Positions 1 to 64,000 of a stretch of 64,000 bases of DNA are shown here, one piece after another. This DNA comes from Gibbula magus (lineage: Eukaryota > Mollusca > Gastropoda > Trochida > Trochidae), in the NCBI GenBank assembly GCA_936450465.1, contig OW388300.1:52207551-52271550 (forward strand), written 5' to 3'. Each line of letters opens with the position of its first letter. Within the stretch, counting starts at the first letter, position 1. The position numbers and the translations under genes were made by a program. Under the pieces are notes generated by a model, which saw only the letters and a program-made list of their open reading frames with translations, had not been told where the DNA came from and did not search any database.

Positions 1-99
1 CCGTGATAAGTGAAGGACATCAGGAGGGAGAGAGGACACTGCATCCATACTTATAGTCAGACACCAACGTCATACAAGCACTAGCCACATTTATATACC

Positions 100-458
100 T
101 GGACAGAATACCTGGTCAGAATACCTGGACAGAATACATGGGCGAAATACCTGGACAGAATACCTGAACAGAATACTTGAACAGAATACCTGGGCAAAAT
201 ACCTGGGCAGAATACCTGGACAGAATACCTGGGCGAAATACCTGGACAGAATACCTGAACAGAATACTTGAACAGAATACCTGGGCAGAATACCTGGGCA
301 GAATACCTGAACGGAATACCTGTACAGTATACCTGGATAGGATACCTGGATAGAATACCTGAGCAGAATACCTTGGCAGAATTCCTGAACGGAATACCTG
401 GACAGAATACCTGGACGGAATACCTGGACAGAATACCTGGATAGAATACCTGGGCAGA
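100..458. repeat. 13-bp minisatellite
   Basis: Tandem, imperfect copies of AGAATACCTGGAC, with variants ending GGGC, GAAC or GGAT, fill this stretch at roughly 27 copies. The 13-bp unit is not a multiple of three, so it opens accidental reading frames rich in YSVQVF on the minus strand. No gene is supported here. Confidence 0.95.
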
Positions 459-3400
459 AATCGGGTTCCAATGAAGTTTACGTTACAAACTAAGTTATAA
501 GGAAGTGAATGTAGCACTGTCTGAGAGTGATGACGAGAGGTTGTTGGGGAAAATGTAAGTATGTATTGCTATACCGTTAGTACCTGTGTTTCCTTCACTT
601 TCAGAAAGTAGTATACGCTGTTTCGTATATCCTCTGTCTAATGTGCCAATTTGTGTCTATTTGAAATAAACTCTGTTCAAAGGGAAAACATTACAAAATA
701 TTGCTCTATCGGCCACGATCACATACGGTACTTTCCTCTACATGCGGTCTGACGGCAGTAATGTATAATACACTACTGACGGCTCCAAAGAGATTCCTGT
801 TCTGATGCAAGTTTAGACATGGCAAAATCTCTTCATAAACGACCAATCACATCAGGGCTCTCGAGAGTTGTCCCCGACCTCTCGTTTTAGTTGGAAGCTT
901 TGTGATTGGCTGACTAGCTGTCCCAATGTGTTCTGTCGTGAGATCGCGTGGAGAGAAACCACTGAACTTTAAAGTTCTAATCCCTGTTAAGGTAAACCTG
1001 TTTTCCTCGGGGATTTTCTTTATTCTATTCTGGCTGTTATACAACTCACTTCTCGTGGGTTTACATCAGGAAACTTCGTACTGCCTCTGAGTCCTGTTGT
1101 GAAAAACAATCAATGAAAAGGTTTGTTATAGTGTGACGGAAACACGTGTCTCGGTATCACGGTGTCATGGTGTCATGTAAAGCATCCGATTCAGTGTATG
1201 CTCAGGTAATAGACTCCCAAGTACAAAGGTTAGCATGACACATAAAAACAACAGAAGTATGAACTAAGTCTTCTTCAATGCAAGACCAAAGCCTGTTGCA
1301 AGCTAAATTTACGAGACTCATCTGTCCAATCGACGTAGCTGTTTGTAGTACACATGTAAAGGATGGGTAATTTGAATTTTTCCTGATGAAAAAAGTCCCG
1401 GGGGTAATTTGTGAATAGTATCTGAAAATTTGACTCTTGGTTGCTGAGATTTCATTTCGTAAGCAATTTGGAAAAGCTCGACATAATATCTTAAAATGGT
1501 GTGATGAGTGATGTAAGTATGATTTCGCAGAGGCGCAATCTGACCTAACTAAAGATAACAGTCTGTTTAGAAACACGTCATACCGCTTCTTCGACATTGA
1601 AGTAATGACACACGGTCTAGAGTATCTAAGTAGTTGCGTATTTCGTGAGGCGTGTTGTTGCACACACGTGCACATCAGAGTAACGTGAGAGACGTAGTGG
1701 AGGGATATATCCACTGTGGTAGACCTAACCCATCCCTTTATTGATTTTTTCTGGTTGGCAAGTTTTTAAGATGGCTTGAATCCTGGAACCGCCCCTGACC
1801 TATGACAAACAATAATAGCGGAGATATACACGCAATCAAGCTTAATTCCTGCATTTTGTCTTGTCTCAACAAACGTGGTGTTTACTTTACGTGTGTAACG
1901 CTAGATTGCACCTTTCGTTCAATATGTTGAATGGTAAAATATTTACAGACTTGTTGCAATAGACACTGCGCTGTTTGGGAGAGAATATATCTGGTAACTC
2001 AGGAATCAGTGCCGTGTAACCGTTCAGCTGCATTTGGCGATAGTCGGCATTAACACATTCAGTGTGTTGTCGGGGGTCACATATGCCACACGTTATAAAT
2101 TATGTTATTTCATTTTTTCGTGAGTAGTGAACATTGTCATATTTATTAAAAGTAAGGATTTCTGATCCATTGGTGAGTGTCAGTTAGTCAAACGTTATTT
2201 TGGAACCTTATTTACAACAGACAAAAACTTTTGGGTTGATAAATGTGATATGGCATATAACCACTGTGCGTGTAAAGAGGGCGTGTACTCAATTTATGCA
2301 CGTGTATGCTGGTGTTCATAAATATGACATTTGACATGGCGATGTTCATTTAAAATTGGACTGAAATCAACACAAATGCTATTTTTGGCATATATTAAAG
2401 CCACATAAAGCATTATGAAACACAGCGGAAGCACTTGAAGAAGCTCATTGGACACGAGGACAACAAGAGGACCGTTGTCTGGAATTGAAAGAGCATAGGA
2501 AAAGTATATAGATAAACTTATAAAGATGCAAAAAGTGAAATTTCAAATCAGATTAATAGTTGTTTTGTTACATTAAATGAAAATACAAACTTTTCAAAAA
2601 ATGTTTTCATCAATGATTTTTTTTGCAAAAGTAAAACAATTAGAATTTTCAAAAATAACCCCTCGCCTCTTCGTTGTATTAACGACCATTTAAATACTTT
2701 AGAAGTGGACTCAACATTTCTTCAAAATGACAATAATTTGTAGTAATGTTAGACTTTTAGAATTTTTCCTCCATAAATCAGTTCTCATTTGCACTTGTCT
2801 ACAAACTGTTATTCAGTAGCTGGGTCTTTACGTAAATGTCAGAATGACGCCACTGTGGCGATGCGATCACAATAAGTACAAAATATAGCAAATGATAATT
2901 TTAATACTTGAACAATTGTTCATTGTTCAACTTGTTTTAACATTACATTCCATTACAACTACATGAATAAACAAATGTAATTGTATCAATAGGGATCGAA
3001 TGTAAGTGTATATGCATGTATATAAACCAAGTTTGTTCTTTTAACGCGGGGAACTGATTTGTTTTCATTGTTAAGATGATGAAGTACATAACGCCAGAAA
3101 ATGTTCAACTCCTTTCTTTCCTATAAAATGTTTCATATATAGTCGTGCTTTAAAGGATAACGGTTATTATCAGACTTCTCTATTGCTAAAAGTCCAATAC
3201 GCCTTTCCGAAAGGAAAAACACACAAATGTTAATGAATTTCGAATATGTTTTCTACCATTTCAATAATTCAATAACAAAGCGACACTAATCACTATGACT
3301 TGTATATTTAGATAAAAAAAAGCTATATAAATACACAAAAATGATCAAATGGAAACAGTCAACAAAGTATTGATTAAAATACTTTATAAATATACATAAG

Positions 3401-3654
3401 CAGTAGACGAATTGGAAGGCGGTGTATGAAAACATGTTATATGTTTTATATGTTAAGGTTATTTGAGACTTTAAAATATAAGACAAAAATCAAATATGTA
3501 CGATGTTAACAAAGAATATGAAATATGTTATAGATTCCAGTCATTATTCCTGTGGGCTTAGAGCATGCATTGAACGTGGATAATGCGCTTTACAAATTGA
3601 ACATATTATTATTGGAAATAAGCTCAAGGCATGAGTCTGTGCTTGTAGATACAG
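459..3654. other. gene-free stretch
   Basis: I see no supportable gene. A minus-strand open frame at 1202-1714 (170 codons) shows no recognisable motif and no convincing splice context. The part around 840-1060 looks like a decayed interspersed repeat. The rest is AT-rich non-coding sequence. Confidence 0.5.
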
Positions 3655-6030
3655 GAAGTGAGTGGCCACTGACGACAGAGCTGTTGGGAGTGAGTAGCGA
3701 CTGACTACAGAGCTGTAGGGAGTGAGTGGCCGCTGACGACAGAGCTGTAGGAAGTGAGTGGCCACTGACGACCGAGCTGTAGGGAGTGAGTGGCCACTGA
3801 CTACAGAGTTGTAGGAAGTGAGCGGCCACTGACGACCGAGCTGTAGGGAGTGAGTGGCCACTGACTACAGAGTTGTAGGGAGTGAGTGGCCACTGACGAC
3901 CGAGCTGTAGGGAGTGAGTGGCCACTGACGACCGAGCTGTAGGAAGTGAGTGGCCACTGACGACAGAGCTGTAGGGAGTGAGCGGCCACTGACGACAGAG
4001 CTGTAGGAAGTGAGTGGCCACTGACGACAGAGCTGTAGGAAGTGAGTGGCCACTGGCGACCGAGCTGTAGGGAGTGAGTGGCCACTGGCGACCGAGCTGT
4101 AGGGAGTGTTTGGCCACTGACGACCGAGCTGTAGGGAGTGAGTGGCCACTGACGACAGAGCTGTAGGAAGTGAGTGGCCACTGACGACAGAGCTGTAGGA
4201 AGTGAGTGGCCACTGGCGACCGAGCTGTAGGGAGTGAGTGGCCACTGACGACCGAGCTGTAGGAAGTGAGTGGCCACTGACGACAGAGCTGTAGGGAGTG
4301 AGCGGCCACTGACGACCGAGCTGTAGGAAGTGAGTGGCCACTGACGACAGAGCTGTAGGAAGTGAGTGGCCACTGGCGACCGAGCTGTAGGGAGTGAGTG
4401 GCCACTGGCGACCGAGCTGTAGGGAGTGTTTGGCCACTGGCGACCGAGCTGTAGGAAGTGAGTGGCCACTGACGACAGAGCTGTAGGAAGTGAGTGGCCA
4501 CTGACGACAGAGCTGTAGGAAGTGAGTGGCCACTGGCGACCGAGCTGTAGGGAGTGAGTGGCCACTGACTACATAGCTGTAGGAAGTGAGTGGCCACTGA
4601 CGACAGAGCTGTAGGGAGTGTGTGGCCACTGACTACATAGCTGTAGGAAGTGAGTGGTCACTGACGACAGAGCTGTAGGGAGTGTGTGGCCACTGGCGAC
4701 CGAGCTGTAGGAAGTGAGTGGCCACTGACGACAGAGCTGTAGGAAGTGAGTGGCCACTGACGACAGAGCTGTAGGAAGTGAGTGGCCACTGACGACAGAG
4801 CTGTAGGGAGTGAGTGGCCACTGACTACAGAGTTGTAGGGAGTGAGTGGCCACTGACGACCGAGCTGTAGGAAGTGAGTGGCCACTGACGACAGAGCTGT
4901 AGGAAGTGAGTGGCCACTGGCGACCGAGCTGTAGGGAGTGAGTGGCCACTGGCGACCGAGCTGTAGGGAGTGTTTGGCCACTGGCGACCGAGCTGTAGGA
5001 AGTGAGTGGCCACTGACGACAGAGCTGTAGGAAGTGAGTGGCCACTGACGACAGAGCTGTAGGAAGTGAGTGGCCACTGGCGACCGAGCTGTAGGGAGTG
5101 AGTGGCCACTGACTACATAGCTGTAGGAAGTGAGTGGCCACTGACGACAGAGCTGTAGGGAGTGTGTGGCCACTGGCGACCGAGCTGTAGGAAGTGAGTG
5201 GCCACTGACTACAGAGTTGTAGGGAGTGAGTGGCCACTGACGACCGAGCTGTAGGAAGTGAGTGGCCACTGACGACAGAGCTGTAGGAAGTGAGCGGCCA
5301 CTGGCGACCGAGCTGTAGGGAGTGAGTGGCCACTGACGACAGAGCTGTAGGGAGTGAGTGACCACTGACTACAGAGCTGTAGGAATTGAGTGGCCACTGA
5401 CGACAGAGCTGTAGGGAGTGTGTGGCCACTGGCGACCGAGCTGTAGGAAGTGAGTGGCCACTGGCGACCGAGCTGTAGGGAGTGAGTGGCGACTGACTAC
5501 AGAGCTGTAGGGAGTGTGTGGCGACTGACGACCGAGCTGTAGGGAGTGAGTGGCGACTGACTACAGAGCTGTAGGGAGTGTGTGGCGACTGACGACCGAG
5601 CTGTAGGGAGTGAGTGGCGACTGACTACAGAGTTGTAGGGAGTGAGTGGCGACTGACAACATAGCTTTAGGGAGTGAGGGGCGACTTACTACAGAGCTGT
5701 AGGGAGTGAGTGGCGACTGAGGACAGAGCTGTAGGGAGTGAGGGGCGACCGACTACAGAGCTGTAGGGAGTGAGTGGCGACTGAGGACAGAACTGTAGGG
5801 AGTGAGTGGCGACTGACTACAGAGCTGTAGGGAGTGAGTGGCGACTGACTACATGTACATAGCTGTAGGGAGTGAGTGGCGACTGACAACTGAGCTGTAG
5901 AGAGTGAGCGGCGACTGAGGACAGAGCTGTAGGGAGTGAGTGGCGACTGAGGACAGAGCTGTAGGGAGTGAGTGGCGACTGAGGACAGAGCTGTAGGGAG
6001 TGAGTGGCGACTGAGGACAGAGCTGTTCAA
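3655..6030. repeat. 32-bp minisatellite array (about 74 copies)
   Basis: The unit is AGTGAGTGGCCACTGACGAC followed by AGAGCTGTAGGA (32 bp). It repeats with point variants (GACGACC/GACGACA, GGGAGT/GGAAGT, CTACAG). Two blocks are visible: up to about 5480 units mostly read GGCCAC, and from there on they read GGCGAC. A rare GTGTTTGG variant recurs near 4108, 4428 and 4972, spacings of 10 and 17 units, which suggests multi-unit duplication. Since 32 is not divisible by three, three units give 32 codons and long spurious minus-strand frames of up to 335 codons (THFLQLC/RQWPLT). These should not be annotated as proteins. Confidence 0.97.
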
Positions 6031-8090
6031 GTAGCGTATCGATTGTAGTGTGCACGGGAGATTGAGTGACAACTGACAATTAACCAACTATTCTTCTACA
6101 TCATCATCCCAGAAACATAGATTGTATGCAGTGCACAGTGGTGTGTTATATAGGATAAGTAGATACAGAGGAATGTAAACACCAGGTAACAAAGCACACA
6201 TAACACCACCCAGCGTGTGTATAGATCAGTACATGCAGGCCTTGATATTTAAGCTATATTCACACTTATATGAGTCACTAGTGACAATGTGAAGATAAAC
6301 AAATGTACCGTATTGTTGATTGGAGATTCAGGTATCCAATTTACTTCTATTCCATTTTGGAATGAGGAATCAGGTCTAATCAATATATAAAGAAAATATA
6401 CATAGAAAAGAGTAGACATCAGATGGTGTTAACTGGATCAATCTTCTTTAAAACGATGAACGAATTTTGACCATTGCATGGTTGTTTTCAAGTACTTGAA
6501 TACTGTACAAATTAATATGTTAATGTTAGCTTTCATACTTCACTCAGTCTGTATAATAAATTACTTTTGAAAGAATTTAACTCTTTATCATGCGAGTCCA
6601 ATGATTTATACTTCTGTTCGTTCACGTGTGTGTCCTGTTCCTCTGGTAACATGTCTTATTTTACTGGAAATGGGGGGTGCTGCTGCAGTAAAATAATTAG
6701 TGTACAATAAATAATTAATATAGTAAAATTCTGCTCTGACTGTGTAAACTATCTACGCTAAGTGCAACCTTAATGTGGAATAACATATACAGTACAACTG
6801 TATATAATGACAGACTGAGAAATAAAAGTTGCAAAATTGTTCATTGACCCGAAAACGAACTCATACATTCAGAGGTCTCCTCGCCAAACCGTCCTTGTAG
6901 CTATGGCAGGAATACCTTCATGTACAAAAAGTAATACAGTAAAACTCGGTGTACACTCTGTGTAAACCGTAAAACCTTAGTGCATAATAAGAAATACAGT
7001 AAACCTCAGTGTTAAGTAACTCCGGTATTAACCCCAAGCCTCACTGTAAACTGAAAGCGATAGTGAAAGATCTGTGTACTTAAACATGGTTTGATACTGT
7101 TGTAAAGTTTTAACTGGCACTAACTTTGCGTAATGTTTAGAGTTCTACCAAGCATTATAAACATCATGTACAAGCATTATTGTTTTATGTTCATAGCAGT
7201 GATTATCTAATTAGTTTAGAGTCCATGATGCTAGGTATTGTATCAAAGGTCACGATGAACATTCTACTAATCCTTGATCAGAAACAAATGATTAATATCC
7301 GTTTTATACATTAATATTATAAATTGCCATGAAAGAACGACAGTGAATGGTCGCTATGTACAAATGACTGATTCTCACATCCAAAATCAATTTGATTGAT
7401 GTCGTAAATAAGAACGACATAATAGAGGTGAGGGAGGAAGAGACAGGGCCGAGATGAGTGATATAGAACGCCACTTTGGAGTATGTGCGTGTCCTGTCTG
7501 TGTATCGGACTGACTTGTGAGTATCCATGGTAGTTGTGTCCGCGCTCTGTCTGTGTGCTGGGTAGACTCTTGGCTATGTATTGTCAATGAGATATAATTT
7601 TAATAACTGGTTATTCTGGTGATGGTGACGACGGCATGATTTTTTTTTATTGATTAACTGTTAAAGGAGCATTCTGGTAGTGATGGCGGCGACGCGTTTT
7701 AATTGATTGAGAATGTCGTTAAACAGACATGACAATACATGTTACATATCTTGGTATAATCGCAATTCTGTATATTGTTAAGCTGCTTGTAAAATTGTAA
7801 GTAATAGCATTTTTCACATTAAACTGGCTTCCACTATGAATATCGTTTGGGCGAGATACAGTGATTGCTTCATTGAAAATATCGCTACAAAAATCGCCAT
7901 AACGCAAGTTGACGTCAGTCAATGATATTAACATGCCTTAATCCCCCTGAGAACACATCTGAGAAGTATATGTCGTCACAAAGCTGCTGACAAATACTGA
8001 TGAAGTATGATTTTGGATAAATAGAAGTTCAACCTCGTGTTTTCCGATATCGAATGTATCAACAGTTGTCGCTTAAAATTGTAAGCATCC
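6031..8090. other. gene-free stretch
   Basis: AT-rich non-coding DNA. Short imperfect repeats with CAGTAAAACTC/GTGTAC lie around 6700-7050, and a loose repeat of a CTGTCTGTGT motif lies around 7480-7560. No coding region is supported. Confidence 0.5.
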
Positions 8091-8381
8091 TAAAGCCTCG
8101 AATATGTGTCACTTTAATCAACTTGTGTTGTCATTCTTTATATCAGAAGACACTTTTATTTGTCTATTATAGTTTTAGAGTGTAAGCGTTCACAATGAGG
8201 AAAATCACGCATAGCTACTGTTCTCACGTAAAATTAACAAACGCCAACGCAGAACAATCATATCTGATTATACCGTTGTTCAATTTAAAAGCCTTTGAAA
8301 ACATACTACACTTCTGATGTTGTGTTAAATGGGTTTAAAACCAAATGGACGTCTAAATATGTTAAGTTCAATGTTGGATGA
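8091..8381 (+). repeat. 291-bp direct repeat, left copy
   Basis: This segment begins TAAAGCCTCGAATATG and ends AATGTTGGATGA. It recurs at 10542-10832 with one visible difference (CTTCTGATG here, CGTCTGATG there, 8312 versus 10763). The copies exactly bracket a truncated LINE, so they are best read as an exceptionally long target-site duplication. Confidence 0.93.
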
Positions 8382-10541
8382 ACAAAATTGTGTAAAAACT
8401 TGAAAAACAATAAAGCAGGGGGCCAGGATAACCTGGTATATGAACATTTGAAACACGGAGGACAAGTGCTTATGCAACACATATGTGCTCTCTTCAACCT
8501 CGTAATCAACACAGGACATATCCCTGCAGCGTGGAAGACAAGTGCTATTCTCCCAATCTATAAAGGTGGGAACAAAAACAGGAAAGAACCTGGATCATAC
8601 AGAGGCATATCACTCCTGCCAGTCATTGAAAAACTATTTGAAATGGCTATACTACCACACCTAACTGCCTTGGAATTTTCAAGATCCTTCCCAAACTGCC
8701 AACAGGTGGCGTACCAACCAAAGCTATTTGCACTCCACGCTTCATTTAACCTCCAGGAAGCTATCCACTACTACCACGAACGGAAATCTGATCTTCACGT
8801 AGCCTTTCTTGACTCATCAAAGGCTTTCGATACAGTTTGGCACAATGGCCTGAAATTAAAGCTATTTGAAAACGGTGTAAAAGGCCATCTGTGGATCCTG
8901 GTAGACAAACTGTACACGAAAATGAGCAGCTGTGTAAGAATTGGCGGCCAAGAATCAAGACCATTTTACCTCTACCAAGGAATCAGACAAGGAGGAGTTT
9001 TATCTGCCAGACTCTATCTCCTGTTCATTGACCAACTTTTGACAGACCTCACTGCTACCAACAGAGGTGCATGTATTCTTGATAGCAACACGTGCTGTCC
9101 TACTCAAGCCGATGACATCGCACTCGCCAGCCCATCTATGAGTGGTTTGAGAGTCCTCGTTGGAATAGCTGAAGACTACAGCAGAAACTGGAGATTCACA
9201 TTCTCAACCTCAAAGAGTGTACTTATCACATTTAGACACAAAAGCAATAAGCCTACTAACTTCAAGCCCCCCAGTCTCTATGGCAACGCGTTACCGAGAG
9301 CACAAACGATAAAACATGTTGGTGTTACCCTCACATACAACATGAACTCAGTGGAAAGAACCTTTAAAGCCAGTACGAGTCTTAAAGCAAGTGTACACAT
9401 CTTATCAGCGAGTGGATTCAACATAACATTTGTAAGTCCCTTAACATGCCTGAGATTGGTGAAATCCGTGTCGATTCCAAAGGCATTACATGGATGTGAG
9501 CTGTGGAATTCCTTATCAGACACTGAGAACAAACTCCTCGAAAGAGCCTTCAGACACGTTGTGAAACACATTCAAGATCTCCCGAGACGTACAAGAACTG
9601 ATGTCTGTCTTGGCCTTCTTGGTCTTCTACCACTGGAAGCTGAAATTGACACCAAGAAACTGATATTCTTTGGAAAATTAACAGCAATGAAGAAACATCT
9701 CCTCCCACTTAAGATACTTGCCTCGAGAATACTTCAATACCACCACAACGTCTCACCAGAAGCAAAAGGATTCATGCCAGACCTCTACAGACTGCTGCAA
9801 AAGTACTCTCTCAAGCAATATGCAGATACTTACATCGATACTGGACAATTCCCAACTTATACTTCCTGGAAGAGAATCATCAAGAACACAGTCCGGTCTT
9901 ACCATACCTCTGCATGGAGAAAGATAATTTCTGAAGATGAAGAACTCTCACTGTTCGCTAAAATTCACCCAACACTAACAGTGCATCCAGCTTGGACCCT
10001 CTCACAATCGACTCCATCTACAAGGAAACCTGCAAGCTTCCTAATCAAGATGTGCTCAGTCTACAAAGATGTACATCTTGATGATACGTTGTGTGACAGA
10101 TGTGGATTGTTCTACACCGATCCACTACTCCATATCCTAACTGCCTGCGACTACCTCATCGACATCAGAGACAAGCTGTGGTGTGCCTTAGCCAACATTG
10201 GGCCACTGGACTTCAGCGCCCATCTGCACAACATGTCAGACAAAGACCTCGTGCTATGTCTCCTGTCCTGCAGACCAAACTTCCATCTCAACTGTAGAGA
10301 CAAAGAGGCATTTGTCGAGGTGTCGGTAACATTCCTCCATTCCATGTTCAGACTATTCTACGACCTAAGATCTGACAATATGTGATGCGCGCACAGAACG
10401 ACTGATGACATTTAAATGTACCAAGCTGTAAATAACTGTCTCTCATTTCAAAACTCCCATATGTAATTATATGTTTGTATTATTATTATATTGTTAACGA
10501 ACTCTCCTGTACAAATTGGAGGATGAATAAACATATATATA
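8382..10541 (+). mobile_element. 5'-truncated non-LTR retrotransposon (LINE)
   Basis: A 2.16-kb insertion begins inside the reverse transcriptase reading frame and ends with AATAAA and an (AT)n tail (ACATATATATAT). It is flanked on both sides by the 291-bp direct repeat. It lacks the 5' UTR, any first open frame, the endonuclease and the N-terminal part of the reverse transcriptase, which is usual for a copy arrested during reverse transcription. The near-identity of the flanking repeats suggests a recent insertion. Confidence 0.92.
8388..10385 (+). CDS. LINE reverse transcriptase, N-terminally truncated
   Basis: An uninterrupted frame of about 665 codons enters from the truncation point without a proper ATG; its first codon is TTG. 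It opens with the fingers motif NNKAGGQDNL, then KTSAILPIYKGG and GSYRGISLLP. Next come the first catalytic aspartate segment (FLDSSKAFDTVWH), GIRQGGVLSARLY, and the YxDD-box equivalent written QADDIALASP. The C-terminal part carries a cysteine/histidine knuckle (CDRCGLFYTDPLLHILTAC), as in many LINEs. The YxDD box has Q instead of Y or A before ADD. The frame is intact but cannot drive retrotransposition alone because the endonuclease is missing. The clade (jockey/I-like or other) cannot be settled by eye. Confidence 0.93.
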   Translation: MCKNLKNNKAGGQDNLVYEHLKHGGQVLMQHICALFNLVINTGHIPAAWKTSAILPIYKGGNKNRKEPGSYRGISLLPVIEKLFEMAILPHLTALEFSRSFPNCQQVAYQPKLFALHASFNLQEAIHYYHERKSDLHVAFLDSSKAFDTVWHNGLKLKLFENGVKGHLWILVDKLYTKMSSCVRIGGQESRPFYLYQGIRQGGVLSARLYLLFIDQLLTDLTATNRGACILDSNTCCPTQADDIALASPSMSGLRVLVGIAEDYSRNWRFTFSTSKSVLITFRHKSNKPTNFKPPSLYGNALPRAQTIKHVGVTLTYNMNSVERTFKASTSLKASVHILSASGFNITFVSPLTCLRLVKSVSIPKALHGCELWNSLSDTENKLLERAFRHVVKHIQDLPRRTRTDVCLGLLGLLPLEAEIDTKKLIFFGKLTAMKKHLLPLKILASRILQYHHNVSPEAKGFMPDLYRLLQKYSLKQYADTYIDTGQFPTYTSWKRIIKNTVRSYHTSAWRKIISEDEELSLFAKIHPTLTVHPAWTLSQSTPSTRKPASFLIKMCSVYKDVHLDDTLCDRCGLFYTDPLLHILTACDYLIDIRDKLWCALANIGPLDFSAHLHNMSDKDLVLCLLSCRPNFHLNCRDKEAFVEVSVTFLHSMFRLFYDLRSDNM

Positions 10542-10832
10542 TAAAGCCTCGAATATGTGTCACTTTAATCAACTTGTGTTGTCATTCTTTATATCAGAAG
10601 ACACTTTTATTTGTCTATTATAGTTTTAGAGTGTAAGCGTTCACAATGAGGAAAATCACGCATAGCTACTGTTCTCACGTAAAATTAACAAACGCCAACG
10701 CAGAACAATCATATCTGATTATACCGTTGTTCAATTTAAAAGCCTTTGAAAACATACTACACGTCTGATGTTGTGTTAAATGGGTTTAAAACCAAATGGA
10801 CGTCTAAATATGTTAAGTTCAATGTTGGATGA
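10542..10832 (+). repeat. 291-bp direct repeat, right copy
   Basis: Right copy of the sequence at 8091-8381, directly after the LINE tail and ending 66 bp before the putative first recognised exon of the sulfotransferase gene. The LINE insertion therefore duplicated sequence immediately 5' of that exon, which may include regulatory DNA. Confidence 0.93.
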
Positions 10833-10939
10833 TGACTTAACCAACTTGGAGACAAGGTTTACAAGGCATCTTCTTACAACGTCTCTTTCTCATTTCAGCC
10901 ATTACAAGATGGCGGCGGTGTCGGCCATCTTTGCGGTGT

Positions 10940-13900
10940 ATGCTGGTGTCGATTCTGAGCGTGCTGCTCGCCGCCTCCGTCTTCCTGCTCGTCCTGGAGC
11001 AGCGCGTCTCGTCGTCAGGTGGGATCATTTATCAGAAATAAATACACTGAGCAAAACAATTAAGGACCATTGGATTTTTCTCATATTTTGAAAATGTGTG
11101 TCATGAAAACAAGATTATGAATAATATTCTGATGAAGGTCATTGCGATACAAAATAATGAAACAAAAATTAGCATTCTAATGTTTTTAATCAAAAAAGTA
11201 CAGACGTTTTCGGAGTTAAATGTACGTTGCCTCGAAATCGCAATTTTTTCAATCACCAGAAACTGGATTGAAATCAACTTCATTGGCGTGTATGCACACT
11301 TTGTGCATTAAGTACGGCTCAAGAACGTCTTGAAAACCTACGTTGTAGTCTTACGGGTAGTTGTAGTCATACGGGTAGTTGTTGTCATAAGGGTAGTTGT
11401 AGTCATACGGGAAGTTGTAGTCTTACGGGTAGTCAACTTGATATTCCAATAGACTGCCAACTGAAATTATTTGAGAATCTTGTCAAGCCTATTCTCCTTT
11501 ACGGAGCCGAAGTTTGGGGGTTTGAAAATGTTACCATCATCGAACGTGTCCATCTTAAATTTTGCAAATATATTTTAAATGTAAAGCAATCAACTCCAGA
11601 TTTCATGGTTTACGGTGAACTAGGTAGATACCCAATCAGTATATGTGTAAAAGTTAAAATTATATCAAATTGGGCTAAAATAATATGTTGTAATGGCAAA
11701 TTAAATAGCATTTTTTACAGTGTGATGTACAACTTGTATTCTTCAAATTCGGATTTTAGTTTTCCATTATTGTCAAGTGTTAAGCGTATCCTGGAGGAAA
11801 CTGGATTGTATTATGTTTGGCTCTCCCAGTCTGTACCTAGCATTGCTTGGCTTAAAAATAATGTACAATTTATTCTCATAGATCAGTTTAAGCAATTGTT
11901 GTGGCGCTCTGCTGTGGAGTCGTCAAAAGGTTATTACTATACAATGTACAAGCAATCAATATTTTTAGAATCATATTTGTTACAATTACCTTACCATTAC
12001 AGACGCTAGCTAACTAAATTTAGAACTTCAAACCATAGGCTTCCCATTGAAACAGGACGTTGGTCCGGCATTCCAAAATGTAATAGAACCTGTCAATTTT
12101 GTACAACTATTGTATGCGATGAACTTCACTTTTTATTATACTGCCCAGCCCTACATTCCCTCAGATGTCAATTCCTTCCCCAATACTTCTGTAAACATCC
12201 TCATATTGAAAAATTTATTTATTTAATGAAATGTGATTATTCGCCACTTAACTCTAAAATTGCTCAATTTATCAAAGCTGGACTTTGTACACTGTTTTAG
12301 TATGTGTGTAAATGCTGTATGTTATCTGTGTCACTTTGTGTGATTTTCGAGAATAAAATGTCTGTTCTGTTCTGTTGTCATACGGGCAGTTGTCATACGG
12401 GTAGTTGTTGTCATACGGGTAGTTGTTGTCATACGGGTAGTTGTAGTGTTACGGATAGTTGTTGTCCTACGGGTAGTTGTTGTCATACGGGTAGTTGTTG
12501 TCATATGGGTAGTTGTTGTCATACGGGTAGTTGTAGTGTTAAGGATAGTTGTTGTCCTACGGGTAGTTGTTGTCATACGGGTAGTTGTTGTCATATGGGT
12601 AGTTGTTGTCATACGGGTATTTGTAATCTTACGGGTAGTTGTAGTTTTGCGGGCAGTTGTTGTCATACGGGTAGTTGTAGTCTTGCAGGTAGTTGTTGTC
12701 ATATGGGTAGTTGTAGTCTTACGGGTAGTTGTAGTCATATGAGTAGTTGTAGTTATACGTGTACTTATTGTCATTCGGGTAGTTGTAGTGTTACGGGTAC
12801 TTGTTGTCATACGGGTAGTTGTAGTCTTACGGTTAGTTGTAGTCTTACGGGTAGTTGTAGTCATATGAGTAGTTGTTGTCATTCGGGTAGTTGTAGTGTT
12901 ACGGGTACTTGTAGTGTTACGGGTAGTTGTAGTCTTATGGTTAGTTGTAGTCTTACGGGTAGTTGTAGTCTTACGGTTAGTTGTAGTCTTACGGTTAGTT
13001 GTAGTCTTACGGGTAGTTGTAGTCTTACGGGTAGTTGTTGTCAAACGGACAGTAATTGTCATATGGTTAGTTGTTGTCATACGGGTAGTTGTAGTTTTAC
13101 GGGTAGTTGTTGCCATAGGGGTAGTTGTTGTCATACGGGTAGTTGTAGTCTTACGGGTAGTTGTAGTCTTACGGGCAGTAATTGTCATACGGGCAGTAAT
13201 TGTCATACGGGTAATTGAAGTGTTGCGGGTAGTTGTAGTCATACGGGTAGTTGTTGTCATACGGGTACTTGTTGTCATACGGGTAGTTGTAGTAAATTTG
13301 TTTTATTCTGCCAGACAGGTTTACTACAATTCACCCGGCGACTTCTTCTCAAGAATCACTGACTACTAATTAACTTGATGCAACGGCTTGAAGAACTAAA
13401 ACCTACTTTTTCGTAACAATCTTTTGTGTTTTCTTTTGTAAGATGGTGTCTAAAAAAATAACTATCTAAACTTAATGTTTTCGTAATTTTAAAAATGACC
13501 AATTACACAGTTGAAATGATTACCTCGGACGGAGTGAATATATGTGATAACCATCGGTATACAAAAGGTTGAGATCGTTGTTTCACACACACCACATGCT
13601 TATAAATGATGTACTTCTGAACCTAGTTCGTGACCCTAGAGCAAAATATTCAATTGACGACCAGCCCAGTCTAGAAAAGTATAGCAATTCTAGATTACTC
13701 AGCTCTAGGCATCTTTAGGGCTATTGTTTGTAAAAATATTTCTGGGACTAAATGTTAGTCTATATTGAACCCTTAACCTTGCATATAGATATTATTACTT
13801 ATATATTATGACGCCGGGCGATTATTCAAGTTGTGATAATTTAATGATCGAGAAAACTCAACTTGCAAGCATTACCTTAGCTACATTGTCTTTTGTACAT

Positions 13901-16900
13901 AACAATAGTGTGCTCAACTAAATTCAAGCCATTGTACAGTCCATCAACGTGGTAACAAAACTTAAAATTTTGTTCCGGACCAGGCCTCGAAACCTCTACG
14001 CCTTAGTTCAACGAACATTGTTATGTGGAACAGTCATCATGTGCAGATGTGCTTTGGGGTTTTCAAATTCTTTGGAATTTTATTTTTGTCATTAATAATG
14101 ATTTTAATATATCAGAGAAAATGAGTGGGTAAGGATTTGTTAAAGATTTAAGCTTTATACTCGCTGTTCAATATATTCCAAACTTTTTTCCACTTGGAGG
14201 GGAATATAGCCGATTCTGTTTGCTTGTCCTATTTGGAAATAAAGGTGAGAAATGCATGATGCACTATAGAAGGTTTGTGTGTGCATACCCAAGAATTCGC
14301 GACATTCGCAAGGGACGAAAGTCTTACCCTTGACTAAAGCGCTAATAAAATATAATAAGGGGCATAACTCTTGAGATCTTAATGAACCAATAGACCATTC
14401 TCAGTAAGGATCCCTACGGGAACCGAGCCCGGCAACGAACAAATGTTGTTATGTAATACCACGTGTAAAAGATGGTTTATATGTGGTATGTGACTAATGT
14501 TAATCGTAACAATGTATGGATTGTTAGCACTAGAGTATGGGTTGATAATCTTTACATTTCTGCCCCTTGTAACGACTGAGTGACAGTATGCAGGTCTGTT
14601 TCTGCAATACATACCTTGTTTATCACGTCTAATCCTTGCCGTTTACGATGCAGAGCCTATTGTTACATTTTCCTTTGAACGGTTTCTGTCAATAAATTGA
14701 TTGGATTCTGTCTTATGTCATATTTCATGTTTGCGCAGTTTCTATCTTCTGCTTAACTTGAAATGACAGAATGACATTATAAATTTAAATCTTTTAAACC
14801 AATACGCCGAGTTTTTATTCGTGTTGCGATATGGTGAACATGGCGAGGCGTAGTCGAGGTTTTCCATATTGAACCGAGAGTTCGGTTATGAAGAGGTTAC
14901 TCACCTGATAACTTACCAACCTCTTGATAACAACCACTCGGTTGCTTGGAGGTTAGTTACATCAAACTAACTTCTCCCAACTGGTCCCAATAATCATACT
15001 ATGTGATGCATTAGGTAATACCGTTGCGTACGTGTAAATTATTTATTAAGATCCAGTCATCAAGATTTTAGATTTAAAAAAGTCTCCTGTTTGCAGACAT
15101 TCTTCCTGAAAACCTCAAAGAACCAAGGAAGAAGATCATAGTGGTTTCCTACATGCGCAGTGGCTCAACTCTCACAGCCGACCTCATACAGCAACACCCG
15201 GGTGTCTTCTACGTGTTCGAGCCTCTCTATACCATGGAGAAGCTCGTCAAGGGCTACCTCACACCTCTGTATCTTGACAAACCTTCGGGGTAAGTATTGC
15301 CTGTGTTAGAGTCTCTCTATACCATTGAGAAGCTCGTCAATGGCTACCTCACAACTCTGTATTTTGACAAACCTTCGGGGTAAGTATTGCCTGTGTTAGA
15401 GTCTCTATATACCACGGAGAAGCTCGTCAATGGCTACCTCGCACCGCTGTATCTTGACAAACCTTCGGGGTAAGTATTGCCTGTGTTCGAGCCTCTATAT
15501 ACCATGGAGAAGCTCGTCAATGGCTACCTCGCACCGCTGTATTTTGACAAACCTTCGGGGTAAGTATTGCCTGTGTTAGAGTCTCTATATACCACGGAGA
15601 AGCTCGTCAATGGCTACCTCGCACCGCTGTATCTTGACAAACCTTCGGGGTAAGTATTGCCTGTGTTAGAGTCTCTATATACCACGGAGAAGCTCGTCAA
15701 GGACTACCTCACACCGCTGTATTTTGACAAACCTTCGGGGTAAGTATTGCCTGTGTTAGAGTCTCTATATACCACGGAGAAGCTCGTCAATGGCTACCTC
15801 GCACCGCTGTATCTTGACAAACCTTCGGGGTAAGTATTGCCTGTGTTCGAGCCTCTATATACCACGGAGAAGCTCGTCAAGGGCTACCTCACACCTCTGT
15901 ATCTTGACAAACATTCGGGGTAAGTATTTCCTGTGTTCGAGCCTCTATATACCATGGAGAAGCTCGTCAAGGGCTACCTCACACCTCTGTATCTTGACAA
16001 ACCTTCGGGGTAAGTATTGCCTGTGTTAGAGTCTCTATATACCATGGAGAAGCTCGTCAAGGGCTACCTCACACCTCTGTATCTTTACAAACCTTCGGGG
16101 TAAGTATTGCCTGTGTTAGAGTCTCTATATACCACGGAGAAGCTCGTCAAGGGCTGCTACCTCACACCTCGGTATCGTGACAAACCTTCGGGGTAAGTAT
16201 TGCCTGTGTTAGAGTCTCTATATACCACGGAGAAGCTCGTCAAAGGCTACCTCACACCTCGGTATCTTGACAAACCTTCGGGGTAAGTATTGCCTGTGTT
16301 AGAGTCTCTATATACCATGGAGAAGCTCGTCAAGGGCTACCTCACACCTCTGTATCTTGACAAACCTTCGGGGTAAGTATTGCCTGTGTTAGAGTCTCTA
16401 TATACCATGGAGAAGCTCGTCAAGGGCTACCTCACACCTCTGTATCTTGACAAACCTTCGGGGTAAGTATTGCCTGTGTTAGAGTCTCTATATACCATGG
16501 AGAAGCTCGTCAAGGGCTACCTCACACCTCTGTATCTTGACAAACCTTCGGGGTAAGTATTGCCTGTGTTAGAGTCTCTATATACCACGGAGAAGCTCGT
16601 CAAAGGCTACCTCACACCTCTGTATCTTGACAAACCTTCGGGGTAAGTATTCCCTGTGTTAGAGCCTCTATATACCACGGAGAAGCTCATCAAGTCAAGT
16701 TTGTACTCCCACTAAAATACAATGTGTTTCTGCCTTTCTATGCATTGGCTACCTCACTACTCTGTCTCTTGACAAACCTGCAATGTTCATCCTGACAAAC
16801 CAACAAGGTAGGTTTCAATGTTTTCGAGCCTCTCTATATCATGGAGAAGACAATCAAGGACTACCTCATTCATATGTTCCTTGACAACTGAAGGGTAGGT

Positions 16901-17952
16901 CTCTCAGCCATGGATTGGTCATTGAGGACTACCTCTCATCTATTTATCTTGACAAACATGCAGGGTAAGTATGCCGTGTGTCTTTGTCATTGAAAAGTAA
17001 CTTATAATATAAAGCTAATAAATGTTTGTAAAACTATATGACACAAGTTGAAGGAGCAATGAACCTCTGTTTCAGACTTATACGGATGGAGTACAGTGCA
17101 AAGATGAAGACGCTGAAGTCGTTCCTGACGTGTTCACTGAGTGACGTGGATCTTCTTACCCTCCACCAGCACCACATGGACAAGAGTCGCAGCACGGAGT
17201 CCTTCAGGCACTGTGCACACAACACCTCCTTGCACGAGTTCGAGTCCACGTGTCTGAGAGGTCTGACGGAGCGCTGTCGCAACTCGGATGTGTCGTTGGT
17301 GAAGACGATCCGCTTCAAGATGGAGAGTGTTGAAGAGCTTCTTTTGCTGCACCCAGAACTCCAAGTCGTGTTGCTAATCAGGGATCCCCGGGCCACACTC
17401 TTCTCGCGGGCACGACTCTACCAGAACGCAGCGACGCGGCTCGAGGCGATGAGATTCCACATGAAGCAGGCCACACCCCACTGCAGTTCTGTCCAGAGAG
17501 ACGTCAGGGACGCAGCCAGACTCGCCTCTCTCTATCCTGGCAGGGTCGGTATTCTCCTCTATGAGAAACTCGTGGAAAATCCTAAACGCATGACCAAATT
17601 GTTATATGATTTCCTCGGTCTGACATTTGACCAGAGTATCGAAACATATGTTCACAAGATTACAGAGTCAGGTCTGCCCGACAACTGTGCTGTATGTACG
17701 ACCCGACGGAACGCAACAGAGACTGCTTCGCGATGGAGGCATGGGCTCGGTTTCGCAGACGTTGCTTCCATAGACCAGGTATGTCAGTCTCTCTACCGCC
17801 AGCTCGGCTACATCGCCTTCCCCGACAGCGGCAGACTGTACAACCTAAACGTGCCCTCATGGGTGGAGACTTACGTACCTGCCCTCCTCACAGACAGGGT
17901 GCCCTCTGTCCTGTCGGACAGGGCCTTCATTAGTCTCCAGCAAGGAATATAA
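10940..17952 (+). CDS. carbohydrate 6-O-sulfotransferase (CHST1/3-like), 3 exons
   Basis: Model: join(10940-11018, 15097-15289, 17076-17952), 382 aa. Splice phases agree at both junctions (CAG|GTGGGA to TTGCAG|AC, then GGG|GTAAGT to TTTCAG|A). The first 19 residues (MLVSILSVLLAASVFLLVL) form a type II signal anchor, as expected for a Golgi enzyme with a luminal catalytic domain. Exon 2 carries the 5'-phosphosulfate loop (VVSYMRSGST, residues 42-51). Exon 3 carries the 3'-phosphate loop (LLIRDPRATLFSR, RDPR at about 193-196). Such enzymes transfer sulfate from PAPS to Gal, GalNAc or GlcNAc residues of glycans; the acceptor cannot be told here. The length is near the family norm. A likely acceptor (TTTCTCATTTCAG, ending 10898) precedes exon 1, so an upstream exon probably exists, and the start at 10940 has a weak context. 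Residues encoded before it (WRRCRPSLRC) could be a cytoplasmic tail. Confidence 0.88.
11345..11434. repeat. 18-bp minisatellite, left part
   Basis: About five copies of the GTCATACGGGTAGTTGTA unit, ending abruptly where a LINE 3' fragment begins. The same unit resumes at 12374, so the LINE appears to have inserted into, or been captured by, the array. Confidence 0.9.
11435..12373 (+). mobile_element. LINE 3'-terminal fragment inside minisatellite
   Basis: In frame from about 11438 the sequence encodes the reverse transcriptase C-terminal part: ILLYGAEVWG, then YGELGRYPISICVKVK. Downstream, after an in-frame stop near 12007, it encodes a cysteine/histidine knuckle (CQFCTTIVCDELHFLLYCPA) and a stop at about 12298. 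The 3' end has AATAAA (12353) and a TGTTCTGTTCTG tail. Stop codons inside the frame mark it as a dead copy. It lies in intron 1 of the sulfotransferase gene in the same orientation. Confidence 0.85.
12374..13296. repeat. 18-bp minisatellite, main array (about 51 copies)
   Basis: Repeats of an 18-bp unit (GTCATACGGGTAGTTGTT with variants CTTACGGG, GTTACGGG, CATATGGG). Because the unit is six codons long, both strands stay open: plus strand (SCCHTG)n for about 304 codons and minus strand (TTTRM)n for about 315 codons. These are repeat artefacts within intron 1 of the sulfotransferase gene. Confidence 0.95.
13297..15096. other. 3' part of sulfotransferase intron 1
   Basis: AT-rich intronic sequence with no recognisable gene or element. 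It ends in the acceptor AGTCTCCTGTTTGCAG. Confidence 0.6.
15200..16700 (+). repeat. 90-bp tandem array seeded by exon 2 end plus splice donor
   Basis: The last 80-odd bases of sulfotransferase exon 2 and its donor (GGGGTAAGTATTGCCTG) form the first unit of an array with a 90-bp period. The anchor AGCTCGTCAA starts at 15241, 15331, 15421 and so on to 16051, then 16141; after a 3-bp insertion it continues from 16234 to 16594, with a truncated copy at 16684. Sixteen copies carry an intact GGGGTAAGTATT donor, and only the first is the real exon end. The unit is 30 codons, but the reading frame meets TAA in GGGTAA at the first donor, so using a later donor would truncate the protein. Confidence 0.95.
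16701..17075 (+). repeat. degenerate copies of the exon-2 unit and intron end
   Basis: Decayed copies of the 90-bp unit remain at about 16741-16800, 16820-16900 and 16915-16975, recognisable by GGCTACCTCACTACTCTGTC, CATGGAGAAG and GACAAACATGCAGGGTAAGTA. They imply an older, wider array. The intron ends with CCTCTGTTTCAG at 17075. Confidence 0.8.
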
Positions 17953-18390
17953 TGCACATACAACTCATGGGTGGAGGATCACGTACCTGCCCTCCTCACA
18001 TAAAGATGCCCTCTGTCCGTGTCGGGCAGGGCCTTCATTAGGCTCCACCAGGGACATGTACAGACAACTCATGGGTTGAGACGTACCCACTTGCCCTCCT
18101 CACATAAAGATGCCCTCTGTCCGTGTCGGGCAGGGCCTTCATTAGTCTCCACCAGGGACATGTACAGACAACTTATGGGTTGAGACGTACCCACTTGCCC
18201 TCCTCACATAAAGATGCCCTCTGTCCGTGTCGGGCAGGGCCTTCATTAGTCTCCACCAGGGACATGTACAGACAACTCATGGGTGGAGACGTACCCACTT
18301 GCCCTCCTCACAGAAAGATGCCCTTTGTCCTTAATCTCCACCAGGGACATGCACAAACAGCTTGTGGCGTACTCTCTGCGGTCGACATGT
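17856..18390 (+). repeat. 104-bp tandem array seeded by the sulfotransferase C-terminal codons
   Basis: The segment CTCATGGGTGGAGACTTACG to CTCCAGCAAGGAATA, which encodes the last 31 residues, is repeated downstream of the stop codon. The CTCATGG anchor occurs at 17856 (coding), 17964, 18068, 18172 (CTTATGG) and 18276, a 104-bp period after the first 108-bp step. The downstream copies are out of frame with one another and lie in the 3' UTR. Confidence 0.9.
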
Positions 18391-21160
18391 CTCATGACGT
18401 CCTTTTTGGCTGATTGATCACTGGTTCCCGACCAGCATCAACTGTACACACGTTGATAACACCACAGGTGTACCAAGTCATCTGATGTTCATTGGGTATG
18501 ATAGAATATAGTCGTTATTCGTGTGCAGAACTCTTTGCTGCATCTTGTATATTACTTGTAAATATGAAACATACACAATAAGGATGACAGACATATTTGT
18601 CATATCGTCTCAGCTACAACCTAGTCGCTATTCTATTTTGTGCAAGTAATAATTAATTGTATTGGCACCGGGTATGTGTCATATATGATCTGACATCAGC
18701 AGTTGACAGGAATACTATCAGATTGTGACTATGATTGTGTATAATAGAACCAGCGCAACTGGACATGCGTAAACATGTTATGTATATATGATACATGTAT
18801 CCTCTGGTATTTGTAAGTACTGACTTCAATGTAATTGTACACTACTGTTATGCTACCCCGTTGCTATACTCTGGTTTCAATTATTTAAAACCACTGTCCT
18901 TATTCATCCACATCTACTGAACCGTTCTACGGATTGATAACGTTGGAACTTAGAGGTGAGCCATTAATCATGAGGTTTGTTCCTAGACTAACTCACGCGT
19001 AGTGATAAACTACCGGGCAAAATAAAGTACACTCCTCAGTTGGTTTCGATTAATTCAATATTTCAAACAAATTAGACGCATCTGATTATGGCACGTTACA
19101 ATTACACTTATCTGCAGTAGTTAGAATGAAGTACTTGGTTTACTGGTTAAAATATCTTTGCAATGTAGACATGGGTAAGAACATAAAAATACGCGGACAT
19201 GACCCCTACCATGTTTAAATATTGTACATGTGTGCAGAATGGGGCACATTTATTGATTATCACATACAATATGTTTTATATGTCGATGAACAGTTGTGTT
19301 TATCCAAATAAATTTTGAAAACATTGTTCAATTCAAAATTTCACTTAAAAGCCACGGGGAAGTATTCTTTGACTAATTACTAAACACCTGCGCTATTCAT
19401 TTTTAGTGTACGATGTCGAACATTTAAGATATTTGTAATTGAATATCATACATATGATAAAACCACCTGAGATGTGTACTTTATTTTGCCTGGTAGTGTC
19501 TATTGGCAAGACGGGATCATCCATCGTCTCATTGTAAGCCTTCTTTAAGCAGGTGACAGGGGAAACGTATGGGTCTGTATGTATAATGTATGTATCCGCC
19601 CATCCTTGCTATGTTCACCGAGATAAGAAAGCCTTGTGTAATGTACATGTCATTGTTTACATGTTGGTGTACCTAAGAGGCAGATAGATATGGTATAATA
19701 CACTGGCTGATGTAACATATAGCTAGAACATATTGTCCTTCTCGATACAGGAATTATTGTAGAGTGAAAGTAGGGCCGTGTTACGAAAACGTGACTGATG
19801 TGTCAACATCATTTCACGTGCAAAAGATAATGATATTGAAGAGCTAGTCTTACATTTAGCCTCTGAAATGATTTATTTTTTAATCTCAAAAATTGAGAAA
19901 AAAAATAAAATAAAAAGGAGCCTCTGAGATGTGTTCATTTTAAGAGCTCTGTAGACTTGCCTCATTGTAGACTTTCATCGGCTCTTTAAATTTAAGGGGT
20001 CTGGATGACAGACTATTGAAGAGCCAGTGACATGTAATGCAGCCCAAATGACAGGTTCACGTCACTCAGGGGGTTCAGTTGTATTCTGGTTTTCTTCTTT
20101 AACGATGAATGCTCCTGTAAGGAATTGCCAGTCAAGCGTTGATGATTAAGACATGTATGTAAATACTTATTCACAAGCGACAACATCCTCTGCATCAAAC
20201 TGGAAACACGTCACAATGAGGACAACGACCCCACTAGTCTTCACATTAAATGTGTACTTTAAACAGAAGTCATTGTTGGCATATCACTCCCCCCTAGGAG
20301 ACGAGGAGTCGGCTGGTGTCGACATATAGGCACATACCTTCCTCTGAGGGCACCAGTCTCACCAGGTTTCATGAAGTCATTTAGTGTTTTAAAAATCTTT
20401 TGGACGTGCTTATTAATAGTTGAATGAAAATAAACTTGCTGTTTGTAAAGTGCTGACTTGTGGTATTCCTATTTTCAATTCAGCGTCATACCTTAGACTT
20501 ATACCGAAATACATCATCTTCCAAACAATAACTGATTTAATACCAAAGACAGTTTAAACATCACCTGTCTGGTGACCGGTTGACAGCCACTTACGAATAG
20601 AACTATTAGCCAATGTCTCGTTGACAGCCCCTTATATATGATTTATTCGCAAATATATATATTTAACCAAACAACGTCTTTTCAAAATGAGTATCACACG
20701 TATCGTCGTCCTCTTTAATACGTCTATAAGAAGGGACATTCCTATTGCAATTTTGTACAAAATATACGCCATACTGTTAATTGTCGTGTGTCATTGCCTG
20801 TCGGTATTTAATCATGAAATATTTTTATTTAAGTCCATGTATCATTATTTTTTTAGATGTATTTATTTTGGCGTTGGTAGTCGTGTAAATTGAGCTGTAA
20901 ATATTGTTTAATCATATTGTTGTTGATATTTATTTATGTTTGTGCTCGTAATATTTGATATGAATGTATATCTGTGCTGACATCTCGTGATCAATATCCG
21001 AGCACCAGGAACCAACATGTTCAGTGAGTTATCAGTTTTAGTCATTACGGTGGATAGAAGTCAATTTAGACACATTACTCCTACATCTTGCAGCAAGCTT
21101 TAGAATATATATTTCCTGTCATTCTCTATGTAGTTCTTCGCAATACGAGTGTAACTGCAC
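18391..21160. other. gene-free stretch
   Basis: AT-rich DNA with no coding region I can support. It probably includes the sulfotransferase 3' UTR; an AATAAA occurs near 19020. Confidence 0.5.
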
Positions 21161-21162
21161 AT

Positions 21163-21350
21163 GCATTACTGGCTGATTTAACCTTGCGGTATTTCCCTCG
21201 CTTTTTTGTGCCTAGATAGTGAATCGCTGCACCAGAAATGCATAGCGGGCCTGGATTTCTAAGCACATATTTTTTAAGGAAATAATGCAAGACCTAAATC
21301 AGCCAGTAATGGAGACTGGCAAGAGTTATGCCTTGCAATGTGAAGTTGGT
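21163..21350. mobile_element. MITE-like foldback element (GCAAGGCATAAC family)
   Basis: The right end reads AAATCAGCCAGTAATGGAGA then CTGGCAAGAGTTATGCCTTG. The left end carries the inverse start (CATTACTGGCTGATTTAACC). Relatives lie at 28009, 40211 and 47939. No coding capacity. Confidence 0.7.
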
Positions 21351-22100
21351 ATACTCAAAGCATGTCTCGGAGAATAAATAAAGATGAAAACAGCTGTTCT
21401 CGTTTATTACATGATGTGGCTGACGCTTACCTCAGCTGCATGGTGATTGCGATATTTAAAATTAAATTGAGACACTGTATGTTAAAGAACAGAGTTAACA
21501 GAATTACAAAACAATTCTTACAGATCTTTACTTGTGAAAGATTTCCTTGGCCGCTGCCGGTGTGCCTAAGAGGGAAGTTACTCTAACTCCTATTTATGGC
21601 ATACTAACTTTATTTATTGATCCCAATACATGACTTTGAAAGCAGTCGAAAATCATCCTGCTCCATGAGAGTATTCATATCCGCTACCTACTACAATACC
21701 CTGATTCCCTGAACCTACTAACTCTCGTCTCGCTGTATGCTGGTTACTGATCCTTTGTAAATCTTTCCGTCAATGACATGTGGTGATTTGAACGTCGGTT
21801 ATAACCGATCATCTGTCCTCTCATCTGTGTACTGCCAATATTGTTCGAATTTGAGCTCTTTCACTGATTTGTTATGTATAGCCATACGGAGTTGGCTCAT
21901 GGAATCATGGTAATGTAGTAGGTTGGCGGACACAATACACTGATGGAGCAGGGTGGTCGAAACTGTGCTACCCTTTTCACTGAATCACTATGTGTCTTAT
22001 GCAGATATATTGTTCAGTCTCGTTGCAAATGTTTGATTGAATAAAGTTATTGTATGAGAAAAGGTGTACTTTGTTTTACGTTTTAGCCCATTAGGCCTTG
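21351..22100. other. gene-free stretch
   Basis: No supportable gene. Short open frames lack motifs. Confidence 0.45.
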
Positions 22101-22169
22101 GTCTTACATAAATATCATGGCATGGCATCCGCCATCAGTCCGTCAACTTTTCACTTCTCCGACTTCTTA

Positions 22170-22640
22170 TCCACTGGCTCTAGAGAGTTGAAATGTTGTG
22201 TACAGACTCCGTGGCCAAAGGGGATTCTAAATTGTAGATTTGGAGACCCTCTGATCCCAAACAGGGGTTACAGGGGTCACGACCTAAAACATATTTTCAT
22301 TTTCTTCTCTAGTACCAAAAGGTCTAGAAAGCTGAATTGTGGTGTACGTACTCATTGGCAAAAGGGGATTCTAAATTGCAGATTGGGGATTAGGGATAGG
22401 GATCATGACTATAAGAAACCTATTTTCATCTTCATCAAAGCTGAGATGTTTTGTCTACAGGCACCTCAGCTAATAGGGATTCTTAGTTGTATATTTGTTG
22501 ACCCTGTGACCCCCAATTATTGGTCACAAGGATCACAGCCTCTTCTCCATTATCAAAAGGTTTCGAAAGCTGAAATGTTGTGTACATACTCCTTAGCAAA
22601 TGGGGATTCTAAATTTGAGAACTGGTGACACATACAAATA
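22170..22640. repeat. degenerate tandem repeat of about 120-130 bp, four copies
   Basis: Copies share AAGCTGAAATGTTGTGTACA and GGGGATTCTAAATT, followed by a GACCC(T)NTGA segment. Related single copies lie at about 23250-23520 and 48560-48650, so this is also an interspersed family. It carries no intact protein. Confidence 0.75.
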
Positions 22641-24030
22641 TAGGTCATAGTGGCATCCGTTAGATGTAGGTATTAAAATTACTTGAAATTTGTTATGCCT
22701 AAATACTTCTGAAAAATTCTGTTGAAACCTGTACAACAGATTAAAGCTTATAGGGATTTTTGATCTAGAGAAGATGAAAATAAATTTTAATATTTATTTT
22801 GCAATTAATAATCCCAATTGGTCAAAGGAACAATGTACCTCTGTACCGTTTTGTTATGAACAAGGTATTCTCATTCAAATGAGATCGAACGTATCACTCT
22901 TACCACGTTCGTTCGTTCGTTGATCTGCAGACTACCCCACAGAGGTCATGTCAGGTGACCTTCATTGTGACCTTTCACCTTCAATATATTCAGCCAATCA
23001 GAAACTTCCTTTGATATGGCATTGAATGTGGTGTTTCGTATGTGACCTCAAGTCAGTCCAATGGCTAACCTTGTCGCTGATTGGCTGGAGTAAAATCTCA
23101 CCTGACATGATCTCTACGGTGCAGTTCTCAAATCAGAAGCGTAAGAATTACGTTACATCTGAGCTAAATGAAAATGTGAACAAAGAAGACAAAAACAAAT
23201 TTTTAGGGCATGGTCTTTGCATATTAGCAGCAACAGACACCCAAAATCTACCATTTATAATCCCCTTTGGCCAAGGCATTTGTACACCAAAATTTCAGCT
23301 TTCAAGGTTTTTTGTTCCATAGAAAAAAACTCATTATACTCAGCATTCCACCTGATGAAAGGAGTCAACTGAAAATATGTCCAAAAAATACTTCACAATC
23401 AGGGGCCCTTAAATATCTCTTCTTGTCTTTTTCTCAAGAACAAAATACTTTAGAAAGCTGAAGTCTTGTGTACAGACTTGCCAATGCAGATGATTAGTGC
23501 AGATTTGGTGACCCAATGGTGAGAATCAATATCAGAGAAAGTTTTTGTATAATAGGATCTTTCTTTCTGCTGACTCCAGTACCAACAGACACATGCAATG
23601 TCATAGAAGATAAATGAAACTGTAATAATCTCAGTAGTTGTTAATATTTGAACACAACATTCAAATAAAATTACAAAGACTTCAAATACCAGTACTAGAT
23701 CCCTGACATGTGCAACCATTAAACAAGGTTGCCTAGTTTCAAAGATGATAGATATCTGATTGTATTTTAATGAAATTGTCAAGACTTCAACCCATTATGT
23801 GACAGATAACAAGACAGAGAGCAACGTGATAACAACCTTTATTGTATCAACTCACTGGGTTCAGTCAGTACACATTAATTACACAGCAAATCTACCTCCA
23901 CGCACCGTACTCACCAGACACACCACCTAAAGCACACTCTCACATATCACTCACACTCACTTATACTGTTGGACTAGGATGAGGAGCAGAATTCAACATT
24001 TTTAAAGATTTATTATCTCAAAAAGGAAAT
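22641..24030. other. gene-free stretch with repeat fragments
   Basis: Contains a (GTTC)n patch at about 22907-22922 and a relic of the 22.2-kb repeat family. AATAAA occurs on the minus strand near 23838 and could serve as a distal MMADHC polyadenylation signal. No coding region supported. Confidence 0.45.
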
Positions 24031-24551
24031 TAGAGTAAAGTCCTCATATTTCATCCACTTTTCAGTGACCTCGCTTGCCGACATTCTAACCCTCACTGGC
24101 TTCACTCAGCACTTCTTGGTCAAGAATCAGCCCGAGGCAAAGAGTCTTTGTTATAAGAAAAATGATTGGCTGATATTCTAAGGGGGGTAACTCTTATGAA
24201 TAAAATAGCTTCAAAGCAAGGGTATGCGTCGTGTTATTTCGTCCACCAATCTCGTAATTTCGTCCACTCAGATTTAAGTATTGGAGACACTGTATTATAA
24301 TTTCGTCCACCTGTTTATGTCGTTTTCAAGTCTCCCGGGCAGGAAGGTCGTGACGTAACAGCTTCGTCATGTTGTATCAACCATTCAACAATGCTGTATG
24401 TACCATGTGACTAATATCATGTGACTGCTATTCTTAGTAAGAAAAATAACAAACGAGACAACGATTTGAGGGTAGGACAGGCTGTAAATTCGCCTTTTTT
24501 GAAAAGTGGACGAAATATCAGGACTGGACGAAATTGTCGGACTTTACTCTA
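24031..24551. mobile_element. MITE with TAGAGTAAAGTCC inverted ends
   Basis: Left end TAGAGTAAAGTCC (24031-24043) and right end GGACTTTACTCTA (24539-24551) are inverted copies bounded by TA, compatible with a TA target duplication of a Tc1/mariner-like MITE. Inside, the motif ATTTCGTCCA recurs in both orientations near both ends. No transposase. Confidence 0.8.
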
Positions 24552-24924
24552 CTAAAAAATTTGGATAAAAACTTCAATGTAACATATAACTTGAAATTAT
24601 AGTTGCAGTTTAAACATATTTTTATTCATAGTAATGAACTGAGATTGGTGAACAAGATTTCTAGCTTATGTTAACACCGCTACTGCCCTCATCACTCCCA
24701 TAAAATTATAGTTGTTCACATGATACCCTAGTTGATACTAATGCCTTAAACCTGAGTATGATATATCCTGTAAGTAATAGCAACTGTTGTCATTCACTCA
24801 TTTGCACCAACACATACAACAAGTTTGCACCAACACGTACAACAAGTTTGCACCAAAATATTCAAATATAACTATCAACATACATTCATACATGTCATAA
24901 CACTCACATTTGCTTAAAATATGC

Positions 24925-24930
24925 TTTATT
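24925..24930 (-). terminator. candidate MMADHC polyadenylation signal
   Basis: AATAAA on the minus strand, 363 bp downstream of the MMADHC stop codon. It is the nearest canonical signal I found. Confidence 0.5.
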
Positions 24931-25292
24931 TATATTTACAATATATGGAAAATTTGCAACTCAGCTCACATGGACATTACAAAGATCTTTCCCTCATCCT
25001 CTCAACATGATAATCTGATTCACTGAAATTGTGCTACTGAATCTTTAAATCAGAATTGTTCTGCGGATTGTATTACCGATAACTCACTAAGGATAGGACA
25101 AACATGTCAGCAACCAAACAATCGATCATTAACATTTTTTCATCTTATACTGTTTTCTTAAATACTGAATACATGTAAAATATCATTGACATTCCCCACT
25201 GGAAACAAGATATGGGATAAAACAAAGCTAGAATATTCCCAACACACACTAGCAAGCCTCTCACTCGATTGGCACACACCCTGGGCACACGG

Positions 25293-28200
25293 CTACTTGT
25301 CTGGTGACCCCATCTGCTGCAGGAGGGGGTGGTCGAGGGGCGCAGTGGTGAACAGACACCCGATGAAAGCATGTGTCCCCCAAACGTGGTGTCGGATTAC
25401 CTTGCAGCACCCCAAGTCGTCGATTTCGAAGCCGAGGCGGCGGTATCGCTCATCCGTCTCAAACAGAGAAGAGTTCGTGTGCGGGCCCAGGTACTGCAAA
25501 ACAGCAGGGCCGTCTAAGTACTCTTTGAGTTGTGAGAATATTCAATACATGTTAGATAAGTAAAATAGACAAAAGCTTTACACCCATGGGTCCGGTTATT
25601 TCAACTTAACATAAATGTATTTTTAAAACAACATTAATCACTGATCCAGACACAACATTAAATATTTTTATGAACAGAATTCAGAATTTATTAACTGGCA
25701 TCTTTAAAAATATGATTGGAATCATGTACATCTGGTCTTCTCATATTTCAAAGTTGTTCTCCATATTGGAACAATTTCAAAGCTTGAGGGATGATCTGTC
25801 TATGTTATGTATGTCTGGAACTGTGATTTCACATTATATTTTGAATTAATCACTTGAAAAGTTTTCTTCGGCTTATTAACTAAAATGTTCAGTAGAGATA
25901 AATATGTGTGCAAAATATTAGAGACTGTTGTCACAGTGCCTTTGGATGTGCAAAAACAATATTGTGGTATGTTAATGATGTACCTCTTATGCTGCAGTTT
26001 TAACAAAAGTTCAAGAACACTGACATTTGAAGCAAGAAATCAAATGAATACATGAAACCTAAACGTCTGAGAAATATAACAGATAAAATCATGTTCAGAG
26101 CCATGGTTACTCTGGTACACTGATAATATTGGCAAAGCGAGGTACGTACCGGTTTGCCGCAAGATGGGTCGATGAAGTCTGCCCAGTACCCAGACTGGTG
26201 GAGCGCTTCACAGATCTCCCGCGCCCCCTGGATGAACTGTAACACAACAACCAGGTCAATCTCAAGTCATCTCAATATGACAAACCAGCTTAACTTCTTG
26301 ATAGGTATTTCAGTCTTTAAATGTCATTTTAGAGCCAAAATGAAACGTTTTACTTCTAAAACTTACCAGGATTAGCAGAAGTGTTTGCAGGGATTTAGAA
26401 GTGGCATACATAAGAACAGTTAGATTTATTTTGATAAAAAGAGGTGGACTGTGTATCACACCTGATGAAGGAGCGAGTATATATTACGAAATGACGTGTA
26501 CTTTCACATTAACGAAGTTGTTATCCAGAAAAATCTTCCTGGTCTTAGGATAAGCACAGTCATAAAGGAAACAGTGTACTTCTGTAACTTACAAAGTTTA
26601 ACGTAGACCATCATATGTATGCATAAATATATTTGAGAGTTATCTGCCCTTCACGGTCACTCACCGTCTCCAGTAGAGCCTCCCTCTCGATCTCCATGTC
26701 AGGTGACCACCCCGTCATGTCATGCTGTGTCCGCTGGGAGATCGTCACCACGGTGAACGCACCATCCATGATGTCACGTCCCGGGAACAGGTCCGAGAAA
26801 TCTTACAGGGAACAGTTTCTCAAATTAAACAAGAGTCATCAGAAGATGACATATCCCACCGGTTCCACAAACTTTGTAAAACACCTCTTTGACAGATACT
26901 TGTGTATCTACTACCGTACTTCAGTTAGTGGGTATTACAGATGCTGAGTTTCAGGTATGTTAAGGGTTTTAGACTTGAGCTCCAGAAGCAGTCAAAATCA
27001 ACAACAACCAACATCCCTCTCATGTTTCTATGGAAACAGAAAAAAATTAATTTTTCAGAAACAATCTGAAAATATCAAAAGGCACCACTTCAGTAAGTGG
27101 GTAATATACATGCAAAGTTTCAGGAAGATATGATGAACGGTTTTGGAGCTTGGCTCCGGAAACGAACCTGTCTCTGACAAAGTCCAAACTCAACAAGTTT
27201 CTATGGAAACGAAAAAAAATAAAATTTTCAGAAATCTTAAAATATCAAAAGGCACCACTTCAGTTATTAGTGGGAAATAGACATGCAAAGTTTCAGAAAG
27301 ATATCATGAACGGTTTTCAAAATCTGCTCCGGAAACGAAATGATTACGGACGGACAGACGGACGGGGTGATGATTATATCCAACGGTATTACATACCGGT
27401 GGGATAACAAGTGTAAATAGTAAAGGGAATCAGAAACAATTACAATCATTTTTTCACTTTACAATGTTTCATTTGTTTGTAAGGATAACAAATGTCTCCA
27501 GAAATACATAGAGATGAGTCCTGTCCTCAACTCACCCTTCCTGATGATATGTGGACAGGTCTGAGCTACACACTCCAACATGTCGGCAGCTGTCGGGACG
27601 GGAGGATCCTTCAGGTAGCCAGATGAAGCTTCGATCTAGCAAACAACACAACACAACACACGATCAGTCAGTACAATACTACAATGATAAAAGCATTAGT
27701 CTATCTCAGTGCACATTTTTCAAATAATTCCCTTAAAGTGGGTCAATATTTCTAACTGGTCAGCACATGGAGCAGTATTCTTCACATTCAAATATGACAA
27801 TATTGTGTCTGATATTAGTATAACATGACAGAATCTCACCCTCAATACAAGCTCACTAACAAACATGAAAAACTGGAGAAATATTATCAATGTTTATGTA
27901 AATTATCATTAGTTCAATAACATCTAATCGTAAAAGGAGTAGATTTTTCTATGGCAACATAATACAATATCAAAAACAAGTTTGAAGTTAAGATCAAGAT
28001 ATCTTCTCCCCGCAAGGCATAATTCATACAGGTCTCCATCATTGGCTAATCTGAGCCTTGCTGCATAAACATAACTTCCCTGTGCTAGTGTAGTGGCACA
28101 TTGCACCTGAACTTCATAGCGCACTCTGCTATGCTTGCCCAGGAAAGGTAAGGAAATGCAGCAAGGTTTAAATAAGCCAGTGATTGAGACTGGCGTGGGT

Positions 28201-31093
28201 TATGTCTTTGGGAGGAAGTTCATGATTAAAAGCAAATCCATCATCTGCAACTGCAACTGAACCAATTATCAAGAAATTTACTCTCAGGAACCATTACTTG
28301 TCCCTTATCATAATCAGGTGGGATGATAGTTGTTAAACTTTATTGGAGGAGATTTCTGTTTCCAGGGCTATCAGCACGTAATTAGTTGAGAGGATAGAGC
28401 AAGCACTCACATCTTCTGCCGAGGCTAGGAACTGGTCTGCGATATGCGAGTGGTGGTCCAACGGCAGGGGAGGTAACACCTGCACCGGGTGGGCATGTGG
28501 GCGGTGCAGGAAGGGCTGCTGCAGCTGGGTGCTTGTTCCCACCAGGCCTGGGAGAGGGAAGCGCCGGTCCTGCGGGCCGAATGGGCCGAGAGATTCGTCC
28601 GGCCAAACTGTCTGCGAGTCTGTCCACATAAAGAGAGTGGAGTTACACCTTGTAGCTGGCATCAGTGTCAGGTACTTCAAGAGAGGTGAGGTGAGGTGAG
28701 TTGGGGTTTAACGCCGCTTTCAAGAGTATTTCACTTATATCGCGGCTGCTAGTATTATGGCAGGGAGAAAGCCCGCAACGCCATGTGGCTATGCACTGCG
28801 GTTAAAACCTGCGAGCAGCAACTGGAACTAGAAAACCATGGAAGGTACTACACTGAAATTCAGTGTAGCATTGCACCCAAACCTTACTGCGTGTAGAACA
28901 GTTCTCTACTGCAGACAAAGTTGCCGTACCCCTGGCGAGATTCGAACCCCGGACCTCTTGATCCAAAGCCGAACACGCTAACCACTGCGCTATCCCGCCC
29001 CCTACTTCATGAGGTCTATGCTTCATACTAAGTAACTTACTTGGAAGTGTTCAATCAAATATTGTCTCTCTGTGAGGCAAAAATTCGTCCAGTTGACTTT
29101 GGCTTTACAATGGTTCACCATTTACAGTGAAATTCAGCTTAATTCATAAAGTTTTGTTTTACAGAATTTGCACACCAAAAATGTAAGATTCAACAAACAG
29201 CTTCATCTAATAAAGTCGTGATAAATAGCAAGTCACCAGAGCATTTGTTCAACCAACGGTCTACATGTGTCACTAGGTTTGTGAAAGTATTATGTCTAGG
29301 ATACGTTCCCTAGGAGTAAAATGATGATTATTCTGTTGGTGTTTTTGTTCATAAAGATTTTTCAGTATTGATATTGAATAAAGCAGAACAAAGATCAAGG
29401 CAATATGTGGTAAATCACACATCAAATAACTGTCAGGAAAATACAATTTCATCAATCAACACACTCAACAAAATATAAACATTTATTTTACCAACCAAGC
29501 ATATATACATGTTACATAACAGCAAGATATATTGGAAAATTCATTTCTTGTGAGCTTCTCATCTTACACTAAGAAGTTTTAAAGCAAAATCCATTTGTTT
29601 TCTATGGCGAATAATAATACACAACCACCTCTCTTTATTGTAACCCGTCTCAAGTTAGTTCAAATAACAATACACGACCCTTGGGTGTCACTGTGAATTA
29701 TAAAGGCCAGTGGATTATAAAACAATAGGCTCAAGACCAAATGTACAAATGTACACACTCAAAGATTCCATGTGACCAACACATTATTCTTAGAAATCTT
29801 AAAATTTTAGGTTCCTGTGCTATTTGTTTTTTGAGAAAAGTTACAAGAGATTGTGTATTGGAGTTCAGCTTGAGATTGTGTAGTGGAGCTGAAGTTGGAT
29901 ATTGTGTATCAGTTGGAAATTGTGCATCAGTTTGAAATTGTGTATTGTGTATCAGTTAGAGATTGTGTATTCTGTATCAGTTGGATATTGTGTATTGGAG
30001 TTCAGTTGGAGATTGTGTATACATTGTGTATCAGTTGGATATTGTGTATCAGTTGGAGATTGTGTATTGGAGTTCAGTTGGATATTGTGTATCAGTAGGA
30101 AATTGTGTATTTTGTATCATTTGGGGATTGTGTATTGTGTATCAGTTTGAGATTGTGTATTGCGTATCAGTTGGAGATTCTGTATTGGGAGTTAAATTTG
30201 AGATTGTGTAGTTTGAGTTTGGTTGGATATTGCGTATCAGTTGAATATTGTGTATCGGTTGGAGATTGTGTATTGTGCATTGGAGATTGTGCATTGGAGT
30301 TCAGTTTGCCATTGTGTATTGGAGTTCAGTTTGCAAAATTGTGTGATGGAGATTGTGTATCAATTGCAGAGAGTGTATAATACAGCAAGGATACAGCAGT
30401 GTACAGAGATGTACAGATCTGAGAACTGGACTCCACTTACTGGCAGCCTCGTCGATGAAGTGCTCCGGCTCAAGGCGCTTGCTGTCAGAGGAGAAGCTGC
30501 GTAGATTGCTGGTCGCTGACTGGAGACAAGGGAGATAACTGGCTAAGATCCGCCTCCGAGTCACCAGCAACTGATAACAGAAAGGTCAAGGTCAGGGGGG
30601 CTCAGCTTGTACAGGCTTATCTTGATTATCTTTGTATGTTATACATAACATTATTTACTCATCTGCAATGAATACTGTTATTTGCTGAATAAATAGGATA
30701 TATCATACTCTATGCAAAATTAATAGTATTCCATTAAACTCTAGAACTACCAGATAAAAGTCATAAACCAATCATGTAAGTTCCTGGTTAACTATTCTAA
30801 CAATAGGTATACAAACATCATAAGCTCAATGACCCAATATAATGGGAACTAGTTCAAACAAATTTTTATGTAAAGAGATAATTGTTTTATGTCATCTTTC
30901 AACTTGTGGATTGTGACTGTATATCATTTAAGTTAAGTCATTATTATTTAGTATTATTAGTGATAATCGATTATGGATTTCTGCAATCGATCATCGCATC
31001 GAGAAGGGGTAACTGATCAATAATCGATCATCCGGACACCACAACTAGATAGTGAATATGTAATGTCAAGAATCAACTCACTCTTGTTGCCAT
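25293..31093 (-). CDS. MMADHC: MMADHC, cobalamin trafficking protein CblD, 7 exons
   Basis: Minus-strand exons in order: 31093-31082, 30570-30441, 28619-28411, 27635-27536, 26801-26665, 26236-26150, 25493-25293. All have GT-AG borders and the phases agree, giving 291 aa (the human protein is 296). MMADHC binds cobalamin with MMACHC and directs it to cytosolic methionine synthase or mitochondrial methylmalonyl-CoA mutase. The N-terminus ([18 protein letters not shown]) is basic and suits a mitochondrial targeting sequence. Family blocks seen are [18 protein letters not shown], a [12 protein letters not shown] block and [16 protein letters not shown]. They end with [17 protein letters not shown] (LGCC at about residues 252-255), the motif that holds the cobalt-binding cysteine (Cys261) in the human protein. 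No disruption is visible. The first exon supplies only four codons. Introns carry a SINE, a hairpin MITE and tandem repeats. Confidence 0.96.
26850..27420. repeat. degenerate tandem repeat of about 165 bp in MMADHC intron 4
   Basis: Roughly three copies share GGCACCACTTCAGT, AGTGGG, ATGCAAAGTTTCAG and TCCGGAAACGAA, and the last ends in GGACGGACAGACGGACGGGG. This looks like an invertebrate interspersed repeat that has expanded locally. Confidence 0.75.
28009..28206. mobile_element. MITE-like foldback element in MMADHC intron 3
   Basis: Begins CGCAAGGCATAATTCATACA and ends with the inverse (GAGACTGGCGTGGGTTATG). Internal inverted parts are CCTTGCTGCAT/ATGCAGCAAGG. It belongs to the family at 21163, 40211 and 47939. 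Confidence 0.75.
28684..29002 (-). mobile_element. tRNA-derived SINE
   Basis: On the minus strand it starts GGGGGCGGGATAGCGCAGTG with an A box (TAGCGCAGTGG) and a B box (GGTTCGAATC), continues into a body with TCCCTGCCATAATACTAGCA, and ends in CTCACCTCACCTCACC. Flanking repeats TACTTCAAGAG (28673-28683) and TACTTCATGAG (29003-29013) are the target-site duplication. It sits about 65 bp upstream of MMADHC exon 3. Confidence 0.92.
29014..29840. other. MMADHC intron 2, no feature
   Basis: AT-rich intronic sequence. Nothing recognisable beyond short open frames. Confidence 0.5.
29850..30365. repeat. degenerate minisatellite in MMADHC intron 2
   Basis: Short imperfect units built from GATTGTGTATCAGTTG and GGAGTTCAGTTG alternate irregularly. 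The array ends about 75 bp from the splice donor of MMADHC exon 2. Reading frames rich in [10 protein letters not shown] are artefacts. Confidence 0.92.
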
Positions 31094-31960
31094 TACAGGG
31101 AAGGTAACTCTTCCACACCTCTCTGAAAGAAATCAACATCATTGTTCAGTGCATGGTGAAGGAGAGAGAAATCTGTCAAAGGAGGATCAAAGTTTGTACT
31201 CTAATTGTTTTACAAAACTGTCCTAGCGCCCATGAATACTTGACACACCCATCCAAACTTTGATCGACTAGGTGCAAGGAATCTCCCATCAAATTTTCAG
31301 CTTTTGGGATACAGCAGTTTTGAAACTGAAATTATCAAAAGTGATCATGCGCAACAGACAACAGACAACTTGCATAAATCACGAGCTAAAATTTAAAGGA
31401 TGTTTTTATTGCAATGACAGTTTTGTCTCCACTTAATTTTAGGCATATTTGTTCGACCCAAAATCAGGGGGAAACTCACCATAATTAGTAAAGGTGTTTT
31501 CAAGTCTAACTATAGATTGATTCTATTATTTTCAAGTGCAAAACACTTTGTTTGACCTGCACTTGTAGCCAAATACAGCAAGTATGAGTTCTCATGGACA
31601 TCAAATATACCAGTGGTATTTATATTTGCGTAATTTTATTCAGTCATGTAGTTACTAACTTCCAGATATTTAAATAACTGTTTATCCTTACTAGGTCTTT
31701 AGCTGGAATCGTATATTATCATCAAGGAAAATATATACCTATGTCTCTGTTCTAATAGGTTGATCGTATTACCACATTAATATTATGGGTAAAAAGCTAA
31801 TAATTTACATATTTACAAAAAATACTGAAAGCATATATATATCTTCACATCTTCACAATATAAACAATGAACTATAAAGAAGCACATTTCAACAGATAAT
31901 ATTTCAACAATGAGACTTATTACATGGATATATATTTCAATGGGTAAATATCAATGGCAA
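31094..31960. other. MMADHC 5' flank
   Basis: Sequence upstream of the first coding exon, presumably holding its 5' UTR and promoter. I see no clear core-promoter motif and no other gene. Confidence 0.45.
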
Positions 31961-31963
31961 CAG

Positions 31964-32460
31964 ATTGGGGAAACCCTGAAATCGACTTATAATACATCAA
32001 TCAGCGTATAACAGTCTAAGAGTATTTCACTTATTTCACAGCTATTGTGAAGGCTTGCAGGGAGAAAGCCCGCAAAGCCATGGTGACTATGCATTGCAGT
32101 GAAACCTGAGAGCATCAGGTAGAACTAGCAAACCATGGGTGGCACTGCACTGAAGTTCAGTGTACCATTACACCTAAACATTACTGTATGTCAAACAGTT
32201 CTCCTCGGCAGACAAAGTTGTTGAAAGTTGGGATACGAACCCTGGACCTGTTTGATCCAAAGCCAAACAAGCTAACCACTGCGCTATCCTGGTTCAAGTA
32301 AAAACTTGCATATATGATATAATTGGCAAAGTGCTAAATGGGGTATTTGATTAGGCACTTTATGAATATTAAAATATCATTGTAGGTCAATCTGGCAAAT
32401 AATAGCTTCAAAATACGTCGATCGACATATGGTTTTATACGTATATGCAGGGACTTTTAA
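31964..32460. mobile_element. interspersed repeat interrupted by a SINE
   Basis: Sequence before 32012 (GGGGAAACCCTGAAATCG) and after 32293 (AAAAACTTGCATATATGATA, GGCAAAGTGCTAAA, GATTAGGCACTT) matches parts of 59022-59220. Together they look like one element split by the SINE at 32012-32293. Confidence 0.6.
32012..32293 (-). mobile_element. tRNA-derived SINE, older copy
   Basis: Same family as the copies at 28684 and 33414, recognised by GAGTATTTCACTTATTTC, GGGAGAAAGCCCGCAAAGCC, and the B-box and A-box remnants CGAACCCTGG and CCACTGCGCTA. It has diverged and lacks the (GTGA)n tail. Confidence 0.85.
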
Positions 32461-33413
32461 TACAGATTGACTGGACTCTTCGAGAATCTCCCACAGATCT
32501 TTCCTCGTCATGGCACAACATACATGTTGACTGGGCGCCAGTCCTTGTGCTAATCACCTGTGTAGCACACTGGTATATCCAGTTCATCACTATTTTAAAC
32601 AACAGTTGACAGTTGACAGTCGAAGATAAGCGGATATTCGTCTCTGTAGGGGCGGATTAGTGAGTGTGTTACAGTGGACCATTGAGTGGAAACACTGGAA
32701 AGGAAAGTTTGATGCTAAGCCTTTTTGTTTTTACAAACATTGTTTTAGTATCTTGATTTGTATTTGATGACATTGCCTGTAAAAATTCAGTTGATTGAGT
32801 TGATGAAGGATATGTAGGATCACTACTGGTAAAATTTAGTTTTGCGTACCGGTAATGAGATAAATTCTTAGAAAATTATTTGGCAATGGATGAATGCTTT
32901 TCTGATGTGTTTGCAACAAACTGATATTTGGGGAAAATTATTAAGCATGTATGGCGCTCGTACTTTGCAGTTAAAATAGCGAGTCAGTCCGCCATCTTGT
33001 CTGTGCGGAACAGAGAGGATATGTAGAATGGTTCGAGGGAAAATCAAAAGTTTTACTTTTACCTCGGGCAATTAAATCTAAAATATTAATTTGGCAATAG
33101 ATGAATGCTTTTCTTTGCAGTTAAAATTGGTTACTCTTAACTTTCTTAACTTAACGGGGATTGTCGATCGACGCACGACGCACGAGAGAGTCAGCACGAC
33201 TCGGAAATGTTAACTGGTCACAACAATACACTGCGATAACAATATCAGCGCTAAAGCCCCGGTCATACCCCATTAGTCAGACCACCCAGTCAATATTTGT
33301 TGCTGTAATGCGATTAGTGTCTTTCTTTCAAGTTAAGTGATTGCACTTTACAAACTTACTTTTTAACAAAAGCAATGGGGAGGCACTAACCTCACTATTG
33401 CGGGAGAAGAAGA

Positions 33414-33710
33414 GTGAGTGAGTGAGTTGGGGTTTAACGCCGCTTTCCAGACTATTTCACTTATATTGCGGCTGCTAGTAGGAAAAAGCCTGCAACGCCA
33501 TGTGGCTATGCACTGCAGTGAAACCTTCGGGCAGCGGCTGAAACTAGCAAACCATGGGTGGTAATAAGCTGAAATTCAGTGTAGCATTGCACCAAAACCT
33601 TACTGCGTGTAAAACAGTTCTCTACTGCAGACAAAGTTGCCGTGCCCCTGGCTGGATTCGAACCCCGGACCTCCGAAGCCGAACGCGCTAACCACTGCGC
33701 TATCCCGCCC
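33414..33710 (-). mobile_element. tRNA-derived SINE with perfect target duplication
   Basis: Minus-strand SINE with A box TAGCGCAGTGG, B box GGTTCGAATCC, conserved body and a (CTCA)n tail. A 13-bp direct repeat CGGGAGAAGAAGA flanks it at 33401-33413 and 33711-33723. Confidence 0.95.
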
Positions 33711-33784
33711 CGGGAGAAGAAGATGTAAATTGTTATGCATGGATCAAATAGATTATACCTGACGGGACAAGGGGAATAAGTATA

Positions 33785-33880
33785 TAAGAGGGGAGGTGCC
33801 ATGAATGACACATTTTATGTAAAATGTGTCATTCATCACAACAATTGTTATTTCATGTTTTGACGGCGCCTCCCCTCTTA
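33785..33880. mobile_element. 96-bp foldback hairpin
   Basis: Outer arms TAAGAGGGGAGGTGCC and GGCGCCTCCCCTCTTA flank an inner perfect 17-bp inverted repeat (ATGAATGACACATTTTA, loop TG, 33801-33836). A small MITE or structured element. Confidence 0.75.
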
Positions 33881-34367
33881 TTTACTTTTTAACACTATGC
33901 ACATTCAACTGTCGTTGTGACAAAAGGGACTGGAAGTTTGATGTCTGTCTAGATTATCATAATGTATGAGAGAAGAAGAAGTAAAAGAAGAAAAATATTA
34001 TTTCTGTGTCAGGTGACACAGTATCCAAAAACACAAACTACATTCAATAGAAGAGCATACCACCCAGCCATACGGTCTATGAGACACATACATGTTTGAA
34101 ATATACATGTATATAAATAATGGTACACGTTACAACACAAACATGGACAAGAGATAATAGTAATGTCAAAATTGTATACTATAGGGGCTGATTGCATGTT
34201 TTTGTCTACTATACATGTTTAATACTAGAGCGGCAAAAAGGCTTCACAAACCTCTCATTGCGTGAGAGAATACTGATGGGCTATTTTTGACAACTGTGTA
34301 AAGAAAGGATTAACAAGAGAAATATCCTGCCATAAATTATACATAAGATCAGAATAAAAGTCACATG

Positions 34368-37007
34368 TGTAGTGGTATCTGTATTGTAGCCTCCGCAAGT
34401 CTAGAGAGGGGAGCTAACTCGAGCTGACTCGGGAAGTAAACACGTGAATATCACCAGAGTACTTCCAGAAACAAGTCTCTAGACTTCTTGATGGACACGA
34501 AGGTACCATTGGGATAATGGATGACATTTTGATATATGGAAAGGATGTACAGGAACATGATGATCGGGTGAGAAAAACTCTCACAGCTCTCAGTAAAGCA
34601 GGATTGACTCTCAACAAGAACAAGTGTGACTTTGGGAAATCACAGGTACACTTCTTGGGACAAACTATAAGTGACACAGGGATCATAATCAGTAAGGATA
34701 AAGTTGCTGCTGTTAAAGACATGCAAGAACCAAGGAATGTTGGTGACATTCGCCGATTCTTAGGAATGGTTAATCAACTTGGAAAGTTCATCGACAACCT
34801 GGCCGACATGACAAAACCTCTAAGGGATCTTCTCAGCAAAAAGAATGGTTGGATCTGGGCTGATTCTCAGAAGACTGCATTTTCCAGGATCAAGGACGCT
34901 CTCAGTAAGAGTCCGGTATTAGCACTCTTCAATCCCAACCTCCCAACCAAGGTCACTGCAGATGCATCATCTTATGGCTTAGGTGCTGTTCTCACTCAAC
35001 AGCACAAGCAAGGTTGGCGCCCAGTGGTTTATGCATCTCGGTCACTCTCAGATACAGAGACCAGATATGCGCAAATAGAAAAAGAGGCCCTGGCTCTTAC
35101 ATGGGCATGTGAACGATTTCAAGATTATCTGGTTGGAATTCAGGTCGTCCTCGAGACGGATCACAAGCCTTTAGTTCCTCTCCTTGGGATAAAGGATCTT
35201 GATCAGCTGCCACCCCGTGTCCAGCGCTTCAGAATGCGACTAATGAGGTTCTCCTACTCGATCCAGCACGTACCTGGGCGAGAACTCTATACTGCTGATG
35301 CTCTCTCTAGAGCTCCAATGAACTCGCCATCTGCATCAGACTCAATACTCGAGGAAGACGCTGAAGCATACATCCATCAAGTTGCCGCAGCATTCCCTGC
35401 TACAGACAAGAAGCTAGAAGAGATCAAACTTCACCAGCAGGAAGACGAAGTTTGCAGAGAAATCTCAAGGTACTGCACAGAAGGTTGGCCAGAGAAACAC
35501 CAGGTCAAAGGCATTGTGAAACACTATTGGCCTTACCAAAGTGAACTGTCATTGTACAATGGTCTAATTCTCTTTGGAGAACAAATTGTCATTCCTGAAG
35601 TGATGAGACCAGACATTCTGGAGAAACTACATGATGGACATCAAGGAATTACCAAGACTCGTGTTCGTGCCAAACAATGTGTTTGGTGGCCAAACCTCAG
35701 CAAGCAGATTGGTGAGTTTGTATCCAAGTGCCATGTTTGCATCAAGAAAGCAAACAACCCTCCCGAACCTCTGATTGCATCAGAGCTCCCAGCCAGGCCT
35801 TGGGAAAAGGTAGCTTCTGATTTGTTTGAATTTAGGAAATGTTCCTATGTTCTTGTAGTTGACTACTATTCGAGATTTATTGAAGTCTCAAAACTGTCCT
35901 CTACTACCTCAAAAGATGTGATCAACAGTTTGAAGAGCATCTTTTCAAGACATGGGATTCCACAGGTGATGATCTCTGATAATGGGCCTCAATATGCCTC
36001 TGATGAATTTGCAAGGTTCGGCAGAGAATACGGCTTCTCTCACATAAGCAGCAGTCCAGGACATCCCTCTGGAAATGGCGAAGCTGAACGAGCAGTCCGT
36101 ACCATAAAGACACTCCTGAAAGCAACGGAAGATCCATACCAAGCCTTGCTCAGCTATCGTTCAACTCCACTCAGCTGTGGTTATAGTCCGGCCGAACTCC
36201 TGATGTCACGGAAGTTGCGAACCACGCTTCCAATGATTCCAGCACAACTCAATGTAAAGCTACCAGATCAGTCTCAGTTCATCAATCATGAACTCCACAA
36301 ACGTCAAGCTGAAGAAAAGAACTTCAACAGACGGCATGCAGTCCGCTCCCTCCCAGTCCTAGAACAGGGAGATAGAGCATGGATACCAGACAGAGGAGAA
36401 GTTGGTACTATGGTGAACCAGGTCGCTCCACGATCTTACATCATCCAGACAGACTCGGGTCGCTACAGACGGAACAGAAGACAGTTAAATGCATTGCCTT
36501 CAGAGAATGAGTCTGTCCGAGATCAAACATCTTTGTCTAAGGTGCCAATGACGAGTGTTCCTTCAACAGGGGGAACAAGTGGACAATGTAATGACTATGC
36601 GACGAGATCGGGCAGAACATCCAGAGCCCCTGACAAATATGGACATTAAGACCAAATCTTAAGCAAAGAGGTTTTTCAAGTTTATCACTTAAAATGACTG
36701 CCTTATTGGTTCTCATCAGTTAATTCAGTTGTTGCTAAAGAACAGTTTATTGAGTTACTCTTTAAATCAGGGAAGCTGATATTGGTAGAAATTTGTTTTG
36801 ATTAATTAAAGTTACTATCATAAAAGTAAATCGTGTTCAACGCCATTGTCCATCCTCAGAAAGGGAGATGTAGTGGTATCTGTATTGTAGCCTCCGCAAG
36901 TCTAGAGAGGGGAGCTATCTCTAGCTGACTCGGGAAGTAAACACGTGAATATCACCAGGCTCGTTGTGTCTTCATTCAGACTAGAAAGGACCCCCTCTAA
37001 CCTAAAA
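34368..37007 (+). mobile_element. Ty3/Gypsy-type LTR retrotransposon, internally deleted
   Basis: A 90-bp sequence (TGTAGTGGTATCTG to AATATCACCAG) is repeated at 34368-34457 and 36869-36958. A polypurine run (AGAAAGGGAGA) precedes the right copy. The left copy joins directly to the middle of the reverse transcriptase, so gag, protease and the N-terminal half of the reverse transcriptase are gone, and probably the end of the 5' LTR and the primer-binding site too. If ACATG at 34363-34367 and 37008-37012 is the target duplication, the 3' LTR is 36869-37007 (139 bp). That end does not show the usual CA, so the boundary is tentative. Confidence 0.8.
34458..36649 (+). CDS. Ty3/Gypsy pol fragment (RT, RNase H, integrase)
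   Basis: An open frame of about 730 codons enters from the LTR junction; the first ATG is at 34517. In order it shows the end of the reverse transcriptase (MDDILIYGKD, then FLGQTISDTGI), RNase H (TADASSYGLGAVLTQQ, LETDHKPL), and the integrase zinc finger (HDGHQGITKTR with CHVCIKK). The catalytic core is DDE: VVDYYSRF, ISDNGPQYAS and GNGEAERAV. The fingers and YxDD upstream part of the reverse transcriptase is lost except MDD, so the copy is not autonomous. There are no stops, which suggests the deletion is young. Confidence 0.93.
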
Positions 37008-37012
37008 ACATG

Positions 37013-37853
37013 TATTTCTAGGACAATAGTTTTTTCAGGTAAAAATTCAGTACCATCACATTTTCATGTATTTTGCATGTTGTTGAATTTTTATTTCCCT
37101 CTGCTCTGTATAGAAAGTCCCTGGTATTAAAATGGGACTTTATACACGATCAGCCAATGTTTCCCGACAAAGGCCAAGGCTAAATTAACCACTGTATTTA
37201 TAACCATATTTCATCTGTTCATGAGAGAGTGTAGTATTATTGTCAAATAACTCTACTGGTCAAACTGGACAACAAAACAGTTACGTCAGTTGGTCAGTGA
37301 CAGTGGTTGTCCTCTTCTTCTCAGTATGATTTATATTTATCGTGTTTGAATGCGTCGACTACGGTAATACACACCTAATTTGTACTACATGTCAGTTATA
37401 AGATATTAAAGTTATAAGCAAACCTTTTCAATAATAACCTCTGGGTAATAACAAATCACAACGTAAAGTTTGACCCGGAAACACTTCCATTGCAGGTAGA
37501 ACTAGTCAAACAACTAATAATATATCTGTGCCGAGCATTTGAAGCTTCTGTCGGCGCAAAAACCCGCTTGCAAAATTAATATGAATTGCTTTTGATGATG
37601 ATAAGTTGAAAGTGATTGTGTCATGTTGTGAAGGAAACATTTGTATTTGGCAGGTGAATATTTCACCACATAACAAAAAAATCTTCTTATGTTTGAAACA
37701 AATTTCACATGTTTTAATGTTGCAAAAACCGGTTTGTTGAATTTGAAATAATAGTACACCCATCCACTTTCGTTAAAGCCCCTTAGGGTGCCCCCCTTAG
37801 ATATAATAAGGGCCCGGGCCCCTATAAGAGGAGGTGGATGTCTTTAATTAGAA
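37013..37853. other. gene-free stretch
   Basis: AT-rich DNA with no supported gene. A CGGGCC/GGGCCC-rich patch lies at about 37785-37835 next to the MULE-like element. Confidence 0.45.
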
Positions 37854-38747
37854 CAGGGACCTTATCTATATGGGATCTGGTCAAATGGGCCGAAGGATGA
37901 AAAGGCCGATAAAAAAGTCATAAGGGCCGAGTGAAAAAGTCAGAAGGGCCGAAGTAAATAGTCATAAGGGCCGAGGAAAAAGGGCCGAAAATAAAAATTA
38001 TTATATATTCATTGTATTCAACCTACAGTTGATAGTTGTAATATCTTTACTTAGCCAAGTGATCCCAATCAATTCCAAAATTATTATATTTATGACTAGT
38101 GACTGTAATTGTTCCAACGTTTATAATGCACTCGTATAACCAAAAACAAACAAATGTATTAGTCTCTAATGTTTTATTTTTAGACTGATATTCATATTAT
38201 TAGTCAATGAGATCGTGATGTATGTGAATCTCTCATTTGTCACATTTCACAGTTCTTTGTCACAGGTCACACTACTAATAAATAAAATATAAATATGATA
38301 AATTTCTATATCGGGTATTATAATTATATTTTTTATTATTTTAAACATATACATATTTATGAATGCATAAGAGAGGTAATATTGTGATATCGATTTCTTG
38401 GAAAAATGTGTGCGTGTTTGGTGAAATATATATATTTTTAAATATTTTTAAATACTCAATGTCACAGTTATTATTAAACACTATCACCCTTTTAAAATTA
38501 AGAAACTTAGCAAGGAAAGATATTATTCCCAACCTTCCTTTCCCTAGTACGGTGTCTAAGAAGACAGTAAGGAGAAATCAACATGCGGGTAGTTGCGACA
38601 AATGTTTACACAAGCAATTATCAATTAATCCGGTTATTGTTTACATTAATTAGCTACTAACGAGGTATTAGCAATTGGCCGTGTTAATTAATTATCAATC
38701 AGTAATCGTGTATTCATGGTTGATAGCATTTTATGTTATTTTATTTT

Positions 38748-39075
38748 AGCTGCTGAACAAAAGTTTGTTACATTTAGGTTTTGAGGTAATATGCAATATT
38801 TATGTTTCAAAACATTTTAAAGTTCATATGTAAATAAGGAATGAACTCTCCACGACGAACTGATGATACATGTTCGTATTCATCTTTGCAACTTTAGCAC
38901 TAATTTCAGTGCAACCAGAATCTAACTTAATATCTGCATTGTATCAACAATTTCCTAACTTCATTTGTATTTAAAATGATTTGACTACCTCATTATGAGA
39001 AGAAAAGACCAAGTTTATAAGTGTTTTTGGAAAATAATAGGTGTTGTGAATGTAACAAACTTTTGTTCAGCAGCT
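38748..39075. mobile_element. nested MITE within the MULE-type element
   Basis: Inverted ends AGCTGCTGAACAAAAGTTTG (38748) and its complement ending at 39075 enclose about 330 bp without coding capacity. Confidence 0.8.
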
Positions 39076-39089
39076 GTATATCATTATTA

Positions 39090-39320
39090 CAGACAGATAC
39101 TTTATTATCGTCTCACCTCATTAAAATGGATTCATACATAACTATAAAATATACATACATTCTAATATTCTATGAGAGACTTAAAATACTAAAATAAACC
39201 CATACTAAAACATAAACCAAAAAGTGTAAACAGGAATTAAGAATATAAGAAGTCATTTCTTTTCGTTAAGATACTAAAGCAGGTTTTGGCACATGAATAG
39301 GCATGGCAAATGAAAATGAA
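39090..39320 (-). mobile_element. LINE 3' fragment nested in the MULE-type element
   Basis: GACAGATACTTTATTATCGT CTCACCTCA resembles the tail of the minus-strand LINE at 52086 (GACAGATAGTTTATTTTTGT CTCACCTCA). AGCAGGTTTTGGCA matches AACAGGTTTTGGCA at about 56965. A short, decayed copy of the same family. Confidence 0.65.
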
Positions 39321-39534
39321 ACCTAAAATTTTGGTATGTTATATGTTGGTATTTTTTGGGTTCGGCCCTTATGACTTGGAACACGGCCCATTTGACTAAA
39401 TGGATCGGCCCTTTTGACTTTCACCTCGGCCCTTATGACTTTTTCCTTCGGCCCTTTTGACTATGCAGTTCTCGGCCCTTTTGACATTCGGCCCTTTTGA
39501 CTACAACCCATCTATATAATGTCCCTGATTAGAA

Positions 39535-40210
39535 CTGCACGTGAACCAGCTGAGCCCCCCTCCCCCATTTGACCCCTATCGCACTTAAGCAATCGCCATG
39601 TGAGCTAATGATGTCTTTAGTCTAAGGAGCCTTGTGACTCCTGAATGAATACTGTTCAGGCTTGATGAAAAAAACAGCTTACACAAATAAACACATATTT
39701 AAATATATTTTTAAAATGCATTCAAGACAAGAAAATGATTGATGAATAGAGCTTAATCTTCGCTAGACAACATTAACATTATATACAAGATAGTGTTAGT
39801 CTTAAAAATAACATAATAATCGATAATCTAAATCAATGTGCATGAAATATGTCAATCAATCAATGTTGTTATTATATTTTAATTGCCAACTAATGATTAA
39901 AGGGAATAATGTATACAGCTTTCACTCAATGTCCAGCTTGAATATGTTTTCAGACATATTATAGCATTATGAGTAGGCCTATAAGTATGAAATGCACTTG
40001 CACCAACATACATTTTATATAGAGACGTGTTAGGCCTTCAAGACGAATATCTCAAAGACCATTTGTTTTATCTAGATCCTTTTTTATTTTACTCATCTTC
40101 ATTAATTATTCAGGGATGATATAATTAATCAAGATTTCGCTTCCTGGCAAAAGGTTTATTGACGACCTAAAATGTGAAAAAAAACTTCAGTATCTTTGAA
40201 ACTATAAAAT
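39535..40210. other. gene-free stretch
   Basis: AT-rich DNA with no recognisable feature. Confidence 0.45.
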
Positions 40211-40311
40211 CAACTTCCAAACGCAAGGCATAACTCTTGCCAGTCTCCATTACTGGCTGATTTAGGCAGTAATCGTGACTGGCAAGAGTTATGCCTTGAG
40301 TTTGGAAGTTG
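40211..40311. mobile_element. short hairpin copy of the GCAAGGCATAAC family
   Basis: CAACTTCCAAACGCAAGGCA and on through CTCTTGCCAGTC forms one arm. It is repeated inverted after a loop of about ten bases, ending TTATGCCTTGAGTTTGGAAG. The stem is about 45 bp. The copy looks reduced to its terminal inverted repeats. Confidence 0.88.
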
Positions 40312-40974
40312 CTATACAACATATTTATACAAAAAGAACACTCAGTGCTCCGCTCCAGCCACACAGATAATGACTCATAAATTCACGATGATGATCTGTA
40401 ATAGCCTGAGATCAAAATAAGCTTTGTTTAGCACCATCACTGGAACACAATTGAAATAAGTGATTGAAGCGCATGTAAAAGGTAAACACGGTGATACAGG
40501 TACCGATATATTTACGCATGAATTGATTAGCAACTACATCCATTAACTACAATAACTGAAAGTGGACAAGTAATTGGGTATGGAAAAGAGATAAATTGCA
40601 ACAGGAAATACGTATAACAATATGAATATGTATCAACTATCATATACACTCTAAAAGGCGCCTTACAAGAACAAGATCAACCCCGATAGCTAGAAAGAAA
40701 AATACACGAGAAGTTGAAGTAGTAACAGGAAAGACTAGTTTAACCAACCGACAGATTACTCCTGATTCAAGTTTATGCAACATGGTACAGAAGAAAAACG
40801 TAAATAAATGTTTGGCCTGTTGTATCCATTGGATTCATATGACGGACAGGCGGACTCGTGGAACTGTGTATATATGTACACACACAACAGAAAGACCAGG
40901 GCTTACTCTCTTTGGTGAGGCCAATAAACACGTCTGAAAGAAATCCATAGCTCTTCATCGTCGATGGCTGCATA

Positions 40975-41260
40975 CAAGATTACAGTATGGAAGAGAAAGT
41001 CCGCGGAGGCTGCCATGCGGAAGAAAGACCGAGGAGGCTGCCATGCTGGATGAAGCCCGAGGAGTCTCTCATGCCGGAGGAAGTCAATGGAGGCTGCAAT
41101 GCCTGAGGAAGTCCAAGGAGGCTGACATTCCAGAGGAAGACCGAGGAGCCTGCAATAACAGAGAAAGACATATCGAGGAGCCATGCTGGAGGCAGATCGA
41201 AAAGGAAGACCGAGAAGGGAGACCAAGGATACGGCAATACCGGAGGAAAATGCCATGTCA
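40975..41260. repeat. degenerate minisatellite of about 30-33 bp
   Basis: Units of the type GAGGAGGCTGCCATGCNGGA GGAAGNCC recur about nine times with many substitutions. Short frames open on both strands, and I see no recognisable protein. Confidence 0.7.
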
Positions 41261-41633
41261 TGTTGTGAAGTGATGTAACCTTGGTTGTTGAAGATGTCTC
41301 TTTGAGGTGTCCAATTTTAAGTCAGCATTCCCCAACATTAGTTTAGGGGTGAATAGCTGCAGGCTTTGCCAGGATTGGTATAAAAAGTTAGGGACCATGC
41401 TTATCATGGTGGTTAGGGACCATACAGTTCCCAGTAGGGTGCACCAGTTTAAAATGTAGATACACCTCATGAGTAGGTTAAGTTAAGGGATGCTTTTGTA
41501 AAATTGTCAGCACAATTTAATGATTTTACATTGTTTTATTTTGGATCACAACATCTGCAATAATGCAAATATTTGTAATTTGCAGATAGTCTGACCCAAA
41601 ATATAACAATATATAATGTTACATCTTTTCTCA

Positions 41634-42056
41634 ATTTAAATGATATTTATTCCTAATATTATAATTATCAAAGACTAGTATTTGTTTTAACTCATTCCAA
41701 ATTTCAAAATTCTCTTTTTGTCCTCACATTCAAAAATATCTTGCTTTTCATTTCACTTCTTCTTAAATGATATTTATTCCTAATATGTTGGTCATCCATG
41801 ACCAAGTAGCTTTTTCAACTCATTCCAAATTTCAAAATTCTCTTTTTGTCCTCACATTCAAAATTATCTTGCTTTTCATTTCACTTCAATTTAAATGATA
41901 TTTATTCCTAATATATTCGTCGTCCATGACCTAGTAGCTTTTTCAACTCATTCCAAATTTTAAAATTCTCTTTTTGTCCTCATTCAAAATTATCTTGCTT
42001 TCAATTTCATTTCTTCTTAATTTAAATGATTTTTATGTTTATATATTCGTCATCCA
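41634..42056. repeat. tandem repeat of about 120-125 bp, 3.5 copies
   Basis: Copies share AAATGATATTTATTCCTAAT, CTCATTCCAAATTTCAAAAT and TCTCTTTTTGTCCTCA. AT-rich, no coding content. Confidence 0.93.
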
Positions 42057-42983
42057 CTGAATATTGAGATTTAAGAATAGTACTTGTCTTGAACGACTCC
42101 ATCTTTGTAAAACTTTTGTAAAGATATCTTGCCAGCCAGACGTAATGGTTCATGTGAATTTGGCCATTACCCACTTAGTTTTTGTATCAAAAGTGAAATG
42201 ATTTATTTGGTGTAAAATGCTGCAATGACCCATAGTTGTTTTTAACTATAAAATGTTATTAACAATTCATAATTTACAAAATGTCAATTCAAAATACAAT
42301 ATCACTTTAATTCAATTGGAGGAATGTTGCAAAAATCAGTTTTCTTGTATTTATGGAGATCTCAATTGCCACTTTTGTTAGAATTGGAAGGGGTTCTTAT
42401 TGATTTGTTTTGCCAATCATGGTCTTTTGGGATGTCCTGGTTTTTTTTTTCGAAAGTCACAGATTGTCAATTGAAATTGGTCAACGGAGCAGAATTGACA
42501 AAAGCAAACGACTGCCTAGACTATGAAAAGAATCATTTTCCTTTTGGTCTTCCCCCCTTTTACCACAGAATTAAATACTTGTCATCAGATTATTGAAAAC
42601 ATCAACATAGTACAATGATAGTGAAACAATATATGTCAATTCCTTCAAAACCTTTAATAAATCTAGTTGTGTATGTATATCATATGCATGCACAAACCTT
42701 ATCAATGAATACCTATTTATAAATTTGAAATAATAAAAAAAAAATTTAGTTTTGAGGGAACAGCATTTAAAGTGATGGTTTCCTGAAAACAAAACTTACC
42801 AAGCATTTGTTCAGCTATAATGTGCCGAAATTATAATATGCAGATATTTGTAAATTTTCGAATTTGATATCTAAGTGCTTTACTTGAGTTCGCCACGGCC
42901 CCAATGTTCTATTATCAATTAATATATATTTAGCAAAGACAACATAATATTTATCAGACAATGGAATTATTCTCTTTGATACA

Positions 42984-43061
42984 GGGCTCGAAGTTATACA
43001 TATCATTTGGCTTGTAAATATTGAATGAATTCTAAATTTGTCAAATGGTAACTTTGAGCCC
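42984..43061. repeat. short inverted repeat
   Basis: ACAGGGCTCGAAGTTA at the left and its near complement TAACTTTGAGCCCTGT at the right enclose about 46 bp. Probably a small MITE. Confidence 0.6.
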
Positions 43062-43186
43062 TGTAATATCAACTCTTTCTGTCGCTCCCTTTTTCTCCCT
43101 GTCTCTGTCTTCCATCTTTTACAGTATTATGATGAACGTTAACATTTTATTGCTATATCTCTCCCATAAAAAAATCGCACTGTGCA

Positions 43187-43735
43187 ATAAATAAATGTGT
43201 AAAGAAACATCCTTCAATTGATGATCTGTATCGTGTCAATTTATCTGAAAGTAAATCTTGCAATTGTGGTGCTTTAGTTGAAGATGTTTATCATTTCTTC
43301 TTGAGATGTCCAAGACATGCTGATCTTCGTTTAGAATTAAAGCAAAGATTTTATAATTTAAAGGCAGAATTTGATATTAATACAATCCTGTATGGAAACC
43401 CAAATCCTCCACAAACAGTCAATGAAAACATATTTCACCATGTTCATAAATTCATTGGAAAGAGTCAACGGTTCAAATAATACATTAATACTAATGTACG
43501 TATTTACCATATTCAAAGTGCATTTTGTCATAAGAATAACATTTCCAATTGTGTGTTGCCTTAATAATGTATATTACATGTTTACCCACTTCGTCACTTG
43601 TAGATTTCTTACTTTCTTGTTATGTATTCTAGCCTTGTAAAATAATTGTTGATTACCTGGAGAGGGCTTCTATAAGTTGCACAACTTGTGCCCAATTCAT
43701 TTCTTAAATGAATAAAATATGTTTTCAATCAAAAT
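43187..43735 (+). mobile_element. LINE 3'-terminal fragment
   Basis: Plus-strand frame HPSIDDLYRVNLSESKSCNC continues GALVEDVYHFFLRCPRHADL, a LINE C-terminal cysteine/histidine knuckle, and stops near 43478. A 3' UTR follows with AATAAA near 43713. The 5' part is missing. Confidence 0.8.
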
Positions 43736-45931
43736 TGATAAATATAGCTCACTTATAAATTACTCATAAACTCTTTTATTAAAACTTTATGGGGCTCTTT
43801 TGATAACAAAAACAAAATCTCTTTGTAATTCGATCATATAAATGTAATGTCAACATATACATTGTACTATATATTGCATGCATTACTATTTATTGTATTT
43901 AACTTTTTAAATTTAAATTTGTTTGTGCCACTCTGTGAGTTTTACATGTTGATACTGTATCTACTTTGACGTCTGACTTTGGTGTCCAGGAACACTGTAA
44001 TTTCCAGGATTGAGAAGTGTGTTGTACATGCTTAAAGGTGTAGGAGTGGCCTCTTAGAGTAAAGTATCGCCATATTATTACTACTAACGTGGGTCAAGTT
44101 ATCAGTTCAATTTCAGTGCGAGGATAGTGAATTAGCATAAGACTAGTACTGTCGTCAATTCATTCAATTCAATTCAATTCAATTCAAAATCAAGCTGTAT
44201 TTGTACATATATTTTCTGTCTAATTAATGAATACCTATTTATTAAATTGGAATCTTTTCAAGTGACGTTGAGGGAACAACATTTGAAGAAATAGTTTTGT
44301 TTGTAAAGCATTTTTCCATTTATATCTTGCAAAATTTCTTCACATTAAACATTTAAAAATAGACGGATTGGGAAATCATGAAACCATTCCGTCTTCCACC
44401 CTCTAGAAGATGTAAACAAACCAGTGCCCCGTTCCATAACAGCGAGCGCTTATAATCGCTCATTGAATGCTCAATGTAGCGCTCATTCTCTCCTGAACAA
44501 TACGGTGCAAAACCTCAAAGTTCGCTCGCTTTGCTACGTAGCGCTACATTGAGCAATCCCGTTCAAGAGAGGTTTAAAAGTAATCGCTAATTGGGCGACT
44601 TAAAAAATAGTTGTTGTATACTCACGTGCAAAAGAAACGTCCCCAAATTTTTCAAAGAGTAAAAAAAAGACATATTGATGTCGGAGAAAGTAGATTTTGA
44701 ATGTATTGATAGATACATGTCTTGTAAAGAAGTACTACAGAGTATGATATAAACTTTTATTTTTATGTCTGTTCAAATACACATCGGGAGCTAAAATCGC
44801 TCTTTCAATGTTTTTTTGCCATAATGTATGGTATTTAAGTTTTAAAGATTTTTTTTTTTAAAGTAGAAATTTGATCAATTAAAGATATAAATCGTCGATA
44901 TAAATAACCTTCTTGGATTTAAATTCCAAACGACGATATCCTAAAACTTGTGTTTCTCAGAATTTTGAACGTATGATGTTTTGAAAATTCATAGTTAGTA
45001 TTGTTGGGTTCTGAAAACCTCATGTAACGCTGTTCAGGTCGCATTTATAACTCGCGGATTGAAATATATTGCATTTTGAATGGGAACGGTTTAAACATAT
45101 TAATTATAAACCATATAACGTGTGTTTCTCCAGACGTGTGTAAAACCTTGATACTTCATATTATAGTGAACAAATCACTCAAACTGCATGTACTTATTAA
45201 AACAAATATTTAGCATAAATAATTATTTACAATAAATGTTACACATTAACAGGTACATAGAATCTAAACTTAAACGTAAATATTTGATAGGAGAACAGTA
45301 TAAAAATAATACAGCTCCAGGCAGCGAAATTCTGTGCCAACGTCTATTCATTAACAGTGTAACGTGCTGTAGGGGAGCTTGCTTTATAACCTTCACCTTT
45401 TTTTCTGTTTCCGGGTCACAAATTTTGGCGGTGCTTGTTTGGTCAAACGTAAGCCATTGGAAACGGTCACGTGTTCGGCGTAAAATGTTTATCAATTACT
45501 CATCATTATTAAATGGGTTCATTAATTCCTGCCTACATCATAATATACCTTAATATTGAAGAATGCATGAGGTATATCAATATTAACTTTAATTGCAGCA
45601 TTTAGTAGTAAGCTAGTAAAATCGCATTTGATCCATGAAAATTCATGTTTGGTTCATCAACATCTATAATCCCTATGTATTCAAAGATTAATGCGAATTA
45701 CAAGGTTGTTCAAAATGAACAAACTTTTTTAAAAATATATCTGATTCGTCTTTAGTTGATTATTTTATATTTATAATACAAGCAATCACTTTGCTTAGCC
45801 AACTGTACTATCTATGTAGGCTATGCCGATCAATATTTCTTAAGTTGAATCAAATACACCTCTGTATCGATAAGAGTGTTTGTTTAGGCCTAGAAATAGA
45901 TTATGGTCCTCAGCCTGTAGCGTAGGCTTCA
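43736..45931. other. gene-free stretch upstream of C2orf69
   Basis: Contains an (AATTC)n patch near 44160-44185 and a 15-bp inverted repeat GCTCAATGTAGCGCT (44469-44483) / AGCGCTACATTGAGC (44539-44553). No gene supported. Confidence 0.5.
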
Positions 45932-47266
45932 ATGACACGATATCACTTGGTGTATTTCAGATTTGCTTTATCTGTCGCGTTGATAAAACGTCAGTTCATT
46001 GAGAGTGGAGGGCGATGTCTACCTTTTGGTCAGAAAACAACAACATTTTCTAGTTGTTTTGAAACGATGTCGTGCAGACGACACGAAAGCGTGGAGGGGT
46101 CGCTTGGTAGGACGAACGATGTTATTGTTTGTGGTGATGTCAACACTGCCACCAGTCACGTTATCTACTTCGGCGGCGATGTTCAGGTAATGCGGTTATG
46201 AATCCGAAACTACCGGGGACAGTGCCTGTAGGTAATCTAGTCTAGTTATTCCCTGGACTAGTCCCATCTGACCACAATCCTTTGAGTTACGGTTCACTAC
46301 AGAGGCTCTATATCTTTGTCTTTTCTCCACAAACCGAAGGAATATAAGTTGTTGATTTGTTAACCCACTGACAACTATTTATGGGTTTTTTAAATTAATG
46401 AATATGTAGGTAATTATATACTCTATGTAGGCCTAAATAATGTATCAATTAAAATCTAATAAGCTACAAAGTCAATAGCTCTCTTTTCAATGTGAAAATA
46501 ATATCACTTAATGTTTTAAACAATAGACTTACATATGGTTTTGACATGATTACAGGACTATCGAGAAAAGATGATGAACCACAGAGACAACAAACGATAC
46601 TCGCACTGGAACCTTGAGAACACAGCCGTCATGATGTCTCAGCGCTTTCATCCATCTGCTGTCTTCGTTATCAAACCTTGCAGAATGCACCTCAATACTT
46701 TCAGTGTGTATTCTAACTTTGTGGAATCTTGCAATGACTTTGGAAACCCAACTGGTATGGAGCCAGGCCGGTCCTGGCAGCATCTGGAGCTGTTGTACAG
46801 GAACACGCTGGAGAGAGAACTTGTTGGTGACGGCAGTGACGTCCGACACAAAGAAAGTGTTTCTCTTCGACTGATGGGCTTCAGCAAGGGTTGCATAGTG
46901 CTTAACCAACTGCTGATGGATCTGCAGGCTGCACTGTGTGACAATGGTAGGAAGGCCTTTGTAGATCAGATAGAGGAGTACTACTGGCTGGATGGGGGGC
47001 ACAGCGGAGGCAGCAACACTTGGGTGTGTGACACGGACACCCTGCAAACTTTCAGTGAACTGGGCAAGAAGATCCATGTTCATGTGTCGCCCTACCAGGT
47101 GAAGGACCCCATGCGAGCCTGGGTGGGGAAGGAGGAGAGGAAGTTTGTCAACAAGCTCAGGAAGTTTGGTGCAAATGTGACGGAGACACTGCACTTTGAT
47201 GACATGCCTGCATCAATAGAAAACCACTTTGGTGTTCTTGAAGTATTTCACATAGAAAAGTCATAG
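45932..47266 (+). CDS. C2orf69: C2orf69 homologue, 2 exons
   Basis: Model: join(45932-46186, 46556-47266), up to 321 aa (human about 385). The junction is CAG|GTAATG to TTACAG|GACTAT, phase 0, joining SHVIYFGGDVQ to DYREKM as in the family. Conserved blocks are HWNLENTAVMMSQRF, VFVIKPCRMHL, LMGFSKGCIVLNQLL (Ser about 195), a YYWLDGGHSGGSNTW block and SIENHFGVLEVF. The last three fit an alpha/beta-hydrolase-like fold with a G-x-S-x-G-type nucleophile elbow. The human protein is mitochondrial and its loss causes a severe multisystem disease; its substrate is not known to me. The N-terminus is uncertain: the ATG at 45932 gives a basic leader, and the ATG at 46067 (MSCRRHES) is an alternative. 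The frame is intact. Confidence 0.93.
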
Positions 47267-47557
47267 TGCATGGAACTATTAACAAATGTAAAAATGTAAA
47301 TAGTTGGAAGGTCATCTTCTGTAAAACCAGTGATTTGTGATGAATGATAGGTATCTTTACACTTTTAACTGTGGAGTAGGAGGTAGTTTTATCATTCTTG
47401 CTCTATTCTCATCAGTTGAACCACAGACAGTCTGCAATTATTACCAAAATAACAGTATCATACCATATTGTCAGTCACTGTTATGTAATGTGATGTGCAT
47501 CTGTATATCATCAAACCACCTAGTGACATATTTTCCTCTTGTTAATCATTGGAACAT

Positions 47558-47563
47558 AATAAA
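47558..47563 (+). terminator. C2orf69 polyadenylation signal
   Basis: AATAAA 292 bp after the C2orf69 stop codon, in a suitable position for the 3' end of that transcript. Confidence 0.65.
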
Positions 47564-47627
47564 TTAATCAAAAACTTTGTTGTGTATGTACCTTTAATAT
47601 ATAGAGATCAGGAAGAAAACGGGATTA

Positions 47628-47770
47628 TGAATGTTCTTCTGTCCTGGACCTGAAGTTCATTTTAACTTGATGTCTGTGAAGTTTGAGATCCCGATCTCCA
47701 CATAAAGAGTTCAGCCGGTTACTGACAGCTGAGAGTTCACTCTTCATCTCATCTGTTTTTGTATGATCTA
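47628..47770 (-). CDS. possible terminal exon of an unknown minus-strand gene
   Basis: After an acceptor-like TCTTGATTATAG, the minus strand is open with HTKTDEMKSELSAVSNRLNS and then LCGDRDLKLHRHQVKMNFRS until a TAA. The residue pattern (heptad-like, charged) would suit the tail of a coiled-coil protein. No upstream exon could be matched with confidence, so this may be fortuitous. Confidence 0.3.
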
Positions 47771-47938
47771 TAATCAAGACTTACCTTTGAAATAATAGGT
47801 TTATAATTTACAATTCTAGTTCGTCAAGTTCATTAGAAGAAGATGTTCCAGTCACTTAACATCTAACTGTTCAAAGTTGCAAAGTTGCAAAGAATTGTGA
47901 TTGCTCAAGGCATTCAAACAACAATATCACCATCTTCC

Positions 47939-48129
47939 ACCTGCTGGGTATAACTTGCGCAAGTGTCCATCACTGTCTGGTTAAACCTTGCTGCATTTCC
48001 TTTGCTTTCCTGTGCTAGTGCAATGGGGCATTCTTTGATGTTCAGGTGCTGCTGACCACTACCCTAGCACATGAAAGTAAAAGAAATGTGGAAAAACCAG
48101 CTATGCCTTTGTTATTGAGCAAGCATAAC
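47939..48129. mobile_element. MITE-like element, GCAAGGCATAAC family, diverged
   Basis: The left part (GGGTATAACTTGCGCAAGTG, CCTTGCTGCATTTCC) and the right inverse part (GAAATGTGGAAAAACCAGCT) resemble the copy at 28009. Confidence 0.6.
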
Positions 48130-50991
48130 TGTAAGAACAGAAAGACTTTCTGGATAACAACTTCTTTAATGTGAAAATACACTTGGGAGTCACTCCTTCA
48201 TCAGGTGGAATGTAAGCCAAGGAAATAACAAAATGGGATACATTTATGTATATTATAGCAAACAAAACAATGGTGAAGAAACTCACTCAGGGAGATTAAC
48301 ATGCATGAGAATTGTATACACTTTGGATTTATAATACAAACGTGAGGAGAATAAAATACATGAGAATGGTATACAATGAGGATTTGCAATACAAACATTG
48401 AATAGATGGTATGTCTGAATAGTTTTCAGACAGTCCCAAGTTCCAAACACTACTGTGGAAAATGTAAGAATATGGTGCTTCTGAAAAATAATTACTATCC
48501 ATCTGTCTGTGAAGATTTCACTTGTTTTACTTCTTCTCCTCAAACACTGGCTCCAGAGAGCAGAAATCTTATTGACAAATGCCTTCACTATGGGGATTTT
48601 AAATTTGAGATTTTGACCCTTAATCATGGCCACAGGTAGGACCTTCTCAAGATAAGAATGCAAAAGTCGTGTGTATACACTATACACTTCTTGTATACTG
48701 TAAATTTGCGAAAAACCCGTGGCCCCTCTATATTTTTATTGCATCCGCCATGAACAATTCTGGGTTTTGATGAATTTGTTTATTTGGAAGATCACAGCAA
48801 GGAATTGTGTAATTGTGTAATACCAGAACCATTTGATGCGATTTGCCATCAGCGTTTTACCATACTAAACCTGAGTTACAGATCCAATGGCTCTAATTGT
48901 GTTTAGTTGTCTGCTTAAAACAACACGAACAAGATTCTAAGTAGGCCTATGTACAGGGGTTCGAATCGCTGTTTTGACAATATTTTCAAAATTCAAAATC
49001 TAGATTTTTGCATTCATATACTGTTTATATACGATATTGTGAGCTCATATTCCAAATTTGAGCGAAAAATCTGTAAAGAAATAAAGATTTGAGATAAATA
49101 TCCCCGCTATTAATATAAAGACACAAGGGAGTACACTTGCGATACGAAGTTCTGATCGAAAACCGTAAGGCCAAACTGGGTGATATAGTGGAGAGTAACG
49201 GAGCATATATAAAACCCTGGGTAACCGAGGATGACTATTCTAACGTTCGGTTCAATAAACCTTTGCTTTTCTCACAACAAATGTATAGAACATAAAGACC
49301 GGTCTTTTGCCTTTCTGTGTGTCCCATTGTTCATAAATACTACTTTAAAGCCTCTCTCAATTTTGTCTAAAATGGCATATTTACAAACTATATAAGCACC
49401 ACTTCCCGTGAAAATGATATTTTTATAAACATTATGTCCGTTCATTGTCACGGATTTTTGGGGGTTTTTTTTAATTTTATTTTTTTCTCACTCTCAGTTC
49501 AATGATATTGTGCCAACATTCACTTCCATTTCCATTGCAATCTACGTTTATTCAGTAAATTTTCATTACGTTTGATTTAGGAAATGAATCCCCAAATTTG
49601 TGCATGATGTTTTGAATAACAAAATCGTGATATTGAAAAGAATTATCGTTAGTGGGATACCATTAAAATAGTTGGACATTGATCAACTAGCAATTATTAG
49701 AATCAGGGAACAACATATATTTCATCTATATTTTTAAAACTTAAAAAAACCTGCATTACACTTCAATTATAATTGTCTGATGTTCTAATTAAAAATACGT
49801 GTTTAAAAAACAATTACCCATTTCTTATTTAATATATCAAGCAATATATATAACAAGTATTTGAAGCAGTCAAGCGTGAATTGTTATGGGACCATATTTT
49901 CCCATGATTAATGGCATTGGTAAAACGGTTACATTGATGTTTTCAAATAAATGTAATATATATAGTAACACTTGCATTAAATGAACTTAAAAGTAGTACG
50001 CATTCTTAAGCAATATTTCTGAATTTAAAACATTAAATTTAAATACAAGAAAAGTCCAGATCAGTTGATTCACATTTTAAACAATATAATTTTAACTTCA
50101 ACATCCCAAAACATGAAAATACATATGAATAAAGACTGAAAACTGATAAACACAATAGCACTGGTAATTTCAAAAGCATATTGGGACTGTTGAATTTGAT
50201 AATTGAATCGACTGTAACAGAATATGATGTTTCACTAAATCATATATATGTACTGTTTTGGATTAAAATGACCATTCATTAATATATTGGCATAAACATT
50301 GTTTCAAAGATATTTTAATTTAAAAATATGACGTGTCCCAACTGTATTTTCTGGGTCACATTTATTTATATATTTTCTTCAAAAGTCCTGTTCAAGAATA
50401 AAAATAAATGTGATTATGTGATATGTGATTTTCCTTTATTGCATCCTACGTTATGTATAATGTAATACACAACAAGCTAGGGTTTCCGATGCAGACTTGT
50501 CAATTTTACTCTCGGCATAGCAACCCACGTGGAAGTGAATCTTCTCGACTATCTTCATCATGCAGGTTAATCTTGTCACGCATTGCTGAATGAAACGGTT
50601 GTTATATATGGTTCTAAATGTGCTGTAAATATACAAATTATTGGCATTTTACCTGACTCATAAACTTTGTTTCCCTTTCGTTTGTTTGAAAATAATAGAC
50701 TTGGTCTATATTTAGACTGGAAAACACGTTCATTAATTTATTATTGTAAATCGAAAAAGCAAATCTGCGATAAATGGAATTCATTGATAAAGATTTTGGG
50801 TAATTTTCCGGTATGTTTATCAACATAATCAAGGCTATTTAATGTTGCTCAAGATTCCATCAAGTCCGTCCACGGACAATTTGAGTCCGTTCTGTATAAT
50901 TCATGAGTTTAATGTGACTATAAAGGCAGTATGTCAACGGAACCGTTGACGCTACACTTCAGAAGAGAGAAAAAACGTTGACAATGGTATA
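48130..50991. other. gene-free stretch
   Basis: A single relic of the 22.2-kb repeat family lies at about 48470-48660 (GGGGATTTTAAATTTGAGAT). The rest is AT-rich and I found no gene. A minus-strand frame at 50451-50636 has no motif. Confidence 0.45.
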
Positions 50992-51135
50992 CAGGGGGTT
51001 GTAGTCAAAAGGGCCGAATGTCAACAGGGCCGAGAACTGCATAGTCAAAAGGGCCGAAGGAAAAAGTCAAAAGGGCCGAGCCATTTAGTCAAATGGGCCG
51101 TGTTCCAAGTCATATTGGCCGAATAAAAAAAATAC
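50992..51135. mobile_element. MULE terminal region with GGCCGA repeats
   Basis: CAGGGGGTTGTAGTCAAAAG opens a block with five clustered AGTCAAA(A/T)GGGCCG-type repeats. It matches the right end of the element at 37854-39527 almost base for base in its outer part. It marks one end of the decayed MULE that continues to the right. Confidence 0.85.
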
Positions 51136-52085
51136 CAACAAATAACATAAAATAAAATATTTAGGTTTCAACTTTTATTGACATCGTAACAACATTTCAA
51201 CAATATATTTATTGTCGCACTATTCATTGGTTCAAAGACCATCATGATCGTCTTCACTCGTGGTGATCGGGCAGGACTTGGAGTAACTTCCTGAAGACTT
51301 TGATGTAGTCGATGGTTCTGCGACGGGACATCAAGATAAAGAATAGAGGAACCATCTTCATCTGCTGGTCAGCCTTCAGGTAGCCATGTACAACACTAGT
51401 TGGTAGAAAGGACTCCTAACAACCTTGAAAGTCCCATCTACAAACCACTGATGTACCATGGATAGCCTGGACAATTGCCGGTCGGTAGCAAAAAAGAGGT
51501 GTGTCTCTCCTTTAACCATGACGTCGGCACGCAGAAACCCCTCTGGCAGGAACGACTCTACAAGCTACAATCAGAAATAACATTTTTATAACATTACATT
51601 GTTATATTACATATATTTTTTTTCTGATCTTGGATATATTTGGATATTATTCTTAAGTCATCATTATCACAATAAATGTTACCTCAAAATCAAGATATTT
51701 AGGATTCTTTGGACGAAGAGTTTCCCGGCATCGGTTGGCAATTCTGGTCAAATACTCCGTGTTGTCTCTGCTTCCTGGTGGCATGACAGGGGCAACAATG
51801 TCATCAACCACGTCTTCAGCAATAGACCGGGCAGGCTTGAACAGATCTTGAACAGCAGTCCTCTTTACCTATAACAATAAGACAATGATGATAAATACAC
51901 ACCTCGTTAAGACATGATATATACACTGGGATTAACTCTTGAATACACACTTCGTTAAGAGCTTGTTAATCTATTCTTGGAGCTTACCGGTAATTAGCTT
52001 CATTAGGCATACAATAGACTGAGATTAACTCTACTCACCTGGGCTCTCACTTGAACTGAGAACAGTTTGCCGGCTTCTGCAGTGA

Positions 52086-52142
52086 CAGACAGACAGACAG
52101 ATAGTTTATTTTTGTCTCACCTCAACATAATACAGAAATATA
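52086..52142 (-). mobile_element. LINE 3' tail (distal part, left of the pogo-like insertion)
   Basis: On the minus strand: TATTTCTGTATTATGTTGAG, GTGAGACAAAAATAAACTAT and a (CTGT)n tail. It continues the LINE fragment at 56782-57158 across the inserted pogo-like transposon. Confidence 0.8.
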
Positions 52143-52330
52143 TAGGGGAGACCGGGGCAGGTTCGTCCCCTTTTCACTAAAATTAAGCTAGAGAGTTCGT
52201 TTAATGACATATCCTTGCGCGTGTTTGTACAGATATAGAGCGACAACTTGGCTTTCTTGCAGTAATTGTTCAGAGTGCCTAATATCATATATTTTCCCAT
52301 AACTGTGTTTTTGAGAGAACAAGTTGAAAA

Positions 52331-52597
52331 GCCGAACTTACCCCGCCTCGGGGCAGGTTCGGCTACCCCCTGGGGCAGGTTCGGCCATGCTTGGGACCAA
52401 TCGGGGCACGTTCGGCCAACACCAATTAAAGAAAGGGACAAGAGATATATTCTCAATAAATATATTAAAAGTTACATATTTGCGAAAAAGGCGACATAAC
52501 ATTGCTTTACAAAGATATATTTTATGATGATGTAGATTCAGTATTTATCTGGTGACATGGTTTTAAAAAAATCGAAGTGCATGGCCGAACGTGCCCC
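52331..52597. repeat. left subterminal motif cluster of the pogo-like element
   Basis: The motif GGGGCANGTTCGGCC occurs at 52350, 52372 and 52403 in forward orientation. It occurs inverted at 52331 (GCCGAACTTACCCC) and 52583 (GGCCGAACGTGCCCC). It matches the inner part of the terminal repeat and probably marks transposase binding sites. Confidence 0.8.
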
Positions 52598-52845
52598 TGG
52601 AATGAAAAAGAGATTTAGGAAAAAGTGTTGGATATTTTGTGTTTTATTCAAACTGTAACAAGTATGATAATTGAATGCAACATACTTTTAACAAGATAAC
52701 TAAACATTTTGGCCATTAAACAATCTATTTCATGGAAAACGAAATTGCGGAAATTATATCCTTTGAAGTACAAACACATCAAACCAAAATGGCATAAACA
52801 TCAGCCAACAATCATGAGGGATGTGAATAATGTTCACAATTAACG

Positions 52846-55800
52846 TCAATCACAGTTGTGACAAGTGTATCCTAACATGCCTTGTGTCCCAGCACATTCT
52901 TCATGGGACCACAAGGCACACATGCTGCATTGAACCCAGGTTTCGTTAGGTCTGCTATCACACCAAGATTCTCCGCAGACTAAACAGTTGGTCTCATCTC
53001 CAGAATTGATCACCTGTGTTATTCTGGTTTTCTTGGTTGACTTCCTTCGTTTACCACTTTGCCGTGATGAGGTAGAGGCACGATGAGCCTTCCGTGGTGG
53101 AGTAGGGGAAGCATCAGGAGCCTTCTGTGGTAGAGTAGAGGAAGCATCAGGAGCCTTTCGTGGTGGAGTAGAGGAAGCATCAGAAGCCTTCCGTGGTGGA
53201 GTAGAAGCATCAGGAACCTTCCGTGGTGGGGTAGAAGCATCAGGAGCACTTCGTGGTGGAGTAGGGGAAGCATCAGGAGCCTTCCGTGGTGGGGTAGAAG
53301 CATCAGGAGCACTTCGTGGTGGAGTAGGGGAAGCATCAGGAGCCTTCCGTGGTGGGGTAGAAGCATCAGGAGCACTTCGTGGTGGAGTAGGGGAAGCATC
53401 AGGAGCCTTTCGTGGTGGAGTAGAGGAAGCATCAGAAGCCTTCCGTGGTGGAGTAGAAGCATCAGGAACCTTCCGTGGTGGGGTAGAAGCATCAGGAGCA
53501 CTTCGTGGTGGAGTAGGGGAAGCATCAGGAGCCTTTCGTGGTGGAGTAGAGGAAGCATCAGAAGCCTTCCGTGGTGGAGTAGAAGCATCAGGAGCCTTTC
53601 GTGGTTGAGTAGAAGCAACAGGAGCCTTCCGTGGTGGGGTAGAAGCATCAGGAGCCTTTCGTGGTGGAGTAGGGGAAGCATCAGGAGCCTTTCGTGGTGG
53701 AGTAGGGGAAGCACCAGAAGCCTTTCGTGGTGGAGTAGGGGAAGCACCAGGAGCACTTCGTGGTGGAGTAGAAGCACCAGAAGCCTTTCGTGGTGGAGTA
53801 GGGGAAGCACCAGGAGCACTTCGTGGTGGAGTAGGGAAAGCATCAGGAGCACTTCGTGGTGGTGTACATGTAGGAACATCAGAAACATCTTGAGGTGGCC
53901 TTTTTGGTTCAGCTGATGCCATAGACGGGCAGGTATTTGATGTTGTAGAAGTTTCAGATGATTTGCAACAATTGCCACAAGTATAATGCAACATTTCAAG
54001 TAAATTAGCACAATCCTCATGAGCCCAATATTTGCAGATACTGCACTGGATCCACGTCTCACGGGGCCTGCTATTGGACCACGTTCCCTGACAAACTAAG
54101 CATATCTCTGATTCGGTCGATTGGTTTCGTTTTGAAGTGCAACGTTTCTTTTTTTTCACAGGCTTGCTTGTCTTCTTCGGCAGTGTAGATCCTAGGCTCT
54201 TCCTCGCTTTGGTATTCTGGCGTGCTTGTCTCTTCTCCTGTTCAACCCTTAGAGCTTCCTTCTCTGGTGTATCGGTATCCTTGCGTTGGGGAGCTTTAGG
54301 GTGAGGACTTACACTTTCTGGTGAAAATCCATTGTCTGATGACTGGTCAAACGTGGTGGATGTTGTAGTGGTTGAATCACTTTCTGTTGCCCTGGCTACG
54401 TAAGTTGATTGACAGAAGACAGCACTGTAATGGGCTGCCACGCCTGTGCCATTCAGCGTTAGGTAGATGGTATGCTCAATGCCAATGCCTGGTCTTCCTG
54501 GGACTTGAAACACCTCGTAGACAACTCCATTCAAACAGTGCACTACAATTGCCTTCATTTGCAATGTATTGCACAATGCGTTTAGAATCATATCTCCCAT
54601 GTTGTTGTCATAATCACTGTCTGCTAAAAATCTTCGAACAGCTGATGATACATCCGGGTCCTCGGTCAAAGAAAATTCTGCATAGAAGTCACTGTGATCT
54701 TCGACTTCTTGTACCAGACGCTTGCCAATGTCTTCAGGTGTAAAGATTCCACATCCGGAAACTTGAAGTGCTGTGCTAACTGAATAAAGTAAGCAATGTC
54801 CGTCAACTCGGACTGGTATGACTGACATCTGTCGATCGTTCATGTAGCGAACTAGAACATCATTGCTAGTACTTCGATGATCTTTGTCCCCAGTAGCTTC
54901 AGGGGTATCCATTTGACGAATTGTACTTGCTGATTCAGTGGAGTCGGTAAGGGGACGATCCGTAACACTGGATGCGATAAAATCGTCGTCAGAGAAGATT
55001 TCATTCTGAAAGGGGAATATTCCAGCTTTTGCAAAGCCACTACAGATGTTTCTCATCGTCAGGGCAGCCTGCCATGGTTCATGTAAGATGGAAGCGGTAT
55101 CATAGATTGAGATTGGCCTGCCAGGATGGTTGCGTAGCCAGTTGGTTTGAGATTGAGAAATCTTCTTCTTCAAAGGACCAAACACAGAAAGATCCAAGGG
55201 TTGCAAGCGATGGGAACAGTGCGGTGGAAATGATAGCATGATGATTCCATTGGACCTGGCATACTCTAGCACCTGTATTGACAAATGTGAGTCGTGGTTA
55301 TCTAGAAAAACCAAGACAGGCTTTTCCTTCGAGGGTTTTGCATGCTCCACAAAATGTTGGCAGAACTTGAGGAAATTGTCGGCTGTCATCCATCCAGATT
55401 TATGTGCCGAACCCCTGGAACCAACTGGTGCTCCTGTCAAGAAGTGTTCACGAAAGTTCACACGTGGGTAAATGAGAAACGGTGGGATAACTTGACCAGA
55501 TTCAGAAATCGCTGCACACAGGGTAACCAGCTGACCTCGCTCTGCAGATGTCAATGCCCCTACTTGCTTAACACCAGTTGCAGCCACAATTTTATTAGGC
55601 TTGCCAACTGTCATTATTCCAGTCTCATCAATGTTCCAGATATCCTTCGCGTCAAAGGGGTACCTGTCCATAACATCAGCAAGTTTAGTGAAGAACATTG
55701 AAACATTAGCCTTGTTGAATGCTGTTGCCCTCCCAATACTTGTAGACTCCGGTGTTCGCATTGACAATGAGGGATGTCTCTTCATAAACCCGGAGAACCA

Positions 55801-56199
55801 GTCAGCACCAGCCATTTCTTGGTCGCTCCATTTTGCAGGCATTTTTATTTCAAAACGCTTTGCACATTGGTAAGCTAGTGAACGAACATCTTTTGGACTG
55901 AGTCCAAAATATATTTCGGCAGCTCGTTTGAGATATCCCTCAAGTTGTTTTTCCTGGTCCTCAGTAAACACTTTTTTGTGTTTTGAATATCCAATTGCAA
56001 AATCGTCCAGCGAGTGTTGATCTGGTACTGCTTTGAGTCTTCTTAAATAGCTCTGCAAGGTCGATCTAGGCATGTCAAACTTTGCAGCCGTTTTCTTCAT
56101 ACCATCGCCAGTGCTTTGATGGTGGTCTATTGCACTTCTAATGACATCAGGGTGCATATTCCCAGATCGGTCAGTTTTTCGGACATATGTGCGGACCAT
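52846..56199 (-). CDS. pogo-like transposase fused to OTU protease and two PHD fingers
   Basis: Single frame; the ATG at 56199 (MVRTYVRKTDR, numbered M17) is the likely start because an acceptor-like ACTTTCAG lies just upstream, giving 1117 aa. The in-frame ATG at 56247 would give 1133, and the numbers below use that start. A psq/CENP-B-type HTH lies at about 30-75. The pogo catalytic core has D207 (IWNIDETG), D316 (VFLDNHDSH) and D352 (HRLQPLDLSVFGPLK), a DD35D spacing. An OTU-type cysteine protease follows with D482 and C485 (VDGHCLLYSV) and H606 (AAHYSAV). PHD finger 1 is C4HC3: C716, C719, C735, C738, H743, C746, C757, C760. A proline-rich repeat of PDASPTPPRKA units covers about 795-1065. 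A second PHD finger ends at C1132. Transposition activity follows from the family; the roles of the OTU and PHD parts are inference (deubiquitination, chromatin reading). Confidence 0.93.
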   Translation of the reverse strand: MVRTYVRKTDRSGNMHPDVIRSAIDHHQSTGDGMKKTAAKFDMPRSTLQSYLRRLKAVPDQHSLDDFAIGYSKHKKVFTEDQEKQLEGYLKRAAEIYFGLSPKDVRSLAYQCAKRFEIKMPAKWSDQEMAGADWFSGFMKRHPSLSMRTPESTSIGRATAFNKANVSMFFTKLADVMDRYPFDAKDIWNIDETGIMTVGKPNKIVAATGVKQVGALTSAERGQLVTLCAAISESGQVIPPFLIYPRVNFREHFLTGAPVGSRGSAHKSGWMTADNFLKFCQHFVEHAKPSKEKPVLVFLDNHDSHLSIQVLEYARSNGIIMLSFPPHCSHRLQPLDLSVFGPLKKKISQSQTNWLRNHPGRPISIYDTASILHEPWQAALTMRNICSGFAKAGIFPFQNEIFSDDDFIASSVTDRPLTDSTESASTIRQMDTPEATGDKDHRSTSNDVLVRYMNDRQMSVIPVRVDGHCLLYSVSTALQVSGCGIFTPEDIGKRLVQEVEDHSDFYAEFSLTEDPDVSSAVRRFLADSDYDNNMGDMILNALCNTLQMKAIVVHCLNGVVYEVFQVPGRPGIGIEHTIYLTLNGTGVAAHYSAVFCQSTYVARATESDSTTTTSTTFDQSSDNGFSPESVSPHPKAPQRKDTDTPEKEALRVEQEKRQARQNTKARKSLGSTLPKKTSKPVKKKKRCTSKRNQSTESEICLVCQGTWSNSRPRETWIQCSICKYWAHEDCANLLEMLHYTCGNCCKSSETSTTSNTCPSMASAEPKRPPQDVSDVPTCTPPRSAPDAFPTPPRSAPGASPTPPRKASGASTPPRSAPGASPTPPRKASGASPTPPRKAPDASPTPPRKAPDASTPPRKAPVASTQPRKAPDASTPPRKASDASSTPPRKAPDASPTPPRSAPDASTPPRKVPDASTPPRKASDASSTPPRKAPDASPTPPRSAPDASTPPRKAPDASPTPPRSAPDASTPPRKAPDASPTPPRSAPDASTPPRKVPDASTPPRKASDASSTPPRKAPDASSTLPQKAPDASPTPPRKAHRASTSSRQSGKRRKSTKKTRITQVINSGDETNCLVCGESWCDSRPNETWVQCSMCALWSHEECAGTQGMLGYTCHNCD
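53090..53870. repeat. in-frame 36/39-bp coding repeat
   Basis: Tandem units reading GGTGGAGTAG(GGGAA)GCATC AGGAGCCTTCCGT, all multiples of three, encode about 20 PDAS(P)TPPRKA repeats between the two PHD fingers of the pogo-like protein. Higher-order repetition is visible, for example 53161-53280 resembles 53401-53520. Confidence 0.92.
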
Positions 56200-56311
56200 T
56201 TTGGTGTGCTCTGAAAGTATACAATGTTTGTTTATATTTTCTATCATTAAACAGTAACTATTGCACTCCAGTTAATATATCACAAAACAATTACTGTCTA
56301 GATAAGTGTGT

Positions 56312-56770
56312 GGGGCACATTCATCCAGGGGGGATGAACCTACCCCGCATTCGGGGTAGGTTCATCCCCCCTGGCCAAACGTGCCCCGTCATTAATAGCC
56401 AAACGTGCCCCAGACCAATATTTCCTCATTATGTAACGTTTGCGATAATCCAGAGCCACCATACCCAAATTACACAATCATTACTTACAGACCTTGTTAT
56501 GTTCCTTGACACCACATGAGGAACAAATGCGTAAATACAAGTACTGTTTTGCAAAAAGAAACTGAATTGCAGATGAAAATTTTACTCACCTTGGTGAAAT
56601 ACGGTTTTTCTTTCACAGAATGTAAAAGGCACGTGTTACAGCCGCCATTTTGTTATCTGTATGTGAGTTAGGTCACGTGGTTTCTTTGGAATCACCAATT
56701 CAAGTTAAGCAGACCACCTAAAAAAAGTTATGGGGGAAAGATGAACGTGCCCCGGGGACGAACCTGCCCC
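56312..56770. repeat. right subterminal motif cluster of the pogo-like element
   Basis: GGGGCACATTCATCC-type motifs lie at 56312, 56332 (inverted), 56353, 56373 (inverted), 56398 (inverted) and 56740 (inverted), plus the terminal copy at 56756. They flank the transposase start, so they may also affect its transcription. Confidence 0.8.
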
Positions 56771-56781
56771 GGTCTCCCCTA

Positions 56782-57158
56782 CACATTCAATACAAATACA
56801 AAATCAAAGTATTAAAAAGTTGAGCCATTCCCTAAGGAATTACGAGAGACACTTTTCATAAAAAAGCAATAATTGATAAAAGTAATACATGATAGAAAAT
56901 TGTACAAGGTGAAATAAACATTAAGATATATACATATTTGCAGTGGGTTTTTTAAGAATATTAAAACAGGTTTTGGCAGATAAAAACGATAACTCTGGGG
57001 AGGCCAAAATAACACTGACCTTCTCCACATCATTAAGATGTATAAAACCATCTGAGAGATAAGTACATTTTGATAAAATAGGCATTCGTTCATCAGCATA
57101 TAAAGGACAGTACGATAAAACATGTTTTTCATCTTCGATAAAATCTTTACAGTAAAAA
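56782..57158 (-). mobile_element. LINE 3' fragment with C-terminal knuckle (right of the pogo-like insertion)
   Basis: The minus-strand frame reads CFYCKDFIEDEKHVLSYCPL and continues to a stop after NILKKPTANMYIS, which is a LINE C-terminal cysteine/histidine knuckle. The 5' end is truncated at about 57158 inside the MULE zinc-finger exon. The 3' UTR is split by the pogo-like transposon and resumes at 52142. Confidence 0.85.
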
Positions 57159-57276
57159 CAGTGTGAGAGTGGATAAGTTTTCCAGGTTGTCTTTCTCCAG
57201 TTTCTTTGTATTCGACGACCGTAGCCTTGCATGGACGTTTACTGCATCTGTTATATGTCTTTTTTGGGGGGACCTC

Positions 57277-58660
57277 CTGAAAAAAACAACATATTGTTAA
57301 TAACATGTTACTGTAAACATGTTGAATGTAAATTTGTAATATAGCGTCAAATATAAATTTGTAATTTGTACTTGACAACATGAAATCATATGGGTATAAT
57401 ACAATGTATTTATCTTTCCGTCATGTCAATAAATTCTGCCTAATAATGTGTCAACGTTTACCATTTAAACATATATATATATATAGCCTACTTTAGCGGT
57501 TAACGGTTACACAAAAATGCATCTATAAAACGTTCAAACATTTGTTTTAAAAAAACACCGATAACAAATGTTAGAAGTTATGGCTATCATACATTAATAC
57601 CTAATACCCAAATGCTTGTTTTGTTGTTGTTGTTTTTTGTTTTTTGTTTTAGTGCATTTGCCTATTGTCTTCATTCAATTTCTCAACCTTTCATTTGGCA
57701 CCAAACTTACTTATGCTTGTGAAGTTTTTCCCTTGCTTTCTTTAGATTCAACCTTTTACAGGTATGAGTGCATGTTACCGAGTGTTTTGACATTTTAAAT
57801 GTTTTATGACCGAGAAACAAAGTTGCTGGCTGAGTTCCGCTTGACATAAGACGAGGTTCCGTCTTAGATGTTTGCGTCAGAACAAAAACTGGTCTAAACG
57901 GTGCATGCAAACATATTACCCCGTGAGTCTATTATCTTCTTAAATAGCTATAAATGAACCGTTTAAGTAAGATGTAGCTTATTGGAATATGGACAGCTTA
58001 TAGAATAATAGTTTGTGTATGCAAATGGTACATATACAACAAGTACACGTATGAATTCGAAACTTAAGTTATGAGAGTTTCACTCGTATTCACCATTTTT
58101 CACAAGTCGCTTTCCACACACTACACCGGCTTGTTTATATTGCTTGCAGCTTCCGTTATGGAAGCAGTAGAATGATCACAAAAACAAGGTCTCTATAACT
58201 TTTAAGAAAAGTTCGGGTTAAGCATAAGGTAATAGTTAATATATTGACACTTTTATTTGAGTTGATATTACATTATTTTCGGTTTCAAATGACTCGCATA
58301 TAAATCATATTTGCATGTGTAAATTTGTCATGTGACATGTTATATTGGATAGGACGAAAAACTTGTGACACTATTAAGTCATGCAGCTCCAGTAGGACGA
58401 TCCTTTTAAGAAAAAAGTGTTTGTATGAATTAAGCTTTAAGACTACCCAGTCCGAAAGTTTTATTTTGTCAATTTATGTGGTAGACTTTAAATAGTTCAG
58501 ATAATCTAAACATCAGTTTATGTGATGGCTGCATGTGCACTAGACCGAAACCTCTGTCGTCCGAATGCTCTACCTCACACAGCGAGCCGCATACTATCCA
58601 GTGATTTTGCAGGTAGAGCCTCTCGACCTACATGTGCACCCGATGTCTAGATCTAGCATG
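57277..58660. other. gene-free stretch
   Basis: AT-rich DNA with an (AT)n run near 57470 and a (TTG)n patch near 57620. It may include MULE intron. No gene supported. Confidence 0.4.
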
Positions 58661-58711
58661 CTGGACTAGTGGTTGACAACGAATTAAACAAAAACCACAA
58701 AAAAAAGAACC

Positions 58712-58798
58712 ATCTTTGCGCAAGTTTGACGTCACCTTTGCCATGGATTTTTGCATTGAAGTCGCAGTTATGACGTCAAACTTTTGCAAAGATGGTGG
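58712..58798. mobile_element. short foldback element
   Basis: CATCTTTGCGCAAGTTTGAC GTCA at the left is repeated inverted as TGACGTCAAACTTTTGCAAA GATG at the right. A small hairpin MITE. Confidence 0.75.
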
Positions 58799-59021
58799 CA
58801 GCATTTAATTCTCAGCCACGAAACTGACTAATTTTTTAATTGCAAATCAAATACGCTAATTTATCGACTAGTACAAGAGAGGACAAGACGATAAAAAGTT
58901 GGTGCTGCAGGTCATGTGAGTTTTAGATAGTTAGGGTTGTTTTTGTGTTGTTATTTCGCTTTTGAATACTTTAGAACTGTACCGTGGTGATGTTTATTGC
59001 CTTCAAAGTCGAGGGTTTCAA

Positions 59022-59220
59022 GTCAAAACTTGCATATAATCGGCAAAGTGCTAAACGGCATGTTTGATTAGGCACTTGCCGAATACCCGGAAAACGGCGT
59101 ACGTTAATCATCCGGCCAAAATCTTCAGAATACGTCAATCGACGTGTGGTTCTATACGCCGATTGATGTATTATACGCCGATTGACGTATTATACGCCGA
59201 TTTCAGGGTTTCCCCAACCT
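59022..59220. mobile_element. interspersed repeat, second copy
   Basis: Shares AAAACTTGCATATAATCGGC, AAAGTGCTAAA, GATTAGGCACTT and CGATTTCAGGGTTTCCCC with 31964-32460. Near its end a TACGCCGATTGANGTATTA unit occurs 2.5 times. Confidence 0.7.
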
Positions 59221-59229
59221 GCATGCTAC

Positions 59230-59460
59230 CAGTGGTTGACAATGAATTAAACAAAAACCACAAAAAAATAGAAGACTGGACTCAAAGACCCTTTACCTTA
59301 CTTGGTATTCAGTTTCATCATAACCAGGCAGAAATGGTTGAAAGAAATTATAAAGATAAACTCAAACAAGTCAACTAGACGATGGCAATGTCAGACCAGT
59401 TTCAAGGAATTCATAGGACTCGTGAATTCGTTGGAGGATTAAAACATATCTTATAAAGTG
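59230..59460 (+). mobile_element. LINE reverse transcriptase fragment
   Basis: A short plus-strand frame PFTLLGIQFHHNQAEMVERN and YKDKLKQVN resembles the region after the reverse transcriptase thumb in LINEs. It is preceded by AGTGGTTGACAATGAATTAA, also present at 58669. Decayed and truncated. Confidence 0.55.
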
Positions 59461-60370
59461 ATATTTAAACTTTGAATATTCGTTTGACATTTATTATTTA
59501 TTAGTTTAGTATTTATAACATGTTCTGGATACCATGTCATGTTGATAGATTGCAGTACGAGACTAACAATGTCAAAATACAAAACTAACAGTAATATCAT
59601 CATGTCATCGATTTATTTTCCAAGTAAAACTATTATGTAAATAGGACTATATGTTGAGTCCAAGTAATTAGCCTACTCACCAAACTTGTAAAGTAAGTTA
59701 TTTGTTTGTTAAAAAAACATGATGTGATTTGTTTTGATTGCTAAATACTCTGTCGGTGTAAAGATGTTTCAATAAAGGAATATAAATTAGGAAGTATGTA
59801 CATGAACAACGTTAACAAAACAAAGGATTATATGATTGTTGACGACTTACCATTTCTTCTTCGCCGACGTCTGCTAATCTCCAGTCGTAGTCGCTAGATG
59901 TTGTGTAAATGTGTAATGTAAACTGGATTCTACCATGACATTGCTGGATACACGATTCTGATTGGTTCTCCAGAAAAATCAAACGTGATCAATTCTGAAT
60001 TGAACCTCCTCTGATTTTAGCGCCGCTTCACCGCGTATTGACGCATCTACCTTGTGACGTCACAATCTATCCGAACAAACAGCCTAATTTTTAAAGTGTG
60101 CTCTCCTTGTGGAAATCAAAATAACTGATACTAATCAAATTAATCTTTCTTGTAGCGTGTTTTACAGCTACATTAAATGATAGATTAACAAGACAAACAT
60201 CGTCAGTAACAAGAACTTCAAATAGCGACACTTATGCAATTGAGGAAGCGAGCAAACGCAATGACGCAATGGTCAGCCGGATCTGAAAACCATGTGTAAC
60301 GTTGCAAAATAAGAAATACATATGTCATATCATCTGCACACCTACGTGTATAATTAGAATGTGCATTCCT
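59461..60370. other. gene-free stretch
   Basis: AT-rich DNA. A palindromic TGTGACGTCACA lies near 60054. A minus-strand GAAATG|GTAAGT at about 59850 resembles an exon end but could not be placed in a gene. Confidence 0.4.
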
Positions 60371-60374
60371 TACC

Positions 60375-60465
60375 CGAATGAGACAGTTACCCTCCTCATC
60401 TGGAACACTGCATTTTAATAAAAACAACTCCTCAAGCTCGTCATTCACAGCTGCTGGCAAACGGT
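60375..60465 (-). CDS. possible exon of the MULE or of an unknown gene
   Basis: On the minus strand, NGYRLPAAVNDELEELFLLK and CSVPDEEGNCLIR end at a good donor (CGG|GTAAGG), phase 0. This phase would join to the FLYWCH exon starting at 57276. The link is only inference. Confidence 0.3.
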
Positions 60466-60639
60466 AGCCATTTTGAACGTCGCGTGATATGTTTATGAGG
60501 GTTATTCCAAAAATGCAAAATTCAGGAAATACGAATCTTGATTTCGTGAACGCGAATGTTGGGAAAACAAAATTAAAACTCCCGTAATAAATGACACATG
60601 CATATACTAGAATTTTTAAATGGTTAAAGAGAACTTGTA

Positions 60640-60962
60640 GGGAAAAACTTTGTGTATAACAACAACATTTTTTGTACTAAATCGCTGCTGTTATCACAAA
60701 GGATTTTTTTAACGTCATTCGGAGCTTGCGCCCTGCCGTTGTAGGCACTGTCAGCATCCGACAAAAAGAGTCCCATGGTAAAACGGTCATGGTAGAATGG
60801 AGATAAACCTACTGTGTTTGAAAATCAGAGACATGTTATACTGGATTGATAGCGAGTAAATTTAAAATTGAAACCTCTCGCGTTCGGTTTCAATTTTAAA
60901 TTTACTCGCTATCAATCCAGTATAACATGTCTCTGATTTTCAAACACTGTAGGTTTATCTCC
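60640..60962. repeat. palindrome plus inverted copy of 62645-62885
   Basis: Positions 60803-60878 and 60886-60961 are near-perfect inverted arms (for example AATCAGAGACATGTTATACT and its complement) around CTCTCGCGTTCGG. The part 60640-60878 is also an inverted, about 85-90% similar copy of 62645-62885. This makes a three-armed arrangement of one sequence. Confidence 0.9.
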
Positions 60963-61960
60963 TAAATATAATCATACTTGCCTGATTCTTTTATTTATTT
61001 ATAAAAAAAAATCAACCAAAGTAAATAATACCAACACTGAACACAGGATTCTTTTATTGAACACAAAACCAACACAGCGGTCAAAATATCATTTAATAAG
61101 TTATTAATAATTTAATTGTAATAATATCATACCATAAAGTTAGTCTATAAACATTTATTCCCTTAAACTACGAACTCCTACGAATCCACCGGCCGATCCT
61201 CCTACGAATCCACCCAAATTTACTCTTACGAACCGGTCTGGCCTACGAATTCACCTACACCCTCTTGCATATCACAATACAGTTTTCTAAATCTGATATT
61301 TTCAACTAATGTAAATGTTATAAATAATTCTGGCTCTTTTTATATCATGCTAAAGAACATATCTAAAATCAACAATTAAATATCGAAAAATGCTCTTAAA
61401 ATTTCGAAATTACTCCCTACAGAAGCACAAATAACCATTCTATCGGAAACATGCATTGTCAAAAGTTGTGACTATGTTTTAAACGAATTATCGACAAAAT
61501 CGACAAATCACCTAAGGATTTCAATGAAGGCAACTTCTGAGTATGACGTCACAACGCTAATGAAGCTTATGCTACACTGAGTGGCTGCGGAAAACTGTTT
61601 CAAGAATGAGATAATTAACAAGCCAATTTTACTCACTTTGAACCGCCATATCTTGCTAAGTAGGTGACACTTTCGTTTACTTGAAAGTATTGTCTATATG
61701 AACGTACGAATCAACAACAAACAACACAGAGGGGTTTTATTATCTTTAACTTATTGAATGTCAGTCCAAAAACTGCTGACAGGGACATGACAGGTATTCA
61801 CAGACTCTTGTTGATATTTTGTTATGTGTCCCTGCCTCCAGATGTGCATGCGTGAAATACATCACAACTATATGAACATTCAGAGCCATTTTGATTATAA
61901 TGATTCGCAATGAATCTGATTATGAGCGTTGTTGTGCTTACATGCGAGTCGTATCTGTCA
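60963..61960. other. gene-free stretch
   Basis: AT-rich, with a short CCTACGAATCCACC repeat near 61190-61255. Nothing coding. Confidence 0.45.
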
Positions 61961-61962
61961 GA

Positions 61963-62228
61963 ATATTATTTTATGTGTATGCATACCATTAAATGAAATA
62001 TTTTATTATTTTATTTGTATGCATTTCATTATATAAAATATTTTATTTGCATGCATATCATTAAATGAAATATTTTATTATTTTATTTGTATGCATACCA
62101 TTAAATGAAATATTTTATTTGTTTGCATTCCATTAAATGAAATATTTTATCATTTTATTCGTATACATGCCATTAAATGAAATATTTTATTATTTTATTT
62201 GTATACATGCCATTAAATGAAATATTTT
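61963..62228. repeat. AT-rich minisatellite of about 35-47 bp
   Basis: Units ATTAAATGAAATATTTTATT followed by ATTTTATTTGTATGCATNCC recur about seven times, with deletion variants lacking the ATTATTTT segment. Confidence 0.93.
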
Positions 62229-62505
62229 ATTAGATGTAATGTAAAAGCAATTTCAAAATGGAAGAGCAATTATCCTTCCTTCTCAACTACCAATGATACC
62301 AAATTTATGAATTGTGTCATTCTCTTCTCTCCATGTAACACTAACAGTGAAGAGAGGATGTACGCGCTACTGTCAATATCTGTACATTAACCTGTTACAC
62401 TGCTAATGTTTGAGAATAACTTGTTACCAGCACACATTGCGGTCTCCGGTAGTTCTAACATGAGATAATAACAGATGTGAACTAGACTGCCTTTGTTGTG
62501 AAACC

Positions 62506-62640
62506 ACACTTGTATCAATCATGGATTATCTGTACCACACTTGTATCAATCATGGATTACCTGTAACCACACTTGTATCAATCATGGATTACCTGTAACC
62601 ACACTTGTATCAATCATGGATTACCTGTAACCACACTACA
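62506..62640. repeat. 33-bp tandem repeat, four copies
   Basis: CCACACTTGTATCAATCATG GATTACCTGTAA, nearly identical copies. Confidence 0.95.
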
Positions 62641-62644
62641 TGTT

Positions 62645-62890
62645 CAGTTTCAATTTTAAATTTACTCGCTATCAATCCAGTATACCATGTCTCTGATTTT
62701 CAAACACAGTAGGTTTGTCTCCATTCTACCATGACCGTTTTACCTTGGGACTCTTTTTGTCGATTGCTGACAGTGCGTACAATGACAGGGCGCGAGCTCC
62801 GAATTATGTACGAAAAATCCTTTGTGACAACAGCAGCTATTTCGTACAAAACATATTGTTGTTATACACAAAGTTTCCCCCAACTTCAGT
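62645..62890. repeat. inverted counterpart of 60640-60878
   Basis: Inverted copy of the sequence 2 kb upstream. It ends just before CTTCAGTAAGTACC, which resembles a splice donor, and lies about 180 bp before the TMEM106-like coding exon. It may therefore contain that gene's non-coding first exon or promoter. Confidence 0.85.
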
Positions 62891-63070
62891 AAGTACCAGA
62901 AAATAGTGGGAATAGTTGAATAATGATTAGGTATAATTATTTGTGAAACCAGTGCAACTGAAAGTGTTGCATTACTTCATATAACAAGTTACTAACAACA
63001 TAGCACTGCTTCCTCTTGTAATGTAAAATCCCGATTTCATGTAACCCATCATGTTTCTATTGTGGCAGTG

Positions 63071-63242
63071 ATGGCTGGTGAGGATGAGCACAAGCAAGAG
63101 CTGCATTCCCCCAACTCTAGAAGCTCCTACATGAACGGGTCCATCAACCCTCGACACAACTACGGCACCATGGCATACGAGGAACTCTTCAAGGACAGCG
63201 AGCCTTGTCCAACCTGCCGTGGTCTCGGGAGGGTCACAAAAG
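63071..63242 (+). CDS. TMEM106-like protein, first coding exon (partial)
   Basis: After the acceptor TTTCTATTGTGGCAG (ending 63068), an ATG at 63071 opens MAGEDEHKQELHSPNSR and runs to RGLGRVTK, ending AAAAG|GTATGC in phase 1. The block YEELFKDSEPCPTCRGLGRV is the signature of the N-terminal cytosolic part of TMEM106 proteins, with its CPTC motif and GxGR. TMEM106 proteins are type II membrane glycoproteins of late endosomes and lysosomes; the transmembrane and luminal parts must lie beyond the window. The donor is directly followed by, and is itself the first unit of, a minisatellite. Which paralogue (A, B or C) cannot be told. Confidence 0.9.
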
Positions 63243-64000
63243 GTATGCGGTCACTGAGTGTTAGGGGAGGGTCACAAAAGGTATGCGGTCACTGAGTGTT
63301 AGGGGAGGGTCACAAAAGGTATCGGGTCACTGAGTGTTAGGGTAAGGTCACAAAAGGTATGCGGTCACTGAGTGTTAGGGGAGGGTCACAAAAGGTATGG
63401 GGTCACTGAGTGTTAGGGGAGGGTCACAAAAGGTATGCGGTCACTGAGTGTTAGGGGAGGGTCACAAAAGGTATCTGGTCACAAAAGGTATCGGATCACT
63501 GAGTGTTAGGGGAGGGTCACAAAAGGTATGGGGTCACTGAGTGTTAGGGGAGGGTCACAAAAGGTATGGGGTCACTGAGTGTTAGGGGAGGGTCACAAAA
63601 GGTATCTGGTCACAAAAGGTATCGGATCACTGAGTGTTAGGGTAAGGTCACAAAAGGTATGCGGTCACTGAGTGTTAGGGGAGGGTCACAAAAGGTATGC
63701 GGTCACTGAGTGTTAGGGGAGGGTCACAAAAGGTATCTGGTCACAAAAGGTATCGGATCACTGAGTGTTAGGGTAAGGTCACAAAAGGTATGCGGTCACT
63801 GAGTGTTAGGGGAGGGTCACAAAAGGTATCGGGTCACTGAGTGTTAGGGTAAGGTCACAAAAGGTATGCGGTCACTGAGTGTTAGGGGAGGGTCACAAAA
63901 GGTATGCGGTCACTGAGTGTTAGGGGAGGGTCACAAAAGGTATCTGGTCACAAAAGGTATCGGATCACTGAGTGTTAGGGGAGGGTCACAAAAGGTATGG
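63226..64000 (+). repeat. 38-bp minisatellite seeded by TMEM106-like exon end plus donor
   Basis: The exon end GGAGGGTCACAAAAG and donor GTATGCGG with GTCACTGAGTGTTAGG form a 38-bp unit repeated about 20 times to the window end. Variants are GTATCGGG, GTATGGGG and an inserted TCTGGTCACAAAAGGTATCG. A five-unit-scale higher-order pattern is marked by the TATCTGG variant at 63472, 63602, 63735 and 63940. Each copy retains the AAAAG|GTAT donor-like core. Confidence 0.96.

Follow-up and report, generated by a model that had tools for sequence, protein, structure and literature searches.

A pogo-superfamily transposon of Gibbula magus encoding a transposase with an OTU domain and PHD-type fingers

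To our knowledge, how DNA transposons deal with host chromatin and with ubiquitin-dependent turnover is little understood. A locus of the gastropod Gibbula magus raises this question in a concrete form: does the window (the whole 64,000-nucleotide stretch of contig OW388300.1 that was analysed) hold a transposon whose single protein joins a transposase to an OTU domain and PHD fingers, and, if so, how did such a protein arise and what might its appendages do?

The element, its ends and its short copies

The original prediction placed an intact pogo-like transposon with perfect terminal inverted repeats (TIRs), a TA target duplication and a single open frame at positions 52145..56779. These coordinates are exact, and the ends have the following features.

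52145..56779, minus strand (gene strand): complete pogo-superfamily DNA transposon of 4,635 bp, by its TIRs, TA flanks and intact ORF
52143..52144, no strand: TA at the low-coordinate end (target-site duplication), read from the flanks
52145..52170, plus strand: TIR of 26 bp, perfect, identical to its partner at 56754..56779
52350..52597, no strand: subterminal repeats of the inner word of the TIR, beginning at 52350, 52372, 52403 and 52583, candidate sites for transposase binding
56312..56387, no strand: subterminal repeats of the inner word of the TIR, beginning at 56312, 56332, 56353 and 56373, candidate sites for transposase binding
56739..56753, minus strand: extra copy of the TIR inner word adjoining the right TIR, by word match
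56754..56779, minus strand: TIR of 26 bp, perfect, identical to its partner at 52145..52170
56780..56781, no strand: TA at the high-coordinate end (target-site duplication), read from the flanks

A 20-base TIR word, with up to three mismatches allowed, was matched twice in the window and never in 100 shuffles. At the same tolerance, the 15-base inner word of the TIR recurs eight times inside the element and once beside the right TIR, a count made without a shuffled control, and is absent from the coding part of the element. The inner TIR words of four related elements had no match within the window element, and OTU-less relatives in the same genome repeat their own inner word likewise (six times in L016, five times in L018); such recurrence of each element's own word would be expected if binding sites change together with the TIR.

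The element resembles the pogo superfamily (Passer, Fot, Tigger and others) in its DDE_1 domain with DD35D spacing, its putative psq/Tc5-like region, its short TIRs (26 bp, perfect, within type 1 of at most 40 bp) and its TA target. TA on both flanks is likewise seen in L016, in L012 and, cleanly, in four of six delimited short copies. As far as the available part of a pogo survey goes (PMC7386202), the length of 4,635 bp falls within the known range of 1.2-5.2 kb, whereas the protein is longer than the 300-977 aa given there; its TIR family, GGGGAGACCGGGGCA, is a further difference.

The right end of the element was found at no fewer than 38 further places, with 79-80% identity over about 405 bases, which is a lower bound because 40 of 119 candidates were scored. 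Eight of these sequences were fetched. Six could be delimited, of which five measure 1,011-1,023 bp and the sixth carries an insert, whereas L035 and L036 are incomplete. The five short copies are 98.3-98.8% identical to each other and possess both transposon ends, with TIRs like those of the window element. Beyond the ends, a stretch of at most 49 bases around the last ORF codons was all that matched, in some of them, and the short copies thus have no transposase gene. Ends of the window type have thus been mobilised recently, by some autonomous copy that is not necessarily the one in the window.

The transposase and its C-terminal domains

The single open frame that had been predicted was recovered at 56247..52846 on the minus strand without an internal stop (it is open up to 56271), and translation from the first Met gives 1,133 aa. 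Because most full-length relatives start at MVRxYxRK, which corresponds to Met17 here, and because Met17 sits in the context ACCAAAATGG, which we take to be a good start context, the protein is probably 1,117 aa long. Residues below are counted from the first Met.

52846..56199, minus strand: likely coding sequence from Met17 (1,117 aa), by the Met17 context and homologue starts
56038..56142, minus strand: HTH_psq-like DNA-binding region, residues 36-70 (Pfam E 0.029, under cut-off)
55762..55965, minus strand: HTH_Tnp_Tc5-like region, residues 95-162 (Pfam E 0.096, under cut-off)
55033..55629, minus strand: DDE catalytic domain, D207 to residue 405 (DDE_1 6.7e-17; Mos1 transpososome 6e-9 by fold)
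54412..54855, minus strand: OTU domain, residues 465-612 (D482, C485, H606; Ser608 at the usual Asp/Asn place), by local profiles, model and fold search
54199..54327, minus strand: conserved linker FSPExVxPhPKAPxR...TDTPEK, common to OTU-less relatives, by alignment
53968..54105, minus strand: PHD finger 1, residues 715-760, by profile, C4HC3 ligands and structure-profile match
53068..53877, minus strand: proline-rich repeat of units of about 10-11 aa (30/33 bp) between the two PHD fingers, by repeat pattern
52849..52989, minus strand: PHD finger 2, residues 1087-1133, by profile and C4HC3 ligands

The predicted DDD transposase was borne out by a DDE_1 match (6.7e-17) and by D207, D316 and D352, a DD35D triad that is invariant across 20 rows. 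In the Pfam scan of the window protein only DDE_1 passed its cut-off; OTU (0.028), HTH_psq (0.029) and PHD (0.037) stayed under theirs, so these three labels rest on homologues, fold and motifs. The psq profile reached E<=0.01 in 5 of 21 relatives, and a sequence search of the whole window protein against solved structures found no match at E up to 0.1.

Failure of the OTU and PHD profiles had been named as a result that would overturn the original prediction. On the window copy both indeed fall under the Pfam cut-offs, but the OTU domain is upheld by a confident structure model, for which the best 50 matches listed among solved structures are all OTU-type proteases; judged by this model, the OTU domain is real. 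Cys485 and His606 are found exactly as predicted, together with D482 at the oxyanion position. The identity of the element, of its transposase and of its OTU fold is close to certain. Like OTUD1, OTUD3 and yeast Otu2, the domain combines an OTU fold with Cys and His, whereas its identity to OTUD-type deubiquitinases is 10-19%, it has Ser in place of the Asp/Asn after the His, and it lies inside a transposase.

This serine may bear on catalysis. According to the available part of a structural study, the triad in OTU crystal structures includes an Asp or Asn that lies two positions beyond the His, and the counterpart of the Cys-loop Asp is required in Arabidopsis OTU1 (PMC3950621). Across 27 readable rows, one of which (P0126) is doubtful in that its motif may be misplaced, the third-triad place holds Asn in 13, Asp in 5, Ser in 5, and Cys, His, Ala and Ile in one each, so that 18 of the 27 have Asp or Asn; the window protein and two further copies of its family, L009 and L010, have Ser and lack this usual feature. 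Given Ser608 at the third place, deubiquitinase activity in the window family is likely to be reduced, though the Cys-loop Asp is kept, and may be lower than in relatives. It is rather improbable, however, that the domain is a weak or dead enzyme retained as a ubiquitin-binding or structural module, a reading that Ser608 in all three family members would favour and that the retention of D482, C485 and H606 and the constraint on OTU sequence across families argue against. Between the window protein and L011, a member of a different family, four-fold sites are almost saturated with differences (transposase, 0.69 of 112 sites; OTU, 0.76 of 25 sites), while 64% of residues are kept in the transposase and 39% in the OTU. 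Comparison with the two decayed copies gave dN/dS of 0.67 and 0.75 for the non-repeat part, on few changes, and of 1.8 (7 changes) and 0.57 (13 changes) for the OTU alone; on so few changes, recent constraint is neither shown nor excluded.

Two complete C4HC3 PHD fingers separated by a proline-rich repeat had also been predicted, and the zinc ligands are complete in both fingers and the 30/33-bp units lie between them. The family PHD profile matched solved structures of KDM5B (5.9e-4) and BPTF (6.3e-4), and both fingers keep the two Trp positions of the KDM5-type cage. The top match of this profile, the zinc fingers of PRDM9, was set aside, as it covers the last zinc knuckle alone; further rows among the 55 returned are not PHD fingers either, for example MORC3 and ZBTB17. 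The structure models of the fingers have pLDDT mostly under 50. In the relatives, C1 and other cross-brace models rival PHD, all under cut-off among the matches listed, with the PHD and C1 models matching the finger about equally weakly. We consider the PHD label likely. We read the element as a whole as an autonomous pogo-superfamily transposon whose transposase bears a C-terminal module that may deal with host chromatin.

Distribution and origin of the OTU domain

A protein search of the G. magus genome (1.47 Gb, 140 contigs) gave 54 rows at about 38 places, grouped by hand; 20 places including the window were examined with profiles, and two further copies, L009 and L010, belong to the window family. 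L009 is rearranged, with non-repeat pieces 95% identical in nucleotides over 1.8 kb and 97% over 0.3 kb, and L010 has large deletions; decayed as they are, each retains parts of the OTU and matches PHD twice, in one case incompletely. An OTU of the window type occurs at 9 of the 20 places (the window, L009, L010, L011, L012, L013, L014, L015 and L020), and a second type at two (L039 and L040). At the remaining nine (L007, L016-L019 and L041-L044) profiles found no OTU; Pfam likewise found none on the main frames of L007, L016-L018 and L041-L044 or, for L019, on the PHD piece, which was the part scanned. Five of these, L016, L017, L018, L041 and L042, are open frames with a complete transposase core and a PHD.

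Relatives were collected by a protein search (259 matches, best 120 listed), a profile search (1,514 matches among 7,988 scored candidates, best 120 listed) and an OTU-region search with P0010 (6 proteins), which pooled to 181 proteins among the matches listed. By local profiles, 28 of these 181, plus the window protein, have a window-type OTU in the same slot. A PHD was found in 129 of the 153 relatives without OTU and in 22 of the 29 rows with it, some of the other seven being short or cut. Most rows come without an organism; the OTU carriers with a name, which answer the proposed search for this architecture in other invertebrates, include Patella caerulea and Pycnogonum litorale, whose proteins also have a PHD; the third is Mytilus edulis, in whose protein local profiles found no PHD. 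Transposase-OTU fusions thus occur in at least two named animal phyla. L011, an open frame of 805 codons with transposase, OTU and PHD, is 87% identical to P0003 of Patella caerulea over 794 aligned positions. A pattern scan (A2) of viral_contigs for viral carriers gave 38 pattern matches, with no relatives by tblastn.

These counts contradict the idea that the fusion is confined to one copy. Two PHD fingers were seen in the window protein and in none of the 181 relatives among the matches listed, and the double PHD with its long repeat was seen in the window family only, as might result if a single copy had captured these domains by chance or had been misassembled. Such an origin is nevertheless extremely improbable and was ruled out, as L009 and L010 also show parts of the OTU and two matches to PHD, further OTU-pogo families occur in the same genome, and 28 of 181 relatives have the OTU in the same slot.

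How the OTU came to be distributed in this way was addressed with trees of the transposase core. One tree had 52 rows, half of them OTU carriers and the other 26 a selection from the 153 OTU-less relatives; on it, OTU presence needed 4 changes against 17.5 in shuffles, with 0 of 500 shuffles as low, and the grouping of all OTU carriers as one clade barely escapes rejection (p-AU 0.0599). A quick tree with broader sampling took in 86 rows, namely 26 OTU carriers and 60 of the 153 OTU-less relatives; three OTU rows were left aside, two for their shortness and one because no transposase was matched in it. This tree needed 6 changes against 22.6-22.7. In addition, OTU divergence is correlated with that of the transposase (Mantel 0.47, p 0.001, 24 rows). 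By these few changes and the correlated distances, the OTU has for the most part stayed with its transposase. P0022, which is without OTU, is nested inside the OTU clade of the window at 99/99 and by this placement has lost its OTU. In P0021, P0022 and P0131, OTU-less proteins that the tree places among carriers, with strong support for P0022 only, the slot is filled with low-complexity tandem repeats. These three relatives and the five OTU-less open frames of G. magus indicate that the OTU is dispensable.

The second OTU type may have a separate history. The transposases of L039 and L040 are 99% identical and group at 100/100 with L041-L043, far from the window clade, and these sisters have PHD-type fingers and no OTU. 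The OTU of L039 and L040 scores 42.5 and 42.2 bits in Pfam, where the cut-off is 23.3, and carries GDGRCLF and HYN, and the L039 element is flanked by TA with TIRs around GGGTAAyrtGGGGCAAA. Both types are inserted at the same place, after DDE and before PHD, which would also be expected if an OTU in the common ancestor of the pogo-PHD transposases had been lost many times, and the case of P0022 indicates that losses do happen. We nonetheless hold this ancestral origin to be improbable: the two types are barely alike (best 12.8 bits), the AU test rejects both as one clade (p 1e-56; the midpoint root serves for drawing only), and all three sampled sisters are without OTU. Two captures into the same slot is the simpler reading.

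Known analogues and possible roles

The original prediction held that proteases occur in other transposons and that this architecture is unusual and may be undescribed. The first point is correct. Where the available part of the Ginger paper goes, Ginger1 elements have a C-terminal OTU or Ulp1 protease behind the transposase and Ginger1-9_HM has Ulp1 plus PHD; they differ in a Gypsy-integrase-like core, TIRs of 44-270 bp and a table without an OTU-PHD combination, and pogo is mentioned there solely as an excluded outgroup (PMC2836005). Helentrons and other Helitrons of diverse species also encode an OTU-like cysteine protease but, in the available text, do so in a separate ORF beside a rolling-circle Rep/helicase (PMC4067079). 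PiggyMac and Tpb2 share a C-terminal cross-brace zinc finger that can bind histone H3, but belong with PiggyBac to another transposase superfamily, the fold in PiggyMac being C1-like and no protease being mentioned in the part available (PMC8086355). Membership of the window element in Ginger1 was ruled out by its catalytic core, which gave no rve match at E up to 1 and matched DDE_1 instead.

The second point stood in part. For pogo it agrees with the literature searched, in which neither an OTU nor a PHD was described for a pogo element; that search did not extend to reports in Repbase or to most papers behind subscriptions, where an earlier description may exist. The words PHD and OTU are absent from the main text, as available, of two pogo surveys (PMC7386202, PMC7325037) and of a bee pogo paper (PMC8472432). 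Ginger1, on the other hand, is a published precedent for the OTU tail and, in one family, for Ulp1 with PHD. We therefore see here known parts newly combined within an established superfamily, with clear parallels elsewhere, rather than a system of a new type; what surprises is the breadth of the architecture and a likely second capture.

For the mode of action, we propose three steps. Very probably, the N-terminal HTHs would bind the TIRs and the subterminal TIR-like repeats, followed by cut-and-paste at TA. The PHD fingers may anchor the complex to tails of histone H3, with methylated H3K4 as the most likely mark since both fingers carry the two Trp of the KDM5-type cage; we put this step slightly short of an even chance, a figure lowered a little because the C1 model matches the finger of relatives about as weakly as the PHD model. 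Finally, the OTU, which follows the catalytic core and precedes the PHD, could be an active deubiquitinase in cis that clears the transposase itself or its immediate neighbours, such that the complex would be neither degraded nor extracted before strand transfer and repair finish, a suggestion in which we have not quite as much belief as doubt. The combined transposase-OTU-PHD mechanism that we propose we regard as a toss-up. Points that weigh against it are Ser608, the OTU-less relatives, the low pLDDT of the PHD models, the PHD score under the Pfam cut-off and the competition from C1.

Alternatively, the OTU might act in trans and strip ubiquitin from proteins where the DNA is cut or where the element inserts, such as ubiquitinated histone H2A or repair factors; it would then steer the repair of donor and target breaks instead of shielding the transposase. 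The neighbouring PHD would put the OTU on nucleosomes, and the Ginger authors, in the available part of their paper, name DNA-repair factors as possible targets of the OTU and Ulp1 tails (PMC2836005). Nothing in the data points to a substrate, however, and OTU-less relatives with open frames evidently manage without the domain, and we rate this alternative as unlikely, below action in cis.

Beyond the single element, we tentatively suggest, with more reserve than for action in cis, that pogo transposases with a histone-reading PHD tail captured an OTU at least twice between core and reader, in parallel to Ginger1 and Helentrons, and that ubiquitin removal at PHD-bound chromatin may be a recurrent need of eukaryotic DNA transposition. 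If this is true, these elements would be natural, chromatin-addressed deubiquitinase-transposases. The shared design in relatives from other animals suggests an advantage to such elements in interfering with the ubiquitin and chromatin systems of the host. A transposase, a deubiquitinase-type domain and a histone reader in one chain, with OTU-less sisters that have similar ends and apparently two captures, amount to built-in controls, by which it may be asked whether deubiquitination or H3 reading alters the transposition rate, the life-time of the transposase or the choice of target.

A second OTU type in the same slot

Two loci elsewhere in the same genome belong to a pogo-PHD lineage distant from the window element and carry a second type of OTU domain:

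L039:1082-3403, minus strand, contig C2: distant pogo-PHD copy with the second OTU type, open frame of 774 codons
L040:387-2960, minus strand, contig C4: distant pogo-PHD copy with the second OTU type, open frame of 858 codons

The OTU of these copies differs strongly from the window-type OTU and occupies the identical slot, between the DDE catalytic domain and the PHD. In their sister loci L041-L043, the OTU is absent.

Where the OTU is missing, this slot often contains tandem peptide repeats or proline-rich sequence, as observed in the database relatives P0021, P0022 and P0131 and in the genomic loci L018 and L043.

Other features of the window

34448-36649, plus strand: frame of a Gypsy-type retroelement, carrying an RNase H and an integrase domain
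8382-10385, plus strand: reverse-transcriptase frame (RVT_1, 5.5e-24), probably of a LINE-like element
17032-17952, plus strand: sulfotransferase-family frame, host gene or gene piece
46550-47266, plus strand: C2orf69 homologue, host gene or gene piece
3590-5624: long repetitive stretch, several frames open
12301-13302: long repetitive stretch, several frames open

Relatedness to a limpet protein and recent activity

The OTU-PHD pogo protein encoded by another genomic locus, L011:3983-6397, is 87% identical over 794 positions to the database protein P0003 of Patella caerulea; this likeness would likely reflect horizontal transfer if the host of the window is not closely related to limpets.

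The TIRs of the window element also border short non-autonomous elements of approximately 1,023 bp (L031-L038 and further matches), five delimited copies of which share approximately 98.5% mutual identity, and the element end is common to at least 38 places in the genome. These short elements with window-type TIRs indicate recent activity.
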